NCBI GenBank assembly: GCA_021794835.1
Contig: JAJYQA010000008.1
Span: 1-54,412, forward strand
DNA from: Actinomycetes bacterium
GTDB taxonomy: Bacteria; Actinomycetota; Aquicultoria; Aquicultorales; Aquicultoraceae
Reading direction: 5' to 3'
Length of the DNA: 54,412 nucleotides
Under the pieces are notes generated by a model that saw only the letters and a list, made by a program, of their open reading frames with translations, made no database searches and was not told where the DNA came from. Of the stretch, positions 1-54,412 are shown piece by piece; the first letter of the stretch is position 1, and each line of letters opens with the position of its first letter. The position numbers and the translations under genes are program-made.

Positions 1-213
1 TCTCTGCCGGCACTTACCGGGCCTCATGGCAGTCGTCCCTGGGTTGCTGCTCTGCGCGGTATTGCTGGATTGGGGGCACTCGCATAAGCACGAGACGAGA
101 TGTTCCTACTAAACGTTGACAGTAACTTTTCCCCTCAAGCACTTGAACAGTTTAGGATTATGATATATTATACATTTGTGCAATAACATAAATACTTAAA
201 TAGGGGGGCATTG

Positions 214-735
214 ATGAAGAGGATTTTGATTGCTATTCTTGGCATCACCATTATTCTTTCTGTACTTACCGGCAGCACCTTTTCCTACATGACTGCTGAG
301 GCTGAAAATGCCGGCAATATCGTAACATCGAGTTCGATGCAGTTAAACACTGATCCACAACCGTTTATGGCACTATCAAGGTTGGTGCCAGGAGGGCCAT
401 CCCAAGAGGCTACGGTAAGCGTGTTTTCAACTACCCCGACCAAATTCTTCTACAAGGTTAAATCCGTCAGGCAGGTTGGCACACGCACAAAGCTTTGGAA
501 TGCTCTCATGGTTGAGATGAAAGACGACGTAACCGGGGAGACATGGATCGGCAATTTAAACGGCCTTGATACGCCTTGGTTTGCGAGGCAGAACGGGGTC
601 GATGGTGGCGGAGTAAATAATGGCCACGTGGTCAGGTTTAAAGTATGGATTCCTCAGGAGGCGGATGTTGATGCTGAGACTACGGCTACCGTTAAGTTCA
701 GACTTGACGCCGAGCAGTGGCGCCCGCAAACGTAA
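214..735 (+). CDS. TasA/camelysin-like secreted protein
   Basis: A 173-residue exported protein of the TasA/camelysin type. These are surface or fibre-forming proteins cleaved by the SipW signal peptidase. The N-terminus has a short basic start (MKR), a hydrophobic stretch to about residue 20, then STFSYMTAEAENAGN, which resembles the family pattern TFAYFSDTE...N around the SipW site. The rest is a predicted beta-rich domain with no cysteines. ATG 214 is chosen because a GGGGGG ribosome site (203-208) lies 5 bases upstream; a TTG at 211 is too close. The next gene is a SipW-type peptidase, which supports the call. The stop codon sits inside a hairpin. Family assignment rests on the signal region; fibre formation is inference. 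Confidence 0.7.
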   Translation: MKRILIAILGITIILSVLTGSTFSYMTAEAENAGNIVTSSSMQLNTDPQPFMALSRLVPGGPSQEATVSVFSTTPTKFFYKVKSVRQVGTRTKLWNALMVEMKDDVTGETWIGNLNGLDTPWFARQNGVDGGGVNNGHVVRFKVWIPQEADVDAETTATVKFRLDAEQWRPQT

Positions 736-762
736 GGAGCCGTATGGCCTCCTTACGTTTGC
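726..762 (+). terminator. 14-bp perfect hairpin overlapping the tasA-like stop
   Basis: The arms 726-739 and 749-762 are perfect inverted complements around a 9-base loop. The TAA stop (733-735) lies in the left arm. No T-run follows, so it may work as a 3' mRNA stabiliser or attenuator rather than a classical terminator. Confidence 0.5.
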
Positions 763-885
763 AGAGATTAGAAATTAGAGAGTAGAAAGTAGATTGAATT
801 ATTGAGGGATAAAAATAGATAAATGAGGGTTATTTTGACTAAAAGAGCAATTTCTAATCGGTCTAATCTCTGTTATCTATTTTCT
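763..885. repeat. Low-complexity intergenic repeat with inverted ends
   Basis: Degenerate 8-10 base units of the type AGAAATTAGAG and AGAAAGTAG run from about 763 to 800. Partly complementary units (TTTCTAATC, TCTAATCTCTG) follow near 850-885. It lies between the TasA-like gene and its peptidase gene. It resembles the other short intergenic repeats of this window in style but not in sequence. Confidence 0.4.
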
Positions 886-946
886 TCTTCAACTGTTTAG
901 GAATTCTTATGGTTAGTTGATGTTGGATGGAGTGACAGGAGGGATG

Positions 947-1543
947 ATGTCCGGTTTTTTAACAATAATTAAAGGTTGGTGGCATGGTTTTTCCCTTAAG
1001 GATAAGATCCTGGCGGCGATAACGCTGGCGATCTCGGCAACCTTCTCTATCTTTTTTGTGCTTGCCGTCTCAGGAAAAATCGGCCTTTTAATTGTTAAAA
1101 GCGGCAGCATGCAGCCATATATGCCGCCGGGTTCGCTACTTGTTTTTAAGTCAGCTACTATCTCCGATGTAAGCCGGGGCGAGGTAGTAGTATTCCGTGA
1201 AAGTAAATCCTCAAGCCTTCTCATTACACATAGAGCGGTGGATAAGATCTTTAAAAAGGACGGTTTTTACGTTAAAACAAAAGGGGACACCAACCATCGT
1301 GCCGATACGATGCTGGTTGGTGAAGACCAAATAATCGGAAAAGCCGCCTATATTTTTCCCGGTGTAGGTCGTATATTTGGTTTTGCAAAAACACCGGTAG
1401 GCCTCTTGATTCTGAATCTAATGCTTGCCTTTTTTGTGTTGTTAATGCTTATTGATAGAGTTAGGGCTAGGGAACGTGCACGCTACCAAGCTGAGATCAT
1501 CCCTACTACATTAGCTGGTTCTTCCGCCAAAAATGAGGCTTAA
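947..1543 (+). CDS. sipW: SipW-type signal peptidase I (S26B)
   Basis: Membrane signal peptidase of the ER/archaeal/SipW type, about 198 residues. It cleaves the leader of exported proteins such as TasA. Visible features: an N-terminal membrane segment at about residues 22-41; the catalytic Ser in SGSMQP (about Ser54); a catalytic His in LITHR (about His95) in place of the Lys of ordinary bacterial enzymes; a KGDTN box with Asp (about 114); and a C-terminal membrane segment. The Ser-His pair defines the S26B branch. The start is uncertain: ATG 947 has AGGAGGG just upstream, but the frame stays open to TTG/ATG at 917/920. It lies after its likely substrate gene and converges with the gene at 1511-1843. 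Confidence 0.88.
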   Translation: MSGFLTIIKGWWHGFSLKDKILAAITLAISATFSIFFVLAVSGKIGLLIVKSGSMQPYMPPGSLLVFKSATISDVSRGEVVVFRESKSSSLLITHRAVDKIFKKDGFYVKTKGDTNHRADTMLVGEDQIIGKAAYIFPGVGRIFGFAKTPVGLLILNLMLAFFVLLMLIDRVRARERARYQAEIIPTTLAGSSAKNEA

Positions 1544-1843
1544 ATGCTTTTTTTTTCGTGAGCCATGGCGGCGGGGTAGCTTTTTTGCAGCACTTCCGCC
1601 TTTACCATCAAGGGCTTCATATCTTACTCTATGCAGGTATTGGCGTAGGTGGAGACTGACCGTTTCTATATACTGTAATTCAAAATTGCGCTTCTGACTT
1701 GCTACCTTAAGTGCCATTTCAAGTATATCGTCGTCAAGGTAAAGGATGAGGTCGCATTCTTTAAGAAATTGCTCGCGCTCTTCTCCTATTAATTTTAGAC
1801 CGCTATAGGATTCCCAAATCTTCAAAAACTCATACCTGTTCAT
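1511..1843 (-). CDS. Hypothetical protein
   Basis: A 110-residue protein that I do not recognise. The first 75 residues are predicted helical and mixed-charge. The end is very basic (RRHGSRKKK). An AGAAGG ribosome site lies about 8-10 bases before the ATG. It overlaps the 3' end of sipW by 33 bases tail to tail, so the last dozen residues are read through sipW's 3' end. The helical stretch with YIETVSLHLRQYL recalls DnaD-like helices, but this is too weak to name. The ribosome site and natural-looking composition favour a real gene. Confidence 0.5.
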   Translation of the reverse strand: MNRYEFLKIWESYSGLKLIGEEREQFLKECDLILYLDDDILEMALKVASQKRNFELQYIETVSLHLRQYLHRVRYEALDGKGGSAAKKLPRRHGSRKKKHLSLIFGGRTS

Positions 1844-2152
1844 AACTGTTATAACCTTCTAAAAGCATATTTTACGGATGCTTAATGTATCGGCATATTT
1901 TTTGTTTTACTAAAGCTTTGTTAATTATGCTTTGAACAGTTGCCAGTTACAAGCGAAAGCTTACTTTATACCGTTTCGTCAGTCAAGGTTGATTGTACCG
2001 TCCACTCCAAGAAAAAACCCGCTTACCGTACGAAAAGCACACTAGCCAGTAATTTTTTCCTTAATTTTGGTTTTTGTCGTTTAATTTAATTAAGACGAAT
2101 TCCTATCGGTCAATTGGTGATTGATAGAGTGCTAGATTAGGAGGTGACGTGG
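1844..2152. other. Intergenic region with three TACCGT repeats
   Basis: AT-rich stretch of about 310 bases between divergent genes. The hexamer TACCGT occurs at 1969-1974, 1996-2001 and 2024-2029, spaced 27 and 28 bases apart, which could be an operator array. No RNA family or convincing ORF was seen. Confidence 0.35.
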
Positions 2153-2452
2153 GTGTCTGCCGAAACTGCCTTAAAAAGTCTATTAAGTAAATTTAGTTTT
2201 CCGCAACCGGAAAATCCAAGTTGTTGGAGTATCCTCAAAGTTGAGAAAGTGCTCGGTGGGCTCGGAATCGGTGATTATGACATCAAAAATGAAGCGATGG
2301 TTGTAAGCGTTGGTAACCAAGGCGACTTAATACGGATTCTGTTCTACCTAGTGCCGTATGAAGTATCAAGTGATTACCATTTGATTCTCAGCAAGTTTAA
2401 TGATAAAGTTAGGCTTCAGATTGGTTGCTGGCAGTTCGAGGCCAGTGCCTAG
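2153..2452 (+). CDS. Hypothetical protein
   Basis: About 99 residues, not recognised. GTG 2153 is chosen because AGGAGGTG (2139-2146) lies 6 bases upstream; an in-frame GTG at 2144 falls inside that site. The sequence reads as a small soluble alpha/beta protein ending in a predicted strand (KVRLQIGCWQFEA). It has no signal peptide or membrane segment and no motif I can name. It precedes the phosphodiesterase gene by 24 bases, so the two are probably cotranscribed. Confidence 0.55.
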   Translation: MSAETALKSLLSKFSFPQPENPSCWSILKVEKVLGGLGIGDYDIKNEAMVVSVGNQGDLIRILFYLVPYEVSSDYHLILSKFNDKVRLQIGCWQFEASA

Positions 2453-2476
2453 TTTTAACGGTAAAGACTTGATTAT

Positions 2477-2968
2477 ATGAAAGCTCTAGTTATATCAGAT
2501 ACCCATGTTCGCAAGGAAGAGGATATCAATACGCTTATAGAGATCATCAAGCCTTTTATGGGCGAGGTGGATATTATTATTCATGCCGGCGACTCGGTTT
2601 CAAGGTCCTTGGTCGATCTCCTAGATAGGTTAAAGCCTACCTATATAGTTTCAGGCAATATGGACTATATTGATACAGCTAGCATACTGCCGGAGAAGAT
2701 GGTTTTTGACTTAGGCCGTTTTAGAATAGGGCTTACGCATGGATGGGGGCATGCCCCCGGTCTTAAGGAGCGCGTCTTTGATTTTTTTAAACAGGATGAC
2801 GTGGATGCGATTATCTTTGGGCATTCACACCAGCCGTATTTGGGGCAAAGGGACGGTGTTCTTCTGCTAAACCCCGGGAGCCCTACCGATACCAGATTTG
2901 CCAACCGCAATACAATAGCCATATTGCACGCAGATGACGAGCTAAAGGCCGAAATTGTTGATGTCTAG
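2477..2968 (+). CDS. YfcE/MJ0936-type metallophosphodiesterase
   Basis: A 163-residue calcineurin-like phosphodiesterase of the YfcE/MJ0936 family. These small cytosolic enzymes use two metal ions to cleave phosphodiesters; the natural substrate is unclear. All metal motifs are present: SDTHV near the N-terminus, HAGDS, GNMD, GLTHGWGH, and FGHSHQP near the end. Length matches the family. ATG 2477 is the first start, though its ribosome site is weak, consistent with coupling to the gene just upstream. The 3' end overlaps nadE by 27 bases tail to tail. Confidence 0.88.
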   Translation: MKALVISDTHVRKEEDINTLIEIIKPFMGEVDIIIHAGDSVSRSLVDLLDRLKPTYIVSGNMDYIDTASILPEKMVFDLGRFRIGLTHGWGHAPGLKERVFDFFKQDDVDAIIFGHSHQPYLGQRDGVLLLNPGSPTDTRFANRNTIAILHADDELKAEIVDV

Positions 2969-4711
2969 GAAATCCTCTCTATATCCATTTGTAATCGGCA
3001 CACGCCTGTCTTTTCCAAATGCCCGTGGGCTTATCTTAATGCCTAGCGGCCCCTGGCGGCGCTTATATTCGTTTTGATCTACCTTCTGAATAGTCCATTT
3101 GACGTATCCTTTCGGCAGTCCCTCTGCGATTAAGTCGTCCGTGCTCTTCTCGGATTCTATGTAGCCGCGTAATATCTGGTCAAGTATCGAGTAGGGCGGA
3201 AGAACATCGGTATCCTTTTGACCTGGCCGTAGCTCGGCCGATGGTTCTTTTGTAAAGACCCTCTCCGGTATCACGGGCTTTTCGGAAACCAAGTTTCTAT
3301 ACCTTGCAAGCTCGTATACGGTTGTCTTTAAAATATCCTTAAGCACCGCAAATCCACCGACCATATCACCATAAAGCGTTGTATACCCAACAGCAATCTC
3401 ACTCTTATTACCCGTTGCGATAACCAGCCACTTAAACTTATTTGAAAGTGACATTAGGATCATGCCCCTGATCCTTGATTGCATGTTCTCTTCGGTGATA
3501 TCTTCGGGTAGTCCCTTAAATGCTTTGGCCGTCGTGGATTTTAGCTCAGAGAAGACAGGCTCGATCGGAATATTAAGGAGCGTTATCCCGAGATTTTTCG
3601 CCAGTGCCTCAGCATCCTCAATACTTGCCTTAGAAGTGTAGCGCGACGGCATAGCTACTCCGGTGACGTTTTCGCCGCCCATAGCATCCACGCATATGGC
3701 AGCAGTGAGTGATGAGTCAATACCGCCACTTAAACCAACAACGACCTTCTGAAAACCATTTTTGCGAACGTAATCACGAAGCCCTATCTTTAAGGCCTCG
3801 TAAATCTCAGCCATTGGCTCAAGAACCGGATGGATCAGGATCGGTACTTTCTCCTCTTTCGCCTTGATCAGCTTTAGCTTAAAGCCACCTATCTTGTAAT
3901 CGGTAACCTTTTGCACCTCGGTTCGTGCTCTCTGGCGTCTTTTGGGGTCGAAAAGGTGTTTTAAAGAGACCTGGGAAAGGTCGAGGTCGATGGTTAAGAG
4001 GTCCTCCTCGAACTGGCGCCCTCTGGCGATAATATTTCCGTTGGGTGCCGCGATGAGGCTTTGCCCATCAAAGACCAACTCGTCCTGTCCGCCTACTAGG
4101 TTGACGTAGGCGATATAAACTTGGTTATCGTACGCCCGCATGCCAACCATCTTCTCACGCAAGATACCTTTTTTAAAGTAGTAGGGCGAGCTTGAGATGT
4201 TAATAACCAATTGACAACCTGGTTCTTGCGCCTGAAAACCGGTGGGGCCTTCGGCGAACCATATATCCTCACATATATTTACGCCAAAGGTAAAACCATC
4301 CGCTCTATAAACCGGGATCTCAGTACCCCGCTGGAAGTAGCGAAACTCATCGAATACGCCGTAGTTTGGTAGAAACATCTTGTGGTAGTTGTCGATGAGC
4401 TTGCCATTAAACATCACGGCAGCTGTATTGTAAAGATCATCGGTCAGCTGGGGATAGCCAACTATAGCAATGATATCATCGGTAGTTAAAATAAGCGATT
4501 CCAAGGTCTTTTTCGCATCCTCTATGAATTTGGGCTTAAGCAGGAGGTCTTCGGGCGGATATCCGCAAAGCGAGAGTTCCGGGAACGCAATAAGCTGTAC
4601 GCCAGCTTTTTTTGCCGTAGCTATTCTGTCGGCTATTCTGTCGGCATTGCCTTTGAGATCGCCCACAACGGTATTAATTTGTGCTAAAGCGATTCGAATA
4701 TTCTTGACCAT
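2942..4711 (-). CDS. nadE: Glutamine-dependent NAD+ synthetase
   Basis: Cytosolic enzyme for the last step of NAD biosynthesis: deamido-NAD + glutamine + ATP to NAD+. At 589 residues it is the long form. The N-terminal nitrilase-type glutaminase domain (about 1-270) carries the triad Glu45 (FPELSLCGYPPEDL), Lys111 (YHKMFLPN) and Cys147 (NICEDIWF). The C-terminal synthetase domain has the ATP P-loop SGGIDSS near residue 330. The protein makes its own ammonia from glutamine. The start lies 3 bases after the stop of the GAF-PP2C gene, so the two are translationally coupled. nadD, for the preceding step, lies at 30.5 kb. Confidence 0.97.
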   Translation of the reverse strand: MVKNIRIALAQINTVVGDLKGNADRIADRIATAKKAGVQLIAFPELSLCGYPPEDLLLKPKFIEDAKKTLESLILTTDDIIAIVGYPQLTDDLYNTAAVMFNGKLIDNYHKMFLPNYGVFDEFRYFQRGTEIPVYRADGFTFGVNICEDIWFAEGPTGFQAQEPGCQLVINISSSPYYFKKGILREKMVGMRAYDNQVYIAYVNLVGGQDELVFDGQSLIAAPNGNIIARGRQFEEDLLTIDLDLSQVSLKHLFDPKRRQRARTEVQKVTDYKIGGFKLKLIKAKEEKVPILIHPVLEPMAEIYEALKIGLRDYVRKNGFQKVVVGLSGGIDSSLTAAICVDAMGGENVTGVAMPSRYTSKASIEDAEALAKNLGITLLNIPIEPVFSELKSTTAKAFKGLPEDITEENMQSRIRGMILMSLSNKFKWLVIATGNKSEIAVGYTTLYGDMVGGFAVLKDILKTTVYELARYRNLVSEKPVIPERVFTKEPSAELRPGQKDTDVLPPYSILDQILRGYIESEKSTDDLIAEGLPKGYVKWTIQKVDQNEYKRRQGPLGIKISPRAFGKDRRVPITNGYREDFLDINNFGL

Positions 4712-4714
4712 CTC

Positions 4715-6502
4715 TCATTTCTTAGTTTTTCTCAATATTATAAGTGCGATGTCATCTGTAAGTTTACCATGCGAGAACGACATAGTCGCGCTAATTATGG
4801 AGTCTGCAATACCTTGTGTAGGTTTGTCAAGGCTATCCAGGAGAGTCTCAATCAACCTACCCTCGCCAAAAAAATTTTTTCCCGAGCGTGCCTCGATTAC
4901 CCCATCGGTATAGGCGACAAACAGGTTGCCTAAATTTATGTTTACCGTGCGTTCTCTATAGTCATAGTGATCAAATATGCCGATTGCCGGGTCATCAGTG
5001 GAGAGCATGGTGCAAGTATTTTGGATTTGATTGAGCAGGCAGGGATAAGGGTGGCCCGCGTTAACAAAAAATAATCTGCTGGTTTCTGGGTCATAAACTG
5101 CACAAAACATAGTGATAAACGCCGCCTTTTCTGCCTGCCGCCGGAAGAAGTCATTGGCTTTGGCCATGGCCAGTGAAGGGGAGGGGTTGTGGTAGAGGTA
5201 CGCGCGCAATATATATCTCATCATCGACGTCGATGCCGCAGCTTCTATCCCCTTACCGGAAACATCGCCGATTACCAAGGCATACTTACCGTTGATATTG
5301 TAAATATCATAAAAATCTCCTCCAACCGAAGCCTCTTCAGTTGCTGACGAATAGCGCACACCAATTTCCATGCCCGGAATTGATGGTATAAAAGCCGGGA
5401 GCAGGCCTCTTTGCAGCGACTCTGAAATATGGCGCTGCGCTTCGTAAAGCCTTGAATTCTCGATAGCAATGCCGATCTCATTTCCTATCGACTCAAGAAG
5501 CGTGGCGTCTCGCCAGGTAAACTTACTTACCTGGCGGCTTCCAAGAAGAAACGCTCCAATGACCCGGCCTTTTGATTTGATTGGCGCACTCACCAAACTT
5601 TTAAAAGTCTCGTAGACGATCGGAGCCTCAAACTCGGGGTGGTCGGCGAGATTTTCGATAATTAAAGGCTTGCCGGTATCCGCAACCACACCGGGTAAGC
5701 GGTATCCCACCGGAATCGTTAGGCTGTTTTCAATAAATCGGTTACTTAAGCCCCTCTGGACTGACAACTTTAAAATATTGGTTTGCTCATCAAGTAAGAA
5801 TATCGCTGCACCGTCTCCTCCTAAGAGTTCCATCACGCTATCTATTGCACTGTTTAACACGATATCAAGCTCTAATGTTTGGGATAGCATGTTTGAGAGA
5901 CTGTTTAGGATAGTTAATTCCTTGGCATGGCGGCTTATTTCTTCCTCAGATTCTTTCAAATTCTCATATAATCTGGCATTTTCAAATGCAACAGCCGCTT
6001 GTGTGGCCACTGCCTCGAGCAGACCAGCATGATACCTGGTAAATCGCTTAGCTGTTGTTAAACTAAACACTTCCATGACCCCGGTAACCTTACCGGCTCG
6101 CATGATAGGCGTTACCAAAACCGATCTAATGCCAGCCGCTACAAAACTCTCAATCCGCTTTGGGTAATCTGGGTAAGCATTAATGATGACAGTCCTTTTT
6201 TTCTTGATTGCCTCATGGATTGCCCCCTTACCTGGCGGTATTATGGTCCTAACTACAGCTTCCGGTGCCTTAAAGGGATACCTTTTGGTGACCGCCCCTG
6301 TTTTACTAATTAATGCTATAAATCCCGCATCGGCGTCACATAAATTGGTCGCATGGCTTATAATCTTATGAAGGAGCTCATCAATATTAAGTTCAGATGA
6401 GATATCAAGCATAACTGAGAGCAGCGTGCTAAGGTCTTTTCTGAGATGCCACGGCTCTGTTACGCTAGGTCGCTCCCGGCGTGGTCTGCTTGTTGGCCCC
6501 AT
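4715..6502 (-). CDS. GAF-GAF-PP2C (RsbU/SpoIIE-type) phosphatase
   Basis: A 595-residue cytosolic Ser/Thr phosphatase. Two GAF sensor domains (about 25-190 and 205-350) precede a SpoIIE-type PP2C domain (about 370-590). The PP2C domain shows metal-site motifs GGDFYD, VIGDVSGKG, AYTDGVIEA and DDIALI. Such proteins dephosphorylate a STAS anti-anti-sigma protein to release a sigma factor in response to a small ligand or stress. ATG 6502 is chosen over an upstream TTG because AGAGGAGGTG lies just before it. No RsbW-type kinase or sigma gene is adjacent. The only STAS gene in view (14155-14529) lacks the phosphorylatable Ser, so it is unlikely to be the substrate. It is coupled to nadE. Confidence 0.9.
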   Translation of the reverse strand: MGPTSRPRRERPSVTEPWHLRKDLSTLLSVMLDISSELNIDELLHKIISHATNLCDADAGFIALISKTGAVTKRYPFKAPEAVVRTIIPPGKGAIHEAIKKKRTVIINAYPDYPKRIESFVAAGIRSVLVTPIMRAGKVTGVMEVFSLTTAKRFTRYHAGLLEAVATQAAVAFENARLYENLKESEEEISRHAKELTILNSLSNMLSQTLELDIVLNSAIDSVMELLGGDGAAIFLLDEQTNILKLSVQRGLSNRFIENSLTIPVGYRLPGVVADTGKPLIIENLADHPEFEAPIVYETFKSLVSAPIKSKGRVIGAFLLGSRQVSKFTWRDATLLESIGNEIGIAIENSRLYEAQRHISESLQRGLLPAFIPSIPGMEIGVRYSSATEEASVGGDFYDIYNINGKYALVIGDVSGKGIEAAASTSMMRYILRAYLYHNPSPSLAMAKANDFFRRQAEKAAFITMFCAVYDPETSRLFFVNAGHPYPCLLNQIQNTCTMLSTDDPAIGIFDHYDYRERTVNINLGNLFVAYTDGVIEARSGKNFFGEGRLIETLLDSLDKPTQGIADSIISATMSFSHGKLTDDIALIILRKTKK

Positions 6503-6664
6503 CGTTTCACCTCCTCTAGCCGTTATACCCGTTTGCACAATGTTCTGTTTCGGTATCTTATCTTTAGTAGGTTATCTTTATGTAGGCTTTATGTAGGCAT
6601 GTTTAAAACAGCCAAAACCGAGGTATAAATATTCATTCGAACGCTTATAAAGGAGGAGATAGGT

Positions 6665-7243
6665 ATGGCTTATGAAGCGAAGGATTACAGCAATATTTTA
6701 GGTATGGAGGGGTTTAGCAACACGCTTCTTAATAACCACTTTGCGCTTTATCAGGGTTATGTAGCTAACACAAATAAGTTGTTAGATTCTCTTGGCAATA
6801 TGCTTTCCGAAGGTCAAACCGCAACCCCGGAATTTGCCGAGCTTAAGAGAAGGCTTGGCTGGGAATTTAACGGCATGAGGCTTCACGAGTACTATTTCGA
6901 GAATCTTGGCGGGCGGGGGGACATTGACGTTAAGAGCGGTCTTGCTAAGAAACTTGCCGAGGATTTTGGCAGCTACGAAGCTTGGGAGAAGGATTTCAGG
7001 TCGACCGGTGCAATGCGGGGAGTTGGCTGGGCCGTTCTTTACCAGGATAGTGCATCGGGTAAACTTGTAAATTTCTGGATAAATGAGCATGACACAGGCC
7101 ATCCCGCCGGGTGTAAGCCGATTTTGATTATGGATGTGTTTGAACATGCATATATGACCGATTACGGGATAAAAAGGCCTGATTACATAGAGGCATTTTT
7201 TAAGAACATCAATTGGCAGGTAGCTGATAAAAGGCTTGGTTAA
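6665..7243 (+). CDS. Fe/Mn superoxide dismutase
   Basis: A 192-residue cytosolic enzyme that converts superoxide to peroxide and oxygen. The C-terminal signature DVFEHAYMTDYGIKRPDYI matches the Fe/Mn family (metal ligands Asp and His), and GMRLHEYYFENL carries another His ligand. The first helix reads NNHFALYQGYV: the ligand His is kept, but the usual HH pair nearby is absent, as in the branch of short SODs found in anaerobes and archaea. Metal choice cannot be read with certainty. The start has AAAGGAGGAG just upstream. The gene stands alone, divergent from the phosphatase gene. Confidence 0.9.
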   Translation: MAYEAKDYSNILGMEGFSNTLLNNHFALYQGYVANTNKLLDSLGNMLSEGQTATPEFAELKRRLGWEFNGMRLHEYYFENLGGRGDIDVKSGLAKKLAEDFGSYEAWEKDFRSTGAMRGVGWAVLYQDSASGKLVNFWINEHDTGHPAGCKPILIMDVFEHAYMTDYGIKRPDYIEAFFKNINWQVADKRLG

Positions 7244-7300
7244 ATAGCATAGGTAGTGTCAAATCGTCCGGTTTGCTCGGCGTCTTGAAAAGGATAGGAT

Positions 7301-7342
7301 GGAAGTGCGGACGTAAGGACATACCTTACGCCGCACGCTTCC
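7301..7342 (-). terminator. Long hairpin at the end of the 84-residue gene
   Basis: The arms GGAAG..TGCGG.CGTAAGG (7301-7318) and CCTTACG.CCGCA..CTTCC (7324-7342) pair with minor mismatches around a 5-base loop. The stop codon of the minus-strand gene (7326-7328) lies in the stem. It could also end transcription of the SOD gene. Confidence 0.5.
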
Positions 7343-7580
7343 TTACCTCAATAATTGCCTCATCTGAAGCGGTCTCCCTAGCCCTGATAACCGCGAGGCC
7401 GGTTGTTTCGGCCAAGTTTGCAATCTGTTCGACCGGTTCGTTCATATTCTCCGGGTCGATAATTATTGTTGCCTCCTGCCCCGCGCTCAACTCATCTGAG
7501 ATCCTACCAAAAGCATCCTCAAAAAAGGCCATAGGGTCTGGGCCATATTGCATTTCTCTTAAATCATATCGCTCTGGCAA
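7326..7580 (-). CDS. Hypothetical small protein, TusA-like pattern
   Basis: An 84-residue protein. The TTG start is preceded by GAGGGGGG at good spacing. From about residue 30 the pattern GQEATIIIDPENMNEPVEQI...TGLAVIRAR...EAIIEVRK follows the strand-helix-strand order of TusA/SirA-type domains, but the catalytic Cys-Pro motif at the N-terminus is missing and there are no cysteines at all. The fold is therefore a guess, and sulfur transfer by it is excluded. It is alone, convergent with the SOD gene. Confidence 0.55.
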   Translation of the reverse strand: MPERYDLREMQYGPDPMAFFEDAFGRISDELSAGQEATIIIDPENMNEPVEQIANLAETTGLAVIRARETASDEAIIEVRKRAA

Positions 7581-8078
7581 TTTTATCCCCCCTCGACTCT
7601 ACTAAAATTTTGCCGCATTGGTGGGCATCCTAAACGCTTTAAAAGCAAATTTTCACGCGCTACTTTAATTCGTATCATAATTGGATCATAAAAGCATAAA
7701 GTTTAACTTTATATATAGCTGGGTAGCAGTGTTTTAGTGTCTAAGGTAATGCTTTAGGGTGTAAATAGGGTGTGAATTAGTATAACTGCCGGTAGACAAG
7801 GCATAGTGAGATAGTATCTCAGTCATCTTTGACCATTTATGCGCGAAATTTAGGACAAACAAGAGCTAAATCTAAAGCTTCAGTAGCTAAAGGTTGTTAG
7901 GGTATAGCGAAGCTTGAGGCTTAGGTTAGTTTAGAGCCCACCTTTTCAGTTTTGCAAAAATAAATCCACCGTTTAGCTTCCTCAATGTTTGCGCACACTT
8001 ATATTCATAGGAGTCAGAAGCCAGAATTGTAATAACTCAAACTTCTAAATTCTGGCTTCTTAAAAAAGGGGTTAGGTT
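7581..8078. other. Noncoding region upstream of the DUF362 gene
   Basis: About 500 AT-rich bases with no convincing ORF and no RNA family I recognise. The one clear element is a perfect 13-bp inverted repeat (8016-8028 and 8048-8060, AGAAGCCAGAATT / AATTCTGGCTTCT) ending 18 bases before the start codon, next to the ribosome site. Confidence 0.5.
8016..8060 (+). repeat. 13-bp perfect inverted repeat before the DUF362 gene
   Basis: The arms 8016-8028 and 8048-8060 flank a 19-base loop. They are followed by TAAAAAAGGGG, which includes the ribosome site. It could be a terminator-like leader element or a copy of the AGAAnCCAGA intergenic repeat also seen at 52004-52104. Confidence 0.55.
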
Positions 8079-8990
8079 ATGGAAAATGGGCGAGCCAGGG
8101 TCGCGTTAGTCGGCACAGAATCGGTCGGGACCGGGGTGGAGCAGGCTATTGAGCTTGCCGGGGGCTTGCATGGGCTTGAGCCGGATAAAGTCATTCTCAT
8201 CAAACCAAACGTAAACTCAAACGATCCCTTTCCGGCTACATCCAACCCGGAGACAGTAGCTACTCTTGTTAATTATGTTAAGCGCTATAACCCGAGGCAG
8301 ATTATTGTAGGCGATGCTTCAAATGCAAGTTATCTGCCGACGATAGATTCCATGAAGGAGGTTGGAATCTACCAGGCGGCCAAGGAAGCGGGAGCTGACA
8401 TTGTTGGTTTTGAAGAGGGCATATGGGTCGAAGTCTCGCCGGTAGGTGCCAAGAACTGGCGCCGGTTTAGAGTGCCAAGCATGCTTTTAGATGCAGATTA
8501 CGTAATATCGCAGTGTGTCATAAAGACGCACTTCTTAGCGGTTTATTCCATGGCGATTAAAAATTGGATTGGGGTATTGGACCATCGCAGCCGATATTCG
8601 CTTCACGCTTCACCGCGCCCCCTATTTTATAAGCGAATAGCTGAGATTAACCTTGCACGCCCCGCTGATTTCGTCCTTCTTGACGGGACCAAGGCAATGG
8701 TAACCGGCGGGCCGTTTCGCGGCGACGTGGCCGAGGCGAATCTAATGGTGGCGACCTCAAATATAACGGCTGCCGATGCCACGGGCCTTGCAATTCTTAA
8801 GTATCTAGGCACGGTGGGTCGTGTCCAAAATATAAGCGTTTGGGAACAGGCTGTCCTTCGCCACGGAATCGAGATAGGCCTTGGTGCAGGCTCGGGCGAT
8901 AATATCGATCTTATCAGCAGAAACTTTGAAGCTGCAGGCACAGTGAGCGATTTTTTAGGCATCCCCAAGGAGCGAAGGATAGTGGCCTAA
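8079..8990 (+). CDS. DUF362 domain protein
   Basis: A 303-residue DUF362 (PF04015) family protein. Family hallmarks are visible: KVILIKPNVNSNDP near residue 45, IVGDASNAS near 95, VISQCVIKTH with SMAIKNWIGVLDHRSRYSLH near 150-180, and LLDGTKAMVTGGPFRGDV near 205. The family's biochemical role is poorly known; many members carry or neighbour ferredoxin domains, but this one has no Fe-S cysteine motif. An AGGGG site precedes the ATG. It overlaps the LuxR-type gene by 4 bases tail to tail. Confidence 0.85.
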   Translation: MENGRARVALVGTESVGTGVEQAIELAGGLHGLEPDKVILIKPNVNSNDPFPATSNPETVATLVNYVKRYNPRQIIVGDASNASYLPTIDSMKEVGIYQAAKEAGADIVGFEEGIWVEVSPVGAKNWRRFRVPSMLLDADYVISQCVIKTHFLAVYSMAIKNWIGVLDHRSRYSLHASPRPLFYKRIAEINLARPADFVLLDGTKAMVTGGPFRGDVAEANLMVATSNITAADATGLAILKYLGTVGRVQNISVWEQAVLRHGIEIGLGAGSGDNIDLISRNFEAAGTVSDFLGIPKERRIVA

Positions 8991-9730
8991 CTAGTTGATT
9001 GCCTTTTTGGCCTATAGCTCGGTGGCTCGTTACTCTTTGGCGTAGGGGAACTTATGTTTGATGCCCGGGCGGTATAGTCCAAGCTTTGCAAGGAGGTATA
9101 GTCGACCATCTCACGAAAAACCAGAGAAACCGCCTGGGTCCTATCTCTAACTTTTAACTTCTTAAGGATAACCTTGATATGAGACTTGACCGTCTCGGGG
9201 CTCAGGAAGAGAATATCGGCGATTTCACGGTTTGTGTGCCCATACAATAGCAAGCTTAGGATTTCCTGCTGACGTGCGCCCAACAGGTCACTATAGGATG
9301 TGCCGTTACCTTGTTCTTTAGATTGCTCAGCGTAAGCGGCATGGATATAGGTCTTGCCTTGGGCCACGGTTTTAACGGCCTCAATTAGCTCATCGCTTGA
9401 AATTGTTTTTAGACAAAACCCCTTAAAGCCAAGCTGGCGGGCAAACTCGAAACGGGACTCGTTAGTCCAGTCGGTAAGGGAAATAAAGCTAATTCTTTCC
9501 GAGAGCTGCTTAAAGTTTTCAACTGTTTCCTTGATCTGGGTGGCCTTCGGTGTGGCTATTGATTGTGCGTCTACGATTATTACATGAGGCGATTTCTGCT
9601 GGGCTAGCTTTCCACAGCCAAGGAGGTCGTGTTCCGTGCCGACAAGCAAGATTCCATCAGCTTTTGTTAGGATTTCCTGGATTCCGTAGACAACCAGGTC
9701 TGCGTTTGTAATAAGAGCAACGTGAACCAT
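8987..9730 (-). CDS. LuxR/NarL-type regulator with degenerate receiver
   Basis: A 247-residue DNA-binding protein. The receiver-like domain spans residues 1-125; a LuxR helix-turn-helix spans about 148-212 (ARQQEILSLLLYGHTNREIADILFLSPETVKSHIKVILKKL). In the receiver, the usual Asp-Asp pair is replaced by Thr8-Asn9, while Asp54 is kept at the phosphorylation position. Without the acidic pair, Mg2+-dependent phosphorylation is unlikely, so this may be a pseudo-receiver answering to another signal. No histidine kinase is adjacent. The C-terminal tail beyond the helix-turn-helix (about 35 residues) looks disordered. Confidence 0.88.
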   Translation of the reverse strand: MVHVALITNADLVVYGIQEILTKADGILLVGTEHDLLGCGKLAQQKSPHVIIVDAQSIATPKATQIKETVENFKQLSERISFISLTDWTNESRFEFARQLGFKGFCLKTISSDELIEAVKTVAQGKTYIHAAYAEQSKEQGNGTSYSDLLGARQQEILSLLLYGHTNREIADILFLSPETVKSHIKVILKKLKVRDRTQAVSLVFREMVDYTSLQSLDYTARASNISSPTPKSNEPPSYRPKRQSTS

Positions 9731-10033
9731 ATGATACTCCTTGCAATCTACGACAATCGCTCACCAACCTAAACCCATGATGATTACTTATCGCCCCGAG
9801 TTGGAGAAGAAGGTGTATGAACAGCAGATTTGTTTCTAGTTTATTTAAACATTATACGATAATAAGAAGAGAATGTTAAATCACCCTTCTGGGTGAAAGC
9901 GGTGTCTTTAAAACCCCAAAACGATTTTTACCTGCTAAGATATAAAGTTCGACCGGTCCTCTGCCGAAAAACAAACCATGGGTCTCTCTAATGGTTGCTA
10001 TATTTAGCTTTTGCATTCTATGAGGAGGAGTTT
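9731..10033. promoter_or_regulatory. Leader region of the chemoreceptor gene
   Basis: It contains a hairpin TCACCC-TTCT-GGGTGA (9881-9896) and a weaker inverted repeat AACCAT/ATGGTT (9974-9979, 9990-9995). I compared it with cyclic-di-GMP riboswitches, common before chemoreceptor genes, and saw no matching core. Function is unassigned. Confidence 0.3.
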
Positions 10034-11770
10034 ATGAATTGGTTTATTGACAAAGTCCGCAGCATGAAGATGGGTAACTTGCTCATAGCAATTATTTCCC
10101 TAACGCTTATCCCATTGCTTTTTGTAGGCGTTTTTGCTTTCGTAGGTTTAAGGTCAATAGGTCAAGACACCAACACGCTTTTGCAAAACTCAAAAACCAT
10201 AAAAGACCTAAACGAAGTTCGCTATACTTTTCAGCTATACCGTGTTGGCGTTTACCAGTTAGTCTACCTATTGGATAAAAGTAAACTCGACACACTTGCC
10301 TCAACCGATGCTGAAGTAACTAAACTTATCGGCCAACTTAGGTCAGGCGGCCTCGATCAAAAATTTATAGATGAAATTATGGCGGAGAGGACTGCCTACA
10401 TGGTTGAGGTAAAACCAATTCTTGATAATTATTCTAATAGAAACGTCACCAAGGCACAGATACCTAAAGCCGTAACTGCCCAGAAATCGCTCATGGATAC
10501 ACTCAATGGCATAGCGAAAGACCTTGGTAATACCGAGAAAACCAAAGCAGAAAACGTTACAGATGCGGTATCCGGTCTAGCGAGGGCTTTCATATCCTTC
10601 ATTATATTAGCGTTTGTTATTATGGCCGGAATTATCTTCTTTATTCAGCGTGGAATGGTAAGTATGGTCCGCGGATCAATTAACAAATTAGCTGATATGT
10701 CACGGAATCTGGCCTCCTTCAGCCAGCAGCTCGCATTAAATGCAGGTGAAATGGGCCAGGCGACAACGCAAATTGCTTCTGCAATAAGCCAAGTAGCAAA
10801 CGGTGCAGCAGACCAGAGCAATAACGCAAATGGGGCTGAAGGTTTAGTTGAGCAGATCTCCGACGTAATCGCCCAGGTTGCTTCCGGTGCCCAAACGCAG
10901 GCAACAAGTGTAAACGAGACTGCGGTTAGCGTAAATCAGCTAATAGAGGCAATTAAAAAAGTATCTGAAAGTACGTATAAGGTTGCAGAAGTTGTTGATA
11001 CTAGCTCAAGTATTGCCGACAGGGGCAAGGGTGCGGTTCAGGAGACCGTTACCGGTATGCAGAAGATAAACGAGACCGTTACCGCCTCCGCTGCTAAAAT
11101 CCAAGCCCTAGGTGAAAAGTCAAAGCAAATAGGTGAGATCATAGAAGTAATAGATGATATAGCAGAGCAGACCAACCTACTAGCATTAAATGCAGCAATA
11201 GAAGCAGCAAGAGCCGGAGAGCACGGAAAAGGATTTGCCGTGGTTGCCGATGAGGTAAGAAAGCTAGCTGAAAGGTCGGCCCGGGCAACTGGAGAAATAG
11301 CCGAGTTAATAAAGGGAATCCAGGCTGAGACCATGCAGGCGGTAGAAGCTATGGAGCGGGGTACTCAAGAAGTAGAGGCTGGAAGTGAGCTGGCAGCCCA
11401 TGCGGGGGCTGCTATCGAAGAGATGATGAGTTCTATCAGGCAGGTTATTTCTCAAATTGCGGTGGTATCTGATAACGCCGAGCAAATGGCTTCCGCCAGC
11501 AACCAGGTCTCACAGTCGATTGACCAGATCGCCGCCATCAGCCAGGAGAATTCAGCTGCGGCTGAAGAGGTTGCTGCTTCAACCCATAGTCTTGTCAACT
11601 CCGTAGGCTCAATTGCAGCCTCGGCTGAGGAGAGCGCTGCATCTGCCGAGGAAGTATCTGCGACTTCCGAGCAGCAGGCAGCCTCAGTACAGGAGATTGC
11701 CGCTAAGGTGCAGATGCTGGCCGGAATGTCCGAAGAACTTGATAAATTGGTAGCTAGCTTTAACATCTAG
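10034..11770 (+). CDS. Methyl-accepting chemotaxis protein
   Basis: A 578-residue membrane chemoreceptor that controls the CheA kinase. Order: first membrane segment about residues 14-38; an extracytoplasmic four-helix-type sensor of about 140 residues; a second membrane segment about 178-200; then a long coiled-coil signalling domain. The hairpin tip [20 protein letters not shown] and the flanking [16 protein letters not shown] match the family closely. The linker after the second membrane segment lacks the Pro and Glu marks of a standard HAMP domain. ATG 10034 is chosen because GAGGAGGAG lies just before it. No other che gene is in the window. Confidence 0.95.
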
Positions 11771-11802
11771 CCCCCTTCTTAAGCCTGTTTTTTACGACGA
11801 GG

Positions 11803-11976
11803 CTACTTTTTGCGTCGGGATTTTTCTGATATCTCTTTGGGAGTTGTCACCGGATAGATAGGTCTCTCTTCGGCCTCGGCGCGTTCTTCTTCCTTTCGCA
11901 TAAGTCTGCCTCGTCTTCTTCCCAAAGCCCTATTTTCTTCCGTATCCCGCAACACGTGGTCTCTTTCCTCTGACAT
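11803..11976 (-). CDS. Small, highly charged hypothetical protein
   Basis: A 57-residue reading frame starting MSEERDHVLRDTEENRALG and ending EKSRRKK. A GGGGTG ribosome site lies about 7 bases before the ATG. The protein is rich in Arg, Glu and Lys, has no Cys or Trp, and is likely mostly disordered apart from a central PIYPVTTP stretch. It fills an otherwise empty gap between the chemoreceptor and pyrE. I do not recognise it. Conservation in relatives would decide whether it is real. Confidence 0.45.
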   Translation of the reverse strand: MSEERDHVLRDTEENRALGRRRGRLMRKEEERAEAEERPIYPVTTPKEISEKSRRKK

Positions 11977-12056
11977 ACTTAAAACACCCCATATACTTCT
12001 TTCCGCAAAAAATTCCGCACAAACATGAAGGAATTATGTTTCATAAGTATGCTATT

Positions 12057-12077
12057 ATGGCAACAACCCGTTGCCAT
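12057..12077 (+). promoter_or_regulatory. Perfect 8-bp hairpin or operator upstream of pyrE
   Basis: ATGGCAAC-AACCC-GTTGCCAT, 70 bases before the pyrE start. It is either an operator palindrome or an RNA hairpin. It has no T-run and no PyrR-type consensus that I can see. Confidence 0.4.
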
Positions 12078-12146
12078 GAAAACTTCGCTCCTGGCTCCTA
12101 GTATGTGATTTATGCTAAACTGGGCAGAGCAAAACAGGAGGCATAT

Positions 12147-12686
12147 ATGGGTAATTACAAGGAAGAGCTTCTTAAACTATTAAAAAATAAGGCGGTTATC
12201 TTTGGAAAAGTCACGCTCTCTTCTGGCGAGAAAAGCGATTACTATATTGATTGTCGCCAAGTCACGTTGGATGCAAAGGGAGCTTTTCTAATCGGCGAAG
12301 TATTGTCCGACATGCTTGAGGATGCTGATGCTGTGGGAGGGTTAACTATCGGTGCAGATCCCATAGCGGCCGCAGTCGCCGTTCGGAGCTATGAAAAGGG
12401 AAGGCCAGTATCGGCCTTCGTAGTGCGAAAGGGTCAAAAGGCGCACGGAATGATGAAGCGCATTGAGGGGCCAATAGTTCCTACATCCAAAGTCGTCGTT
12501 GTCGATGACGTAATTACCAAAGGTGGATCGGTACTTGAAGCGATAGATGTGGCCGAGGCCGAAGGCCACCAGGTTGTAAAGGTGATATGCCTGGTTGATA
12601 GACAGCAAGGCGGGAGCGATATCGTCCAGAGTAAAGGATATAAACTTGAGATTTTGTTTACCCCTACCGACCTAGGTATTATATAG
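12147..12686 (+). CDS. pyrE: Orotate phosphoribosyltransferase
   Basis: Cytosolic enzyme of pyrimidine synthesis: orotate + PRPP to orotidine monophosphate. The 179 residues fit the short bacterial form. The PRPP-binding loop VVVVDDVITKGGS (about 112-124), the SGxKSDYYIDCR motif near residue 26 and the flexible-loop motif VRKGQKAHG are present. ATG 12147 follows AGGAGG at 5-6 bases, so an upstream in-frame start at 12105 is rejected. No other pyr genes are adjacent. Confidence 0.95.
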   Translation: MGNYKEELLKLLKNKAVIFGKVTLSSGEKSDYYIDCRQVTLDAKGAFLIGEVLSDMLEDADAVGGLTIGADPIAAAVAVRSYEKGRPVSAFVVRKGQKAHGMMKRIEGPIVPTSKVVVVDDVITKGGSVLEAIDVAEAEGHQVVKVICLVDRQQGGSDIVQSKGYKLEILFTPTDLGII

Positions 12687-12778
12687 TATGTCCCATACCG
12701 TCAGAGTCTTTAATACTGCAAAGGATATCCATATAAAGCGGTTTATATTGTAGACTTTCCCTGCAGGAATAATTAGTG

Positions 12779-13022
12779 TATAATATACCCCGTAGAGTAT
12801 GAGCACGTCAGGTGCTCTTTCTGGCGTGTGGCAGCATTTTAAACTGATGCTAGTTGTCGGTGTAGAAACTCCACATACGAACCAATCATTCTAAGGGAAG
12901 GTTTTTAGGGCGCTAGCAGCTGTTGGATGACGGAGGTGGTCAAACTCGATAGCAGTAGGTCTTAGATCTTAGCAGTCGCTGAACAATTAATTTAAACTGT
13001 GGGAAGTTTAAGGAGGTTAGTG
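12779..13022 (+). promoter_or_regulatory. Promoter and long structured leader of the DsrE-like gene
   Basis: A perfect TATAAT at 12779-12784 is followed by a leader of about 230 bases before the start codon. The leader contains GAGCAC-GTCAG-GTGCTC followed by TTTCT (12801-12822), AGCAT...ATGCT (12833-12849), and further partial stems. Cobalamin, SAM, TPP, FMN, glycine, THF and T-box cores were looked for by eye and not found. It is a candidate cis-regulatory RNA or a small RNA. Confidence 0.4.
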
Positions 13023-13529
13023 TTGGGCGAAACTATGTCGAACGAAGCTACTATGCCAAAAAAGGCAACCATAATTTGCTGGAGTGATCATCTGGATAAG
13101 GTTTATCCACAACTTATCCTGGCAACCACCGCGGCTGCCTATGATGTAGAGGTCACCATGTTTGTAACCTTCTGGGGTCTTTTAGCATTCAAAAAGAAAA
13201 ATCGGGGTATTACAGGCAAGAACTGGATGACTAAGATGATGGGGTTTATGAAGAAAGGCTCTACGGGCAAACTTAAGATTTCCCAAATGAACATGGGGGG
13301 CATGGGAACCTGGATGATGAGGCAGATTTTCAAAAAAGAGAAAGTTGCAAGTCTAGACAGCCTTATTGAAATGGCCATGATGTCCGGCGTGAAGTTTATT
13401 CCGTGCCAGATGACGATGGATGCTTTTGGGTTAAAGCATGAAGATTTAATCGATGGGATGGAGCCAGCTGCGGGCGCGTCAATGGCCATTAGTTCTGCTC
13501 TAGAATCGCAGATCAACTGGTTCATCTAA
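13023..13529 (+). CDS. DsrE/DsrF/DrsH-like family protein
   Basis: A soluble protein of about 168 residues of the DsrE-like family (peroxiredoxin-like branch, PF13686), associated with sulfur relay. The N-terminal strand IICWSDHLDKVYPQLILATT, the FVTFWGL motif, and the methionine-rich segment ending GVKFIPCQMTMDAFGL are typical. Cys in IPCQM aligns with the family's conserved Cys. Start: AAGGAGG (13010-13016) points to TTG 13023 or GTG 13020; ATG 13035 is the alternative. It stands alone behind a long leader and ends in a strong terminator. The substrate is unknown. Confidence 0.85.
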   Translation: MGETMSNEATMPKKATIICWSDHLDKVYPQLILATTAAAYDVEVTMFVTFWGLLAFKKKNRGITGKNWMTKMMGFMKKGSTGKLKISQMNMGGMGTWMMRQIFKKEKVASLDSLIEMAMMSGVKFIPCQMTMDAFGLKHEDLIDGMEPAAGASMAISSALESQINWFI

Positions 13530-13571
13530 TAGAAATTTTATTAGGACTTACTTACTTTATTAGCAGAGAAG

Positions 13572-13618
13572 CCGGTGCCGGCATTACAATACAATACTAG
13601 CTGGCACCGGATTTTTTT
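13572..13618 (+). terminator. Rho-independent terminator after the DsrE-like gene
   Basis: An 11-bp stem (13572-13582 with 13600-13610, one G-U pair) is followed by ATTTTTTT (13611-13618). The T-run overlaps the stop codon of the convergent FKBP gene. Confidence 0.88.
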
Positions 13619-14042
13619 AGCCGCTAACATCTTCAACTTCTACTTCAAGCTGCAAAGTTTTACCAGCAAGCGGGTGGTTAAAGTCAACATCAACATGATC
13701 CGACTTTACGTCGGTTACAACACCAACATATAGACTGCCCTCTTGGCTCATAGCCTGAAGCTGCATGCCTTTCTCGGGCTCAACGTCTCCCGGAAGATCC
13801 TCTTTCGGAATATGCAGTATCTTTTCTTCTGAATACTGGCCGTAGGCTTCTTCAGGTGGTATAATGAGCTCTTTTTTATCGCCCCTGTCAAGGCCCTCAA
13901 CGCCTTTCTCTAGCCCCGGGATGACCTGCCCGGTGCCCTGTGTGTATGTGAGAGGTTCGCTGGGGCTGGTTTGGTCTATCAGCTCACTGTCAATATAGAC
14001 CCTATAATTCAATGTTACGGTTGACCCACTTTTAATTGCCAT
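13617..14042 (-). CDS. SlyD-type FKBP peptidyl-prolyl isomerase (copy 1)
   Basis: A 141-residue cytosolic folding helper that interconverts cis and trans Xaa-Pro bonds. It has the SlyD layout: an FKBP half at the N-terminus (GSTVTLNYRVYIDSELIDQT..., VIPGLEKGVEGLDRGDKK), an insert-in-flap chaperone domain at about 70-120 (PEEAYGQY...IPKEDLPGDVEPEKGMQL), then the closing FKBP strands (VDVDFNHPLAGKTLQLEVEV). The metal-binding His-rich tail of E. coli SlyD is absent. A second, similar gene lies at 16393-16821. AAAGGA precedes the ATG. Confidence 0.93.
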   Translation of the reverse strand: MAIKSGSTVTLNYRVYIDSELIDQTSPSEPLTYTQGTGQVIPGLEKGVEGLDRGDKKELIIPPEEAYGQYSEEKILHIPKEDLPGDVEPEKGMQLQAMSQEGSLYVGVVTDVKSDHVDVDFNHPLAGKTLQLEVEVEDVSG

Positions 14043-14077
14043 GGGATATCCTTTCTGCTCGTATTTTAATTTCTATT

Positions 14078-14100
14078 AAAAAGGGGTTCAATTGAACCCC
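14078..14100 (-). terminator. Rho-independent terminator after the STAS gene
   Basis: The perfect palindrome GGGGTTCAATTGAACCCC (14083-14100) is followed, on the minus strand, by TTTTT (14082-14078). It separates the STAS gene from the FKBP gene. Confidence 0.85.
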
Positions 14101-14154
14101 GTCTATTAAACTTGTTTTTACCGATTTACAAACTTTTTAACCACATCGCTATGT

Positions 14155-14529
14155 TTAAGTTGGCGGCAGAACCAACATCGCCTTTGCTTCTGTAACACTT
14201 TTTAGCATCGTGCAACTTTCCCGTTCCCGCAGAATATCGTAGACTTCTTTGACCTGCTTGGTTGGTCCGACCAGCAGCAGCTTGCCACCGACCCCCAACA
14301 TTTTTATACAACACTCGTCAAGCGCGTGAAACCCCGCGACGTCTATAAATTCCAGGTGCTCTATATTTACGATAATATTCCTATGGCCTGCATCAATTAA
14401 GGAACTGATTGCCCCATGAACGGCGGGCGCAGTAAAAGCATCGCACTCTCCCTCGAGGGCGATTAACGGAACGCCGTTTACGGACTTCATACTAAATTTT
14501 AGCTGGTAATACTCGCTTTGAAAGCTCAT
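14155..14529 (-). CDS. STAS domain protein without phosphorylation Ser
   Basis: A 124-residue single STAS domain of the anti-anti-sigma type (SpoIIAA/RsbV-like). The core strand-loop IEHLEFIDVAGFHALDECC matches the family, but the usual Asp-Ser-(Ser/Thr)-Gly is Asp63-Val64-Ala65-Gly66, so the phosphorylated Ser is missing. It would then be permanently active, or bind a partner not governed by phosphorylation. No RsbW kinase or sigma gene is nearby. It has its own terminator, so it is transcribed alone. The GAF-PP2C phosphatase at 4.7-6.5 kb belongs to the same type of pathway. Confidence 0.85.
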   Translation of the reverse strand: MSFQSEYYQLKFSMKSVNGVPLIALEGECDAFTAPAVHGAISSLIDAGHRNIIVNIEHLEFIDVAGFHALDECCIKMLGVGGKLLLVGPTKQVKEVYDILRERESCTMLKSVTEAKAMLVLPPT

Positions 14530-14685
14530 ACAATTTCACTATCTTAATTTACCCTAAATCAAGCTTATACACAAATTGAGAAGATGGTGATTGTAACTTT
14601 TTAATTAAACCAGTTGCTGATAGAATGTTCATTAATAAGGGATTCAGAGGCCAGGGTCCCGGGTTCAGGAATTGAGAGGTGACTG

Positions 14686-15639
14686 TTGGTTTATAATGAA
14701 TTTTTCCAAGCGCGGGAATTCATACAGGCAACCCACACCTACTTTTTAGTTATCCTTCTGTTTTCAGCAATACTCTTGGCGTTTCTTAGCATCCTTAAAA
14801 GCAAATATACTGGGCAAGTTCTTGCAACTAATATTTTTGTATTGCTGGCTGGATTTTTGCTTCTTGTCTGGTACCACCTCAGGATTTATACAAGCGTTGA
14901 GCTTATCAACCCGATGAATGGAGCTGTAGTTGGAAGACTCATGGCGCCTCTATGGATTGAGGACGAGAAACTTTACTTCTGGGCCATATTCTTAGGTCTG
15001 TTCACTTACCTAGTCTATAGGAAGAATAGGGAGAAGCTGTTTGCAAAATGGCTAAATATAGTGTTCAGCGGCTTTATTATCCTTACAATGCTTGCTTCCA
15101 ATCCCTTTACGGCGCCGTTACCTGATCTTTACAAGGAAGTATCAAACTACCAAATGGCCATGGGCAATGGAAATCCTAGTATCGCATTTCAGTATTTCCA
15201 GAGCTTTTATGGGCGGGTCGCCTATTTCTATAACTCGACCTACATGTGGATACATCCACCGCTTCTTTTTATTTCATATGCCTCGCTTGTCGTGTCGTTT
15301 CTTGCATCTATTTTCATGCTTGTAAGGAGAGAGGACCGGTATGATAAAATAGCTTACGGCTACGCTAAACTTGGCTATATACTGCTTACACTTGGGATAT
15401 TAGTAAGCTACCCGTGGGCTCTTAAGGCTTGGGCAAACGAGCCTTGGTGGTGGTCTCCTAAGATCAATATGTCGCTCATGATGTGGATGTTTTATACGGC
15501 ATACCTTCACTCGCGGCTGCATCTGCATCGGCGGGGAATGTGGAACACTACAGCCATCCTGGGAATTTTCTGTTTCTTAACGCTGGTTTTGACTTACGCG
15601 ACAACCTACGTTATTCCGGGAGTGCACTCGTACGGGTAA
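14686..15639 (+). CDS. CcmF/CcsA-family cytochrome c assembly protein
   Basis: A 317-residue polytopic membrane protein of the haem-handling CcmF/CcsA superfamily (PF01578). About eight hydrophobic segments are visible. The segment WIHPPLLFISYASLVVSFLA closely resembles the haem-His region of CcmF, and AWANEPWWWSPKINMSLMMW is a WWD-type motif. It is half the length of CcmF, as in split or minimal systems. Start: TTG 14686, preceded by GAGAGGTGA. The next gene encodes another membrane protein, likely a partner. No ResB, CcmE or cytochrome gene is nearby, so the assembly role is inferred from the family only. Confidence 0.82.
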   Translation: MVYNEFFQAREFIQATHTYFLVILLFSAILLAFLSILKSKYTGQVLATNIFVLLAGFLLLVWYHLRIYTSVELINPMNGAVVGRLMAPLWIEDEKLYFWAIFLGLFTYLVYRKNREKLFAKWLNIVFSGFIILTMLASNPFTAPLPDLYKEVSNYQMAMGNGNPSIAFQYFQSFYGRVAYFYNSTYMWIHPPLLFISYASLVVSFLASIFMLVRREDRYDKIAYGYAKLGYILLTLGILVSYPWALKAWANEPWWWSPKINMSLMMWMFYTAYLHSRLHLHRRGMWNTTAILGIFCFLTLVLTYATTYVIPGVHSYG

Positions 15640-15643
15640 GAGC

Positions 15644-15726
15644 GGCCAATCAGCTAGTGAGGTGTGGGTCTAGACTGGAAGAAGCCAATAGCCAATGAAA
15701 ATACCAAATCTTATTGGCTATTGGCT
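15644..15726. repeat. Intergenic repeat family 1, copy D
   Basis: GGCCAATCAGCTAG...TGGGTCTAGA...AAGCCAATAGCCAAT, followed by a reverse copy ATTGGCTATTGGCTT (15712-15726). The arms 15682-15696 and 15712-15726 are perfect 15-bp complements. It aligns with copies at 23361, 40634 and 54203. Confidence 0.7.
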
Positions 15727-15751
15727 TACTCAAAAAAAAGGGGGGGTTGAT

Positions 15752-16396
15752 TTGTTGAATATTAGAAAACCCGGTACTTATGACTTTGTCTTGGCTATTG
15801 CAACCATAGTCATTCTAGTTGCGCTCTCCGCCGTTTCTATATATGGTACGATCGTCAGTTGGCTGAACTCTGTTAGGGACCCAAATTGGAGTTCAAGCTG
15901 GCTCTATATTGAATATCTAAACCGGATGAACTCGTATGCATATCCGTTTGCAATTGCTCTTGTACTGGCTCTCTGTATGTGTATCCCAAAGAGATTTGTC
16001 CCGAGAGCTTATCTTTTGCAATCAAGCCTTATATTGCTATCAATAAGCGTTGCACTTGGAGTTACGTGGGGATTTGTGATGGGGCTTGGTTTTCTTCTCA
16101 TGGTATCGGTGGCCATACAGGTGGCTGTTGTGGTAATGATCTTGTTAAAATCGGGGGACCTTATTTTTGAAAGGGAAGGTTTGGTGATCCAACTCGGCTC
16201 AGCGCTTCTCCACCTTGGCTTTGTAGTTTTTGCATTGGATCTCGTGGCTATCAAGGATATGCAAATCCACCTAATTGTTTTTTGGGCTTCAACCGCCTTA
16301 ATCATCCTGGGATCGGTTCTCTCGTTTTACTCAAGGGAACTTACTCTGGCCCTAAAGCGTGCGACTCGGGATTATGTCTCAGATAGCGCAAATTAG
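15752..16396 (+). CDS. Membrane protein next to the CcmF/CcsA-like gene
   Basis: About 214 residues with roughly six membrane segments; not a family I can name. The first segment (DFVLAIATIVILVALSAVSIYG) is followed by a polar, probably external loop rich in Trp, Asn and Ser, then a hydrophobic run of five more. There are no CxxCH haem motifs and no ResB features. The start is set at TTG 15752 or 15755 because GGGGGG (15741-15746) precedes it; an ATG at 15695 lies inside the intergenic repeat and lacks a ribosome site. Position suggests a partner of the upstream protein. Confidence 0.65.
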   Translation: MLNIRKPGTYDFVLAIATIVILVALSAVSIYGTIVSWLNSVRDPNWSSSWLYIEYLNRMNSYAYPFAIALVLALCMCIPKRFVPRAYLLQSSLILLSISVALGVTWGFVMGLGFLLMVSVAIQVAVVVMILLKSGDLIFEREGLVIQLGSALLHLGFVVFALDLVAIKDMQIHLIVFWASTALIILGSVLSFYSRELTLALKRATRDYVSDSAN

Positions 16397-16821
16397 TTTT
16401 TCGATACCTTCAATATCTCAATCTCAAAACGAAGCGTTCTTCCGGCGAGCTCGTGGTTGAAATCTACGGTGATCGAATCATCGCTTACTCCAGTTACAAT
16501 ACCTACGTACATTTCGCCATCCGGCGAGGTTGCCGGTATCTGTAGCCCCTCATGGACATCTGCCTCTTTGGGGACCCTATCCCTCGGGACGCGCAGTATC
16601 TTATCTTCCTCTGGAACACCATAACCATCTTCGGGAGCTACTACGATCTCTTTAATATCGCCCTCTTGAAGTCCGGACATTGCTTTTTCAAGTCCCGGCA
16701 CAAGGGCCCCGTCACCGTGCGTGTATATCATCGGCTGCCCGGGTAAGGTCTCATCTAGAAGCTCTTCTCCGGTGAAGAGCTTATAAGTAAACGTTACTTC
16801 ACAACCCTTTTTAATCTTCAT
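16393..16821 (-). CDS. SlyD-type FKBP peptidyl-prolyl isomerase (copy 2)
   Basis: A 142-residue paralogue of the protein at 13617-14042, with the same layout: FKBP halves (VTFTYKLFTGEELLDET, LVPGLEKAMSGLQEGDIKE, VDFNHELAGRTLRFEIE) around an insert-in-flap domain (PEDGYGVPEEDKILRVPRDRVP). No His-rich tail. It overlaps the membrane-protein gene by 4 bases tail to tail and lies 15 bases after the ferritin-like gene on the same strand, so both are probably one transcript. Two copies so close suggest an old local duplication. Confidence 0.92.
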   Translation of the reverse strand: MKIKKGCEVTFTYKLFTGEELLDETLPGQPMIYTHGDGALVPGLEKAMSGLQEGDIKEIVVAPEDGYGVPEEDKILRVPRDRVPKEADVHEGLQIPATSPDGEMYVGIVTGVSDDSITVDFNHELAGRTLRFEIEILKVSKN

Positions 16822-16836
16822 TTAAAATCCCTCTTT

Positions 16837-17355
16837 CTATCCAAAAATCCAGCCGCCGTACTCCTGAAAGTAATAGGAGGGATCGGCTAAATATTTCTTT
16901 GAGGAGGCTAACAGGTCATAGTGCTCTCCTTCCTCGGCAAGCAGGAACCTGAGGAAGGTTTCAACCTTCTCATCCTGCGGCTCTTCCAAAGCATGCTCGT
17001 AGAGTTCAAAGCTTTTAGACTCGAGCAGCATTGCTATGTCGTAGATATCAAGGTCATTGCTACTGGGGTTAACGTTCTTGTTGGCATCCTGTCTTTTTTC
17101 CTGTACTAGATCCCGGATGCGCTCATGCAGGTCCAGGCCGCATTCGGCCTCAAAATCAAACCAGTCTTTGCCAAGTAGGGAGTCATTGAATGCCTCAATC
17201 TTTCTTATATGCTCAACCTCTTCGTCTGCAAGGAACTCAAGCACCTTTTTCGCGAAGGGGTCGGATACTTTTTCTAAGAGTTCGCGGTAAAACACCTCGC
17301 CGTTTCGCTCAAATTCGATGGCGGTTTCTAGTGCTTCGCAATACGCCTCATCCAT
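16837..17355 (-). CDS. Ferritin-like (rubrerythrin-type) di-iron protein
   Basis: About 172 residues forming a four-helix ferritin-like domain. Ligand motifs: EFERNGEVFYRELL in helix 1, FLADEEVEHIRKIE (ExxH) in helix 2, LLESKSFELYEHAL in helix 3 and FLLAEEGEHYDLL (ExxH) in helix 4. No rubredoxin Cys4 domain, so it is not a full rubrerythrin. It probably takes part in peroxide or iron handling. ATG 17355 is preferred over ATG 17364 because AAAGGA directly abuts the latter. It is divergent from the TetR gene and upstream of FKBP copy 2. Confidence 0.85.
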   Translation of the reverse strand: MDEAYCEALETAIEFERNGEVFYRELLEKVSDPFAKKVLEFLADEEVEHIRKIEAFNDSLLGKDWFDFEAECGLDLHERIRDLVQEKRQDANKNVNPSSNDLDIYDIAMLLESKSFELYEHALEEPQDEKVETFLRFLLAEEGEHYDLLASSKKYLADPSYYFQEYGGWIFG

Positions 17356-17450
17356 GTAAACCATTCCTTTCTAGGCCTGAGAATTAGAATATCGGTTATG
17401 CTTGGCCGATGCAAGTGTTAGAAAATTTTTGACCAATTAGCGGAAAATAA

Positions 17451-17496
17451 TTGACTAAGCGGTCAAAAATACTATAATAAAACTGACCGCTTAGTC
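17451..17496 (+). promoter_or_regulatory. Promoter with paired TetR operators
   Basis: TTGACT (17451-17456), a 16-base spacer and TATAAT (17473-17478) form a near-consensus promoter. GACTAAGCGGTCA (17453-17465) overlaps the -35 box, and its exact reverse complement TGACCGCTTAGTC (17484-17496) covers the start of transcription. Centres are 31 bases apart, three helical turns. Each half also begins and ends TGAC..GTCA. This is a typical autorepressor layout for the TetR gene that follows. Confidence 0.85.
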
Positions 17497-17535
17497 GAAA
17501 ATAATGGTATAGACCATTTAAAGAGGATATTAACT

Positions 17536-18186
17536 ATGCCGGATTTAGAGAATAACGAAAGCCTAATGGATCTGCTTGAAGATGAAATAGGGCCTTTTAG
17601 TAAGAGCGAGCGCACGCGCCTGAAGATTATGGCAAGTGCTGCCAAGGTATTCTCGAAAAAGGGCTTCAGCGAGGCTTCTATAAAGGACATCGCAGATAAT
17701 GCCGGTATCGCCAAGGGAACTATCTATTACTACGTCGAGAAGAAAGAAGACCTTCTTATTATGCTGGTACAGTTCGGACAGGCCCACCTTTTTTCAAAGG
17801 TAGAGCAGGATATGGAAAAGGTAACTACCGCATCAGAAAAGATTGAAGCGATGATCCGCAATTACCTTAAAGTAATGAAGGTAGTCGGGCCGATTATGCC
17901 TTTTTTTGTGCAGAATCTGATGGCATACGACTCAAAGCTACGTGAAGCCATAGCGGGGCTTCGTGAACGGTTGCTGGATACAATAACGGCGATTATAGAG
18001 GAAGGGATCGCATCGGGGGAATTCAGGCCGGTTGACCCGAAAAAGAGCGCCGTAGCCATTATCGGCATGGTAATCGGCCAACTTATGCAGCATAAGGTTT
18101 TCATGGGAAAGATTAATACCAGGGAGATACTTGAGGCCACGGTCGATATAGCCATCAAGGGTTTGCGGAGGTCTCATGAAGGCTAG
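17536..18186 (+). CDS. TetR-family repressor of the exporter operon
   Basis: A 216-residue regulator. The N-terminal helix-turn-helix (about 28-75: IMASAAKVFSKKGFSEASIKDIADNAGIAKGTIYYYVEKKEDLL) is a clear TetR domain; the rest is the helical ligand-binding and dimer domain. It heads an operon with two HlyD proteins and a YbhFSR-like exporter, and overlaps the next gene by 11 bases. Two inverted operator copies lie at its promoter. The arrangement parallels E. coli cecR (ybiH), which controls ybhGFSR. The inducer is unknown, most likely a substrate of the exporter. Confidence 0.93.
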   Translation: MPDLENNESLMDLLEDEIGPFSKSERTRLKIMASAAKVFSKKGFSEASIKDIADNAGIAKGTIYYYVEKKEDLLIMLVQFGQAHLFSKVEQDMEKVTTASEKIEAMIRNYLKVMKVVGPIMPFFVQNLMAYDSKLREAIAGLRERLLDTITAIIEEGIASGEFRPVDPKKSAVAIIGMVIGQLMQHKVFMGKINTREILEATVDIAIKGLRRSHEG

Positions 18187-19372
18187 GGTTACTAAGTTGT
18201 CTACGAGAGCCAAGATTATTGCAGTAATAATAGCGGCACTTGTTATGTCCGCACCTGCTGCGTATCTTGCCGAGGCCGGGCAAAGTAGCGATATAATAAA
18301 GGCTTCCGGTGTCTTGGAAGATGAAAAGGTGGCGGTAAGCGTACCGCCTGAATTGGCTTTGCTAGGGATGGATATGAGTAAAGCCCCGTCGTCACCTGGT
18401 GGGTTTTCGGGCAACACCTCCAAGTTACTAAAGCCAGTCGGTATTGTCGAGAATCTAAGCATAGAGAACGGCTCTAAGATCAAACAGGGGGATGTTTTGT
18501 TATCAGTTGCCGAGGAGACGGCTGCAGAGAACCTAAAAAAAGCTCAGGCGCAATATGATATGGTATCGGCAACCATAGATAGCCTAATTGAGAGCCGAAA
18601 TGATCTCTCTAAGAAAAAAAGCGGTTTAAATAAGGCCGAGGCTGATCTAAAAGCTAATCGGTCTAAGGCGATAAATGATTTTGATAAAAAATATGCTGCA
18701 GGCCAGGCCAATATTAAACAAATGCAGGAACAGTTAGCGGCACTTAAATCCCATGGCGGAAACCCGGCTCAAATTGCCCAACTTGAGGTGGCAATCGCAC
18801 AGGCATCCGCTGGTCTCGAGGCGGGAAAGAGGCGATTTAACCAGGGGCTTACTAAGATAAACCAGGGACTTGAAAAAATATCGGATGGAAAGAATCAAAT
18901 AAATGAAGGAAGTACCGAACTTGCGCGAAAGACCGTAGTTCTTGAGAAGAGAAAGGCGCAGGCTGAAGCTGGCCTACAGCTAGCACGAGATATTTTAGGT
19001 GCAACGAAGATTCGTGCTGCTAGCTTCGGCACTGTTGCAGAGCTTAAGGTTAGTGATGGATCGGTTCTTTATCCGGGGCAACAGCTAATGTCGGTTATCC
19101 GCACGGATAAATTGAAACTTGGTATCTACATACCAATCGATAGGATAGAACAGGTTAAGAAGGGCGACCCGGTTAGCGTTACGGTTGACGCTTCGCCTGA
19201 AGAAGTTTTTAAGGGTAACGTGGCTGAGATAAGCGGTAAAGCTATCTTTGCGCCATCTAATATAACTACAGACGAGCTAGAACTATTAAGAGTTTTTAAG
19301 GTAACGGTTGAAGTGGATAACAAGGATGGGATTCTAAAGGCTGGGATGCCTGCAGATGTAAGGATTAATTAG
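18176..19372 (+). CDS. HlyD-family membrane fusion protein (long coiled coil)
   Basis: A 398-residue adaptor for export. An N-terminal membrane anchor (about 13-32) is followed by the first half of a lipoyl domain (VGIVENLSIENGSKIKQGDVLL), a long coiled-coil hairpin (about 115-265) rich in Lys, Ala and Gln with a turn near GNPAQ, the second lipoyl half (KIRAASFGTVAELKVSDGSVLYPGQ), and a beta-barrel end. A GCGGAGG site precedes the ATG. It lies between the TetR gene and a second, shorter HlyD gene. Having two adaptors in one operon is uncommon. Confidence 0.88.
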   Translation: MKARVTKLSTRAKIIAVIIAALVMSAPAAYLAEAGQSSDIIKASGVLEDEKVAVSVPPELALLGMDMSKAPSSPGGFSGNTSKLLKPVGIVENLSIENGSKIKQGDVLLSVAEETAAENLKKAQAQYDMVSATIDSLIESRNDLSKKKSGLNKAEADLKANRSKAINDFDKKYAAGQANIKQMQEQLAALKSHGGNPAQIAQLEVAIAQASAGLEAGKRRFNQGLTKINQGLEKISDGKNQINEGSTELARKTVVLEKRKAQAEAGLQLARDILGATKIRAASFGTVAELKVSDGSVLYPGQQLMSVIRTDKLKLGIYIPIDRIEQVKKGDPVSVTVDASPEEVFKGNVAEISGKAIFAPSNITTDELELLRVFKVTVEVDNKDGILKAGMPADVRIN

Positions 19373-19383
19373 GAGGATGGTTT

Positions 19384-20151
19384 ATGAAAAAAAAGCTGTT
19401 TGTGATTCCTCTGATACTGCTGATAATAACCGGGGTGGCGTATGGTGGCTGGTATGTTTACCGCGTAAGCATAGCCTCTACCAATGAAAAGATAGAGGGG
19501 TCTGGGACAATTGAGGCCGATGAGCTAAACATCGGCTCGCAGGTTGCTGCTGAGGTGCTGGAGCTTAAGTTTAAGGAGGGTGACAAAGTCAAGAGAGGCG
19601 ACACGCTGATCGTGCTAGACAACCGTGTGTTAAAAGATCAAGTGGCAGTTGCCCAAGCTGGCGTTGATGTGGCAAACGCCGCTGTAGACGCCGCCGATAC
19701 CGATGCAAAGAAAAAAGCTGCGGAGGCACAGGTAGACCAGGCGAAGGCAAGCCTGGCAATTGCGCAAATCCAGCAAGGATATGCAGTTATTACATCACCG
19801 GTCGATGGTACCGTGATAAGCCTGCCTCTCTCGGTGGGCGAGATGGCAAACCCGGGCTCAACTCTGGCGGTAATTGGCAAGTCCTCCGAGCTTAACTTAA
19901 CTATTTACGTTGGTGAAAAAGAACTTGGCAGGGTAAGGGTTGGACAAAAGGCTAAAGTTAAGGTAGACGCTTATTCTGATAAGGAATTTGTAGGTAAAAT
20001 CACTGAAATTGCTTCTGAAGCCGAATTTACACCGCAGAACGTGCAGACTAAAGAGCAGAGGAGCAACCTCGTATTTGGCGTAACCATCAGGGTTGATGAC
20101 CCTAAGGGTTTGCTCAAGCCAGGCATGCCCGCAGACGCGACGTTGGAATAA
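19384..20151 (+). CDS. HlyD-family membrane fusion protein (YbhG-like)
   Basis: A 255-residue adaptor resembling E. coli YbhG but with a shorter coiled coil. Membrane anchor about residues 4-25; lipoyl half motifs VAAEVLELKFKEGDKVKRGD and VITSPVDGTVISLPLSVGE; an Ala-rich hairpin (about 85-125); then the barrel domain ending KPGMPADATLE. An AGGAGG precedes the ATG, 11 bases after the upstream stop. It is followed 6 bases later by the ATPase gene. It links the inner-membrane permeases to the outside of the cell. Confidence 0.9.
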   Translation: MKKKLFVIPLILLIITGVAYGGWYVYRVSIASTNEKIEGSGTIEADELNIGSQVAAEVLELKFKEGDKVKRGDTLIVLDNRVLKDQVAVAQAGVDVANAAVDAADTDAKKKAAEAQVDQAKASLAIAQIQQGYAVITSPVDGTVISLPLSVGEMANPGSTLAVIGKSSELNLTIYVGEKELGRVRVGQKAKVKVDAYSDKEFVGKITEIASEAEFTPQNVQTKEQRSNLVFGVTIRVDDPKGLLKPGMPADATLE

Positions 20152-20157
20152 CGAGAA

Positions 20158-21102
20158 ATGCATAAACCTATCATCGAGATCGAAAACCTAATAGTTGATT
20201 TTCCCGGTGTGCGGGCGGTTGATGGTATAAGCATTAAGGTTGGCGAGGGCGAAATATTCGGCCTTGTTGGGCCGGATGGCGCTGGCAAGACTACAACGAT
20301 TCGGGTGCTTTCAACTATTTTAAAGCCGGCGTTGGGTTCAGTAAAAATCTGGGGCAATGATATCGTGCTTAATCCCCGATCAGTGCGGGGCAAAATCGGC
20401 TATATGTCTCAGAAGTTTAATCTCTACGGTGACTTGACAGTTGAAGAAAATCTTCGCTTCTTTGCCGACATATACGGCCTGTCGGATGACGAGCGTGCCA
20501 AAAGGACAAAGGAACTCCTGCATTTTGCCCGGCTGGAGAACTTCACCGATCGCCGTGCAGAATTTTTATCGGGGGGCATGAAGCAAAAACTTGCGCTTGC
20601 CTGTACCCTAATCTACGAGCCAAAAATTCTTTTTCTCGATGAGCCGACAACGGGGGTTGACCCGGTGAGCCGCCGAGAATTCTGGGCAATCCTCTCCGAG
20701 CTTCGAAGTCGTGGCGTAACGCTGTTTGTCTCAACCCCCTATATGGATGAGGCGGAGAGATGCTCGACAGTTGCTTTTATGGATGGCGGAAAGATAAGGA
20801 TATGCGACTCTCCGCGATCGATAAAGGCGTCTTTTAGCGGCGAGATCGTAGAGCTTACCGCAAAACCGCAGCATGAAGCCCGGAGAATAATAGGCGGGCT
20901 TAGTTATGTGCGAGATGTTGAGGTGTATGGTGAGCGGTTGCAGCTTACTGTCGCCAGAGCTGCGGAGGCGGTTGAAAGGCTAAAACAGGACCTCTCCGGT
21001 AAGGTTGAGCTGGCGTCAGTTGCGATAAAGAACCCGACGATGGAGAGCGCGTTTATTGAACTGATAAAGGAAGGGACCGGGGTCCAGGGGATGATTATAT
21101 GA
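20158..21102 (+). CDS. ABC exporter ATPase, YbhF N-half type
   Basis: A 314-residue cytosolic ATPase subunit. Walker A is GPDGAGKT (38-45), signature LSGGMKQ (137-143), Walker B ILFLDE (157-162). The switch His is replaced by Pro194 (STPYMDEAE). GPDGAGKT together with a non-His H-loop is what the N-terminal half of E. coli YbhF also shows. With the ATPase at 23433-24380 it would form one working and one degenerate ATP site. Its last four bases overlap the first permease gene (ATGA). Confidence 0.92.
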   Translation: MHKPIIEIENLIVDFPGVRAVDGISIKVGEGEIFGLVGPDGAGKTTTIRVLSTILKPALGSVKIWGNDIVLNPRSVRGKIGYMSQKFNLYGDLTVEENLRFFADIYGLSDDERAKRTKELLHFARLENFTDRRAEFLSGGMKQKLALACTLIYEPKILFLDEPTTGVDPVSRREFWAILSELRSRGVTLFVSTPYMDEAERCSTVAFMDGGKIRICDSPRSIKASFSGEIVELTAKPQHEARRIIGGLSYVRDVEVYGERLQLTVARAAEAVERLKQDLSGKVELASVAIKNPTMESAFIELIKEGTGVQGMII

Positions 21103-22229
21103 AGATAATAAGGCCGATTATGAGGAAGGAATTTATTCATATCCTGCGAGATCCAAGGACGCTTGGAATTATCCTGTTCTTGCCGCTATTTCAGTTGCTT
21201 ATGTTTGGTTATGCTCTAAGTCTTGATATAAACCATATCCGCACTGCGATTTATGATAACGATAAGACAGCAAGTAGCCGTAGATTAGCTGAAAATTTCT
21301 CAAGTTCAGGCTACTTCGACGTTGTCGCCAGGCCAAATAGAAACGATTTCACGCAAAGACTGGATTCTGGCAAGGTTAAAGTTGCCATTGTTATCCCAAA
21401 AGGCTTTGAGAAAAAGATAGACTCCGATGACAAAGCGACTGTTCAGGTGCTGGTTGATGGATCTGACCCTAATTTTGCAAGGGTCGGCGTCGCGTATTCG
21501 TCCATGATAATTAGCCGGTTCTCCACAAAAGTGACGACCGAGTCTCTTTATAGGAGAGGGATTGTTATAAGGCAAGGCATACCTCCGATAGATGCCCAGG
21601 TGAGGGTTTGGTATAACCCAGACCTTAGGAGCGTAAACTATATTGTCCCAGGCTTAATGGCACTTATTATGATGACCGTTACTACAATCAACATCTCCGT
21701 TGCACTTGTCCGCGAGAAGGAAAGAGGTACGTTGGAGAACCTAATTATCTCGCCGGTCAGAAGCGGTCAGTTGATCATCGGTAAGATAATTCCTTATGTT
21801 ATTATCGCTTTCTTTGAGGCGGCTCTTATCACCGGGGTGGGGACACTCTGGTTTAACGTGCCGATGCAGGGAAGCCTCCTGCTTCTTTTTGGATGTCTCG
21901 TAATTTATGTGACCGGAACTTTAGGTATGGGACTTTTAATTTCAGCTGTAACCGACTCGCAACAGGTGGCAAGCTTTGGGGCCTTCATGGCGACGTTTCT
22001 TCCGGCGTTCTTGCTCTCCGGTTTCGTATTCCCGATATCTAGCATGCCCTGGGTGCTGCGGCTCATCTCGTATCTCGTGCCGGCGCGGTACTTTCTGGTT
22101 GTAATAAGGGGAATTTTCTTAAAGGGCGTTGGGGCCGGTGTTCTTTGGCCGGATATAGTTGCGCTTATCATATTTGCGACGCTCATGGTTACCTTGGCTT
22201 CACTTCGTCTAAGGAGGTCATTGGCATGA
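21099..22229 (+). CDS. ABC-2 type permease (YbhS-like)
   Basis: A 376-residue membrane subunit of the ABC-2 type. One membrane segment near the N-terminus (about 22-42), a long external domain (about 45-175), then five membrane segments. Hallmarks: VRVWYNPDLRSVNYIVPGLMAL, VREKERGTLENLIISPV and LSGFVFPISSMPWVLRLISYLVPARYFLVVIRGIFLKG. It overlaps both neighbours by 4 bases (ATGA), a tightly coupled operon. It pairs with the next gene's product to form the channel. Confidence 0.93.
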   Translation: MKIIRPIMRKEFIHILRDPRTLGIILFLPLFQLLMFGYALSLDINHIRTAIYDNDKTASSRRLAENFSSSGYFDVVARPNRNDFTQRLDSGKVKVAIVIPKGFEKKIDSDDKATVQVLVDGSDPNFARVGVAYSSMIISRFSTKVTTESLYRRGIVIRQGIPPIDAQVRVWYNPDLRSVNYIVPGLMALIMMTVTTINISVALVREKERGTLENLIISPVRSGQLIIGKIIPYVIIAFFEAALITGVGTLWFNVPMQGSLLLLFGCLVIYVTGTLGMGLLISAVTDSQQVASFGAFMATFLPAFLLSGFVFPISSMPWVLRLISYLVPARYFLVVIRGIFLKGVGAGVLWPDIVALIIFATLMVTLASLRLRRSLA

Positions 22230-23356
22230 GGCGTATCCGGATGCTGGCCAAAAAGGAGGTAATTCAACTTTTCAGAGACAGAAGAATGCTTCCCTTGCTC
22301 TTCGTCGCGCCTCTTTTACAGCTAATTCTTTTTGGCTACGTTGTCCAGACTGAGGTTAAAAACATCGGTATTGTGCTGGTTGATTACGACCACACGGCCG
22401 AGAGCAGGGCTATGGTCGAGAAATTTACCAATACCGGGTATTTTAAGATTGAAAAGCGTGTTAATAGCGAGCTAGAAATGCCTAAATATATTCGCACCGG
22501 TGAGGCGACTCTTGGCTTAATCATCCCGAAGGGATATCAGGACGCGATAAAGAGCGGGCGTACGGCTGAGCTCATGCTTGTGGTAGACGGTTCTGACGCA
22601 ACCATCGGGGTGCAGGCGCAACAGTATGCAGCCGGAATAATCGCGGCCAGATCGCAAGCGATTATGAACAATAGGCTAAACTCGATGAAGGCGATTACCG
22701 CTAGAGTATCAACCGTTGAGCCGAGGGTTAGGGTTTGGTACAACCCTGATTTAAGGAGCGTAAACTACATGGTCCCAGGCTTAATTGGTATGATACTTAC
22801 AATTATTACCACAATCGTTACTTCGGTGGCCATAGTAAAAGAGAAGGAGCGCGGCACCCTCGAGCAGCTCATTGTTACACCCATCAAGCGGTGGGAGCTG
22901 ATTTTAGGCAAGATACTACCGTTCGTTGTGATCTCATTTGTTGAGATAGGATTGATCATTGGGGTTGGTATGCTCTGGTTTGGGGTCCCATTTAGAGGAA
23001 ATATCTTTTTACTGCTGGCGCTTTGCCTGGCTTTTTTGTTTACAACAGTGGGGCAAGGGCTTTTGGTATCGACCATATCAAGGACGCAGCACCAGGCGCA
23101 GATGACCGCATGGTTTTTCATGATGCCGGCTGTGATGTTCTCGGGGTTTATATTTCCAATCGAGAATATGCCCAAGGTAATTCAAGTAGTGACTTATTTC
23201 GTCCCCCTAAGGTACTTCTTGGTCATAGTGCGCGGGATATTTCTTAAAGGTGTGGGGGTCGGTGCGCTCTGGAACCAAGTTCTGATACTTATGCTTCTCG
23301 GGGTTTTTATATTTGGAGTGAGCGTTTTCAGGTTCCAGAAAAGGTTTGTAGATTAA
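22226..23356 (+). CDS. ABC-2 type permease (YbhR-like)
   Basis: A 376-residue paralogue of the upstream permease with the same topology: VRVWYNPDLRSVNYMVPGL, VKEKERGTLEQLIVTPIKRWELILGKI and FSGFIFPIENMPKVIQVVTYFVPLRYFLVIVRGIFLKG. ATG 22226 is chosen because AAGGAGG lies 9 bases upstream and it forms an ATGA overlap with the preceding stop; an in-frame ATG at 22145 is rejected. An intergenic repeat copy separates it from the second ATPase gene. Confidence 0.93.
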   Translation: MRRIRMLAKKEVIQLFRDRRMLPLLFVAPLLQLILFGYVVQTEVKNIGIVLVDYDHTAESRAMVEKFTNTGYFKIEKRVNSELEMPKYIRTGEATLGLIIPKGYQDAIKSGRTAELMLVVDGSDATIGVQAQQYAAGIIAARSQAIMNNRLNSMKAITARVSTVEPRVRVWYNPDLRSVNYMVPGLIGMILTIITTIVTSVAIVKEKERGTLEQLIVTPIKRWELILGKILPFVVISFVEIGLIIGVGMLWFGVPFRGNIFLLLALCLAFLFTTVGQGLLVSTISRTQHQAQMTAWFFMMPAVMFSGFIFPIENMPKVIQVVTYFVPLRYFLVIVRGIFLKGVGVGALWNQVLILMLLGVFIFGVSVFRFQKRFVD

Positions 23357-23360
23357 AAGC

Positions 23361-23418
23361 AGCCAATAGCCACTAAGATGTAGGTCTAGATATGTGGGTC
23401 AGCCGATGGCCAATAAGG
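23361..23418. repeat. Intergenic repeat family 1, copy A
   Basis: AGCCAATAGCCA...TAGGTCTAGATATG...CAGCCGATGGCCAAT. A 22-base core (23383-23404) is identical, in the opposite orientation, to 40645-40666. It lies inside the exporter operon between the second permease and the second ATPase. Confidence 0.8.
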
Positions 23419-23432
23419 AAAGATGATTAAAC

Positions 23433-24380
23433 GTGAGTGAAATAAACAACAATTATGAGAAATCAATAACGGTTAATGGACTTACAAAAAGGTTCGACGA
23501 ATTCACCGCGGTAGATAATATATCCTTTGAAGTTAAGCGCGGTGAGATATTCGGTTTTTTAGGTCCAAATGGCTCGGGCAAATCCACTACAATCCGCATG
23601 CTTTGTGGTATTCTCGAGCCTAGTGGGGGTAATGCAAGCGTTTTAGGTATAGATGTTGCCGCCCACCCCGAGGAAATCAAGCAGCATATCGGCTATATGT
23701 CACAAAAATTCAGCCTTTACGACGACCTTACTGTTATCGAGAACCTTGATTTTTATGGCGGAGTCTACGGCTTGAAAAATGACCGCCTAGCCAAGCGCAA
23801 GGATTTCGTGCTTGAGATGGCCGGACTAAAGGGTAGGGAACATGAACTTGCCGCAAACCTATCTACTGGTTGGAAGCAGCGGCTTGCTCTAGGATGTGCA
23901 ATTATCCATGAACCGGAGATGGTCTTTCTAGACGAGCCGACCGGCGGTGTGGACCCGGTGTCTAGGAGAAATTTTTGGGAGATGCTATACCACATGGCAG
24001 AGTCCGGGACAACGCTTTTTGTAACCACTCACTATATGGATGAGGCGGAGCACTGTCACAGGATCGGTTTTATCTATCAGGGTAAAATGATTGCGCTTGG
24101 CACGCCAGATCAGCTGAAACAGCAGAATATGAAAGGCGATATTATTGAAGTAGCCATCGATACATCCCAGGAGGCACTGCAGGCTGTTGCAGGTGCGCCG
24201 GGCGTTGATGAGGCATACTTTTACGGAGCTACTATTCATGCTAAAGTGGATTCCGTAAAAAGGGACGTTCAGGCTATAGAAAAATACCTAAAAGGTTTAA
24301 AATTTAAGGGTTTCTCCATACGGGCAGTTCAGCCCAGTCTGGAGGATGTCTTTGTTAACCTGATTCAGGATATAAGGTAA
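23433..24380 (+). CDS. ABC exporter ATPase, YbhF C-half type
   Basis: A 315-residue ATPase subunit. Walker A GPNGSGKS (44-51), Walker B MVFLDE (163-168) and switch His200 (TTHYMDEAE) are intact, but the signature is STGWKQ (144-149) instead of SGGxxQ. The C-terminal half of E. coli YbhF shows a similar loss. It complements the ATPase at 20158-21102, which has a good signature but no switch His. GTG start, with AAGGA 12 bases upstream. The product is probably the second half of a heterodimeric ATPase for the two permeases. Confidence 0.92.
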   Translation: MSEINNNYEKSITVNGLTKRFDEFTAVDNISFEVKRGEIFGFLGPNGSGKSTTIRMLCGILEPSGGNASVLGIDVAAHPEEIKQHIGYMSQKFSLYDDLTVIENLDFYGGVYGLKNDRLAKRKDFVLEMAGLKGREHELAANLSTGWKQRLALGCAIIHEPEMVFLDEPTGGVDPVSRRNFWEMLYHMAESGTTLFVTTHYMDEAEHCHRIGFIYQGKMIALGTPDQLKQQNMKGDIIEVAIDTSQEALQAVAGAPGVDEAYFYGATIHAKVDSVKRDVQAIEKYLKGLKFKGFSIRAVQPSLEDVFVNLIQDIR

Positions 24381-24381
24381 A

Positions 24382-24408
24382 AGAGTAGGGCCAATAAAGC
24401 CCTACTCT
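24382..24408. terminator. 10-bp perfect hairpin between convergent genes
   Basis: AGAGTAGGGC-CAATAAA-GCCCTACTCT. There is no T-run on either side. It closes the exporter operon and the convergent ferritin-like gene. Confidence 0.65.
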
Positions 24409-24421
24409 ACCAAAGGTATCA

Positions 24422-24856
24422 CTAGGCATAAGGGTAGAGATGCCTTTTAAAGTCGCTTAGCTGGTTAAATAGTTTCACATGCTTTTTCTCATCCTCCAGC
24501 AGATAGGAGAGAAGGTGCCGAACAACAAAGTGCCTGCTGTTTTCGTATTCATCCTCGGCGAGCAGAACGGAGTTTTTCTCCAGCCTAAGATGCGCATCAA
24601 GAAGCTCAGAGATATCCCCCAGTTCTTCAGGAGTCAACGAAATGGTGCCACCCAGCGCATTCTCGATGATGCCTAAAATCTCTTTGTGCTTCCGCGAATC
24701 GGCCTTAATAATGCTGGCTATGGTTCGCACAAGCACATTATCTGTTGCATCTATTATCTTGTCGCAGCTCTCAACGGTTGCATCCTCGAGCCGCTTCCAC
24801 TTTTTTATACCGTCCTCAAAATGCGATTGTTGCTCAACAACATTCCTTAAAACCAT
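24422..24856 (-). CDS. Ferritin-like helical protein
   Basis: A 144-residue all-helical protein resembling a reduced rubrerythrin or ferritin-like domain. The two halves carry SRKHKEIL (about 73-80) and LLEDEKKHVKLF (about 121-132), matching the positions of the ExxH pairs, but the other carboxylate ligands are harder to place, so a complete di-iron site is not assured. AAAAGGAGG precedes the ATG at ideal spacing. It stands alone. Alternative: a helical bundle without metal. Confidence 0.7.
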   Translation of the reverse strand: MVLRNVVEQQSHFEDGIKKWKRLEDATVESCDKIIDATDNVLVRTIASIIKADSRKHKEILGIIENALGGTISLTPEELGDISELLDAHLRLEKNSVLLAEDEYENSRHFVVRHLLSYLLEDEKKHVKLFNQLSDFKRHLYPYA

Positions 24857-24970
24857 ATGAATTCCTCCTTTTTAGCTATTGATTTCTGTGCCAGCGAGCA
24901 TAAGTTCTACGGCTATGCGCTTTATATACCCATAACTTTACAATTTTATGCTTTACATTAAACTTGAGTT

Positions 24971-25606
24971 ATGCAGATTAACGCTAGAGTAAAAGAAATA
25001 ATCAAACGTCTAAACGAGGAATACCCCAACGCAAGGATAGTTCTGAAATACTCAAATCCGCTTGAGCTTCTTATTGCCGTGATTCTTTCCGCACAATGCA
25101 CTGATAAGAAGGTAAACGAGGTCACGCAAGAGCTTTTTAAGAAGCATAAGAGCGTTTATGACTATGCCAATGTTCCGCTTGAGGAGCTTGAAAAGGATAT
25201 CCGTCCAACCGGGTTTTATCGTAATAAAGCTAAAAACATAAAAGGTGCGGCAAATATGTTAATAGAGGATTTTGGTGGAGAAATTCCCTCGATAATGGAT
25301 GAGATCACCAAACTCCCTGGTGTTGCGAGAAAAACCGCAAATGTAGTTCTTGGAAATGCCTTCGGTGTTGTTGAGGGAATAGCCGTTGATACTCATGTCA
25401 AGCGACTTGCAGGTTGCCTAAACCTTAGCAAAAACAGAGATCCCGAGAAAATAGAACGCGACCTAATGGATATTGTTCCGAGGGACGGCTGGTTTAAGTT
25501 TACGTATCTTTTGATTGAGCATGGGCGGGCGGTATGTGATGCCAAAAAACCGAAATGCGACATATGTATGCTTAACGATATTTGCCCATCAGCATTCAAA
25601 GCTTAA
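24971..25606 (+). CDS. nth: Endonuclease III
   Basis: A 211-residue base-excision repair glycosylase and lyase for oxidised pyrimidines. The helix-hairpin-helix LPGVARKTANVVL holds the catalytic Lys121; the catalytic Asp is Asp140 (VDTHVKRL). The [4Fe-4S] cluster motif C-x6-C-x2-C-x5-C (CDAKKPKCDICMLNDIC) is complete. Length is standard. No strong ribosome site precedes the ATG. Monocistronic, followed by the ygbA promoter. Confidence 0.97.
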   Translation: MQINARVKEIIKRLNEEYPNARIVLKYSNPLELLIAVILSAQCTDKKVNEVTQELFKKHKSVYDYANVPLEELEKDIRPTGFYRNKAKNIKGAANMLIEDFGGEIPSIMDEITKLPGVARKTANVVLGNAFGVVEGIAVDTHVKRLAGCLNLSKNRDPEKIERDLMDIVPRDGWFKFTYLLIEHGRAVCDAKKPKCDICMLNDICPSAFKA

Positions 25607-25628
25607 TAAAATCTTGTTTTTAGACCCT

Positions 25629-25646
25629 CTTTGACCTAAGTCAAAG
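25629..25646 (+). promoter_or_regulatory. CRP/FNR-like operator upstream of ygbA
   Basis: Perfect palindrome CTTTGAC-CTAA-GTCAAAG. Its centre (25637.5) lies about 41.5 bases before the start predicted from a TACATT -10 box (25667-25672), the class II activator position used by CRP/FNR proteins. It could instead be a weak terminator for nth, but there is no T-run. Confidence 0.55.
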
Positions 25647-25706
25647 GCCCCCCGCATACGCTGCTTTACATTAGTGCTTAAGTAAATTATTGGTGGAAGT
25701 GTTGGT

Positions 25707-26066
25707 ATGCCTGTTTTTGAGCCTAAAGTTAAAAGCGACATAGATATGCTGGCAAAGTTTGTCCATATCTACTGCCGTGAAAATCATCGAGGCAGAGAAA
25801 AGATACAGTTTTATTACAAGGGCAAGGGAAGAGACGAGTTGAACCTGCCCCATATAATGCTCTGCGAGGGGTGTTTTAAGCTTTTAAACCACGGCATTGC
25901 CAAACGGGCGATGTGCCCAATGGATCCAAAACCCATGTGTAAGAAATGCCCCAACCACTGCTACCATCCTCTCTACCGGACAAAGATCCGGGAAGTTATG
26001 AAGTTCTCGGGGATATACCTGGTTAAGAGGGGCCGCTTGGATATGTTGTATCATTATTTTGCGTAA
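25707..26066 (+). CDS. ygbA: YgbA-type nitrous oxide-stimulated promoter family protein
   Basis: A 119-residue protein of the YgbA_NO family (PF11756), linked in other bacteria to recovery from nitric oxide stress. Seven cysteines follow the family pattern: Cys23 (IYCRENH), Cys53-x2-Cys56 (LCEGCFKLL), Cys70, Cys78-x2-Cys81 and Cys85 (KPMCKKCPNHCYHP), probably binding metal. The C-terminal REVMKFSGIYLV matches the family end. It stands alone behind a CRP/FNR-like palindrome. The molecular activity is not established. Confidence 0.88.
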   Translation: MPVFEPKVKSDIDMLAKFVHIYCRENHRGREKIQFYYKGKGRDELNLPHIMLCEGCFKLLNHGIAKRAMCPMDPKPMCKKCPNHCYHPLYRTKIREVMKFSGIYLVKRGRLDMLYHYFA

Positions 26067-26069
26067 GGT

Positions 26070-27386
26070 TTATACTGCACTTTCAAGCAAATCCCGGCGG
26101 ATGAAAAGGATAACTGCTGTTATAAAAACAATCAATGAACCGATGGCAACGGCAATAGGGCTTCCAAGCAGTTTAGCAACCGACCCCATGAAGAAACTGC
26201 CGATCGGCGTAACACCTATAAACGCCCAAACAAACAAACTCATTATGCGACCGCGCATACTAGACGGTACGGCAACCTGTAATGAGGTATTGGATGAAGA
26301 TATGGATACCATAAAGGAGATGCCTACTCCGGCCTGGGCAACCATTGAGAGGGCAAATATTTTTGAAAAGGCGAAGGTGAATAAAAATATACTGTAGCTT
26401 AGAGTGCTAAACTTGATAATCGTTTTTCTCTGCACGGTGCGCGGAAGACTTGCAACAATAAGTGCACCAGCGACCGCCCCGAAACCGCTAGCAGCCATAA
26501 GGTATCCTAGACCGCTTGCGCCGACTTTAAGGATATCTCGCGCAAAGGCAGGCATTAGTACGGAGTAGGACATGCCGAACATCGAGAGCACACCTACCCC
26601 GATAAGTAGGGTGGCAATTGAGACGTCTCCCCGCGCGTAGTTTACTCCCGCGATAATGTTGCGCCAGATATTCTCGCCGACCGGAGGCCTTTCTACCGGC
26701 CTGGGTTTTATTAAAGCAAGCGGGAAAATTACTGCAAGAAAGCTCAAAGCGTTTATGTAGAAAGATGATGCGAGTCCTAGTCTGGCTATTATTATTCCGG
26801 CGATGGCGGGGCCGACAAGCCTTGCCGCGTTGAATTGGGCCGAGTTAAGCGCTACTGCATTCATCAAATTTTTTCTTGGAACGAGCTCTGGGATGAGTGC
26901 CTGCCAAGCAGGGAAGTTAAAACTGGTAGCAATGCCGGCGCCAAGGGCCAAAACTATTATGCTTGGGATGCTTACAATGTGAAAAGAAACCAATGCTCCT
27001 AGAAGGAAGGCCAAGATCATCAATACCGTCTGGCTCGTTATCAAAAGCGATCTTCGCTCATAGCGATCGGCAATGACTCCCCCAACTAAGGCCAAGAAGA
27101 AAGTAGGAAGAGTCGACGCAAAGTTAACCAGGCCAAGGGAAAACTCGGAGTTTGTTATCTGAAAAACAAACCAGCCGAGTGCCACAGTTTGAATCCAAGT
27201 TCCAATATTGGAGAGAAACGAGCCGGACCATAGATAGCGGTATTCCGGGTATTGAAGAGAGACAAAAGGGCGTCCTCCTCTTTCAGTCTCTTCTATGATT
27301 TCTGCCTCGGGAGAAGCAGCCTCACTTTGTAATATTTCGGTTTTTAGCAATTTGCTGGTTTGGTCTCGGCTGTTGTTTTTAGTCAT
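26070..27386 (-). CDS. MFS exporter (EntS-like, MFS_3)
   Basis: A 438-residue major facilitator permease of the MFS_3/EntS type with 12 predicted membrane segments. A polar N-terminal tail of about 45 residues precedes FVSLQYPEYRYLWSGSFLSNIGTWIQTVALGWFVFQIT, the typical opening. The loop 2-3 motif appears as GGVIADRYERRSLL. Such proteins expel small molecules by proton exchange; the substrate cannot be read. It lies 83 bases after the DUF1614 gene on the same strand and may be cotranscribed. It ends 3 bases from the stop of ygbA. Confidence 0.92.
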   Translation of the reverse strand: MTKNNSRDQTSKLLKTEILQSEAASPEAEIIEETERGGRPFVSLQYPEYRYLWSGSFLSNIGTWIQTVALGWFVFQITNSEFSLGLVNFASTLPTFFLALVGGVIADRYERRSLLITSQTVLMILAFLLGALVSFHIVSIPSIIVLALGAGIATSFNFPAWQALIPELVPRKNLMNAVALNSAQFNAARLVGPAIAGIIIARLGLASSFYINALSFLAVIFPLALIKPRPVERPPVGENIWRNIIAGVNYARGDVSIATLLIGVGVLSMFGMSYSVLMPAFARDILKVGASGLGYLMAASGFGAVAGALIVASLPRTVQRKTIIKFSTLSYSIFLFTFAFSKIFALSMVAQAGVGISFMVSISSSNTSLQVAVPSSMRGRIMSLFVWAFIGVTPIGSFFMGSVAKLLGSPIAVAIGSLIVFITAVILFIRRDLLESAV

Positions 27387-27468
27387 GTTTCGTCCTATTT
27401 ATTAATCCACTGTTGGGTGCCTATGTCAAATAAGTTATCGATAAGAAAAAGAAAGCTATGACGCTATG

Positions 27469-28113
27469 CTACGCCAGGAGGGCTGCTATAATCCCGACAA
27501 GGAAGATACCGTCAAAAACCCCGGCACCGCCTATGCTTACAGCAAGTGAACCAAGTTCTCTAATTCTCCTCAAATTCAGTAGGTCGGCCCCTATAAGGGT
27601 TCCCAAGACGCCCGATATGTATGCAACCGGGGCCGGGTCTTTGGGCGCAAGCAAGAAAGCTAAGATGGCGGATATTACGGGTGGAATGAAAGCCGGCATA
27701 GCTATTCCAACTCCGGGTACAACCCTGGCAAGTAGTTTTGAAACAGCGATTATAACAAGCGTCGCAAGGACCGTAGGCCCAAGAGGGGTCATGGGTAGGA
27801 GTAGGAAATAGAAAGAGAGCAGAGTTGGTATGACCGCTCCACCCACGTTTACGAAAATAACTTGATTAGCCATCTTGGGAGGATAGTAGAAAAAAGGAAA
27901 GGGAAGGCGGCGTTCTTCAACAACAACCTTTCGTTGGGATACCGGTATGTTGATAAATCCACCCACAATTATGGCTAGAAAGATAAGAAATGTCTGCGGG
28001 GGCGACAGGCCAAGTTTGGTAAAGGATATAGCTATAGCATTAAAAATAAAAAGAACAAAAAGAAGGAAGAGCAGGGCAGTAAGAACTATTGGGATAAGTA
28101 TTGCTCGTAGCAT
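27469..28113 (-). CDS. DUF1614 membrane protein
   Basis: A 214-residue polytopic membrane protein of the DUF1614 (PF07758) type, function unknown. About seven hydrophobic segments; the pattern AISFTKLGLSPPQTFLIFLAIIVGGFINIPV near the N-terminus and FVNVGGAVIPTLLSFY in the middle are family-like. A Gly/Pro-rich stretch (VPGVGIAMPAFIPPV) lies at about 125-140. The gene starts 13 bases after the uracil-DNA glycosylase stop with GGAGG before the ATG, so the two form one transcript. Confidence 0.8.
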   Translation of the reverse strand: MLRAILIPIVLTALLFLLFVLFIFNAIAISFTKLGLSPPQTFLIFLAIIVGGFINIPVSQRKVVVEERRLPFPFFYYPPKMANQVIFVNVGGAVIPTLLSFYFLLLPMTPLGPTVLATLVIIAVSKLLARVVPGVGIAMPAFIPPVISAILAFLLAPKDPAPVAYISGVLGTLIGADLLNLRRIRELGSLAVSIGGAGVFDGIFLVGIIAALLA

Positions 28114-28126
28114 GTCTCCTCCAAGT

Positions 28127-28750
28127 TCAAGCCGCTATGCTCGGCTTTATGACCTCTCTTATCTTCCCAAGATCGTCCCTAAACTCACGTATTCTTTCCT
28201 CTTCGCCGACGGCTTTAGCTCTGATAACGGCCGCCGGATGGAAAGTGGGCAGTATAGTGATCCCATGCCAATTATAAAACTTACCTCGCTCTTTAGTAAG
28301 CTTAAAATCTTTTCCTAAAAACCACTGGCTGGCTTTGGCGCCAAGTGCTGTGATAAGCTTGGGTTTAACCGCAGCAATTTCGCGCTCAAGAAAATCGTGT
28401 TCGACATTTATCTGCCTTATCGTTGGCGGTTTGTTTTTCTTTCTACTGCCAGGAAGGGCTTTATAGGACCGGTACTTTACAATATTCGTTATATAGAAGT
28501 CCCGGTTCACGTCGTATCCCATGTTGGTAAGAGTTTCAGTAAGCAGCTTGCCGGCAGCACCGACAAAAGGTTTTTGTTGCCTCTCCTCTTGCTCGCCCGG
28601 TCCCTCGCCGACAAGCATAGCGGCGGCAAGGGGGTTTCCACGCGGAAACACGGGGATATTGCCAACATCGGGTAACTCCCTACAAGGTTTGCAGCCCGCA
28701 ATATCCTCGATGATATTTTTTATGGCCTCTTCTTTTTCATTTTTAGACAT
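28127..28750 (-). CDS. Family 4-like uracil-DNA glycosylase with incomplete cysteine set
   Basis: A 207-residue enzyme that removes uracil from DNA. Motifs of family 4/5: GEGPGEQEE...PFVGAAGKLL (48-70), YITNIVKYR (86-94) and FHPAAVIR near the C-terminus. Cys20 and Cys23 (GCKPC) are kept, but the KCR cysteine is Tyr93 and the fourth is Glu117, so the usual [4Fe-4S] cluster cannot be held in the standard way. A basic insert (GSRKKNKPP, 101-109) lies between them. The start is set at ATG 28750 by fit to the family; an in-frame TTG at 28822 would add 24 residues without homology. First gene of an operon with DUF1614. Confidence 0.87.
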   Translation of the reverse strand: MSKNEKEEAIKNIIEDIAGCKPCRELPDVGNIPVFPRGNPLAAAMLVGEGPGEQEERQQKPFVGAAGKLLTETLTNMGYDVNRDFYITNIVKYRSYKALPGSRKKNKPPTIRQINVEHDFLEREIAAVKPKLITALGAKASQWFLGKDFKLTKERGKFYNWHGITILPTFHPAAVIRAKAVGEEERIREFRDDLGKIREVIKPSIAA

Positions 28751-28939
28751 GTAACCTGAATACCGCAAATCAGAACGATGTAAACGAATGCCATGCCTAT
28801 TCCATACTGCTTGCTTTGGCAATTTTGTTTTCTACAAGGGACAAAGAGCGGAGAAGAGAAACTGTTGTTTCCATTGGTAGGTAAGGGGGTATAAGACTAG
28901 CTAATGGCTTAGGTCGATAACAAGTTTGGGAGGAGAACA

Positions 28940-30337
28940 ATGAAAATAGGCATGATAGCTGGGCCCTGGCTCCCCGTGCCTCCTACCGCTTACGGTGGAG
29001 CTGAACTGGTAGTAAGCCAGCTTGCCGATGGCTTAGTGGATAGAGGTCATGAAGTAATTCTCTTTGCATCAGGTGATTCTAAGACTAAAGCTGAACTGGT
29101 ACCGATTGTCCCGAGACATATAGGGCAGGACTGGCCGGGTTATGGCCAGCCATTTCAGAATTCGTTCTCGGAGTTCTCGTACGTCCGGTCTTTTCTGGAT
29201 AAAGTCGATATAATCCATGACCATACCATGCACCATAACACCTGGCTTCCGGTGAAGGCAATATACACACTTCACGGCCCGGCAGAATGGGGCGCCGAGT
29301 TAGCCCGCAGGATGAGTGCGTTTGGTCAGCAGAATTATTTTGTTGCGATAAGTGAAACGCAACGTCGCTTCTATGGTGAAGAGGGTATAAACTTTGTCCA
29401 CACTGTCTACAATGCAGTTGATCTTAAGCAAGTGCCATTTTCTGATAAAAAAGAGGATTACTTATTCTTTATCGGCAGGGCCAATCGGGAAAAGGGTCTA
29501 GATTTAGCTGTGAGGGTTGCCATAGAGACAAAACGTAAGCTAATTATGGCGATAAAGATGACTGAGGCGCATGAGAAGGAGTACTTCAGGGAGGTTGTTA
29601 AGCCTCTTATCTCAAAGGCAGATGTTGAGATAAAAGGCGACATTACAGTGGAGGAAAAATACAACCTTTATAAAAATGCCTATGCGACTCTTTTTACCAG
29701 TCAATGGGAAGAGCCATTTGGCCTTGTCATGATCGAATCCATGGCGACCGGAACCCCGGTTATAGCCCTACAAAGGGGAGCTGCGGTTGAAGTTGTTGAA
29801 AATGGAGTGACAGGATTTTTAGGAGATACGCTTGAAGATTTAATCGCTGCGGTCGGCCACATCCCTGATATTAAACCGGAGACTTGCCGACAGCACGTGG
29901 AGAAAAAATTCTCGGTCGAAAAAATGGTTGAGGGCTATGAGGAAGCCTATAAACAGGTACTATACGGGATTAAGCGAGCGATTGTTGCCCGCGATGTTAT
30001 GACTGCAAGTGTAGTTGCCGTAAATCCGGATACAACCAGGGAAGAGTTAATAAAGGTTCTGTCAACGCACAATATAAGCGGCATGCCAGTTTTAGAGAAT
30101 GGTAAGCTTGTGGGCATAGTAACAGAGGATGACATATTATCTAAGCCAACGGCGGAGAGAGTTAAAAACATGATGACACGCAACGTCGTCACTGTTAACG
30201 AAAGGGACTCTGTTTACAGGGTGGCCTCGATCGTTATAAGGAACCGTATAAAGCGCGTCCCGGTAATGAGCGATAGTTTAATTGTAGGTATAATAAGCCG
30301 GCACGACTTGGTACGCGCACTGGCCCTTGAAAAATAA
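28940..30337 (+). CDS. GT4 glycosyltransferase fused to a CBS domain pair
   Basis: A 465-residue protein. Residues 1-345 form a GT-B glycosyltransferase of family 4: N-terminal PTAYGGAELVVSQLADGL, the hinge IGRANREKGLDLAV, and the donor-site motif EEPFGLVMIESMATGTPVIALQRGAAVEVV with the Glu-x7-Glu pair. Residues about 351-465 form two CBS motifs (RDVMTASVVAVNP...GIVTEDDIL and KNMMTRNVVTVNE...GIISRHDLV), a module that binds adenine nucleotides. This pairing suggests sugar transfer controlled by energy status. GGGAGGAG precedes the ATG. The acceptor is unknown. It stands alone. Confidence 0.92.
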   Translation: MKIGMIAGPWLPVPPTAYGGAELVVSQLADGLVDRGHEVILFASGDSKTKAELVPIVPRHIGQDWPGYGQPFQNSFSEFSYVRSFLDKVDIIHDHTMHHNTWLPVKAIYTLHGPAEWGAELARRMSAFGQQNYFVAISETQRRFYGEEGINFVHTVYNAVDLKQVPFSDKKEDYLFFIGRANREKGLDLAVRVAIETKRKLIMAIKMTEAHEKEYFREVVKPLISKADVEIKGDITVEEKYNLYKNAYATLFTSQWEEPFGLVMIESMATGTPVIALQRGAAVEVVENGVTGFLGDTLEDLIAAVGHIPDIKPETCRQHVEKKFSVEKMVEGYEEAYKQVLYGIKRAIVARDVMTASVVAVNPDTTREELIKVLSTHNISGMPVLENGKLVGIVTEDDILSKPTAERVKNMMTRNVVTVNERDSVYRVASIVIRNRIKRVPVMSDSLIVGIISRHDLVRALALEK

Positions 30338-30353
30338 GGGTCAGCGCAACATT

Positions 30354-30374
30354 AAGTTAACTTTTACTTAACTT
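30354..30374. terminator. AT-rich hairpin after the GT4-CBS gene
   Basis: AAGTTAA-CTTTTAC-TTAACTT, a perfect 7-bp stem. The 12-base word TTTTACTTAACT (30362-30373) recurs at 30444-30455, so it could be a protein binding site instead. Confidence 0.35.
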
Positions 30375-30487
30375 TGGCACCTTAGCACATTGGCACTAAA
30401 ATGTAGTTACCGATTTATTGGGCCTCCTACGGTGGATACTTGTTTTTACTTAACTGCAACACCGAGTAACCAAATCTTTATTTTTCC

Positions 30488-30496
30488 TGATATAAT
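30488..30496 (+). promoter_or_regulatory. Extended -10 promoter of the nadD operon
   Basis: TG-A-TATAAT is a perfect extended -10 element. No good -35 box is at the usual distance, which fits extended -10 promoters. It lies 51 bases before the nadD start. Confidence 0.7.
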
Positions 30497-30547
30497 AGTT
30501 ATTAAAAGTTGTATACTCTGCAACCGATGACATTGCAAGAGGTTTAG

Positions 30548-31186
30548 ATGCCAGAAGAGAAAAAACGCATGCGTATAGGGATAATGGGCGGCACTTTTAA
30601 CCCGATACATTACGGGCATTTAGTGACCGCCGAAGAGGCACTTTCCCAATTTAAGCTGGACAAAGTGGTCTTTATGCCTGCTGGCGTACCCCCGCACAAA
30701 AGGGACAAAGAGGTACTTCCCCCGGAGGAGAGATACCTATTAACGGTTATTGCAACCGCATCTAACCCTAAATTTGTTGTCTCAAGGCTTGAGACCGAGC
30801 GAAAGGGTCCATCATATACGGTGGATACGCTGCTTGAACTGCATAAGAAATACGGGCCTGAGACCGATCTCTTCTTTATAACCGGCGCCGATGCCGTTTG
30901 GGAGATATTGACCTGGAAGGATGCTGAAAAGCTGGTTGAGCTGACTGAGTTTATAGCCGCCACGCGACCTGGCTACAGCCTGGAGAAGTTTAAGAAGCTT
31001 CATGTCTTGCCCGAAGGTGAGGGTAGAGAAAAGGGAAAGCCCAAAGTATCCATTATGGAAATACCGGCACTTGCAATATCCTCAACCGATATTAGAAAAC
31101 GGGTAAGAGAAGGCCGTCCGATAGGATATCTTGTGCCCGAAGGGGTGGCAAGCTATATATTAAAATCCAGTTTTTGGGAAGACTAG
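30548..31186 (+). CDS. nadD: Nicotinate-nucleotide adenylyltransferase
   Basis: A 212-residue cytosolic enzyme of NAD synthesis: nicotinate mononucleotide + ATP to deamido-NAD. The nucleotidyltransferase motif GGTFNPIHYGHL (14-25) holds the two His residues, and ISSTDIRKRV near the C-terminus is the second signature. The next NAD step, nadE, is at 2.9-4.7 kb. First gene of the nadD-yqeK-lytR-rsfS block. The ribosome site AAGAGG lies 6-8 bases before the ATG. Confidence 0.97.
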   Translation: MPEEKKRMRIGIMGGTFNPIHYGHLVTAEEALSQFKLDKVVFMPAGVPPHKRDKEVLPPEERYLLTVIATASNPKFVVSRLETERKGPSYTVDTLLELHKKYGPETDLFFITGADAVWEILTWKDAEKLVELTEFIAATRPGYSLEKFKKLHVLPEGEGREKGKPKVSIMEIPALAISSTDIRKRVREGRPIGYLVPEGVASYILKSSFWED

Positions 31187-31220
31187 CGAATTACGAATTT
31201 CGAATGTCGAATTACGAACG
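31187..31220. repeat. GAATTACGAA direct repeat
   Basis: GAATTACGAA occurs twice (starting near 31189 and 31209), with TTTCGAATGTC between. It fills the space between nadD and yqeK, where a ribosome site for yqeK would be expected. Confidence 0.5.
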
Positions 31221-31236
31221 ATTAAAAGTCTAGATT

Positions 31237-31815
31237 ATGAAATATGGAATAGAACACGTCAAAGAAAAGCTTAAAGACAGATTAACCACTGTGCACTACG
31301 AGCATTGCGTGAGGACTGCCGAGGCTGCTGCGAGAATGGCACGGGCTTTTAGAATTGACGAGAGACAAGCCTATCTTGCTGGGCTTTTACATGATTACGC
31401 AAGGTCAATGAGTGCGGCGCAACTTATTTCAGAAGCAAAAAAGCTTGGGTTTAGGGTGAATGCGGTCGAGGCAGCTTTCCCGTATCTTTTACATGCCAGG
31501 ATAGGGGCCCGACTGGTCGAGTTAGACCTTGATATAAAAGACAAAGAAATTGTTAGCGCGATAGAGAACCATACAATCGGATCAACCTCAATGACGAAAC
31601 TTGATAAGATAATTTACGTAGCCGACATGATCGAACCCGGCCGGCACTACGAGGGGCTTGATGCTCTAAGGCGTATCTCTTTAGAGGACCTTGATGAAGT
31701 GTTTGAGAGGGCCTATATACATTCGCTCGGATATCTTGTCAGGTCAAAGAAGTTGATTCATCCATTGACCGTAGAAGTCTGGAACAAGTTGATCGCGAAA
31801 AATAATGAAAAATAA
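31237..31815 (+). CDS. yqeK: YqeK-type HD hydrolase (Ap4A hydrolase)
   Basis: A 192-residue HD-domain enzyme of the YqeK family, which in Firmicutes splits diadenosine tetraphosphate symmetrically into two ADP. Metal motifs: His23 (HYEHCVRTAE), His52-Asp53 (LLHDYARSM), the later HARIGA and ENHTIG histidines, and YVADMIEPGR. There is no clear ribosome site before the ATG; the space holds a short repeat. The last base overlaps the first base of the next gene. Confidence 0.92.
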   Translation: MKYGIEHVKEKLKDRLTTVHYEHCVRTAEAAARMARAFRIDERQAYLAGLLHDYARSMSAAQLISEAKKLGFRVNAVEAAFPYLLHARIGARLVELDLDIKDKEIVSAIENHTIGSTSMTKLDKIIYVADMIEPGRHYEGLDALRRISLEDLDEVFERAYIHSLGYLVRSKKLIHPLTVEVWNKLIAKNNEK

Positions 31816-32954
31816 TGCCTGATTTTTTTGATACCCCCGAGATAAACGAAACTCCGTCACGATCGGAGCTTTTACACGAAGAACAGACTAAAAAAAGGGC
31901 GATTCGCCGGCAAATTATCCTAGTGTCATTTATCTCGTTGGCCTCGGTAATAGCGGTCGCACTCATAGCGTTATTTGTATTCAAGTTGCTTCCGTCAAAG
32001 GTAGCGCCAAGGCATAGGCACGCAACTAAAGGCACTGTGGAAGCTACCAGAGGGCACGTCGCAAGAGATAAAAAAACCATACAAACCAGCGAGCTTACCC
32101 AAACGAGCTCAGACACAACGGTTGCGAGTGTTGAGACAACCAACTCACCTTTGATTAACCAGATATCCAATGTGCTAATCCTTGGTATCGACGACTCAAG
32201 CGGTTCTAAGCAGGCAAAGGGTATTATGCTTGCTAAGATCGATATTTTAAACGGCACAGTCCAGGCCGTTAACATACCGGATAAAACCTATCTGGATATC
32301 AGTGGCCTCGGAATGGATCTAATCGGCGATACTTATACCAAGGGACTGGATTTAACTAAAAAAACAGTAGAAAATTTATTTCAGGTTAAGATTGATAGCT
32401 ATATCACCCTGCGCTACCCAGATTTTGAATACTTGGTTGGAGGAGACCGATTCCAGGTTGCTTATGACCGGGCGATGGATTCAAGTTTTTCCGGTAGCGA
32501 AAAAAAGGCCTACAGCAAAGAGGTCGCCAAAATTAATATTTCCAAAGTAAATGTTGTCCAGCTTCCAGTAAGGTTTATAAGCATAAACGGAGAGCCCTAC
32601 TACGAGCCAAACTATGAAGAGATGAGCCATCTAGCCGCGTCGATGTGGGGAATAAATATGAGAGTAAGAGCTGGAACCACTCGGGTAATAATACTCAACG
32701 GCTGTGGGCAACCGGGCATTGGTAGAGTGGTTTCGGATAAGCTTAATGCCGGCGGTTTCGTAATTGCCGATGTCAAGAACGCTAGTAATTTTTGTTATAA
32801 GAGTACAACAATAGTTGTTTATAAGAAGGATTATATGGATAAGGCACAGCTGGTTCAGCGGATCCTCGGTACCGGAGATGTGGTATATCACCCCGTTTCC
32901 CAAGATATTGCCGAGATTGCCGTTGTTATCGGGCAGGATTTTAAGGCCAATTAA
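31815..32954 (+). CDS. LytR-type envelope protein (degenerate LCP + LytR_C)
   Basis: A 379-residue protein anchored by one membrane segment (about 35-57), with the bulk outside the cell. After a Thr/Ser-rich linker comes an LCP-like region (VLILGIDDSSG, LAKIDILNGTVQAVNIP, YITLRYPDFEYLVGG) that lacks several Arg residues needed for phosphotransfer. A LytR_C domain follows (about 292-375: TRVIILNGCGQPGIGRVVSDKL). The order nadD-yqeK-lytR-rsfS is typical of Actinobacteria. It probably acts in cell-wall polymer metabolism; catalysis is doubtful. Confidence 0.85.
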   Translation: MPDFFDTPEINETPSRSELLHEEQTKKRAIRRQIILVSFISLASVIAVALIALFVFKLLPSKVAPRHRHATKGTVEATRGHVARDKKTIQTSELTQTSSDTTVASVETTNSPLINQISNVLILGIDDSSGSKQAKGIMLAKIDILNGTVQAVNIPDKTYLDISGLGMDLIGDTYTKGLDLTKKTVENLFQVKIDSYITLRYPDFEYLVGGDRFQVAYDRAMDSSFSGSEKKAYSKEVAKINISKVNVVQLPVRFISINGEPYYEPNYEEMSHLAASMWGINMRVRAGTTRVIILNGCGQPGIGRVVSDKLNAGGFVIADVKNASNFCYKSTTIVVYKKDYMDKAQLVQRILGTGDVVYHPVSQDIAEIAVVIGQDFKAN

Positions 32955-32967
32955 AGGAGGATGAAAG

Positions 32968-33309
32968 CTGGAATCTAAAGACATTGCAGAAATAGCTGCT
33001 TCCGCAGCGGCCGATAAGCAAGCCAACGATATAGTAATTATTGATATTGCTAATATATTTGCGATTACAGATTATTTTGTAATCTGCAGTGGTCAAACAA
33101 ACCGCCAGGTGCAGACAATTGCCGGCAATGTGGAGGAGAAGCTACGCGAACGCAAAATTAAGAAGATACACCTGGAAGGCGACAGGCAAGGAAACTGGAT
33201 TTTATTGGATTTTGGTGCAGTTGTGGTTCATATTTTTACCCAGGAGCAGCGCGAGTATTATCAGCTTGAGCGACTCTGGGCCGATGCCCCACACCGGAAG
33301 TGGGAGTAG
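32968..33309 (+). CDS. rsfS: Ribosomal silencing factor RsfS, CTG start
   Basis: A 113-residue protein that binds ribosomal protein L14 and blocks subunit joining in slow growth. The family sequence runs the whole frame: DIAEIAASAAADKQANDIVI, DYFVICSGQTNRQVQTIAG, and GNWILLDFGAVVVHIFTQEQREYYQLERLW. The only suitable start is CTG 32968, with AGGAGG (32955-32960) 7 bases upstream. The first in-frame GTG (33109) would remove the N-terminal 47 residues. An ATG at 32961 is out of frame and gives five codons. Last gene of the nadD block, followed by a terminator. Confidence 0.92.
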   Translation: MESKDIAEIAASAAADKQANDIVIIDIANIFAITDYFVICSGQTNRQVQTIAGNVEEKLRERKIKKIHLEGDRQGNWILLDFGAVVVHIFTQEQREYYQLERLWADAPHRKWE

Positions 33310-33312
33310 ACA

Positions 33313-33349
33313 AATAAATAAAGACCGCCTAAAGCGGCCTTTATTTATT
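33313..33349. terminator. Bidirectional terminator between rsfS and tRNA-Ala
   Basis: The arms 33313-33328 and 33334-33349 pair over 15 of 16 positions (one A-C mismatch) around loop CTAAA. The GC core CCGC/GCGG is flanked by AATAAATAAAG and CTTTATTTATT, so a T-rich tail exists on both strands. Confidence 0.85.
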
Positions 33350-33352
33350 ACG

Positions 33353-33424
33353 TGGAGCCAGAGGGATTTGAACCCTCGACCCCTTGGCTGCCAGCCAAGT
33401 GCTCTCCCGCTGAGCTATGGCCCC
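33353..33424 (-). tRNA. tRNA-Ala (GGC anticodon)
   Basis: A full cloverleaf can be drawn on the minus strand: acceptor GGGGCCA/TGGCTCC, D stem GCTC/GAGC, anticodon stem CTTGG/CCAAG with loop CTGGCAG (anticodon GGC), and T arm GAGGG-TTCGAAT-CCCTC. The G3-U70 pair, the main alanine identity element, is present. CCA is not encoded. 72 bases. Confidence 0.97.
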
Positions 33425-33712
33425 GTCAATTTAAGTGTATCTTCGATATACTTAATCCTTACATATATTAATGATTTGCAAGACCGATGTCAATGAAAGG
33501 CAGGTAAGTATGTAATACCATGGTCGTATTCATACCGCTATCTTTTTACAGACGTTTTATAACGGGACCTGCGAATGGTATGGTTTACAAGATGAATCTG
33601 TTCTTTTTACATAATGTTTCCTGTAGCATGTAAAATGTTATGCAGCTATCGTAAAATATTGACGATAATTTTGCAGAGGAGACTTTAGTCTTCATTTTCC
33701 AGGAGGTTAAGT
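33425..33712. other. Leader region of leuS
   Basis: It contains inverted repeats TTTTACAT/ATGTAAAA (33605-33612, 33628-33635) and ATCGT/ACGAT just after. No T-box core (GGTGG.ACCGCG) was found, although leuS is often T-box controlled. Confidence 0.35.
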
Positions 33713-36181
33713 GTGGCCGAGCGGTATAACCATAAAGCAGTCGAGGAAAAATGGCAAAAGAGATGGGAAGAAGAAGATATTTTTCGCACTTATGAAAACC
33801 TGTCTAAGCCGAAAAAGTACATTCTTGAGATGTTTCCCTATCCGTCGGGCGAACTTCATATGGGTCACGTGCGCAACTACTCGATAGGCGATGTTGTCGC
33901 CAGGCATAGTAAAATGAGCGGATACAATATTATTCATCCCATAGGTTATGATGCTTTCGGCCTTCCGGCGGAAAACGCTGCTATCGCACGCGGTATCCAT
34001 CCTGCAAAATGGACCTTCGACAATATAATAAATATGAGAAGACAACTCAAGCAGCTTGGTTTGAGCTACGACTGGAATCGTGAAGTTGTAACGGCAAGTC
34101 CGAATTATTACAAGTGGGGGCAATGGCTGTTTTTGAAATTCTATGAACGGGGTCTGGCTTACCGTAAAAAGGCGCAGGTGAACTGGTGCCCGAGCTGCGA
34201 AACTGTTCTTGCAAATGAGCAGGTAGAGGCGGGCAGATGCTGGCGCTGCGGCTCAGTTGCCGAGCTAAGAGACCTTGAGCAGTGGTTCTTTAAGATTACC
34301 GATTATGCAGAAAGACTCCTAAATGACCTTGATCTTTTAGGCGGCTGGCCGGAGCGCGTTCGCGTCATGCAGCGAAACTGGATCGGAAGAAGCGAAGGTG
34401 CTTACGTAGATTTCCAGATCAAGGGAAGCGACAAGAAGATCACCGTATTTACCACCAGGCCCGACACGCTTTTTGGGGCCACATTCTTCCTGCTTGCTCC
34501 CGAGCATCCGATGGTGAATGAGCTTGTTAGGGGTACTAAGTATGAGGTAGGTGCAGCAGAGTTTAGACGCAAAGTTGCCGCGGAGACCGAGATAGATCGG
34601 ACCTCGGCAGAGAAGGAGAAAAACGGCTTCTTTACTGGAGTTTACGTAGTAAATCCCGTAAACAGCGAGGAGATTCCGGTTTATTTGGCCGACTACGTGC
34701 TGATGGGGTACGGGACTGGCGCGATTATGGCGGTTCCGGCGCATGATCAGCGCGACTTTGAGTTTGCCAAGAAATATGGTCTGCCGATTAAAGTAGTCAT
34801 TGAGCCGGCTGGCGAGCAACTTAATCCAACTATGATGGCTCAGGCTTATGAGGGTGAGGGTGTCATGGTAAACTCCGGCATGTTTAACGGCACCCCCCAG
34901 GTCGATGGGATAAAGAAAGTTACCGAGTACCTGCAGGACGAAGGTGTAGGAGAAGTAGCGGTTAACTATCGATTACGTGACTGGCTTATCTCAAGACAAC
35001 GCTATTGGGGAAACCCTATACCTATAGTTTACTGTGAGAAATGTGGTATAGTGCCTGTTCCAGAAGGTGAACTGCCGGTTATCCTACCGGAAAATGTGGA
35101 GATCACCGGCAAAGGCGGGTCGCCTCTCGGGCGGGTTGAGTTGTTTGTAAATACCGCCTGTCCATCGTGTGGAGGACCGGCAAAGCGTGAGACCGATACA
35201 ATGGATACATTTATCGACTCGTCGTGGTACTTCCTGCGCTATTGTAGTCCGCATGATGATAGACTCCCGTTTAGTAAGGAAGCGGTTGATTATTGGATGC
35301 CGGTAGATCAGTATATCGGCGGTATTGAGCATGCTGTTTTGCACCTGCTTTACTCAAGGTTCTTCACAAAAGTTCTCTATGACATGGGCATGGTAAGCGA
35401 GGTCGAGCCGTTTACCAATCTTTTAACACAGGGAATGGTTATTAAAGACGGCGCAAAAATGTCTAAATCAAAAGGTAATGTAGTTGACCCAAGCATGATC
35501 ATCGACAAATACGGCGCAGATACTGCAAGGCTTTTCATCCTGTTTGCCTCGCCGCCGGAAAAAGAACTTGAGTGGAGCGACCGGGGAGTTGAGGGCTCAT
35601 ACAGGTTCTTAAATCGTGTCTGGAGAATCGTCCAGGAAAACAAAGACTTGGTTATGAAAGCACAGGGCGATCTTACTAATCTCGGCCCGGCGGATAGGAA
35701 CCTGCGCTCTATAGTACACAGGACAATAAGGCGGGTTACCGATGATATCGCACGTTTTAGTTTTAACACTGCGATAAGTGCAATTATGGAACTTGTAAAT
35801 GCGATGTATAAATATAACGATGAGGCAAACCGCCATTCAGGTGTCATGAAGGAGGCAACCGATAACCTTATACTGATGCTTTCTCCGTTTGCCCCACATA
35901 TCACCGAAGAATTGTGGCACGAGCTGGGTAATACCGAAAGTACCTTCCTTGAGCCATGGCCGAAGTACAATCCCGAGCTTGCCAAGGCGGAAGAGGTAAC
36001 TTTGGTTGTTCAGGTAAACGGCAAGGTTAGAGACAAGATCACGGTTCCTGCAGATGTCTCAGAAGACGACATGAAAAAGACCGCCTTGGGATCGGAAAGA
36101 GTTCTTGCCCACGTCAATGGAAAAGACGTGAAAAACATCTTCATAGTCCCCGGTAAATTAGTTAATTTTGTTGTTAAATAA
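33713..36181 (+). CDS. leuS: Leucyl-tRNA synthetase
   Basis: An 822-residue class I synthetase that charges tRNA-Leu. Signature HMGH (49-52, in [14 protein letters not shown]) and KMSKS (about 582-586) are intact; Zn-type cysteines lie in [14 protein letters not shown] and CWRCG; the CP1 editing domain ([12 protein letters not shown], about 240-420) and the C-terminal tRNA-binding domain are complete. GTG start with AGGAGG 6 bases upstream. It heads the leuS-comEA-comEC-holA run. Confidence 0.98.
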
Positions 36182-36241
36182 TTTTTTATAAAAATCAATC
36201 GCCAGCAGGGAAAGCGCAATTTAGGTAGAATATATCTATTT

Positions 36242-36940
36242 ATGCAAAAGCATAAATGGTTAAAAGGAAAGCCGAATCTTGAAGAGATAGTCTTGCTTGT
36301 CAAAGACAAACTTGCAGACAGTGGACTACTGATCGAAAAGAAGCATGTCTTGGCAGTCTCACTTCTACTTATCCTGGTCGTTTTCGGAAGCACGGTGCTC
36401 TACTTAAAAGCGCAACCAAAACCGGTGGCCATATCAAAAACAGAAAACAACACAACAGATAAGGCCAATGACAAGCAATCCCGCATCAATAACAAAGACA
36501 AACCGCTTCTTTATGTGCATGTTGCAGGTTCTGTTATCAACCCAGGTGTTTACCGATTAAAAGAGGGCAGTCGAGTTATGGATGCGGTAAGCGCGGCCGG
36601 AGGCGGGTCGGAGTCTGCCGACGTGGACGCGCTTAATCTAGCGGCTAAGATCTTTGACGGCCAGAAAATATATGTGCCCAAAAAAGGTGAGGCGCCACCA
36701 ATAAGTGATGCCTCTCAGGGTGGTAGCGCGGGCACTGCAATCGGCGGCAAAATTAATCTTAACACCGCAACTCTAGAGCAACTTGACTCACTTCCGGGGA
36801 TAGGACAGGTTACAGCTACTAAAATAATCGAGTACCGGAACAAATGCGGCTCTTTTAAACGGGTAGACGAGTTGAAAGAGATCGACGGGATTGGTAACAA
36901 AAAGTTCGATCAGATTAAAGACCGACTTTGCATTGATTGA
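36242..36940 (+). CDS. comEA: ComEA-type DNA uptake protein
   Basis: A 232-residue membrane-anchored DNA-binding protein. A short cytosolic N-terminus, one membrane segment (about 38-57), an Asn/Lys-rich linker, an SLBB domain (about 93-145: YVHVAGSVINPGVYRLKEGSRVMDA), a Gly/Ser linker, and a helix-hairpin-helix pair at the end (INLNTATLEQLDSLPGIGQVTATKIIEYR). It binds incoming DNA outside the membrane and passes it to ComEC, encoded 4 bases downstream. Pilus genes for uptake are not in the window. Confidence 0.95.
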   Translation: MQKHKWLKGKPNLEEIVLLVKDKLADSGLLIEKKHVLAVSLLLILVVFGSTVLYLKAQPKPVAISKTENNTTDKANDKQSRINNKDKPLLYVHVAGSVINPGVYRLKEGSRVMDAVSAAGGGSESADVDALNLAAKIFDGQKIYVPKKGEAPPISDASQGGSAGTAIGGKINLNTATLEQLDSLPGIGQVTATKIIEYRNKCGSFKRVDELKEIDGIGNKKFDQIKDRLCID

Positions 36941-36943
36941 CCC

Positions 36944-39283
36944 ATGATTTCGCCGATCTTGATATTTGCCATCTCCTATATTGTCGGAGTTGTTATCGCA
37001 GATTACTTTAATATTAGATTGGCCCCGTCAATATGGTTTTTGGCTGTTGGTCTAATTATCCATCTGGTTATTACATATAAAAGAAGCTTGTTAAGAATAG
37101 TCTCGGCGGCTCTTGCTTTTGTTTTTATCGGGATGTTTTTAACGTCGCTTACAATATCGAAACTTGATTCAAGTCTACTTTGTAAAGCCGCCAGCAGGTC
37201 GTCGTATGTAACTGTAGAAGGAATACTTGAGTGCGACCCTATAGGCAAAAATGGGATATTTAACTTTGATTTTAAAACTGAAAAGATTTCTTTGGACCAC
37301 AAGGAATGGTCTACCAGCGAGAAGTTACGAATCAGGGTCCGCTCGGCAAGGCAACTGAACCTCTACCTGGGAGAGCCGGTTAGGATATCGGGGCACCTTA
37401 AGCTTCCCCGATCTGATGGCGATTTTAACTATCGCAGATACCTATACCATCGGGGAATTACTGCGCTACTTAATGCTTCGACTGATGATATAAAAAATCT
37501 TAATAACGCCGGATTTTCCCTTAGCTATTTTTCCGGCTCTATAAGGCATTGGATAAAAGAGAGAAATTCGGCCTATCTATCAGGGAAAGAGTCCAGTCTT
37601 TTAAACGGGATTGTTCTTGGTGATACCTCATCAATTGATGAGGATTTAGAAGAGACGTTTAAAACAACCGGACTTACGCACATACTGGCGGCATCTGGGA
37701 TAAATATTGCCCTGGTTATAGGTGCTCTTTGGCCTCTACTTCGCTTATTAAGGTTTCGTGCGGGAGCGCAGGTTACCGTTCTTGTGGCCTCCGCTGCCTT
37801 CTACACCATGATTAGCGGCATGTCGCCTTCGATAAACAGGGCATTTCTTATGGCGGCTATAATGCTTTTCGCATGGCTGTTGGGGAAAGAGGCCAACATT
37901 ACCAGCTCACTTGCAACCGCTACTCTGGTTCTTCTTATTGCCAACCCATTTACCCTCTACGATATTGGCTTCCAGCTCTCATTTGCGGCAACGGCTTCGC
38001 TGATCATATTTATGCCACCTCTCGAGCGGTTGATGGGAGATATACCGAAATTTTTGAGCTCGGCTCTTTCGGTTACTTTGGCAGCGCAAATAGGAGTGTT
38101 GCCGATAATCATCTACTACTTTGGGCAAGTATCGGCAATATCGCTGGTAGCAAACCTTATTATAGTTCCTCTTGTTGCCCCCGCTCTTATCTTAGGCATG
38201 GCCGTCCTGCCAATAGAGGCATTGGTTTCTCTTTTCGCAAGGCCGGTTTATCTAATTCTCGCACTTATCTTAAAAGCTATGATCTACGGGACGATTCTTT
38301 TAGCAAAAATGCCGGGAGCCTCAATATTTCTGGGACAGCCCTCAATGTTGATGGTTGCCGTGATTTATATAGTAATCGCTGCTAGCGGGCTATACTTAAA
38401 AAGAATCAAGCTAAGGTTGAGCTTAGGTCATGCGGTATTAGCACTATTGGCGATATTGATGGTGTCAATCTGGTGGCAAGTAGGAAAATCGCTGGCGCCG
38501 TCCCAGTTGGAGGTTATTTTTTTGGATGTAGGGCAAGGAGATAGTACGATGCTAACCACACCGGATGGGACCAGGCTACTTATAGATAGTGGCCCCGATC
38601 CAGGTATAATCAAGCGGAAGATTCAGGGGAGAGGTATTAATAAAATCGATATGCTGCTTATAAGTCATGACCATAGCGATCACATTGGTGGGGCCAGAAA
38701 GGTCCTTGATACCGTTGCTGTCGGCAGTCTTGTATATCCCAAAATTATAAAAGGCTCAAAACCATGCGTGTCGTTGCTGAATTTTGCTAAGAAGAAAGGC
38801 GTCAAATGCGTCCCAATTGAAGATGGCGACATCCTGCACCTTGGAAAATGCCTGGAGATTGATATTCTGAACGCCGATGTTGCCGAGAGCAATAACGAAG
38901 AATCGGCGATTGTTATGGTTAAGTACGGTAAACTTAGTTTGCTTTTTACTGGCGATGCGGGTGAGAGTACTGAACAAAGGCTTATCCATGAAAGAGAGGG
39001 CATTGATGCCGACATCCTTAAGGTTGGGCACCATGGCAGTGCGGCCTCAAGCACGCGTGATTTCCTGCGGAAGGTGTCCCCGAAGGTCTCTATTATATCG
39101 GTTGGGAAAAACAACATGTACGGTCTCCCGGCACGCTCAACAATCGGACGGCTTCTAGCTGCCGGTTCAAAAATTTACCGCACGGATAGGGATGGGGATG
39201 TTACAATTAGATCGGATGGAAAGACGTACCAGGTATATGTTGAGAAACCGGTGGACCTGTGGATAGAATCCAAAAACAGATAA
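36944..39283 (+). CDS. comEC: ComEC/Rec2-type DNA uptake channel
   Basis: A 779-residue polytopic membrane protein. N-terminal membrane segments and an OB-like external domain (DUF4131, about 55-180), the competence domain with about ten membrane segments (SSLLNGIVLGDTSSIDEDLEETFKTTGLTHILAASG near 215-250), then a metallo-beta-lactamase domain from about residue 520 (FLDVGQGDSTMLTTPDG, ISHDHSDHIGGA, LKVGHHGSAAS). The metal motifs are complete, so nuclease activity on the incoming strand is possible. It overlaps holA by 25 bases. Confidence 0.95.
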   Translation: MISPILIFAISYIVGVVIADYFNIRLAPSIWFLAVGLIIHLVITYKRSLLRIVSAALAFVFIGMFLTSLTISKLDSSLLCKAASRSSYVTVEGILECDPIGKNGIFNFDFKTEKISLDHKEWSTSEKLRIRVRSARQLNLYLGEPVRISGHLKLPRSDGDFNYRRYLYHRGITALLNASTDDIKNLNNAGFSLSYFSGSIRHWIKERNSAYLSGKESSLLNGIVLGDTSSIDEDLEETFKTTGLTHILAASGINIALVIGALWPLLRLLRFRAGAQVTVLVASAAFYTMISGMSPSINRAFLMAAIMLFAWLLGKEANITSSLATATLVLLIANPFTLYDIGFQLSFAATASLIIFMPPLERLMGDIPKFLSSALSVTLAAQIGVLPIIIYYFGQVSAISLVANLIIVPLVAPALILGMAVLPIEALVSLFARPVYLILALILKAMIYGTILLAKMPGASIFLGQPSMLMVAVIYIVIAASGLYLKRIKLRLSLGHAVLALLAILMVSIWWQVGKSLAPSQLEVIFLDVGQGDSTMLTTPDGTRLLIDSGPDPGIIKRKIQGRGINKIDMLLISHDHSDHIGGARKVLDTVAVGSLVYPKIIKGSKPCVSLLNFAKKKGVKCVPIEDGDILHLGKCLEIDILNADVAESNNEESAIVMVKYGKLSLLFTGDAGESTEQRLIHEREGIDADILKVGHHGSAASSTRDFLRKVSPKVSIISVGKNNMYGLPARSTIGRLLAAGSKIYRTDRDGDVTIRSDGKTYQVYVEKPVDLWIESKNR

Positions 39284-40251
39284 AACAAAAACCGCTTAAG
39301 CCGATTTATCTTATACATGGCGACAGAAAAATGATCGATGATGCGCTCAAGAGGCTGAAGAAACGTATCTCAGCCCAGTTCGACCTTGATTTCAACTTCG
39401 ACCAGTTTAGCGGCCCCAATGCTGATGCAAAAGATATAGTGCAGGCTGCAAATACGCTTCCGTTTATGTCCGAGAAAAGGCTGGTAATTGTCAAAGAGGC
39501 TGATAAGCTCGCTGCAGAAGATACTTCGCAAATAGCCAAGTATGCAGAAAATCCCTCGGAGACAACGTGCCTGGTCTTAGTTGCCGAGTCGGTAAACAAG
39601 GCGAGCAGGTTGTATAAGGCAATCGAGAAAAATGGGGAGGTCGCCGAGTATAAGCTAAAAGAAAGTCCCCTCGCATGGATAAAGATTCAGTTTGCGGAGA
39701 AAGATAAACTTGTCTCGGATTCACTTGCCAGGTATTTACTTCATATGGTGGGCCCCGACTTGTTAAGGCTAAGCGTTGAGATCGAGAAAATCAGCCTTTA
39801 TCATACCGGAGACCGCATCATCGACCCGATCGAGATTGAGCCGGTTGTAACTAAATCGTTTGAAATTTCTGTATTTGATCTGGCTGGGAGTATCGGCGAG
39901 CGCGACATTGCTAAAGCGATCGAGATACTACGTTTCCTCCTGCAGCAAAGGGAATCACCTCTGGCAATTCTCAACCTGATAGCCAGGCACTTCCGTTTAA
40001 TCCTTAGATCGAAAATCTGGGTAGAGCAGGGTTACGATAATAAATACCTTATTGAGCACCTAACAGGTGAGGAAGGCAAAAAACTCCCTTATTTTGTGGT
40101 GGCAAAGTATAGGGAGCAGAGCTATAATTTCTCACTTGATGAGTTGAAGAAGATTTTCAGCCGGCTACTCGGAGCTGATATCGCCCTTAAATCAAGTTCT
40201 CAACCCCCAGAAGCCGTCCTTGAGGATTTAGTCATCCAGTTAGCTTTGTAA
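39259..40251 (+). CDS. holA: DNA polymerase III delta subunit
   Basis: A 330-residue clamp-loader subunit that opens the sliding clamp. The family opening KPIYLIHGDRKMIDDALKRLK, the AAA+-like middle (FMSEKRLVIVKEADKL) and the C-terminal collar domain (IEILRFLLQQRESPLAILNLIARHFRLIL) are all present. GTG start, inside the end of comEC, so translation is coupled. Its last codons were copied in tandem: TTAGCTTTGTAAA occurs at 40240-40252 and 40255-40267, giving two stop codons in a row. Confidence 0.94.
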   Translation: MDRIQKQIKQKPLKPIYLIHGDRKMIDDALKRLKKRISAQFDLDFNFDQFSGPNADAKDIVQAANTLPFMSEKRLVIVKEADKLAAEDTSQIAKYAENPSETTCLVLVAESVNKASRLYKAIEKNGEVAEYKLKESPLAWIKIQFAEKDKLVSDSLARYLLHMVGPDLLRLSVEIEKISLYHTGDRIIDPIEIEPVVTKSFEISVFDLAGSIGERDIAKAIEILRFLLQQRESPLAILNLIARHFRLILRSKIWVEQGYDNKYLIEHLTGEEGKKLPYFVVAKYREQSYNFSLDELKKIFSRLLGADIALKSSSQPPEAVLEDLVIQLAL

Positions 40252-40294
40252 AAATTAGCTTTGTAAACTTAACTTTAAATCATGAATTAACCAA

Positions 40295-40561
40295 CTAACC
40301 AACCAGCGTATTGAACTTTCTCATCAAGTTCGATTTCTTGTTAGCGGCGTTATTCTTGTGGATAACGCCTTTTTCAGAGGCCTTATCCAAAGCTTTTACG
40401 GCAGTATCAAGCGCGGTCTTAGCTGCCTCGCGATCGCCCGCAACAACCGCGTTGTTAAACCTGGTTATGTAGGTTTTAAGAGCAGATCTTGTACTCTTAT
40501 TGCGCACCCGCTGCCGCTCCGCTACTTCAATCCGCTTGATTTGCGACTTTATATTTGCCAA
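40295..40561 (-). CDS. rpsT: 30S ribosomal protein S20
   Basis: An 88-residue helical protein of the small subunit. The sequence ANIKSQIKRIEVAERQRVRNKSTRSALKTYI and the later KGVIHKNNAANKKSNLMRKFN are standard S20. The start is TTG with AAAGGAGG upstream; a TTG start is also known for E. coli rpsT. It lies on the strand opposite to holA and murJ. Confidence 0.97.
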   Translation of the reverse strand: MANIKSQIKRIEVAERQRVRNKSTRSALKTYITRFNNAVVAGDREAAKTALDTAVKALDKASEKGVIHKNNAANKKSNLMRKFNTLVG

Positions 40562-40633
40562 AGTTATCCTCCTTTACCTCAAAACAGACAAATTTTATCA
40601 CAGTGCTACTTAAACTGCAAGGCAGACCTGCGA

Positions 40634-40692
40634 GGCTGGCTCTTGGCTGACCCACATATCTAGACCAACATATCATTGGCTATTTGGCTATT
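40634..40692. repeat. Intergenic repeat family 1, copy B (inverted)
   Basis: In the reverse orientation it reads AGCCAAATAGCCAAT...TTGGTCTAGATATG...CAGCCAAGAGCC, closely matching copy A; the 22-base core 40645-40666 is identical to 23383-23404. Its left end lies next to the murJ promoter. Confidence 0.8.
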
Positions 40693-40706
40693 CTTTAAAG
40701 CCGCTA

Positions 40707-40715
40707 TGCTATAAT
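40707..40715 (+). promoter_or_regulatory. Extended -10 promoter of murJ-lepA
   Basis: TG-C-TATAAT, 49 bases before the murJ ATG. No good -35 box is seen at the normal spacing. The upstream region is formed by repeat copy B. Confidence 0.65.
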
Positions 40716-40764
40716 TTTGAAGACCGCTCAAAAAGCCGGAAAATTTAGGGAACAAGATTAAACC

Positions 40765-42384
40765 ATGCGAAGTGAAGATTACGTAATTGCAGATGAACCG
40801 CAGACAGCGCTATCCATAGCCAAATCCACGGCTAAAATGTCTGTTGCTACCACCGTTAGCCGCCTAACTGGGTTTATGCGAAACATGGTACTGGCCTACG
40901 CGCTTGGTAGCGGCATACGAAATGATACCTTTTCCACGGCAAACGTTATGCCAAATATCATATTTGAGCTGCTCATGGGTGGTATTCTGGGCTCTGTTAT
41001 CATTCCGGTCTATGTTCAATACCTAGCCGAGAGAAACGATGACGAAGCTCGCTACATGATAAGTAACCTTACGAATATTATATTTGTTTTTGCAGCAGTT
41101 ATAAGTCTGCTCGGTGCAATATTTTCGCCGTTTCTTGTGCATCTCATAACGATACGAGAGCCGTCTAAAGCAACGCCGCTTATGATTATGTTTTTCCGAG
41201 TTTTTGCATTTCAGATTATGTTCTATGCGCTGGCGGCGGTATTTAGCAGTGTACTTAACTCACATCGGCGTTTTACCATCCCTATGGCCGCCCCGATTTT
41301 TAACAACATTGTCGTAATAGCGACAGTGATAGGGCTTTATTTGCCGTTTAGCAAGAGCAATCCGCAATTTGCCCTTACCGCGCTTGCTGTTGGCACAACG
41401 GCGGGCGTTGTGGCGATGGCGGTCGTGCAGATTCCGTACGTGATTAAGGCCGGTTTAGGTGTACACCCGGTCTTTAACCTTCGGCACTCGGCGGTGAAGC
41501 AGGTAGCTAAACTCGGGCTTCCCATGTTGGGCTTTGCCGCGACTGTTCAGCTCAACAACTATGTAATATATATGCTTCTGCAGGAATACAAGGGTGGGGC
41601 GATGGCTTACGGAAATTCGTTGGCGTTTTTCCAGCTTCCTTACGCAATTTTTGCCGTCTCAGTAGCAACTGCCATATTTCCCGAGCTGTCACGCTTTGCC
41701 AACAGCAAAGACTTTGCAAGTTTTAAAAACACGCTTTCACTGGGCCTACGATCGACATCTTTTATAGTGATTCCATCGGCTGTTTTTATTGGCGTTATGG
41801 CCAAGCCGATAATCGCATTGACGCTACAGCATGGTAAATTCGATGCTGCCGGCACTGAAATAACAGCAGCGATGCTTAGCGCCTTTGCGGTCGCGCTCCT
41901 GTCCTTTTCACTTTACAATGTGCTCACCAGAGTTTATTATTCACTGCAGGATACGAAAACACCCATGAAGGTTGGCGCTATAAGCATCCCACTTCAAATC
42001 GTATTTAATTTCTTGTTTATTAAAATATTTGGAGTCTGGGGGTTGCCACTTTCTTATGCGGTCGCGCTTACCTTTGGCGTTGTTATTCAACTCTATATAT
42101 TAAAGCGAAAGATAGGCCCGATAGGGGCCTCGATTATATTAAGGGCTATAATTAAACAAGTTGCAGCAGCAATCCCGGCCGGCCTTATCGTACTTATAGT
42201 GCATTACATCTTCCAGAGCCTGCAGATGCCTCGCACGGTAGGCCTTATGCTCGAGATTGCCGTCGCGGCCGTCGTAGCTGCTGTCGTTTATTTGGGGTTG
42301 GCCCTGATATTTGGTGTTGAAGAAGTCAATTTTATCAAACAGATATCACGAAGGTTCCATCGTGTGAGGGTGAATACGACTTAA
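40765..42384 (+). CDS. murJ: Lipid II flippase MurJ
   Basis: A 539-residue membrane protein of the MOP superfamily that moves lipid II to the outer face for peptidoglycan synthesis. About 14 membrane segments. Family motifs: [30 protein letters not shown] near the start, EAR and [14 protein letters not shown] in the middle, and [21 protein letters not shown] at about 290-313. The last base of its stop codon overlaps the first base of lepA, so the two are coupled. Confidence 0.95.
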
Positions 42385-44186
42385 TGGAGCAAAAGAATAT
42401 AAGAAATTTCAGCATTATTGCACATATAGACCACGGTAAATCCACCCTGGCGGATAGGTTGCTTGAGGCGACGCATACCGTCTCCGAGCGTGAGATGGTG
42501 GACCAAATACTTGACTCAATGGATCTTGAGCGCGAGCGCGGCATTACGATTAAAGCACGTGCCGTTCGGATCAACTACAAGGCAAAGGATGGGCAGGACT
42601 ACATTCTAAACCTCATCGACACGCCCGGTCACGTTGATTTTACCTATGAGGTGTCGCGAAGCCTTGCCGCCTGCGAGGGGGCTCTTCTTGTCGTTGACGC
42701 CGCTCAAGGTGTAGAGGCCCAGACCCTGGCCAACACGTTTCTTGCCCTTGAAAACGATCTTGAGGTAATTCCGGTAATCAATAAGATTGACCTACCTAGT
42801 GCTGACCCCGAGCGGGTTGCGAGAGAGATTGAGGAGAGCCTTGGGATAGATGCAAGCGATGCATTAATGGTTAGTGCAAAGACAGGCAAGGGGACGGAGG
42901 AGGTCCTAGAAGCCATAGTTAAACATATCCCTAAACCTAAAGGTGACCCTGAAGCACCGCTAAAAGCCCTGATATTTGACTCGCTCTATGACTCCTACCG
43001 TGGGGTTATCGTCTATGTCAGGGTAGTCGATGGCTCAATTAAAAAGGGCGATAAGATAAAGATGATGGCGACGGGTCGTGTCGCCGAGGTAGAAGAGATA
43101 GGCGTGCTTCGCCCTGCAATGGATGAGGTAGACAGGCTCTCCGCCGGCGAGGTTGGTTATATGATCGCTGGCATAAAAGATGTTCGCGACAGCAAGGTTG
43201 GGGATACGATAACTAACGCGAAAGGTGGAGCACTTGAGCAGCTTCCCGGATATCGTGAGGCCAAGCCAATGGTTTTCTGCGGACTTTACCCAGTTGACGG
43301 CGGGCAGTACGAAGATCTGCGCGATGCCCTAGCTAAGTTGCAGCTAAACGACCCTGCGCTTGTATACGAGCCCGAGACGTCCTCGGCTTTAGGATTTGGT
43401 TTTAGATGCGGCTTCCTCGGGCTTCTTCATATGGAGATTATTAAAGAGAGACTTGAACGCGAATACGACCTTGAACTGGTTGCAACCGCTCCAAGTGTCG
43501 CATACCGTATTACTAAGACGGACGGTTTGCAGATAATAATTCGCAACCCATCTGAGATGCCACAGCCCCACCTTATCGAGAGAATGGAGGAGCCGTATGT
43601 CTCGGCGGTTATCCTATTGCCAAATGATTACGTCGGAACCGTCATGGAACTCTGCCAGGATAGACGCGGCGAGTTCAAAAATATGCGGTACCTGAGCGAG
43701 AATCGCGTCGAGCTTCAATACGATCTACCACTTGCCGAGATACTACTGGATTTTTTCAACCAGTTAAAGTCGCGTACGCGTGGCTACGCCTCGCTTGACT
43801 ATGAACACAAAGGCTACAAAGTTACCGAGCTTGTAAGGTTGGATATCCTGCTTTCCGGTACGCCGGTCGATGCGTTTTCCTGTATTGTGCCAAAAGAGAA
43901 AGCCTACCCAACAGGTAAGGAACTGGTTAATAAATTAAGGGAGATAATCCCAAGACAGATGTTTGAAGTTATAATTCAAGCTGCCATCGGGAGCAAGATC
44001 ATCTCACGCGAGTCGGTTAAGGCAAAAAGAAAAGATGTTATTGCAAAGTGCTACGGCGGCGATGTCTCGAGAAAGCGCAAGCTTCTTGAGAAGCAAAAAG
44101 AAGGTAAGAAGCGGATGAAGCAGGTCGGCCGAGTTGAAGTACCACAAGAAGCCTTCATGCAGGTTTTAAGAGTCGAGGACAAGTAA
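42384..44186 (+). CDS. lepA: Elongation factor 4
   Basis: A 600-residue ribosome-bound GTPase. G-domain motifs: AHIDHGKST (13-21), DTPGHVDF and [13 protein letters not shown]. The domain order (G, II, III, V and the unique C-terminal domain with SYDLPLAE-like [31 protein letters not shown]) is complete. It acts on stalled or assembling ribosomes. It follows murJ directly. In many Actinobacteria hemW and hrcA come next; here instead a small DUF3096 gene lies on the other strand. Confidence 0.98.
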
Positions 44187-44187
44187 A

Positions 44188-44334
44188 TTACCGTCTTCTT
44201 AAGTTCACCAACCCGACAATTCCAATCAGCACAAGATAGGTGGCAACTATGTAGCCTAGGCCCTGCGGAAAGACAAATACTGCTACGCCAAGTATTATGG
44301 CTAGAAGTGCGGTACTTAATGCTGATAAATTCAA
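44188..44334 (-). CDS. DUF3096 family small membrane protein
   Basis: A 48-residue protein beginning with TTG 44334, preceded by AGGGAGG at good spacing. It consists of two hydrophobic segments, STALLAIILGVAVFVFP and LGYIVATYLVLIGIVGL, and a basic end NLRRR. This layout and the (F/I)P-x-GLxYIVAxYL pattern fit DUF3096 (PF11295), small inner-membrane proteins of unknown role. It ends one base from the lepA stop. It is too short for usual gene callers. Confidence 0.72.
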   Translation of the reverse strand: MNLSALSTALLAIILGVAVFVFPQGLGYIVATYLVLIGIVGLVNLRRR

Positions 44335-44503
44335 GATTTAAGACCTCCCTAAATAAACTCTTGGGAATTCTCTCCAAGTAAACAACGGTAAAATCTACTT
44401 TAAGTTACGTAAGCTAACCTAAATCAACTTTTACCCGTGATGCTATTTGTTAAACGATAGAGAGAGTTGCGGATAGTTTAGACCGCCCGTCAGGATTACG
44501 GTG

Positions 44504-44553
44504 TTGACATTTTGTATAGGTAAGATATAAGTTAAAACAAGACAAAAATTGTC
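44504..44553 (+). promoter_or_regulatory. Promoter and likely Rrf2 operator
   Basis: A consensus TTGACA (44504-44509), a 16-base spacer and TATAAG (44526-44531) form a strong promoter. A perfect palindrome GACAA-AAA-TTGTC (44541-44553) lies just after the start of transcription. A further GACAAAT occurs near the ribosome site. Confidence 0.75.
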
Positions 44554-44596
44554 CGATTTAGTATTTTAAAGGATAAATAAGACAAATAGGAGGAGT

Positions 44597-45673
44597 ATGC
44601 AGTTTACCAAGAAATCAGAGTACGCTGTTCTAAGTGTACTTTACTTGGCAAAAAGCATGAGAGTGTGCGATATAAGCGAGATTGCGGAATCGCAGAACCT
44701 TTCGGCCTCTTTTGCGGCAAAGACACTGCAGCTGCTTGCAAAGGCCGGAATTCTAACCTCTAGGCGGGGCATAGGGGGAGGTTACGGCCTTGCACGCCCG
44801 GCATCCAAAATAAGTCTCTTAGAGCTGATCGAAGCCGTTGAAGGCCCACTTGCCCTAAGTGATTACCTAAAAGAAGGCGGCTCTTACGGCACCATGGAGC
44901 ACCTGCTTAAGTTAGCGATGGGCGAAGTCCAAGAGGCGGTTGCCACTAAGCTAAAAGGCATGACTCTTGCCGATATCTTAGCCAAAAGCACCCGTACAGC
45001 CGCCCACAAAAACCCGGTGATACTTTGTGACTTCGACGGCACGGTTAGTATGCGCGATGTATCCGATACGATTTTTACCATCTGGCTTAAAGACAAGTGG
45101 ACGGATATCGATTGGGAGTGGCATGAGGGCAAAATATCCATGGTCGAGCTTTATGAGAGATGTTGGTCGCTGGTTAATGCGACCGCGGATGAACTGACGG
45201 CTTTTGTCGATACGGTGGAGATCGACCCGTATTTTGGTGATTTTGTTAGCGAGAGCAAGGCGTCTAATATCCCGATCTACTTGGTGAGCGACGGCTTTGA
45301 TTATTTTATAGAGAGGATACTCGGCCGCTACAGCCACTCCGGCCTTAAGTACTATGCAAACCACCTGTTCTTTGAAGGCGGCAAACCAGCCCTAGAGTTT
45401 AACAACCAAAATCCGGCGTGCATTCAGTGTGCAAACTGTAAAAAATTTGTTATGGATGCAAAGCGGCAGCAGGCAGGTTATGTGATTTACATCGGGAACG
45501 GTTTATCTGACAGGTGCGCGGCCGAACATGCCGACCTGGTATTTGCAAAGGACAGCCTGCTTAAACACTGCAAAGAGAAAGGGGTCCCCTGCGTGCCCTA
45601 TAAAAACTTCGGCGAGATTCTGGAGTGTTTGCGAGAGAAAGAGGTATTTGGCGGAGAAATTCAAAATCCCTGA
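44597..45673 (+). CDS. Rrf2 regulator fused to an MtnX-like HAD phosphatase
   Basis: A 358-residue two-part protein. Residues 1-130 form an Rrf2 DNA-binding domain (MQFTKKSEYAVLSVLYLAKS, LSASFAAKTLQLLAKAGILTSRRGIGGGYGLARP) without the three Fe-S cysteines of IscR. Residues about 140-350 form an HAD phosphatase of the MtnX/SerB-like type: catalytic Asp145 and Asp147 (ILCDFDGTV), LVSDGFDYFI, and YIGNGLSDRCAAEHADLVFAK. A Cys cluster CIQCANCK lies in the cap. This suggests DNA binding governed by a phosphorylated small molecule. GGAGGAG precedes the ATG. uvrC follows 10 bases later. Confidence 0.92.
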   Translation: MQFTKKSEYAVLSVLYLAKSMRVCDISEIAESQNLSASFAAKTLQLLAKAGILTSRRGIGGGYGLARPASKISLLELIEAVEGPLALSDYLKEGGSYGTMEHLLKLAMGEVQEAVATKLKGMTLADILAKSTRTAAHKNPVILCDFDGTVSMRDVSDTIFTIWLKDKWTDIDWEWHEGKISMVELYERCWSLVNATADELTAFVDTVEIDPYFGDFVSESKASNIPIYLVSDGFDYFIERILGRYSHSGLKYYANHLFFEGGKPALEFNNQNPACIQCANCKKFVMDAKRQQAGYVIYIGNGLSDRCAAEHADLVFAKDSLLKHCKEKGVPCVPYKNFGEILECLREKEVFGGEIQNP

Positions 45674-45682
45674 AATTGATTT

Positions 45683-47530
45683 ATGCAAAACAGAAATAGG
45701 CTTGTTGAACAACTAAAAAGTGTGCCAGCCGATCCAGGCGTTTATATTTATCGGGACTCAGATGGTAGGGTCATATATGTGGGTAAAGCAAAGTCTTTGA
45801 GGATTCGAATGCGCTCGTATTTTAATAATGGTGATCACTCGCCTAAAACTGAGGCCCTCATTAAGAGAATCGCCGATTTTGAATTTTACGTGACAAGCAC
45901 TGAGATTGAGGCGCTTGTCCTTGAATCGAACCTAATAAAAAAATACCGGCCGGCCTTCAACATATCCTACCGAGATGATAAAAGTTACCCATATATTGCA
46001 ATAACCTGGCAGGATGATTATCCCCGAGTGATAATAACCCGGGAGCATCACCGGCGAAATACAAAGTACTACGGGCCTTATACAAGCGTGCAAGCCGTCA
46101 GGGAAACTTTCGATACATTGCGGCGAATATTCCCATTTAGGACGTGCAAGCGCAGTAAGCCAGGTAAGCCGACCGGCTCACCGTGTTTAAATTACCATAT
46201 AAAGAGATGCCTCGGCCCGTGTATTAGAGCCGTCTCAAAAGGCGAGTACCGGGCGATGATTGAAAAAGTTGAGATGTTTTTGGAAGGAAATCCCAAACCG
46301 GTAATCAACCAGCTTGAGGCTAAAATGAACGAGGCAGCGGCAAAACTAGAGTTCGAACATGCTGCGAGGGATAGGGATAGGCTTGAAGCGGCGAGGCTTG
46401 TTTTACAAAAGCAAAAGATAGTATCCGAGGCGGGTGAGGATTTCGATATCTTGGGCCTAAGTGTCGATGGGGCTATTGGATGCGTGAATCTATCGGTGGT
46501 GCGTGACGGCAAGCTTATTGGAAGCAAGAACTTTATCCTAGATCTCCTAGATCGTGGCGAATCCAACGGGGATATCTTAAGTGCGTTTATAAAACAAAGC
46601 TATATTAACTCTACATCGATACCGCCGCAGTTGCTCCTACCCGCTGAGATTGAAGACGGCAGGTTGGTAGAAGAGCTGTTGAGTAGTTTAAGAGGAACCA
46701 AGGTCTCGCTAAAAGTTCCGCAGAGGGGGAATAAGCGCGAACTTTTAGCTATGGCAGCGGCAAATGCCCAGTATGCTTTAAATATGTCTATTGTAAAGCA
46801 TTCCTGGGAAAAGAAAACCTCCGCTAGAGTTCTTGATGCTCTTGCGGCAGATTTAGGTCTTCTTAACCAGCCCAAAAGGATTGAGTGCTTTGATATATCG
46901 ACCATTTACGGGCGCAACTCAGTTGGATCGATGGTGGTTTTTAAGGACGGGCATCCATCTAAAGACGATTACCGAAAATTTAAAATTACCTATGTCGAGG
47001 GTATGAATGACTTTGCGATGATGGGCGAGGTGATAACCCGCCGACTTGAGCACCAGAAAGCCAATCTTGACCCATCTTTTTCAGACCGGCCTGACCTAAT
47101 TGTTGTTGACGGTGGGAAGCCACAGCTCTCGGCGGCGGTATCTGCCCTTCAAGCGGCAGGCTCTAGCGATATACCTGTCTTTGGCCTGGCAAAAAAGGAA
47201 GAAGAGATTTACGTACCGGGTTTAAGTAAACCGATAAGGCTTGATCGGGACTCCGAATCTCTAAAACTTATGCAGAGGATAAGGGACGAGGCACATCGTT
47301 TTGCCATAACTTACCACAGGCGGCTTCGCGGGAAAGCAATGGTTGAGTCTACTCTAGATAAAATTCCTGGAGTGGGTGATGGTCGAAAAAAGCTGCTGCT
47401 TAAGCAATTTGGCTCACCTAGCGCAATTGCCGATGCAAGCCTTGAGGAGTTAAAGACGGTGCCCACTCTACCAGACATAATTGCCGAGAGAGTATATCGG
47501 CATTTCCATCAGAGCGGTGGTCTAAATTAA
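45683..47530 (+). CDS. uvrC: UvrABC excinuclease subunit C
   Basis: A 615-residue nuclease that makes both cuts in nucleotide excision repair. The GIY-YIG domain (PGVYIYRDSDGRVIYVGKAKSLRIRMRSYF, about 18-47), a cysteine-containing region (CKRSKPGKPTGSPCLNYHIKRCLGPC), the UVR motif, the RNase H-like domain (RIECFDISTIYGRNSVGSMVVF; IVVDGGKPQLSAA) and the helix-hairpin-helix pair at the end (IPGVGDGRKKLLLKQFGS) are complete. The ribosome site is weak, fitting coupling to the upstream gene. The stop overlaps the likely ATT start of ogt. Confidence 0.97.
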   Translation: MQNRNRLVEQLKSVPADPGVYIYRDSDGRVIYVGKAKSLRIRMRSYFNNGDHSPKTEALIKRIADFEFYVTSTEIEALVLESNLIKKYRPAFNISYRDDKSYPYIAITWQDDYPRVIITREHHRRNTKYYGPYTSVQAVRETFDTLRRIFPFRTCKRSKPGKPTGSPCLNYHIKRCLGPCIRAVSKGEYRAMIEKVEMFLEGNPKPVINQLEAKMNEAAAKLEFEHAARDRDRLEAARLVLQKQKIVSEAGEDFDILGLSVDGAIGCVNLSVVRDGKLIGSKNFILDLLDRGESNGDILSAFIKQSYINSTSIPPQLLLPAEIEDGRLVEELLSSLRGTKVSLKVPQRGNKRELLAMAAANAQYALNMSIVKHSWEKKTSARVLDALAADLGLLNQPKRIECFDISTIYGRNSVGSMVVFKDGHPSKDDYRKFKITYVEGMNDFAMMGEVITRRLEHQKANLDPSFSDRPDLIVVDGGKPQLSAAVSALQAAGSSDIPVFGLAKKEEEIYVPGLSKPIRLDRDSESLKLMQRIRDEAHRFAITYHRRLRGKAMVESTLDKIPGVGDGRKKLLLKQFGSPSAIADASLEELKTVPTLPDIIAERVYRHFHQSGGLN

Positions 47531-48026
47531 GAGCTTTAATGTTTATAAAACTAAGTGGGGAAACGGCGCCGTAGTCTTTAGCGAGAACGGACTTATCGGT
47601 GTTATTTTTCCGCAAGAGGACGAACTCCAACTAGAGAAAGAGATCACCAGGAAGTTCGGTAAGCCAGCCTATAGTGAAGATTTAGGTATAAGCTTATGCT
47701 CAACTTTAGGTAGATACTTTGCAAGAGAGCGTGTATGTTTTGATTACCAGGTGGATTATAGCAGAGCGACAGATTTTGAAAAATCTGTCTATGAAACCTT
47801 AAAGGCTGTACCTTACGGTGAGGCTGTTACGTATAAGGAGTTGGCAAGGCGCTGCGGAAGACCGGGGGCCGCAAGGGCGGTAGGAAACGCGCTGGCAAAA
47901 AATCCTTGCCCTATAATAATTCCGTGTCACCGGGTTTTGAAGAGCGATGGGAGCATAGGTGGATGGAGCGGGAAACAGGGATGGAAAGAGAGACTACTTG
48001 CCCTCGAAGGGTTCCTGCAGCGGTAG
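47526..48026 (+). CDS. ogt: O6-alkylguanine-DNA alkyltransferase, start codon abnormal
   Basis: The reading frame, 166 residues long, holds a complete enzyme that moves alkyl groups from guanine to its own Cys. N-terminal domain from VYKTKWGNGAVVFSENGLIGVIFP; C-terminal domain FEKSVYETLKAVPYGEAVTYKELA and the active site IIIPCHRVL (Cys134). There is no ATG, GTG or TTG before residue 76. Either it begins at ATT 47526, which overlaps the uvrC stop as ATTAA, or one T is missing after ATG 47539; adding it would give MFYKTKWGNG. GGTGG lies before the ATT. Initiation from GTG 47751 would drop the N-terminal domain. Confidence 0.8.
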   Translation: MKSFNVYKTKWGNGAVVFSENGLIGVIFPQEDELQLEKEITRKFGKPAYSEDLGISLCSTLGRYFARERVCFDYQVDYSRATDFEKSVYETLKAVPYGEAVTYKELARRCGRPGAARAVGNALAKNPCPIIIPCHRVLKSDGSIGGWSGKQGWKERLLALEGFLQR

Positions 48027-48136
48027 CAAACGAAATTACATTGGTCTAAAATGAATATTGTAATGCCTTGTAATGCCGGAGTGCTGTAAAAGCAATAAAA
48101 GTAATAAAGGTAATTAAATAGCGAGGTTGGTGTTAA

Positions 48137-49012
48137 TTGGGTCAAAATATCGAGTTTGCGATCATAACAGGGTTATCGGGGGCTGGTAAATCAGAAGCTA
48201 TAAAGTGCTTTGAAGATATGGGCTTCTTCTGTATAGATAATCTTCCACCATCGCTTATCCCTAAGATGGCAGAGCTCTGTATCCTTCCCGGAAGTAAAGT
48301 AAAGCAGGTTGCAATGGTCTGTGACGTGAGAGGACGGGAATTTTTTGATGCGCTTCTCGGGGAGCTTCAAAAGTTAAAGGCACAGGAAATAAAGTATACG
48401 ATATTGTTTCTAGAAGCGTCTGATGAAGTTCTCGTAAAGAGATTTAAAGAGACCAGACGCCGCCACCCACTTGCCGAGGAGGGTGCGATAATTGAGGGCA
48501 TTCACCAGGAGAGGCATATAATGGAACAGCTTCGTGGCCAGGCTAACCTGGTAATAGACACGAGCAATCTTGCCCCATTTGAACTTAAAGACAAGATAAG
48601 GACGGCAATTCTTAAAAAAGATAAGCAAAAGAAAGGCATCATGATTACGATTATGTCTTTTGGATACAAATATGGTATGCCGCTTGACTCCGATCTTGTT
48701 ATGGACGTCAGGTTCTTGCCGAATCCGCATTATGTTGAATCATTACGGCACTTTGACGGAACTAACGAAAATGTGTGCGAATTTGTTTTAGACCGGGCCG
48801 AAAGCCAGACTTTCTTGAGAAAGTTTAGGAGTCTCTTGGCGTTTCTTCTACCAAGGTACGTGTCTGAGGGGAAAACCCACCTTACCGTTGCTATCGGGTG
48901 CACCGGCGGTACGCATCGGTCCGTCGCCATTGCTGAGGAGATCGCCAAGTTTCTTAGGGATAAGGAATACAATGTCGTCCTTCGCCACAGGGACGTAAAA
49001 AGGAAGAAGTAG
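48137..49012 (+). CDS. rapZ: RapZ/YvcJ nucleotide-binding protein
   Basis: A 291-residue P-loop protein of the RapZ/YvcJ family. Walker A GLSGAGKS (12-19), the VCDVRG stretch and the C-terminal domain (MSFGYKYGMPLDSDLVMDVRFLPNPHYV, AIGCTGGTHRSVAIAE) are typical. In E. coli RapZ guides an RNA to RNase E; in Gram-positives YvcJ is linked to competence and signalling. TTG start. First of the conserved rapZ-yvcK-whiA trio. Confidence 0.95.
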   Translation: MGQNIEFAIITGLSGAGKSEAIKCFEDMGFFCIDNLPPSLIPKMAELCILPGSKVKQVAMVCDVRGREFFDALLGELQKLKAQEIKYTILFLEASDEVLVKRFKETRRRHPLAEEGAIIEGIHQERHIMEQLRGQANLVIDTSNLAPFELKDKIRTAILKKDKQKKGIMITIMSFGYKYGMPLDSDLVMDVRFLPNPHYVESLRHFDGTNENVCEFVLDRAESQTFLRKFRSLLAFLLPRYVSEGKTHLTVAIGCTGGTHRSVAIAEEIAKFLRDKEYNVVLRHRDVKRKK

Positions 49013-49056
49013 GAGCCCTTGGCTCTGAAGGGGCCCATTCCAAGGAACGAGGAATT

Positions 49057-49995
49057 ATGTCAGACATAAAAGTGGTGGCTATTGGTGGGGGAACTGGTTT
49101 GCCGGTAGCCTTGAGATGCTTGAAGCAATATGCTAATAAAGTAACGGCTATAGTTAGCGTTGCCGATGATGGAGGAAGCTCTGGTAGGCTCCGTAAGGAC
49201 ATAGGGATACTTCCGCCAGGTGACATAAGAAACTGTCTGGTGGCATTAGCCGAAAACGAGGATATGTCCAGGCTTTTTAAATACCGCTTTGCGCAAGGGA
49301 ACGGTATAGCCGGACACAACCTGGGAAATCTAATCATAGCCGCGCTTACCGATTTATATGGAAGTTTCGAAGACGGGATTAATGCTGCCTCGGAGATTCT
49401 GTCGGTGCAGGGCCAGGTGCTCCCATCAACAATCGGCAATGTAACACTCCGGGCCGCGACTTATGATGGCGAGCCTATATCTGGACAAGCTAAAATAGCC
49501 CAGACAGCAAAACCGCTAAAGGCGGTATATTTAGACCCCTCTGATATTGAGGCCTATCCAGCTGCGGTGGAGGCGATACTGGAGGCCGATCAGATCATAA
49601 TAGGGCCGGGTAGCGTCTTTACAAGCATTCTTCCTAATCTAATGGTTCCGGAAATCGGTAATGCCCTAGCCAAGTCAAAAGCTATTAAGATATACGTTTG
49701 CAATGTGCTGACTCAGCCGGGGGAAACCGATCTGTTTACCGCTTGCGATCACGTTGCCGCTATCATCGACCACGGGTCAGCCGACTGGATAGACGTGGCA
49801 ATTGTAAATACGCAGCCGCTTCCCGATGAGAAACTCACGAGTTATGCCGAGGCTCGAAGGTATCCGGTGTCGATAACCACTGAGAGCATTCAGGCTCTGG
49901 GCATAAACATTGTTCTAGCGGACGTCTTGGATGATAGCAACCCATCTTGTCACGACTCCGATAAGTTGGCAAAAATATTAAAAGAGTTAGTGTAA
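49057..49995 (+). CDS. yvcK: YvcK/CofD-like gluconeogenesis factor
   Basis: A 312-residue CofD-like protein. Opening motif VVAIGGGTGLPVALRCLKQY and IVSVADDGGSSGRLR match YvcK, as do LPPGDIRNCLVALAE and IIIGPGSVFTSILPNLMVP. It binds UDP-sugars in B. subtilis and M. tuberculosis and supports cell-wall synthesis on gluconeogenic carbon. AAGGAACGAGGA precedes the ATG. It lies between rapZ and whiA, close to the glycolysis genes. Confidence 0.96.
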   Translation: MSDIKVVAIGGGTGLPVALRCLKQYANKVTAIVSVADDGGSSGRLRKDIGILPPGDIRNCLVALAENEDMSRLFKYRFAQGNGIAGHNLGNLIIAALTDLYGSFEDGINAASEILSVQGQVLPSTIGNVTLRAATYDGEPISGQAKIAQTAKPLKAVYLDPSDIEAYPAAVEAILEADQIIIGPGSVFTSILPNLMVPEIGNALAKSKAIKIYVCNVLTQPGETDLFTACDHVAAIIDHGSADWIDVAIVNTQPLPDEKLTSYAEARRYPVSITTESIQALGINIVLADVLDDSNPSCHDSDKLAKILKELV

Positions 49996-50013
49996 AGGAG
50001 CAGTTTTTTAGAG

Positions 50014-50955
50014 TTGTCATTTTCAAACGAGATAAAAAGCGAGCTTGCCAAGCTGCAGCCAAAGCGTAAGTGCTGCCAGTTAGCTGAGGCCTCGGCTATT
50101 ATCCACATGGATGGAAGCCTACATATCTTGGGAAACGAGCGGTTTGCGCTTGATATATCTACAGAAAACGCAGCCGTAGCACGTCTTTTATATAAGTATT
50201 TAACCGGTTCTTTCTCGCTCAAGGTTGAATCAATTATAAGGCGGTCGGTTCTTCACAAATCAAACAACTACCTCATTCGTGTACCTTATCAAGATGGAAT
50301 CAGCCAAGCTTTAAACGAACTTGGGATTATAGATGATCATATGGTAGTTGTTCCGGGTATCCTCCCAAGAATAACCAAGAAGGATTGCTGCAATGTTTCT
50401 TACCTGCGAGGTGCTTTTTTAGGCGGCGGCTCTGTGAGTAGCCCTAAAGTCAACTACCACTTCGAGCTCACAACAGATAACGTCAAGTTTGCCCACGACC
50501 TGCAGACTCTTATAAACAGGACGGGTTTACGTGCTAGGATAAATGACCGCAAGAAAAACCTTGCTGTTTATATGAAGGACAGCGAGGAAATTCTTGATTT
50601 TCTCGCTCGCATTGGCGCGTATAATGCACTCCTTAAGTGGGAAGACGAGCGCGTAATAAAAGAGATACGTGCTCAGGTTAACCGCTTGGTTAACTGTGAT
50701 ACCGCAAATTTAAATAAAGCTATAAATGCGGCATCTGCACAGATTGACGATATTGGTATAATCAAATCTAAGATAGGCATTGCAAAATTGCCGGTTAGTT
50801 TGCAGGAGTTTGCCGGGGTGCGCGTCGAATATCCCTATGTAAGTCTAAGAGAACTCGGAGAACTATTTAACCCACCTCTTAGTAAGTCAGCAGTTTACCA
50901 CCGGGCTAGGCGTATTTCACAGCTGGCAAAGAGCCTTATCAAAGTTTCGCGTTAG
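50014..50955 (+). CDS. whiA: WhiA-family DNA-binding regulator
   Basis: A 313-residue protein of the WhiA family: an N-terminal domain related to LAGLIDADG endonucleases (SFSNEIKSELAKL, LRGAFLGGGSVSSPK, YHFELTTDN) and a C-terminal helix-turn-helix (SLRELGELFNPPLSKSAVYHRARRI). In Streptomyces it controls sporulation and division; elsewhere it affects division and chromosome segregation. TTG start; AAAGGAG lies 13 bases upstream, longer than usual. Monoderm marker. Confidence 0.95.
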   Translation: MSFSNEIKSELAKLQPKRKCCQLAEASAIIHMDGSLHILGNERFALDISTENAAVARLLYKYLTGSFSLKVESIIRRSVLHKSNNYLIRVPYQDGISQALNELGIIDDHMVVVPGILPRITKKDCCNVSYLRGAFLGGGSVSSPKVNYHFELTTDNVKFAHDLQTLINRTGLRARINDRKKNLAVYMKDSEEILDFLARIGAYNALLKWEDERVIKEIRAQVNRLVNCDTANLNKAINAASAQIDDIGIIKSKIGIAKLPVSLQEFAGVRVEYPYVSLRELGELFNPPLSKSAVYHRARRISQLAKSLIKVSR

Positions 50956-50990
50956 TCTCGATAGGGAAAAAGTTAATTTCAGATTGTTGA

Positions 50991-52001
<1,011 letters not shown>

Positions 52002-52003
52002 AT

Positions 52004-52104
52004 TCAGAAACCAGAAAACAGAGAACGGAATTTCGATTGATAGGTATCGAAGAGCAGAGAGCAGGCGACAGAGGTTTAATATTAATCTGCTCTCTGGTTT
52101 CTGA
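52004..52104. repeat. Intergenic repeat family 2, between gap and pgk
   Basis: The arms TCAGAAACCAGA (52004-52015) and TCTGGTTTCTGA (52093-52104) are perfect complements. A second nested pair CAGAGAGCAG (52055-52064) and CTGCTCTCTG (52087-52096) shares part of the right arm, so two alternative hairpins compete. Related to the 8016-8060 repeat. Confidence 0.65.
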
Positions 52105-52124
52105 TTTCTGAAAGGGGGATTATC

Positions 52125-53309
52125 TTGAATAAAAAGACTGTTCGGGACGTTGATGTTTCCGGAAAGCGAGTGCTTGTCCGGGTTGATTTTAACGTTCCAA
52201 TTAGTAATGGCACTGTAACGGACAACAGCCGGATCAAGGCCGCTTTGCCAACCATCGAGTACCTTATTAACCACGATGCTAGGGTAATTCTAATGAGCCA
52301 TTTGGGTAGACCTAAAGAGGTGGAGGATAAGTATAGGCTTGATCCGGTTGCCCAGTCCCTGGCAGATGTTCTGGGCAAAGAAGTGGAAAAAGCAGATGAG
52401 ACCGTCGGACCGGAAGTTAAAAAAGCGGTTGGCAAACTGAAGCCAGGCGATGTGTTACTCCTGGAAAACCTGCGCTTCGACGAGCGCGAGAAGAAAAATG
52501 ATCCCGACTTTGCGAAGGAACTGGCGAGTCTGGCAGATATCTACGTAGATGATGCTTTTGGCGCTTCCCACCGAGCACACGCATCTATAGTAGGCGTTGC
52601 CCAATATCTGCCGGCCGTTGCCGGATTCTTACTTGAAAAAGAAGTGGACACTCTCGAATCGCTGCTTAAAAATCCAAAGAGACCGTTTGTTGCAATTCTT
52701 GGCGGGAGCAAGGTGTCGGATAAGATAGGTGTTATCGATAAGTTTTTAGATATTGTCGACTCGCTGCTCATCGGGGGCGGGATGTGTTTTACCTTCCTTA
52801 AGGCGCAGGGCTACAGTATAGGAAAATCTCTTCTTGAAGAAGATAAAATCGATTACTGCCGCGATGCAATAAAGAAAGCGCAGGAGAAAAACGTAAATAT
52901 GTACCTGCCCTCCGATGCCGTCATCGCCCAGGAAATCAGCCCGGGCACTGAGGCCAGAGTAGTTTCTGTTGACTCTATTCCCGATGATTGGATGGGTCTT
53001 GATATCGGCCCGGATACGATATCCGTCTATCGGGGAGTGGCAGAGGGTGGCCAGACAATCTTCTGGAACGGTCCAATGGGTGTCTTTGAAATCGACCAAT
53101 TCTCAAGAGGAACCGAAGAGATCGCAAAGGCGATTGCCGGTGCGACACAAGCCGGCGCTACCAGCGTGGTTGGCGGAGGCGACTCGGTGGCCGCCCTTAA
53201 GAAATACCGCCTTGAAGAAAATGTCTCCTTTGTGTCGACTGGCGGAGGAGCATCGCTTGAGCTTCTAGAAGGAAAGCAGCTTCCGGGCGTCGAGGTGCTG
53301 TTAGCGTAA
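52125..53309 (+). CDS. pgk: Phosphoglycerate kinase
   Basis: A 394-residue glycolytic kinase making ATP and 3-phosphoglycerate. VLVRVDFNVPISNG near the start, LLENLRFDEREKKNDPDFAKEL, GGSKVSDKIGVI and the Gly-rich GGGDSVAALKKY plus FVSTGGGASLELLEG at the end are standard. TTG start after AAAGGGGG. Two-domain monomer of the usual length. Confidence 0.98.
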   Translation: MNKKTVRDVDVSGKRVLVRVDFNVPISNGTVTDNSRIKAALPTIEYLINHDARVILMSHLGRPKEVEDKYRLDPVAQSLADVLGKEVEKADETVGPEVKKAVGKLKPGDVLLLENLRFDEREKKNDPDFAKELASLADIYVDDAFGASHRAHASIVGVAQYLPAVAGFLLEKEVDTLESLLKNPKRPFVAILGGSKVSDKIGVIDKFLDIVDSLLIGGGMCFTFLKAQGYSIGKSLLEEDKIDYCRDAIKKAQEKNVNMYLPSDAVIAQEISPGTEARVVSVDSIPDDWMGLDIGPDTISVYRGVAEGGQTIFWNGPMGVFEIDQFSRGTEEIAKAIAGATQAGATSVVGGGDSVAALKKYRLEENVSFVSTGGGASLELLEGKQLPGVEVLLA

Positions 53310-53406
53310 TTGCCCGATTCATCGGACCGACTTACGGTGAAGGGGAGTTGTCGAGTTGTCGTCTATATTTTAAGATTTCAGGTTAGTGCGTGCAAAGAGG
53401 AGGAAC

Positions 53407-54198
53407 ATGATGCAGGACAAACGCAGGATTATTGCGGGCAATTGGAAGATGTACAAGACCTCTAAAGAGGCTGTTGCTCTCGTCCAGGGACTTGAGGACA
53501 AGCTGGATATTCTTACTAATAATGATAATGAGATTGACGGAGTAGAGGTAATAGTTTGTCCACCGTTCACGGCACTGAAAAGCATCTATACCGTGCTGTG
53601 GCAGGATAAACCCCCAATTAAGCTTGGCGCCCAAGACGTGTTTTGGGAGGACGAGGGGGCTTATACCGGCGAGGTTTCTCCGCTGATGCTAAAGGATTTG
53701 GAGTGCGAGTTTGTAATCATCGGTCACTCTGAGCGGCGCACGTACTTCGGTGAGACCGATGAAACGGTAAATAAAAAGGTAAAAGCAGCCCTAAAACACA
53801 GGATTACGCCGATAATGTGTTGTGGGGAGTCCCTTGAGCAGCGCGAGGTGGGCGAGACCCAGGCGTTTATCGAGTCGCAGATTCTTGGTGGAACAGAGGG
53901 GCTCACCGCAGGTGATATGAAGAGGTTTATTATCGCTTATGAGCCTATTTGGGCAATCGGCACTGGAAAGACTGCACTTCCCGAGGATGCCAACGATGTT
54001 ATTCGCCACATCCGTACGGTTCTAGCCTCAAGATTCGGCGATGATGTTGCTAAGGCGGTGCCGATTCTTTACGGCGGCAGTGTCAAGGGCGGTAACATCG
54101 CCGATTTCATGGCAGAATCCGAGATAAACGGCGCGCTTGTCGGTGGAGCAAGCCTAGATGTCGATAGCTTCGCCGATATTATTAAGAATGCAAGATAA
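53407..54198 (+). CDS. tpiA: Triose-phosphate isomerase
   Basis: A 263-residue TIM barrel. Catalytic residues: Asn/Lys in AGNWKMYKT, His in IIGHSERR, and Glu in AYEPIWAIGTGK. The phosphate loop GGSVKGGNIADFM is present. ATG 53407 (or 53410) is chosen because AGAGGAGGA lies immediately upstream; an in-frame GTG at 53386 is rejected. Third glycolysis gene of the run. Confidence 0.98.
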   Translation: MMQDKRRIIAGNWKMYKTSKEAVALVQGLEDKLDILTNNDNEIDGVEVIVCPPFTALKSIYTVLWQDKPPIKLGAQDVFWEDEGAYTGEVSPLMLKDLECEFVIIGHSERRTYFGETDETVNKKVKAALKHRITPIMCCGESLEQREVGETQAFIESQILGGTEGLTAGDMKRFIIAYEPIWAIGTGKTALPEDANDVIRHIRTVLASRFGDDVAKAVPILYGGSVKGGNIADFMAESEINGALVGGASLDVDSFADIIKNAR

Positions 54199-54202
54199 AA
54201 AG

Positions 54203-54341
54203 GCAGCCAAGTAGCCAATGTAACATGGGTCTAGATTGAGGGTAAGCCAATAGCCAATATAATATTAGACCTAGATTGATTAGACCTAGATTGAGGGTAA
54301 GTCAAATAGTAAGTAGTTTCTAATTATTGGCTCTTGGCTTA
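54203..54341. repeat. Intergenic repeat family 1, copy C (compound)
   Basis: It starts AGCCAAGTAGCCAAT...ATGGGTCTAGATTGAGGGTAAGCCAATAGCCAAT and continues with a second, partly inverted round (TAGACCTAGATTGA twice, TAGATTGAGGGTAAG again), ending ATTGGCTCTTGGCT (54326-54339), the complement of the start. Confidence 0.75.
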
Positions 54342-54373
54342 ATTATAGTGGGAAGGTAACTTAAAGAATAATA

Positions 54374-54412
54374 ATGAACGAAACAAAAGCGAGGCCCAAA
54401 CCAGTAATACTT
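54374..54412 (+). CDS. gpmI: Start of gpmI (partial, cut by window end)
   Basis: Thirteen codons, reading MNETKARPKPVIL, run to the window end. The RPKPV(I/V)L opening fits cofactor-independent phosphoglycerate mutase, the expected next glycolysis gene after tpiA. Only the order and nine residues support this. Confidence 0.5.
   Translation, partial: MNETKARPKPVIL

Follow-up and report, generated by a model that had tools for sequence, protein, structure and literature searches.

Introduction

The Rrf2 transcription factors known so far are mostly small sensors of the Fe-S or thiol type. The helix-3/wing motif conserved in the family reads Lx3Gx6Gx2GGx2L (PMC9338935), and at full length the Rrf2 sites span 23-25 bp as inverted repeats (PMC5015018, PMC9338935). 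Among the HAD proteins, MtnX acts after MtnW in B. subtilis (PMC6302742). The trigger enzymes PutA and BirA offer an analogy for a protein that works as enzyme and repressor at once (PMC6978683).

Here, we describe a gene in a stretch of actinobacterial DNA of 54,412 nucleotides (the window) that joins an Rrf2 domain to a HAD domain. Like the Rrf2 factors IscR, NsrR, RirA, CymR and RsrR, its product has a complete Rrf2 domain with the wing motif and a candidate inverted-repeat site at its own promoter, and two fused orthologs have the three Cys positions; unlike these factors, it carries a C-terminal HAD domain of ~215 aa, and the window copy is without the Fe-S cysteines. The HAD domain shares with MtnX and the MtnX-like HAD-IB proteins (TIGR01489; PDB 2fea) the DFDGT motif, S231, a CxxCxxCK cluster and a score above the TIGR01489 cut-off. 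It differs from MtnX in being fused to Rrf2, in the Asn of motif IV, in missing the mtnX equivalog cut-off and in the absence of MtnW and MtnD. As in PutA and BirA, DNA-binding and metabolic-enzyme domains lie in one chain that apparently controls its own operon, but the folds are others, and an effect of substrate on DNA binding would, for the fusion, be a conjecture from its architecture. Neither a report of an Rrf2-HAD fusion nor a text with the term "MtnX-like" turned up in literature searches.

Results

One frame encodes an Rrf2 domain and an MtnX-like HAD domain

The earlier note had described one continuous Rrf2-HAD frame, and this description was borne out: the frame is open throughout, with no stop or frameshift between the domains or elsewhere (Table 1). 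Since the same fusion is present in four further assemblies, it is not an assembly error.

Table 1. Features of the fusion locus, in positions of the window.
Feature	Position	Strand	Basis
-35 box TTGACA	44504..44509	+	sequence; invariant before all five fused genes
-10 box TATAAG	44526..44531	+	invariant in all five; spacer 16 (15-16 in relatives)
probable operator AGACAAAAATTGTCC, inverted repeat	44540..44554	.	same position in five genomes
ribosome-binding site AGGAGG	44588..44593	+	sequence; 3 nt before ATG
fusion gene	44597..45673	+	open frame, 358 aa; orthologs in G001-G004
Rrf2 DNA-binding domain, residues 4-129	44606..44983	+	PF02082, TIGR00738, alignments
MtnX-like HAD-IB phosphatase domain, residues 139-350	45011..45646	+	TIGR01489, phmmer to 2fea, alignments
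uvrC	45683..47530	+	9 nt after fusion stop; likely co-transcribed

The N-terminal part matched the Rrf2 model PF02082 of Pfam at residues 4-129 (1.5e-30, 106.5 bits against a cut-off of 30) and TIGR00738 of NCBIfam (98.4 bits against 73.3), and its nearest solved relatives are Rrf2/IscR chains. The remainder matched the Pfam HAD model PF12710 and Put_Phosphatase (residues 142-310) as well as TIGR01489, the MtnX-like HAD-IB model of NCBIfam (residues 139-319, 99 bits against 81.55); under longer models the end of this domain reaches about residue 348. Its nearest solved relative in a phmmer search was 2fea, annotated as MtnX (5.7e-25). An AlphaFold model of the protein had a pLDDT of 33 and was discarded.

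The fusion is restricted to one family

The searches covered 60 relatives and a sample of 396 genomes of the phylum, and extended beyond the phylum non-exhaustively. The window's own genome is named G000; G001 and G002 are of the same genus, G003-G010 of the same family, and G011 of another family in the same order. The domain pair was found in five genomes of a single family, G000-G004, with 63% (G001), 82% (G002), 63% (G003) and 54% (G004) identity to the window protein. It was absent from G005-G010 and was not found in the other 391 phylum genomes sampled, where the remaining strong matches consist of the HAD part alone. A scan of GTDB contigs returned one locus only, the ortholog of G002, and none of the 311 plasmid records that matched covered at least 80% of the query. 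The fusion is real and restricted to one lineage, a variant of known families.

In the tree of HAD sequences, the fusions are monophyletic (96/95 support) and have the standalone HAD protein of G011 as their sister (93/88); these sequences show a single origin of the fusion. The standalone G011 gene, too, is immediately followed by uvrC, and pabB-pabC-like genes precede it (names read from the sequence). In the uvrC tree, G006 and G008, where uvrC directly follows lepA, group with the carrier G003. Most simply, HAD and uvrC would be neighbours of long standing, the HAD gene would have been joined to an Rrf2 domain once, and losses would have followed.

The Rrf2 domain keeps its wing motif and loses the Fe-S ligands within one genus

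The wing motif is intact in the window protein (L47-L65) and in all four orthologs. As had been claimed, the window copy has none of the three Fe-S Cys ligands, which follow the wing; G003 and G004 keep all three, and G001 and G002 the first only. Most simply, then, the Fe-S cysteines appear to have been lost inside the window's genus. Another cysteine, C24, occurs in every one of the five fusions, and none of the aligned standalone Rrf2 proteins has it.

Comparison of G000 with G002 put dN/dS near 0.13 in the Rrf2 part and near 0.09 in the HAD part, values that are approximate because dS is 0.7-1.0; by this measure, purifying selection acts on both domains. Because the Cys ligands are gone from the window protein while the remainder is kept, the Fe-S input would be lost, and since this protein is nevertheless under purifying selection, such an input would be dispensable in the window's genus. 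The same observation weighs against an account in which the domains are not allosterically coupled, the Rrf2 part senses redox or thiol through the ancestral three-Cys Fe-S site or through C24, and the HAD part is an enzyme made along with it. The three ligands kept in G003 and G004, and C24 with its restriction to the fusions, speak for this account, which we consider somewhat unlikely.

The HAD domain is probably an active phosphatase

The earlier note had called the catalytic Asp residues intact, which is correct in part: D145 and D147 (DFDGT), S231, K282 (within CxxCxxCK) and D305 are present, but motif IV reads GNGLSD, with Asn (N301) in place of its first acid. Four of the five fusions, and G011, have Asn at this position; G004 has Asp there, and several standalone homologs have Glu. 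With Asn here, activity is likely, not assured. The Cys cluster is indeed present, although it is ordinary for this HAD subfamily, occurring in nearly all standalone homologs aligned, and not special to the fusion.

A role in methionine salvage is not supported

Methionine salvage had been suggested as the context of the protein. The search for pathway partners covered MtnW and MtnD. Neither the RuBisCO-like protein MtnW (PF00016) nor the ARD protein MtnD (PF03079) was found in any of 13 genomes, those of the window and 12 relatives, and the B. subtilis control was positive. Judged from gene content, canonical methionine salvage looks unavailable in the window genome. Against the mtnX equivalog model TIGR03333, the HAD domain scored 98.3 bits, about one third of the cut-off of 303.2, and mtnA is present with or without the fusion, so that the suggestion was not upheld.

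The fusion could still be a phosphatase and regulator of methionine or 5-deoxyribose salvage that handles methylthioribulose, deoxyribulose or MtnX-type phosphates. Its kinship with 2fea, the mtnA gene of the window genome and an additional palindrome in G004, flanked by sahH and a class II aldolase-mtnA pair, speak for this. Besides the missing partners, the low equivalog score and the independence of mtnA, however, a terminator-like hairpin separates that palindrome from the aldolase gene, nothing like an operator was seen beside mtnA in G000-G003, and the closest standalone HAD genes adjoin unrelated ones (pabB-pabC-HAD-uvrC; aminotransferase-HAD-dnaX). We therefore regard a salvage role as very unlikely, and the palindrome beside mtnA in G004 was downgraded as support for it because of the hairpin and the lack of such a site near mtnA in G000-G003.

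The mtnA genes of G000, G001, G002, G005 and G007 carry TGA in frame where the HxCNAGALATV motif has its conserved Cys, and homology continues past it (L089:1501-2532, which is G000:C3:27272-28303; also L086, L087, L088 and L092). G003, G004, G006 and G008-G011 have Cys at this position. SelB scored over its cut-off in all of these genomes searched, with the exception of G000. The TGA-containing gene appears to encode a methylthioribose-1-phosphate isomerase with selenocysteine, of which no report was found in literature searches.

A conserved inverted repeat lies at the promoter

The consensus promoter proposed for the gene was confirmed, with its boxes and spacer as given in Table 1; a consensus scanner had left it unlisted because its -10 box is without the final T that the scanner demands. 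An inverted repeat with the perfect core GACAAAAATTGTC (GACAA-N3-TTGTC, 44541-44553) follows the -10 box by 8 nt in the window and by 8-13 nt across the five genomes. Depending on the genome, 42 to 83 nt separate it from the ATG, while its place after the -10 box is kept; upstream DNA other than promoter and repeat is mostly unalignable among the five. The repeat reads AGACAAAAATTGTCC in G000 and G002, AGACTAAAATAGTCT in G001 and GGACAAAAACGGTCC in G003, where the arms pair in part only; in G004 it reads GGACTAATTTAGTCC and sits within a perfect 23-bp palindrome, a length within the range of full Rrf2 sites. Both arms have thus changed among the genomes with complementarity mostly retained, and half-sites that change in step support an operator.

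In the window genome alone the palindrome is within chance: GACAA-N3-TTGTC has two copies in 2.04 Mb, about as many as expected by chance, as has the reversed control, and dinucleotide shuffles of the local 45 bp equalled its score in 70% of cases. It rises above chance by its conservation: all five genomes have it at the matching position, and both arms have changed. From the comparison we judge the inverted repeat to be the probable operator of the fusion gene, as the earlier note had proposed.

Sites that depart from the genus consensus at fewer than three positions were limited to the gene's own promoter in G000 and G001; in G002 there is one more, within a coding frame. Under strict matching, extra copies were not found in the non-coding DNA of G000-G002. 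Other operator matches in these three genomes were rejected as chance, being inside coding frames (sigma factor, aminotransferase, cobyrinate-synthase-like and others).

In G004, a 23-bp palindrome (TTCAGGACTAAWTTAGTCCTGAA), the same or nearly the same as the fusion-gene operator, occurs at three other intergenic places (L075:2968-2990, L076:3006-3027, L077:2996-3018): in the leuA-leuC gap, 3' of sahH, and between a YbjQ-like gene and an apparently convergent lipA. Two of the three sit 3' of genes, a poor fit to a promoter operator.

These near-copies at gene 3' ends, of which the one between convergent genes is terminator-like, would suit a different explanation, namely that the repeat is a 5'-UTR hairpin or a dispersed palindromic element that follows the promoter by chance, as would its lack of significance in the window alone. 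We think this improbable, as in all five genomes the repeat keeps its place after the -10 box at differing distances from the ATG, and no extra non-coding copies were found by strict matching in G000-G002.

uvrC follows the fusion gene in all carriers

In all five carriers uvrC directly follows the fusion gene, and from this arrangement the two are likely co-transcribed. With uvrC directly downstream, autoregulation would set its expression too.

The order pabB-pabC-HAD-uvrC of G011 (L031:9780-11410; names from the sequence) may hint at a folate-linked substrate. In G037, G052 and G066, a related standalone HAD gene lies between an aminotransferase gene and dnaX, and in G037 and G052 a CofE-like gene precedes the aminotransferase gene (L032:8100-12458, L033:6909-11606 and L035; all names again from the sequence). 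As the contexts of the closest standalone HAD genes differ, the neighbours give no reading of the substrate.

Discussion

The reading that we prefer, with a probability of roughly 45%, is that the protein is an Rrf2 repressor of its own gene that has gained, at its C-terminus, a HAD domain that would bind an effector and would probably be catalytic. The elements seen in the sequences are the fusion and its single origin, the wing motif, purifying selection on the two domains, the conserved operator-like site and the place before uvrC. From these we infer that the protein would sit as a dimer on the inverted repeat, across the start of its own promoter, and would repress, rather than activate, the fusion-uvrC operon. 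Binding or cleavage of a phosphorylated metabolite by the HAD domain would then alter DNA binding and lift the repression, in the manner of PutA or BirA.

The candidate site lies over the expected transcription start, a position in keeping with repression, and the fusion protein probably controls its own operon, uvrC included. Since no other convincing site was found in the window's genus, the data are best read as autoregulation dedicated to the fusion-uvrC operon. Counting against the preferred reading are the palindrome being within chance in the window genome, the partly unpaired arms in G003, the extra copies in G004, and N301 in place of a Mg-binding Asp in four of the five fusions.

A bolder proposal, which we hold to be rather unlikely, is that Fe-S sensing has been swapped for the HAD domain as sensor, so that a phosphorylated metabolite sets an operon that includes the DNA-repair gene uvrC. 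If it is true, cysteines that vanish while a phosphatase domain stays would show how the Rrf2 family gains a new input, and a little-studied group of actinobacteria would provide an enzyme-linked repressor with one defined operator, ready for testing. The link to uvrC raises the question of why a DNA-repair gene would follow a phosphometabolite.
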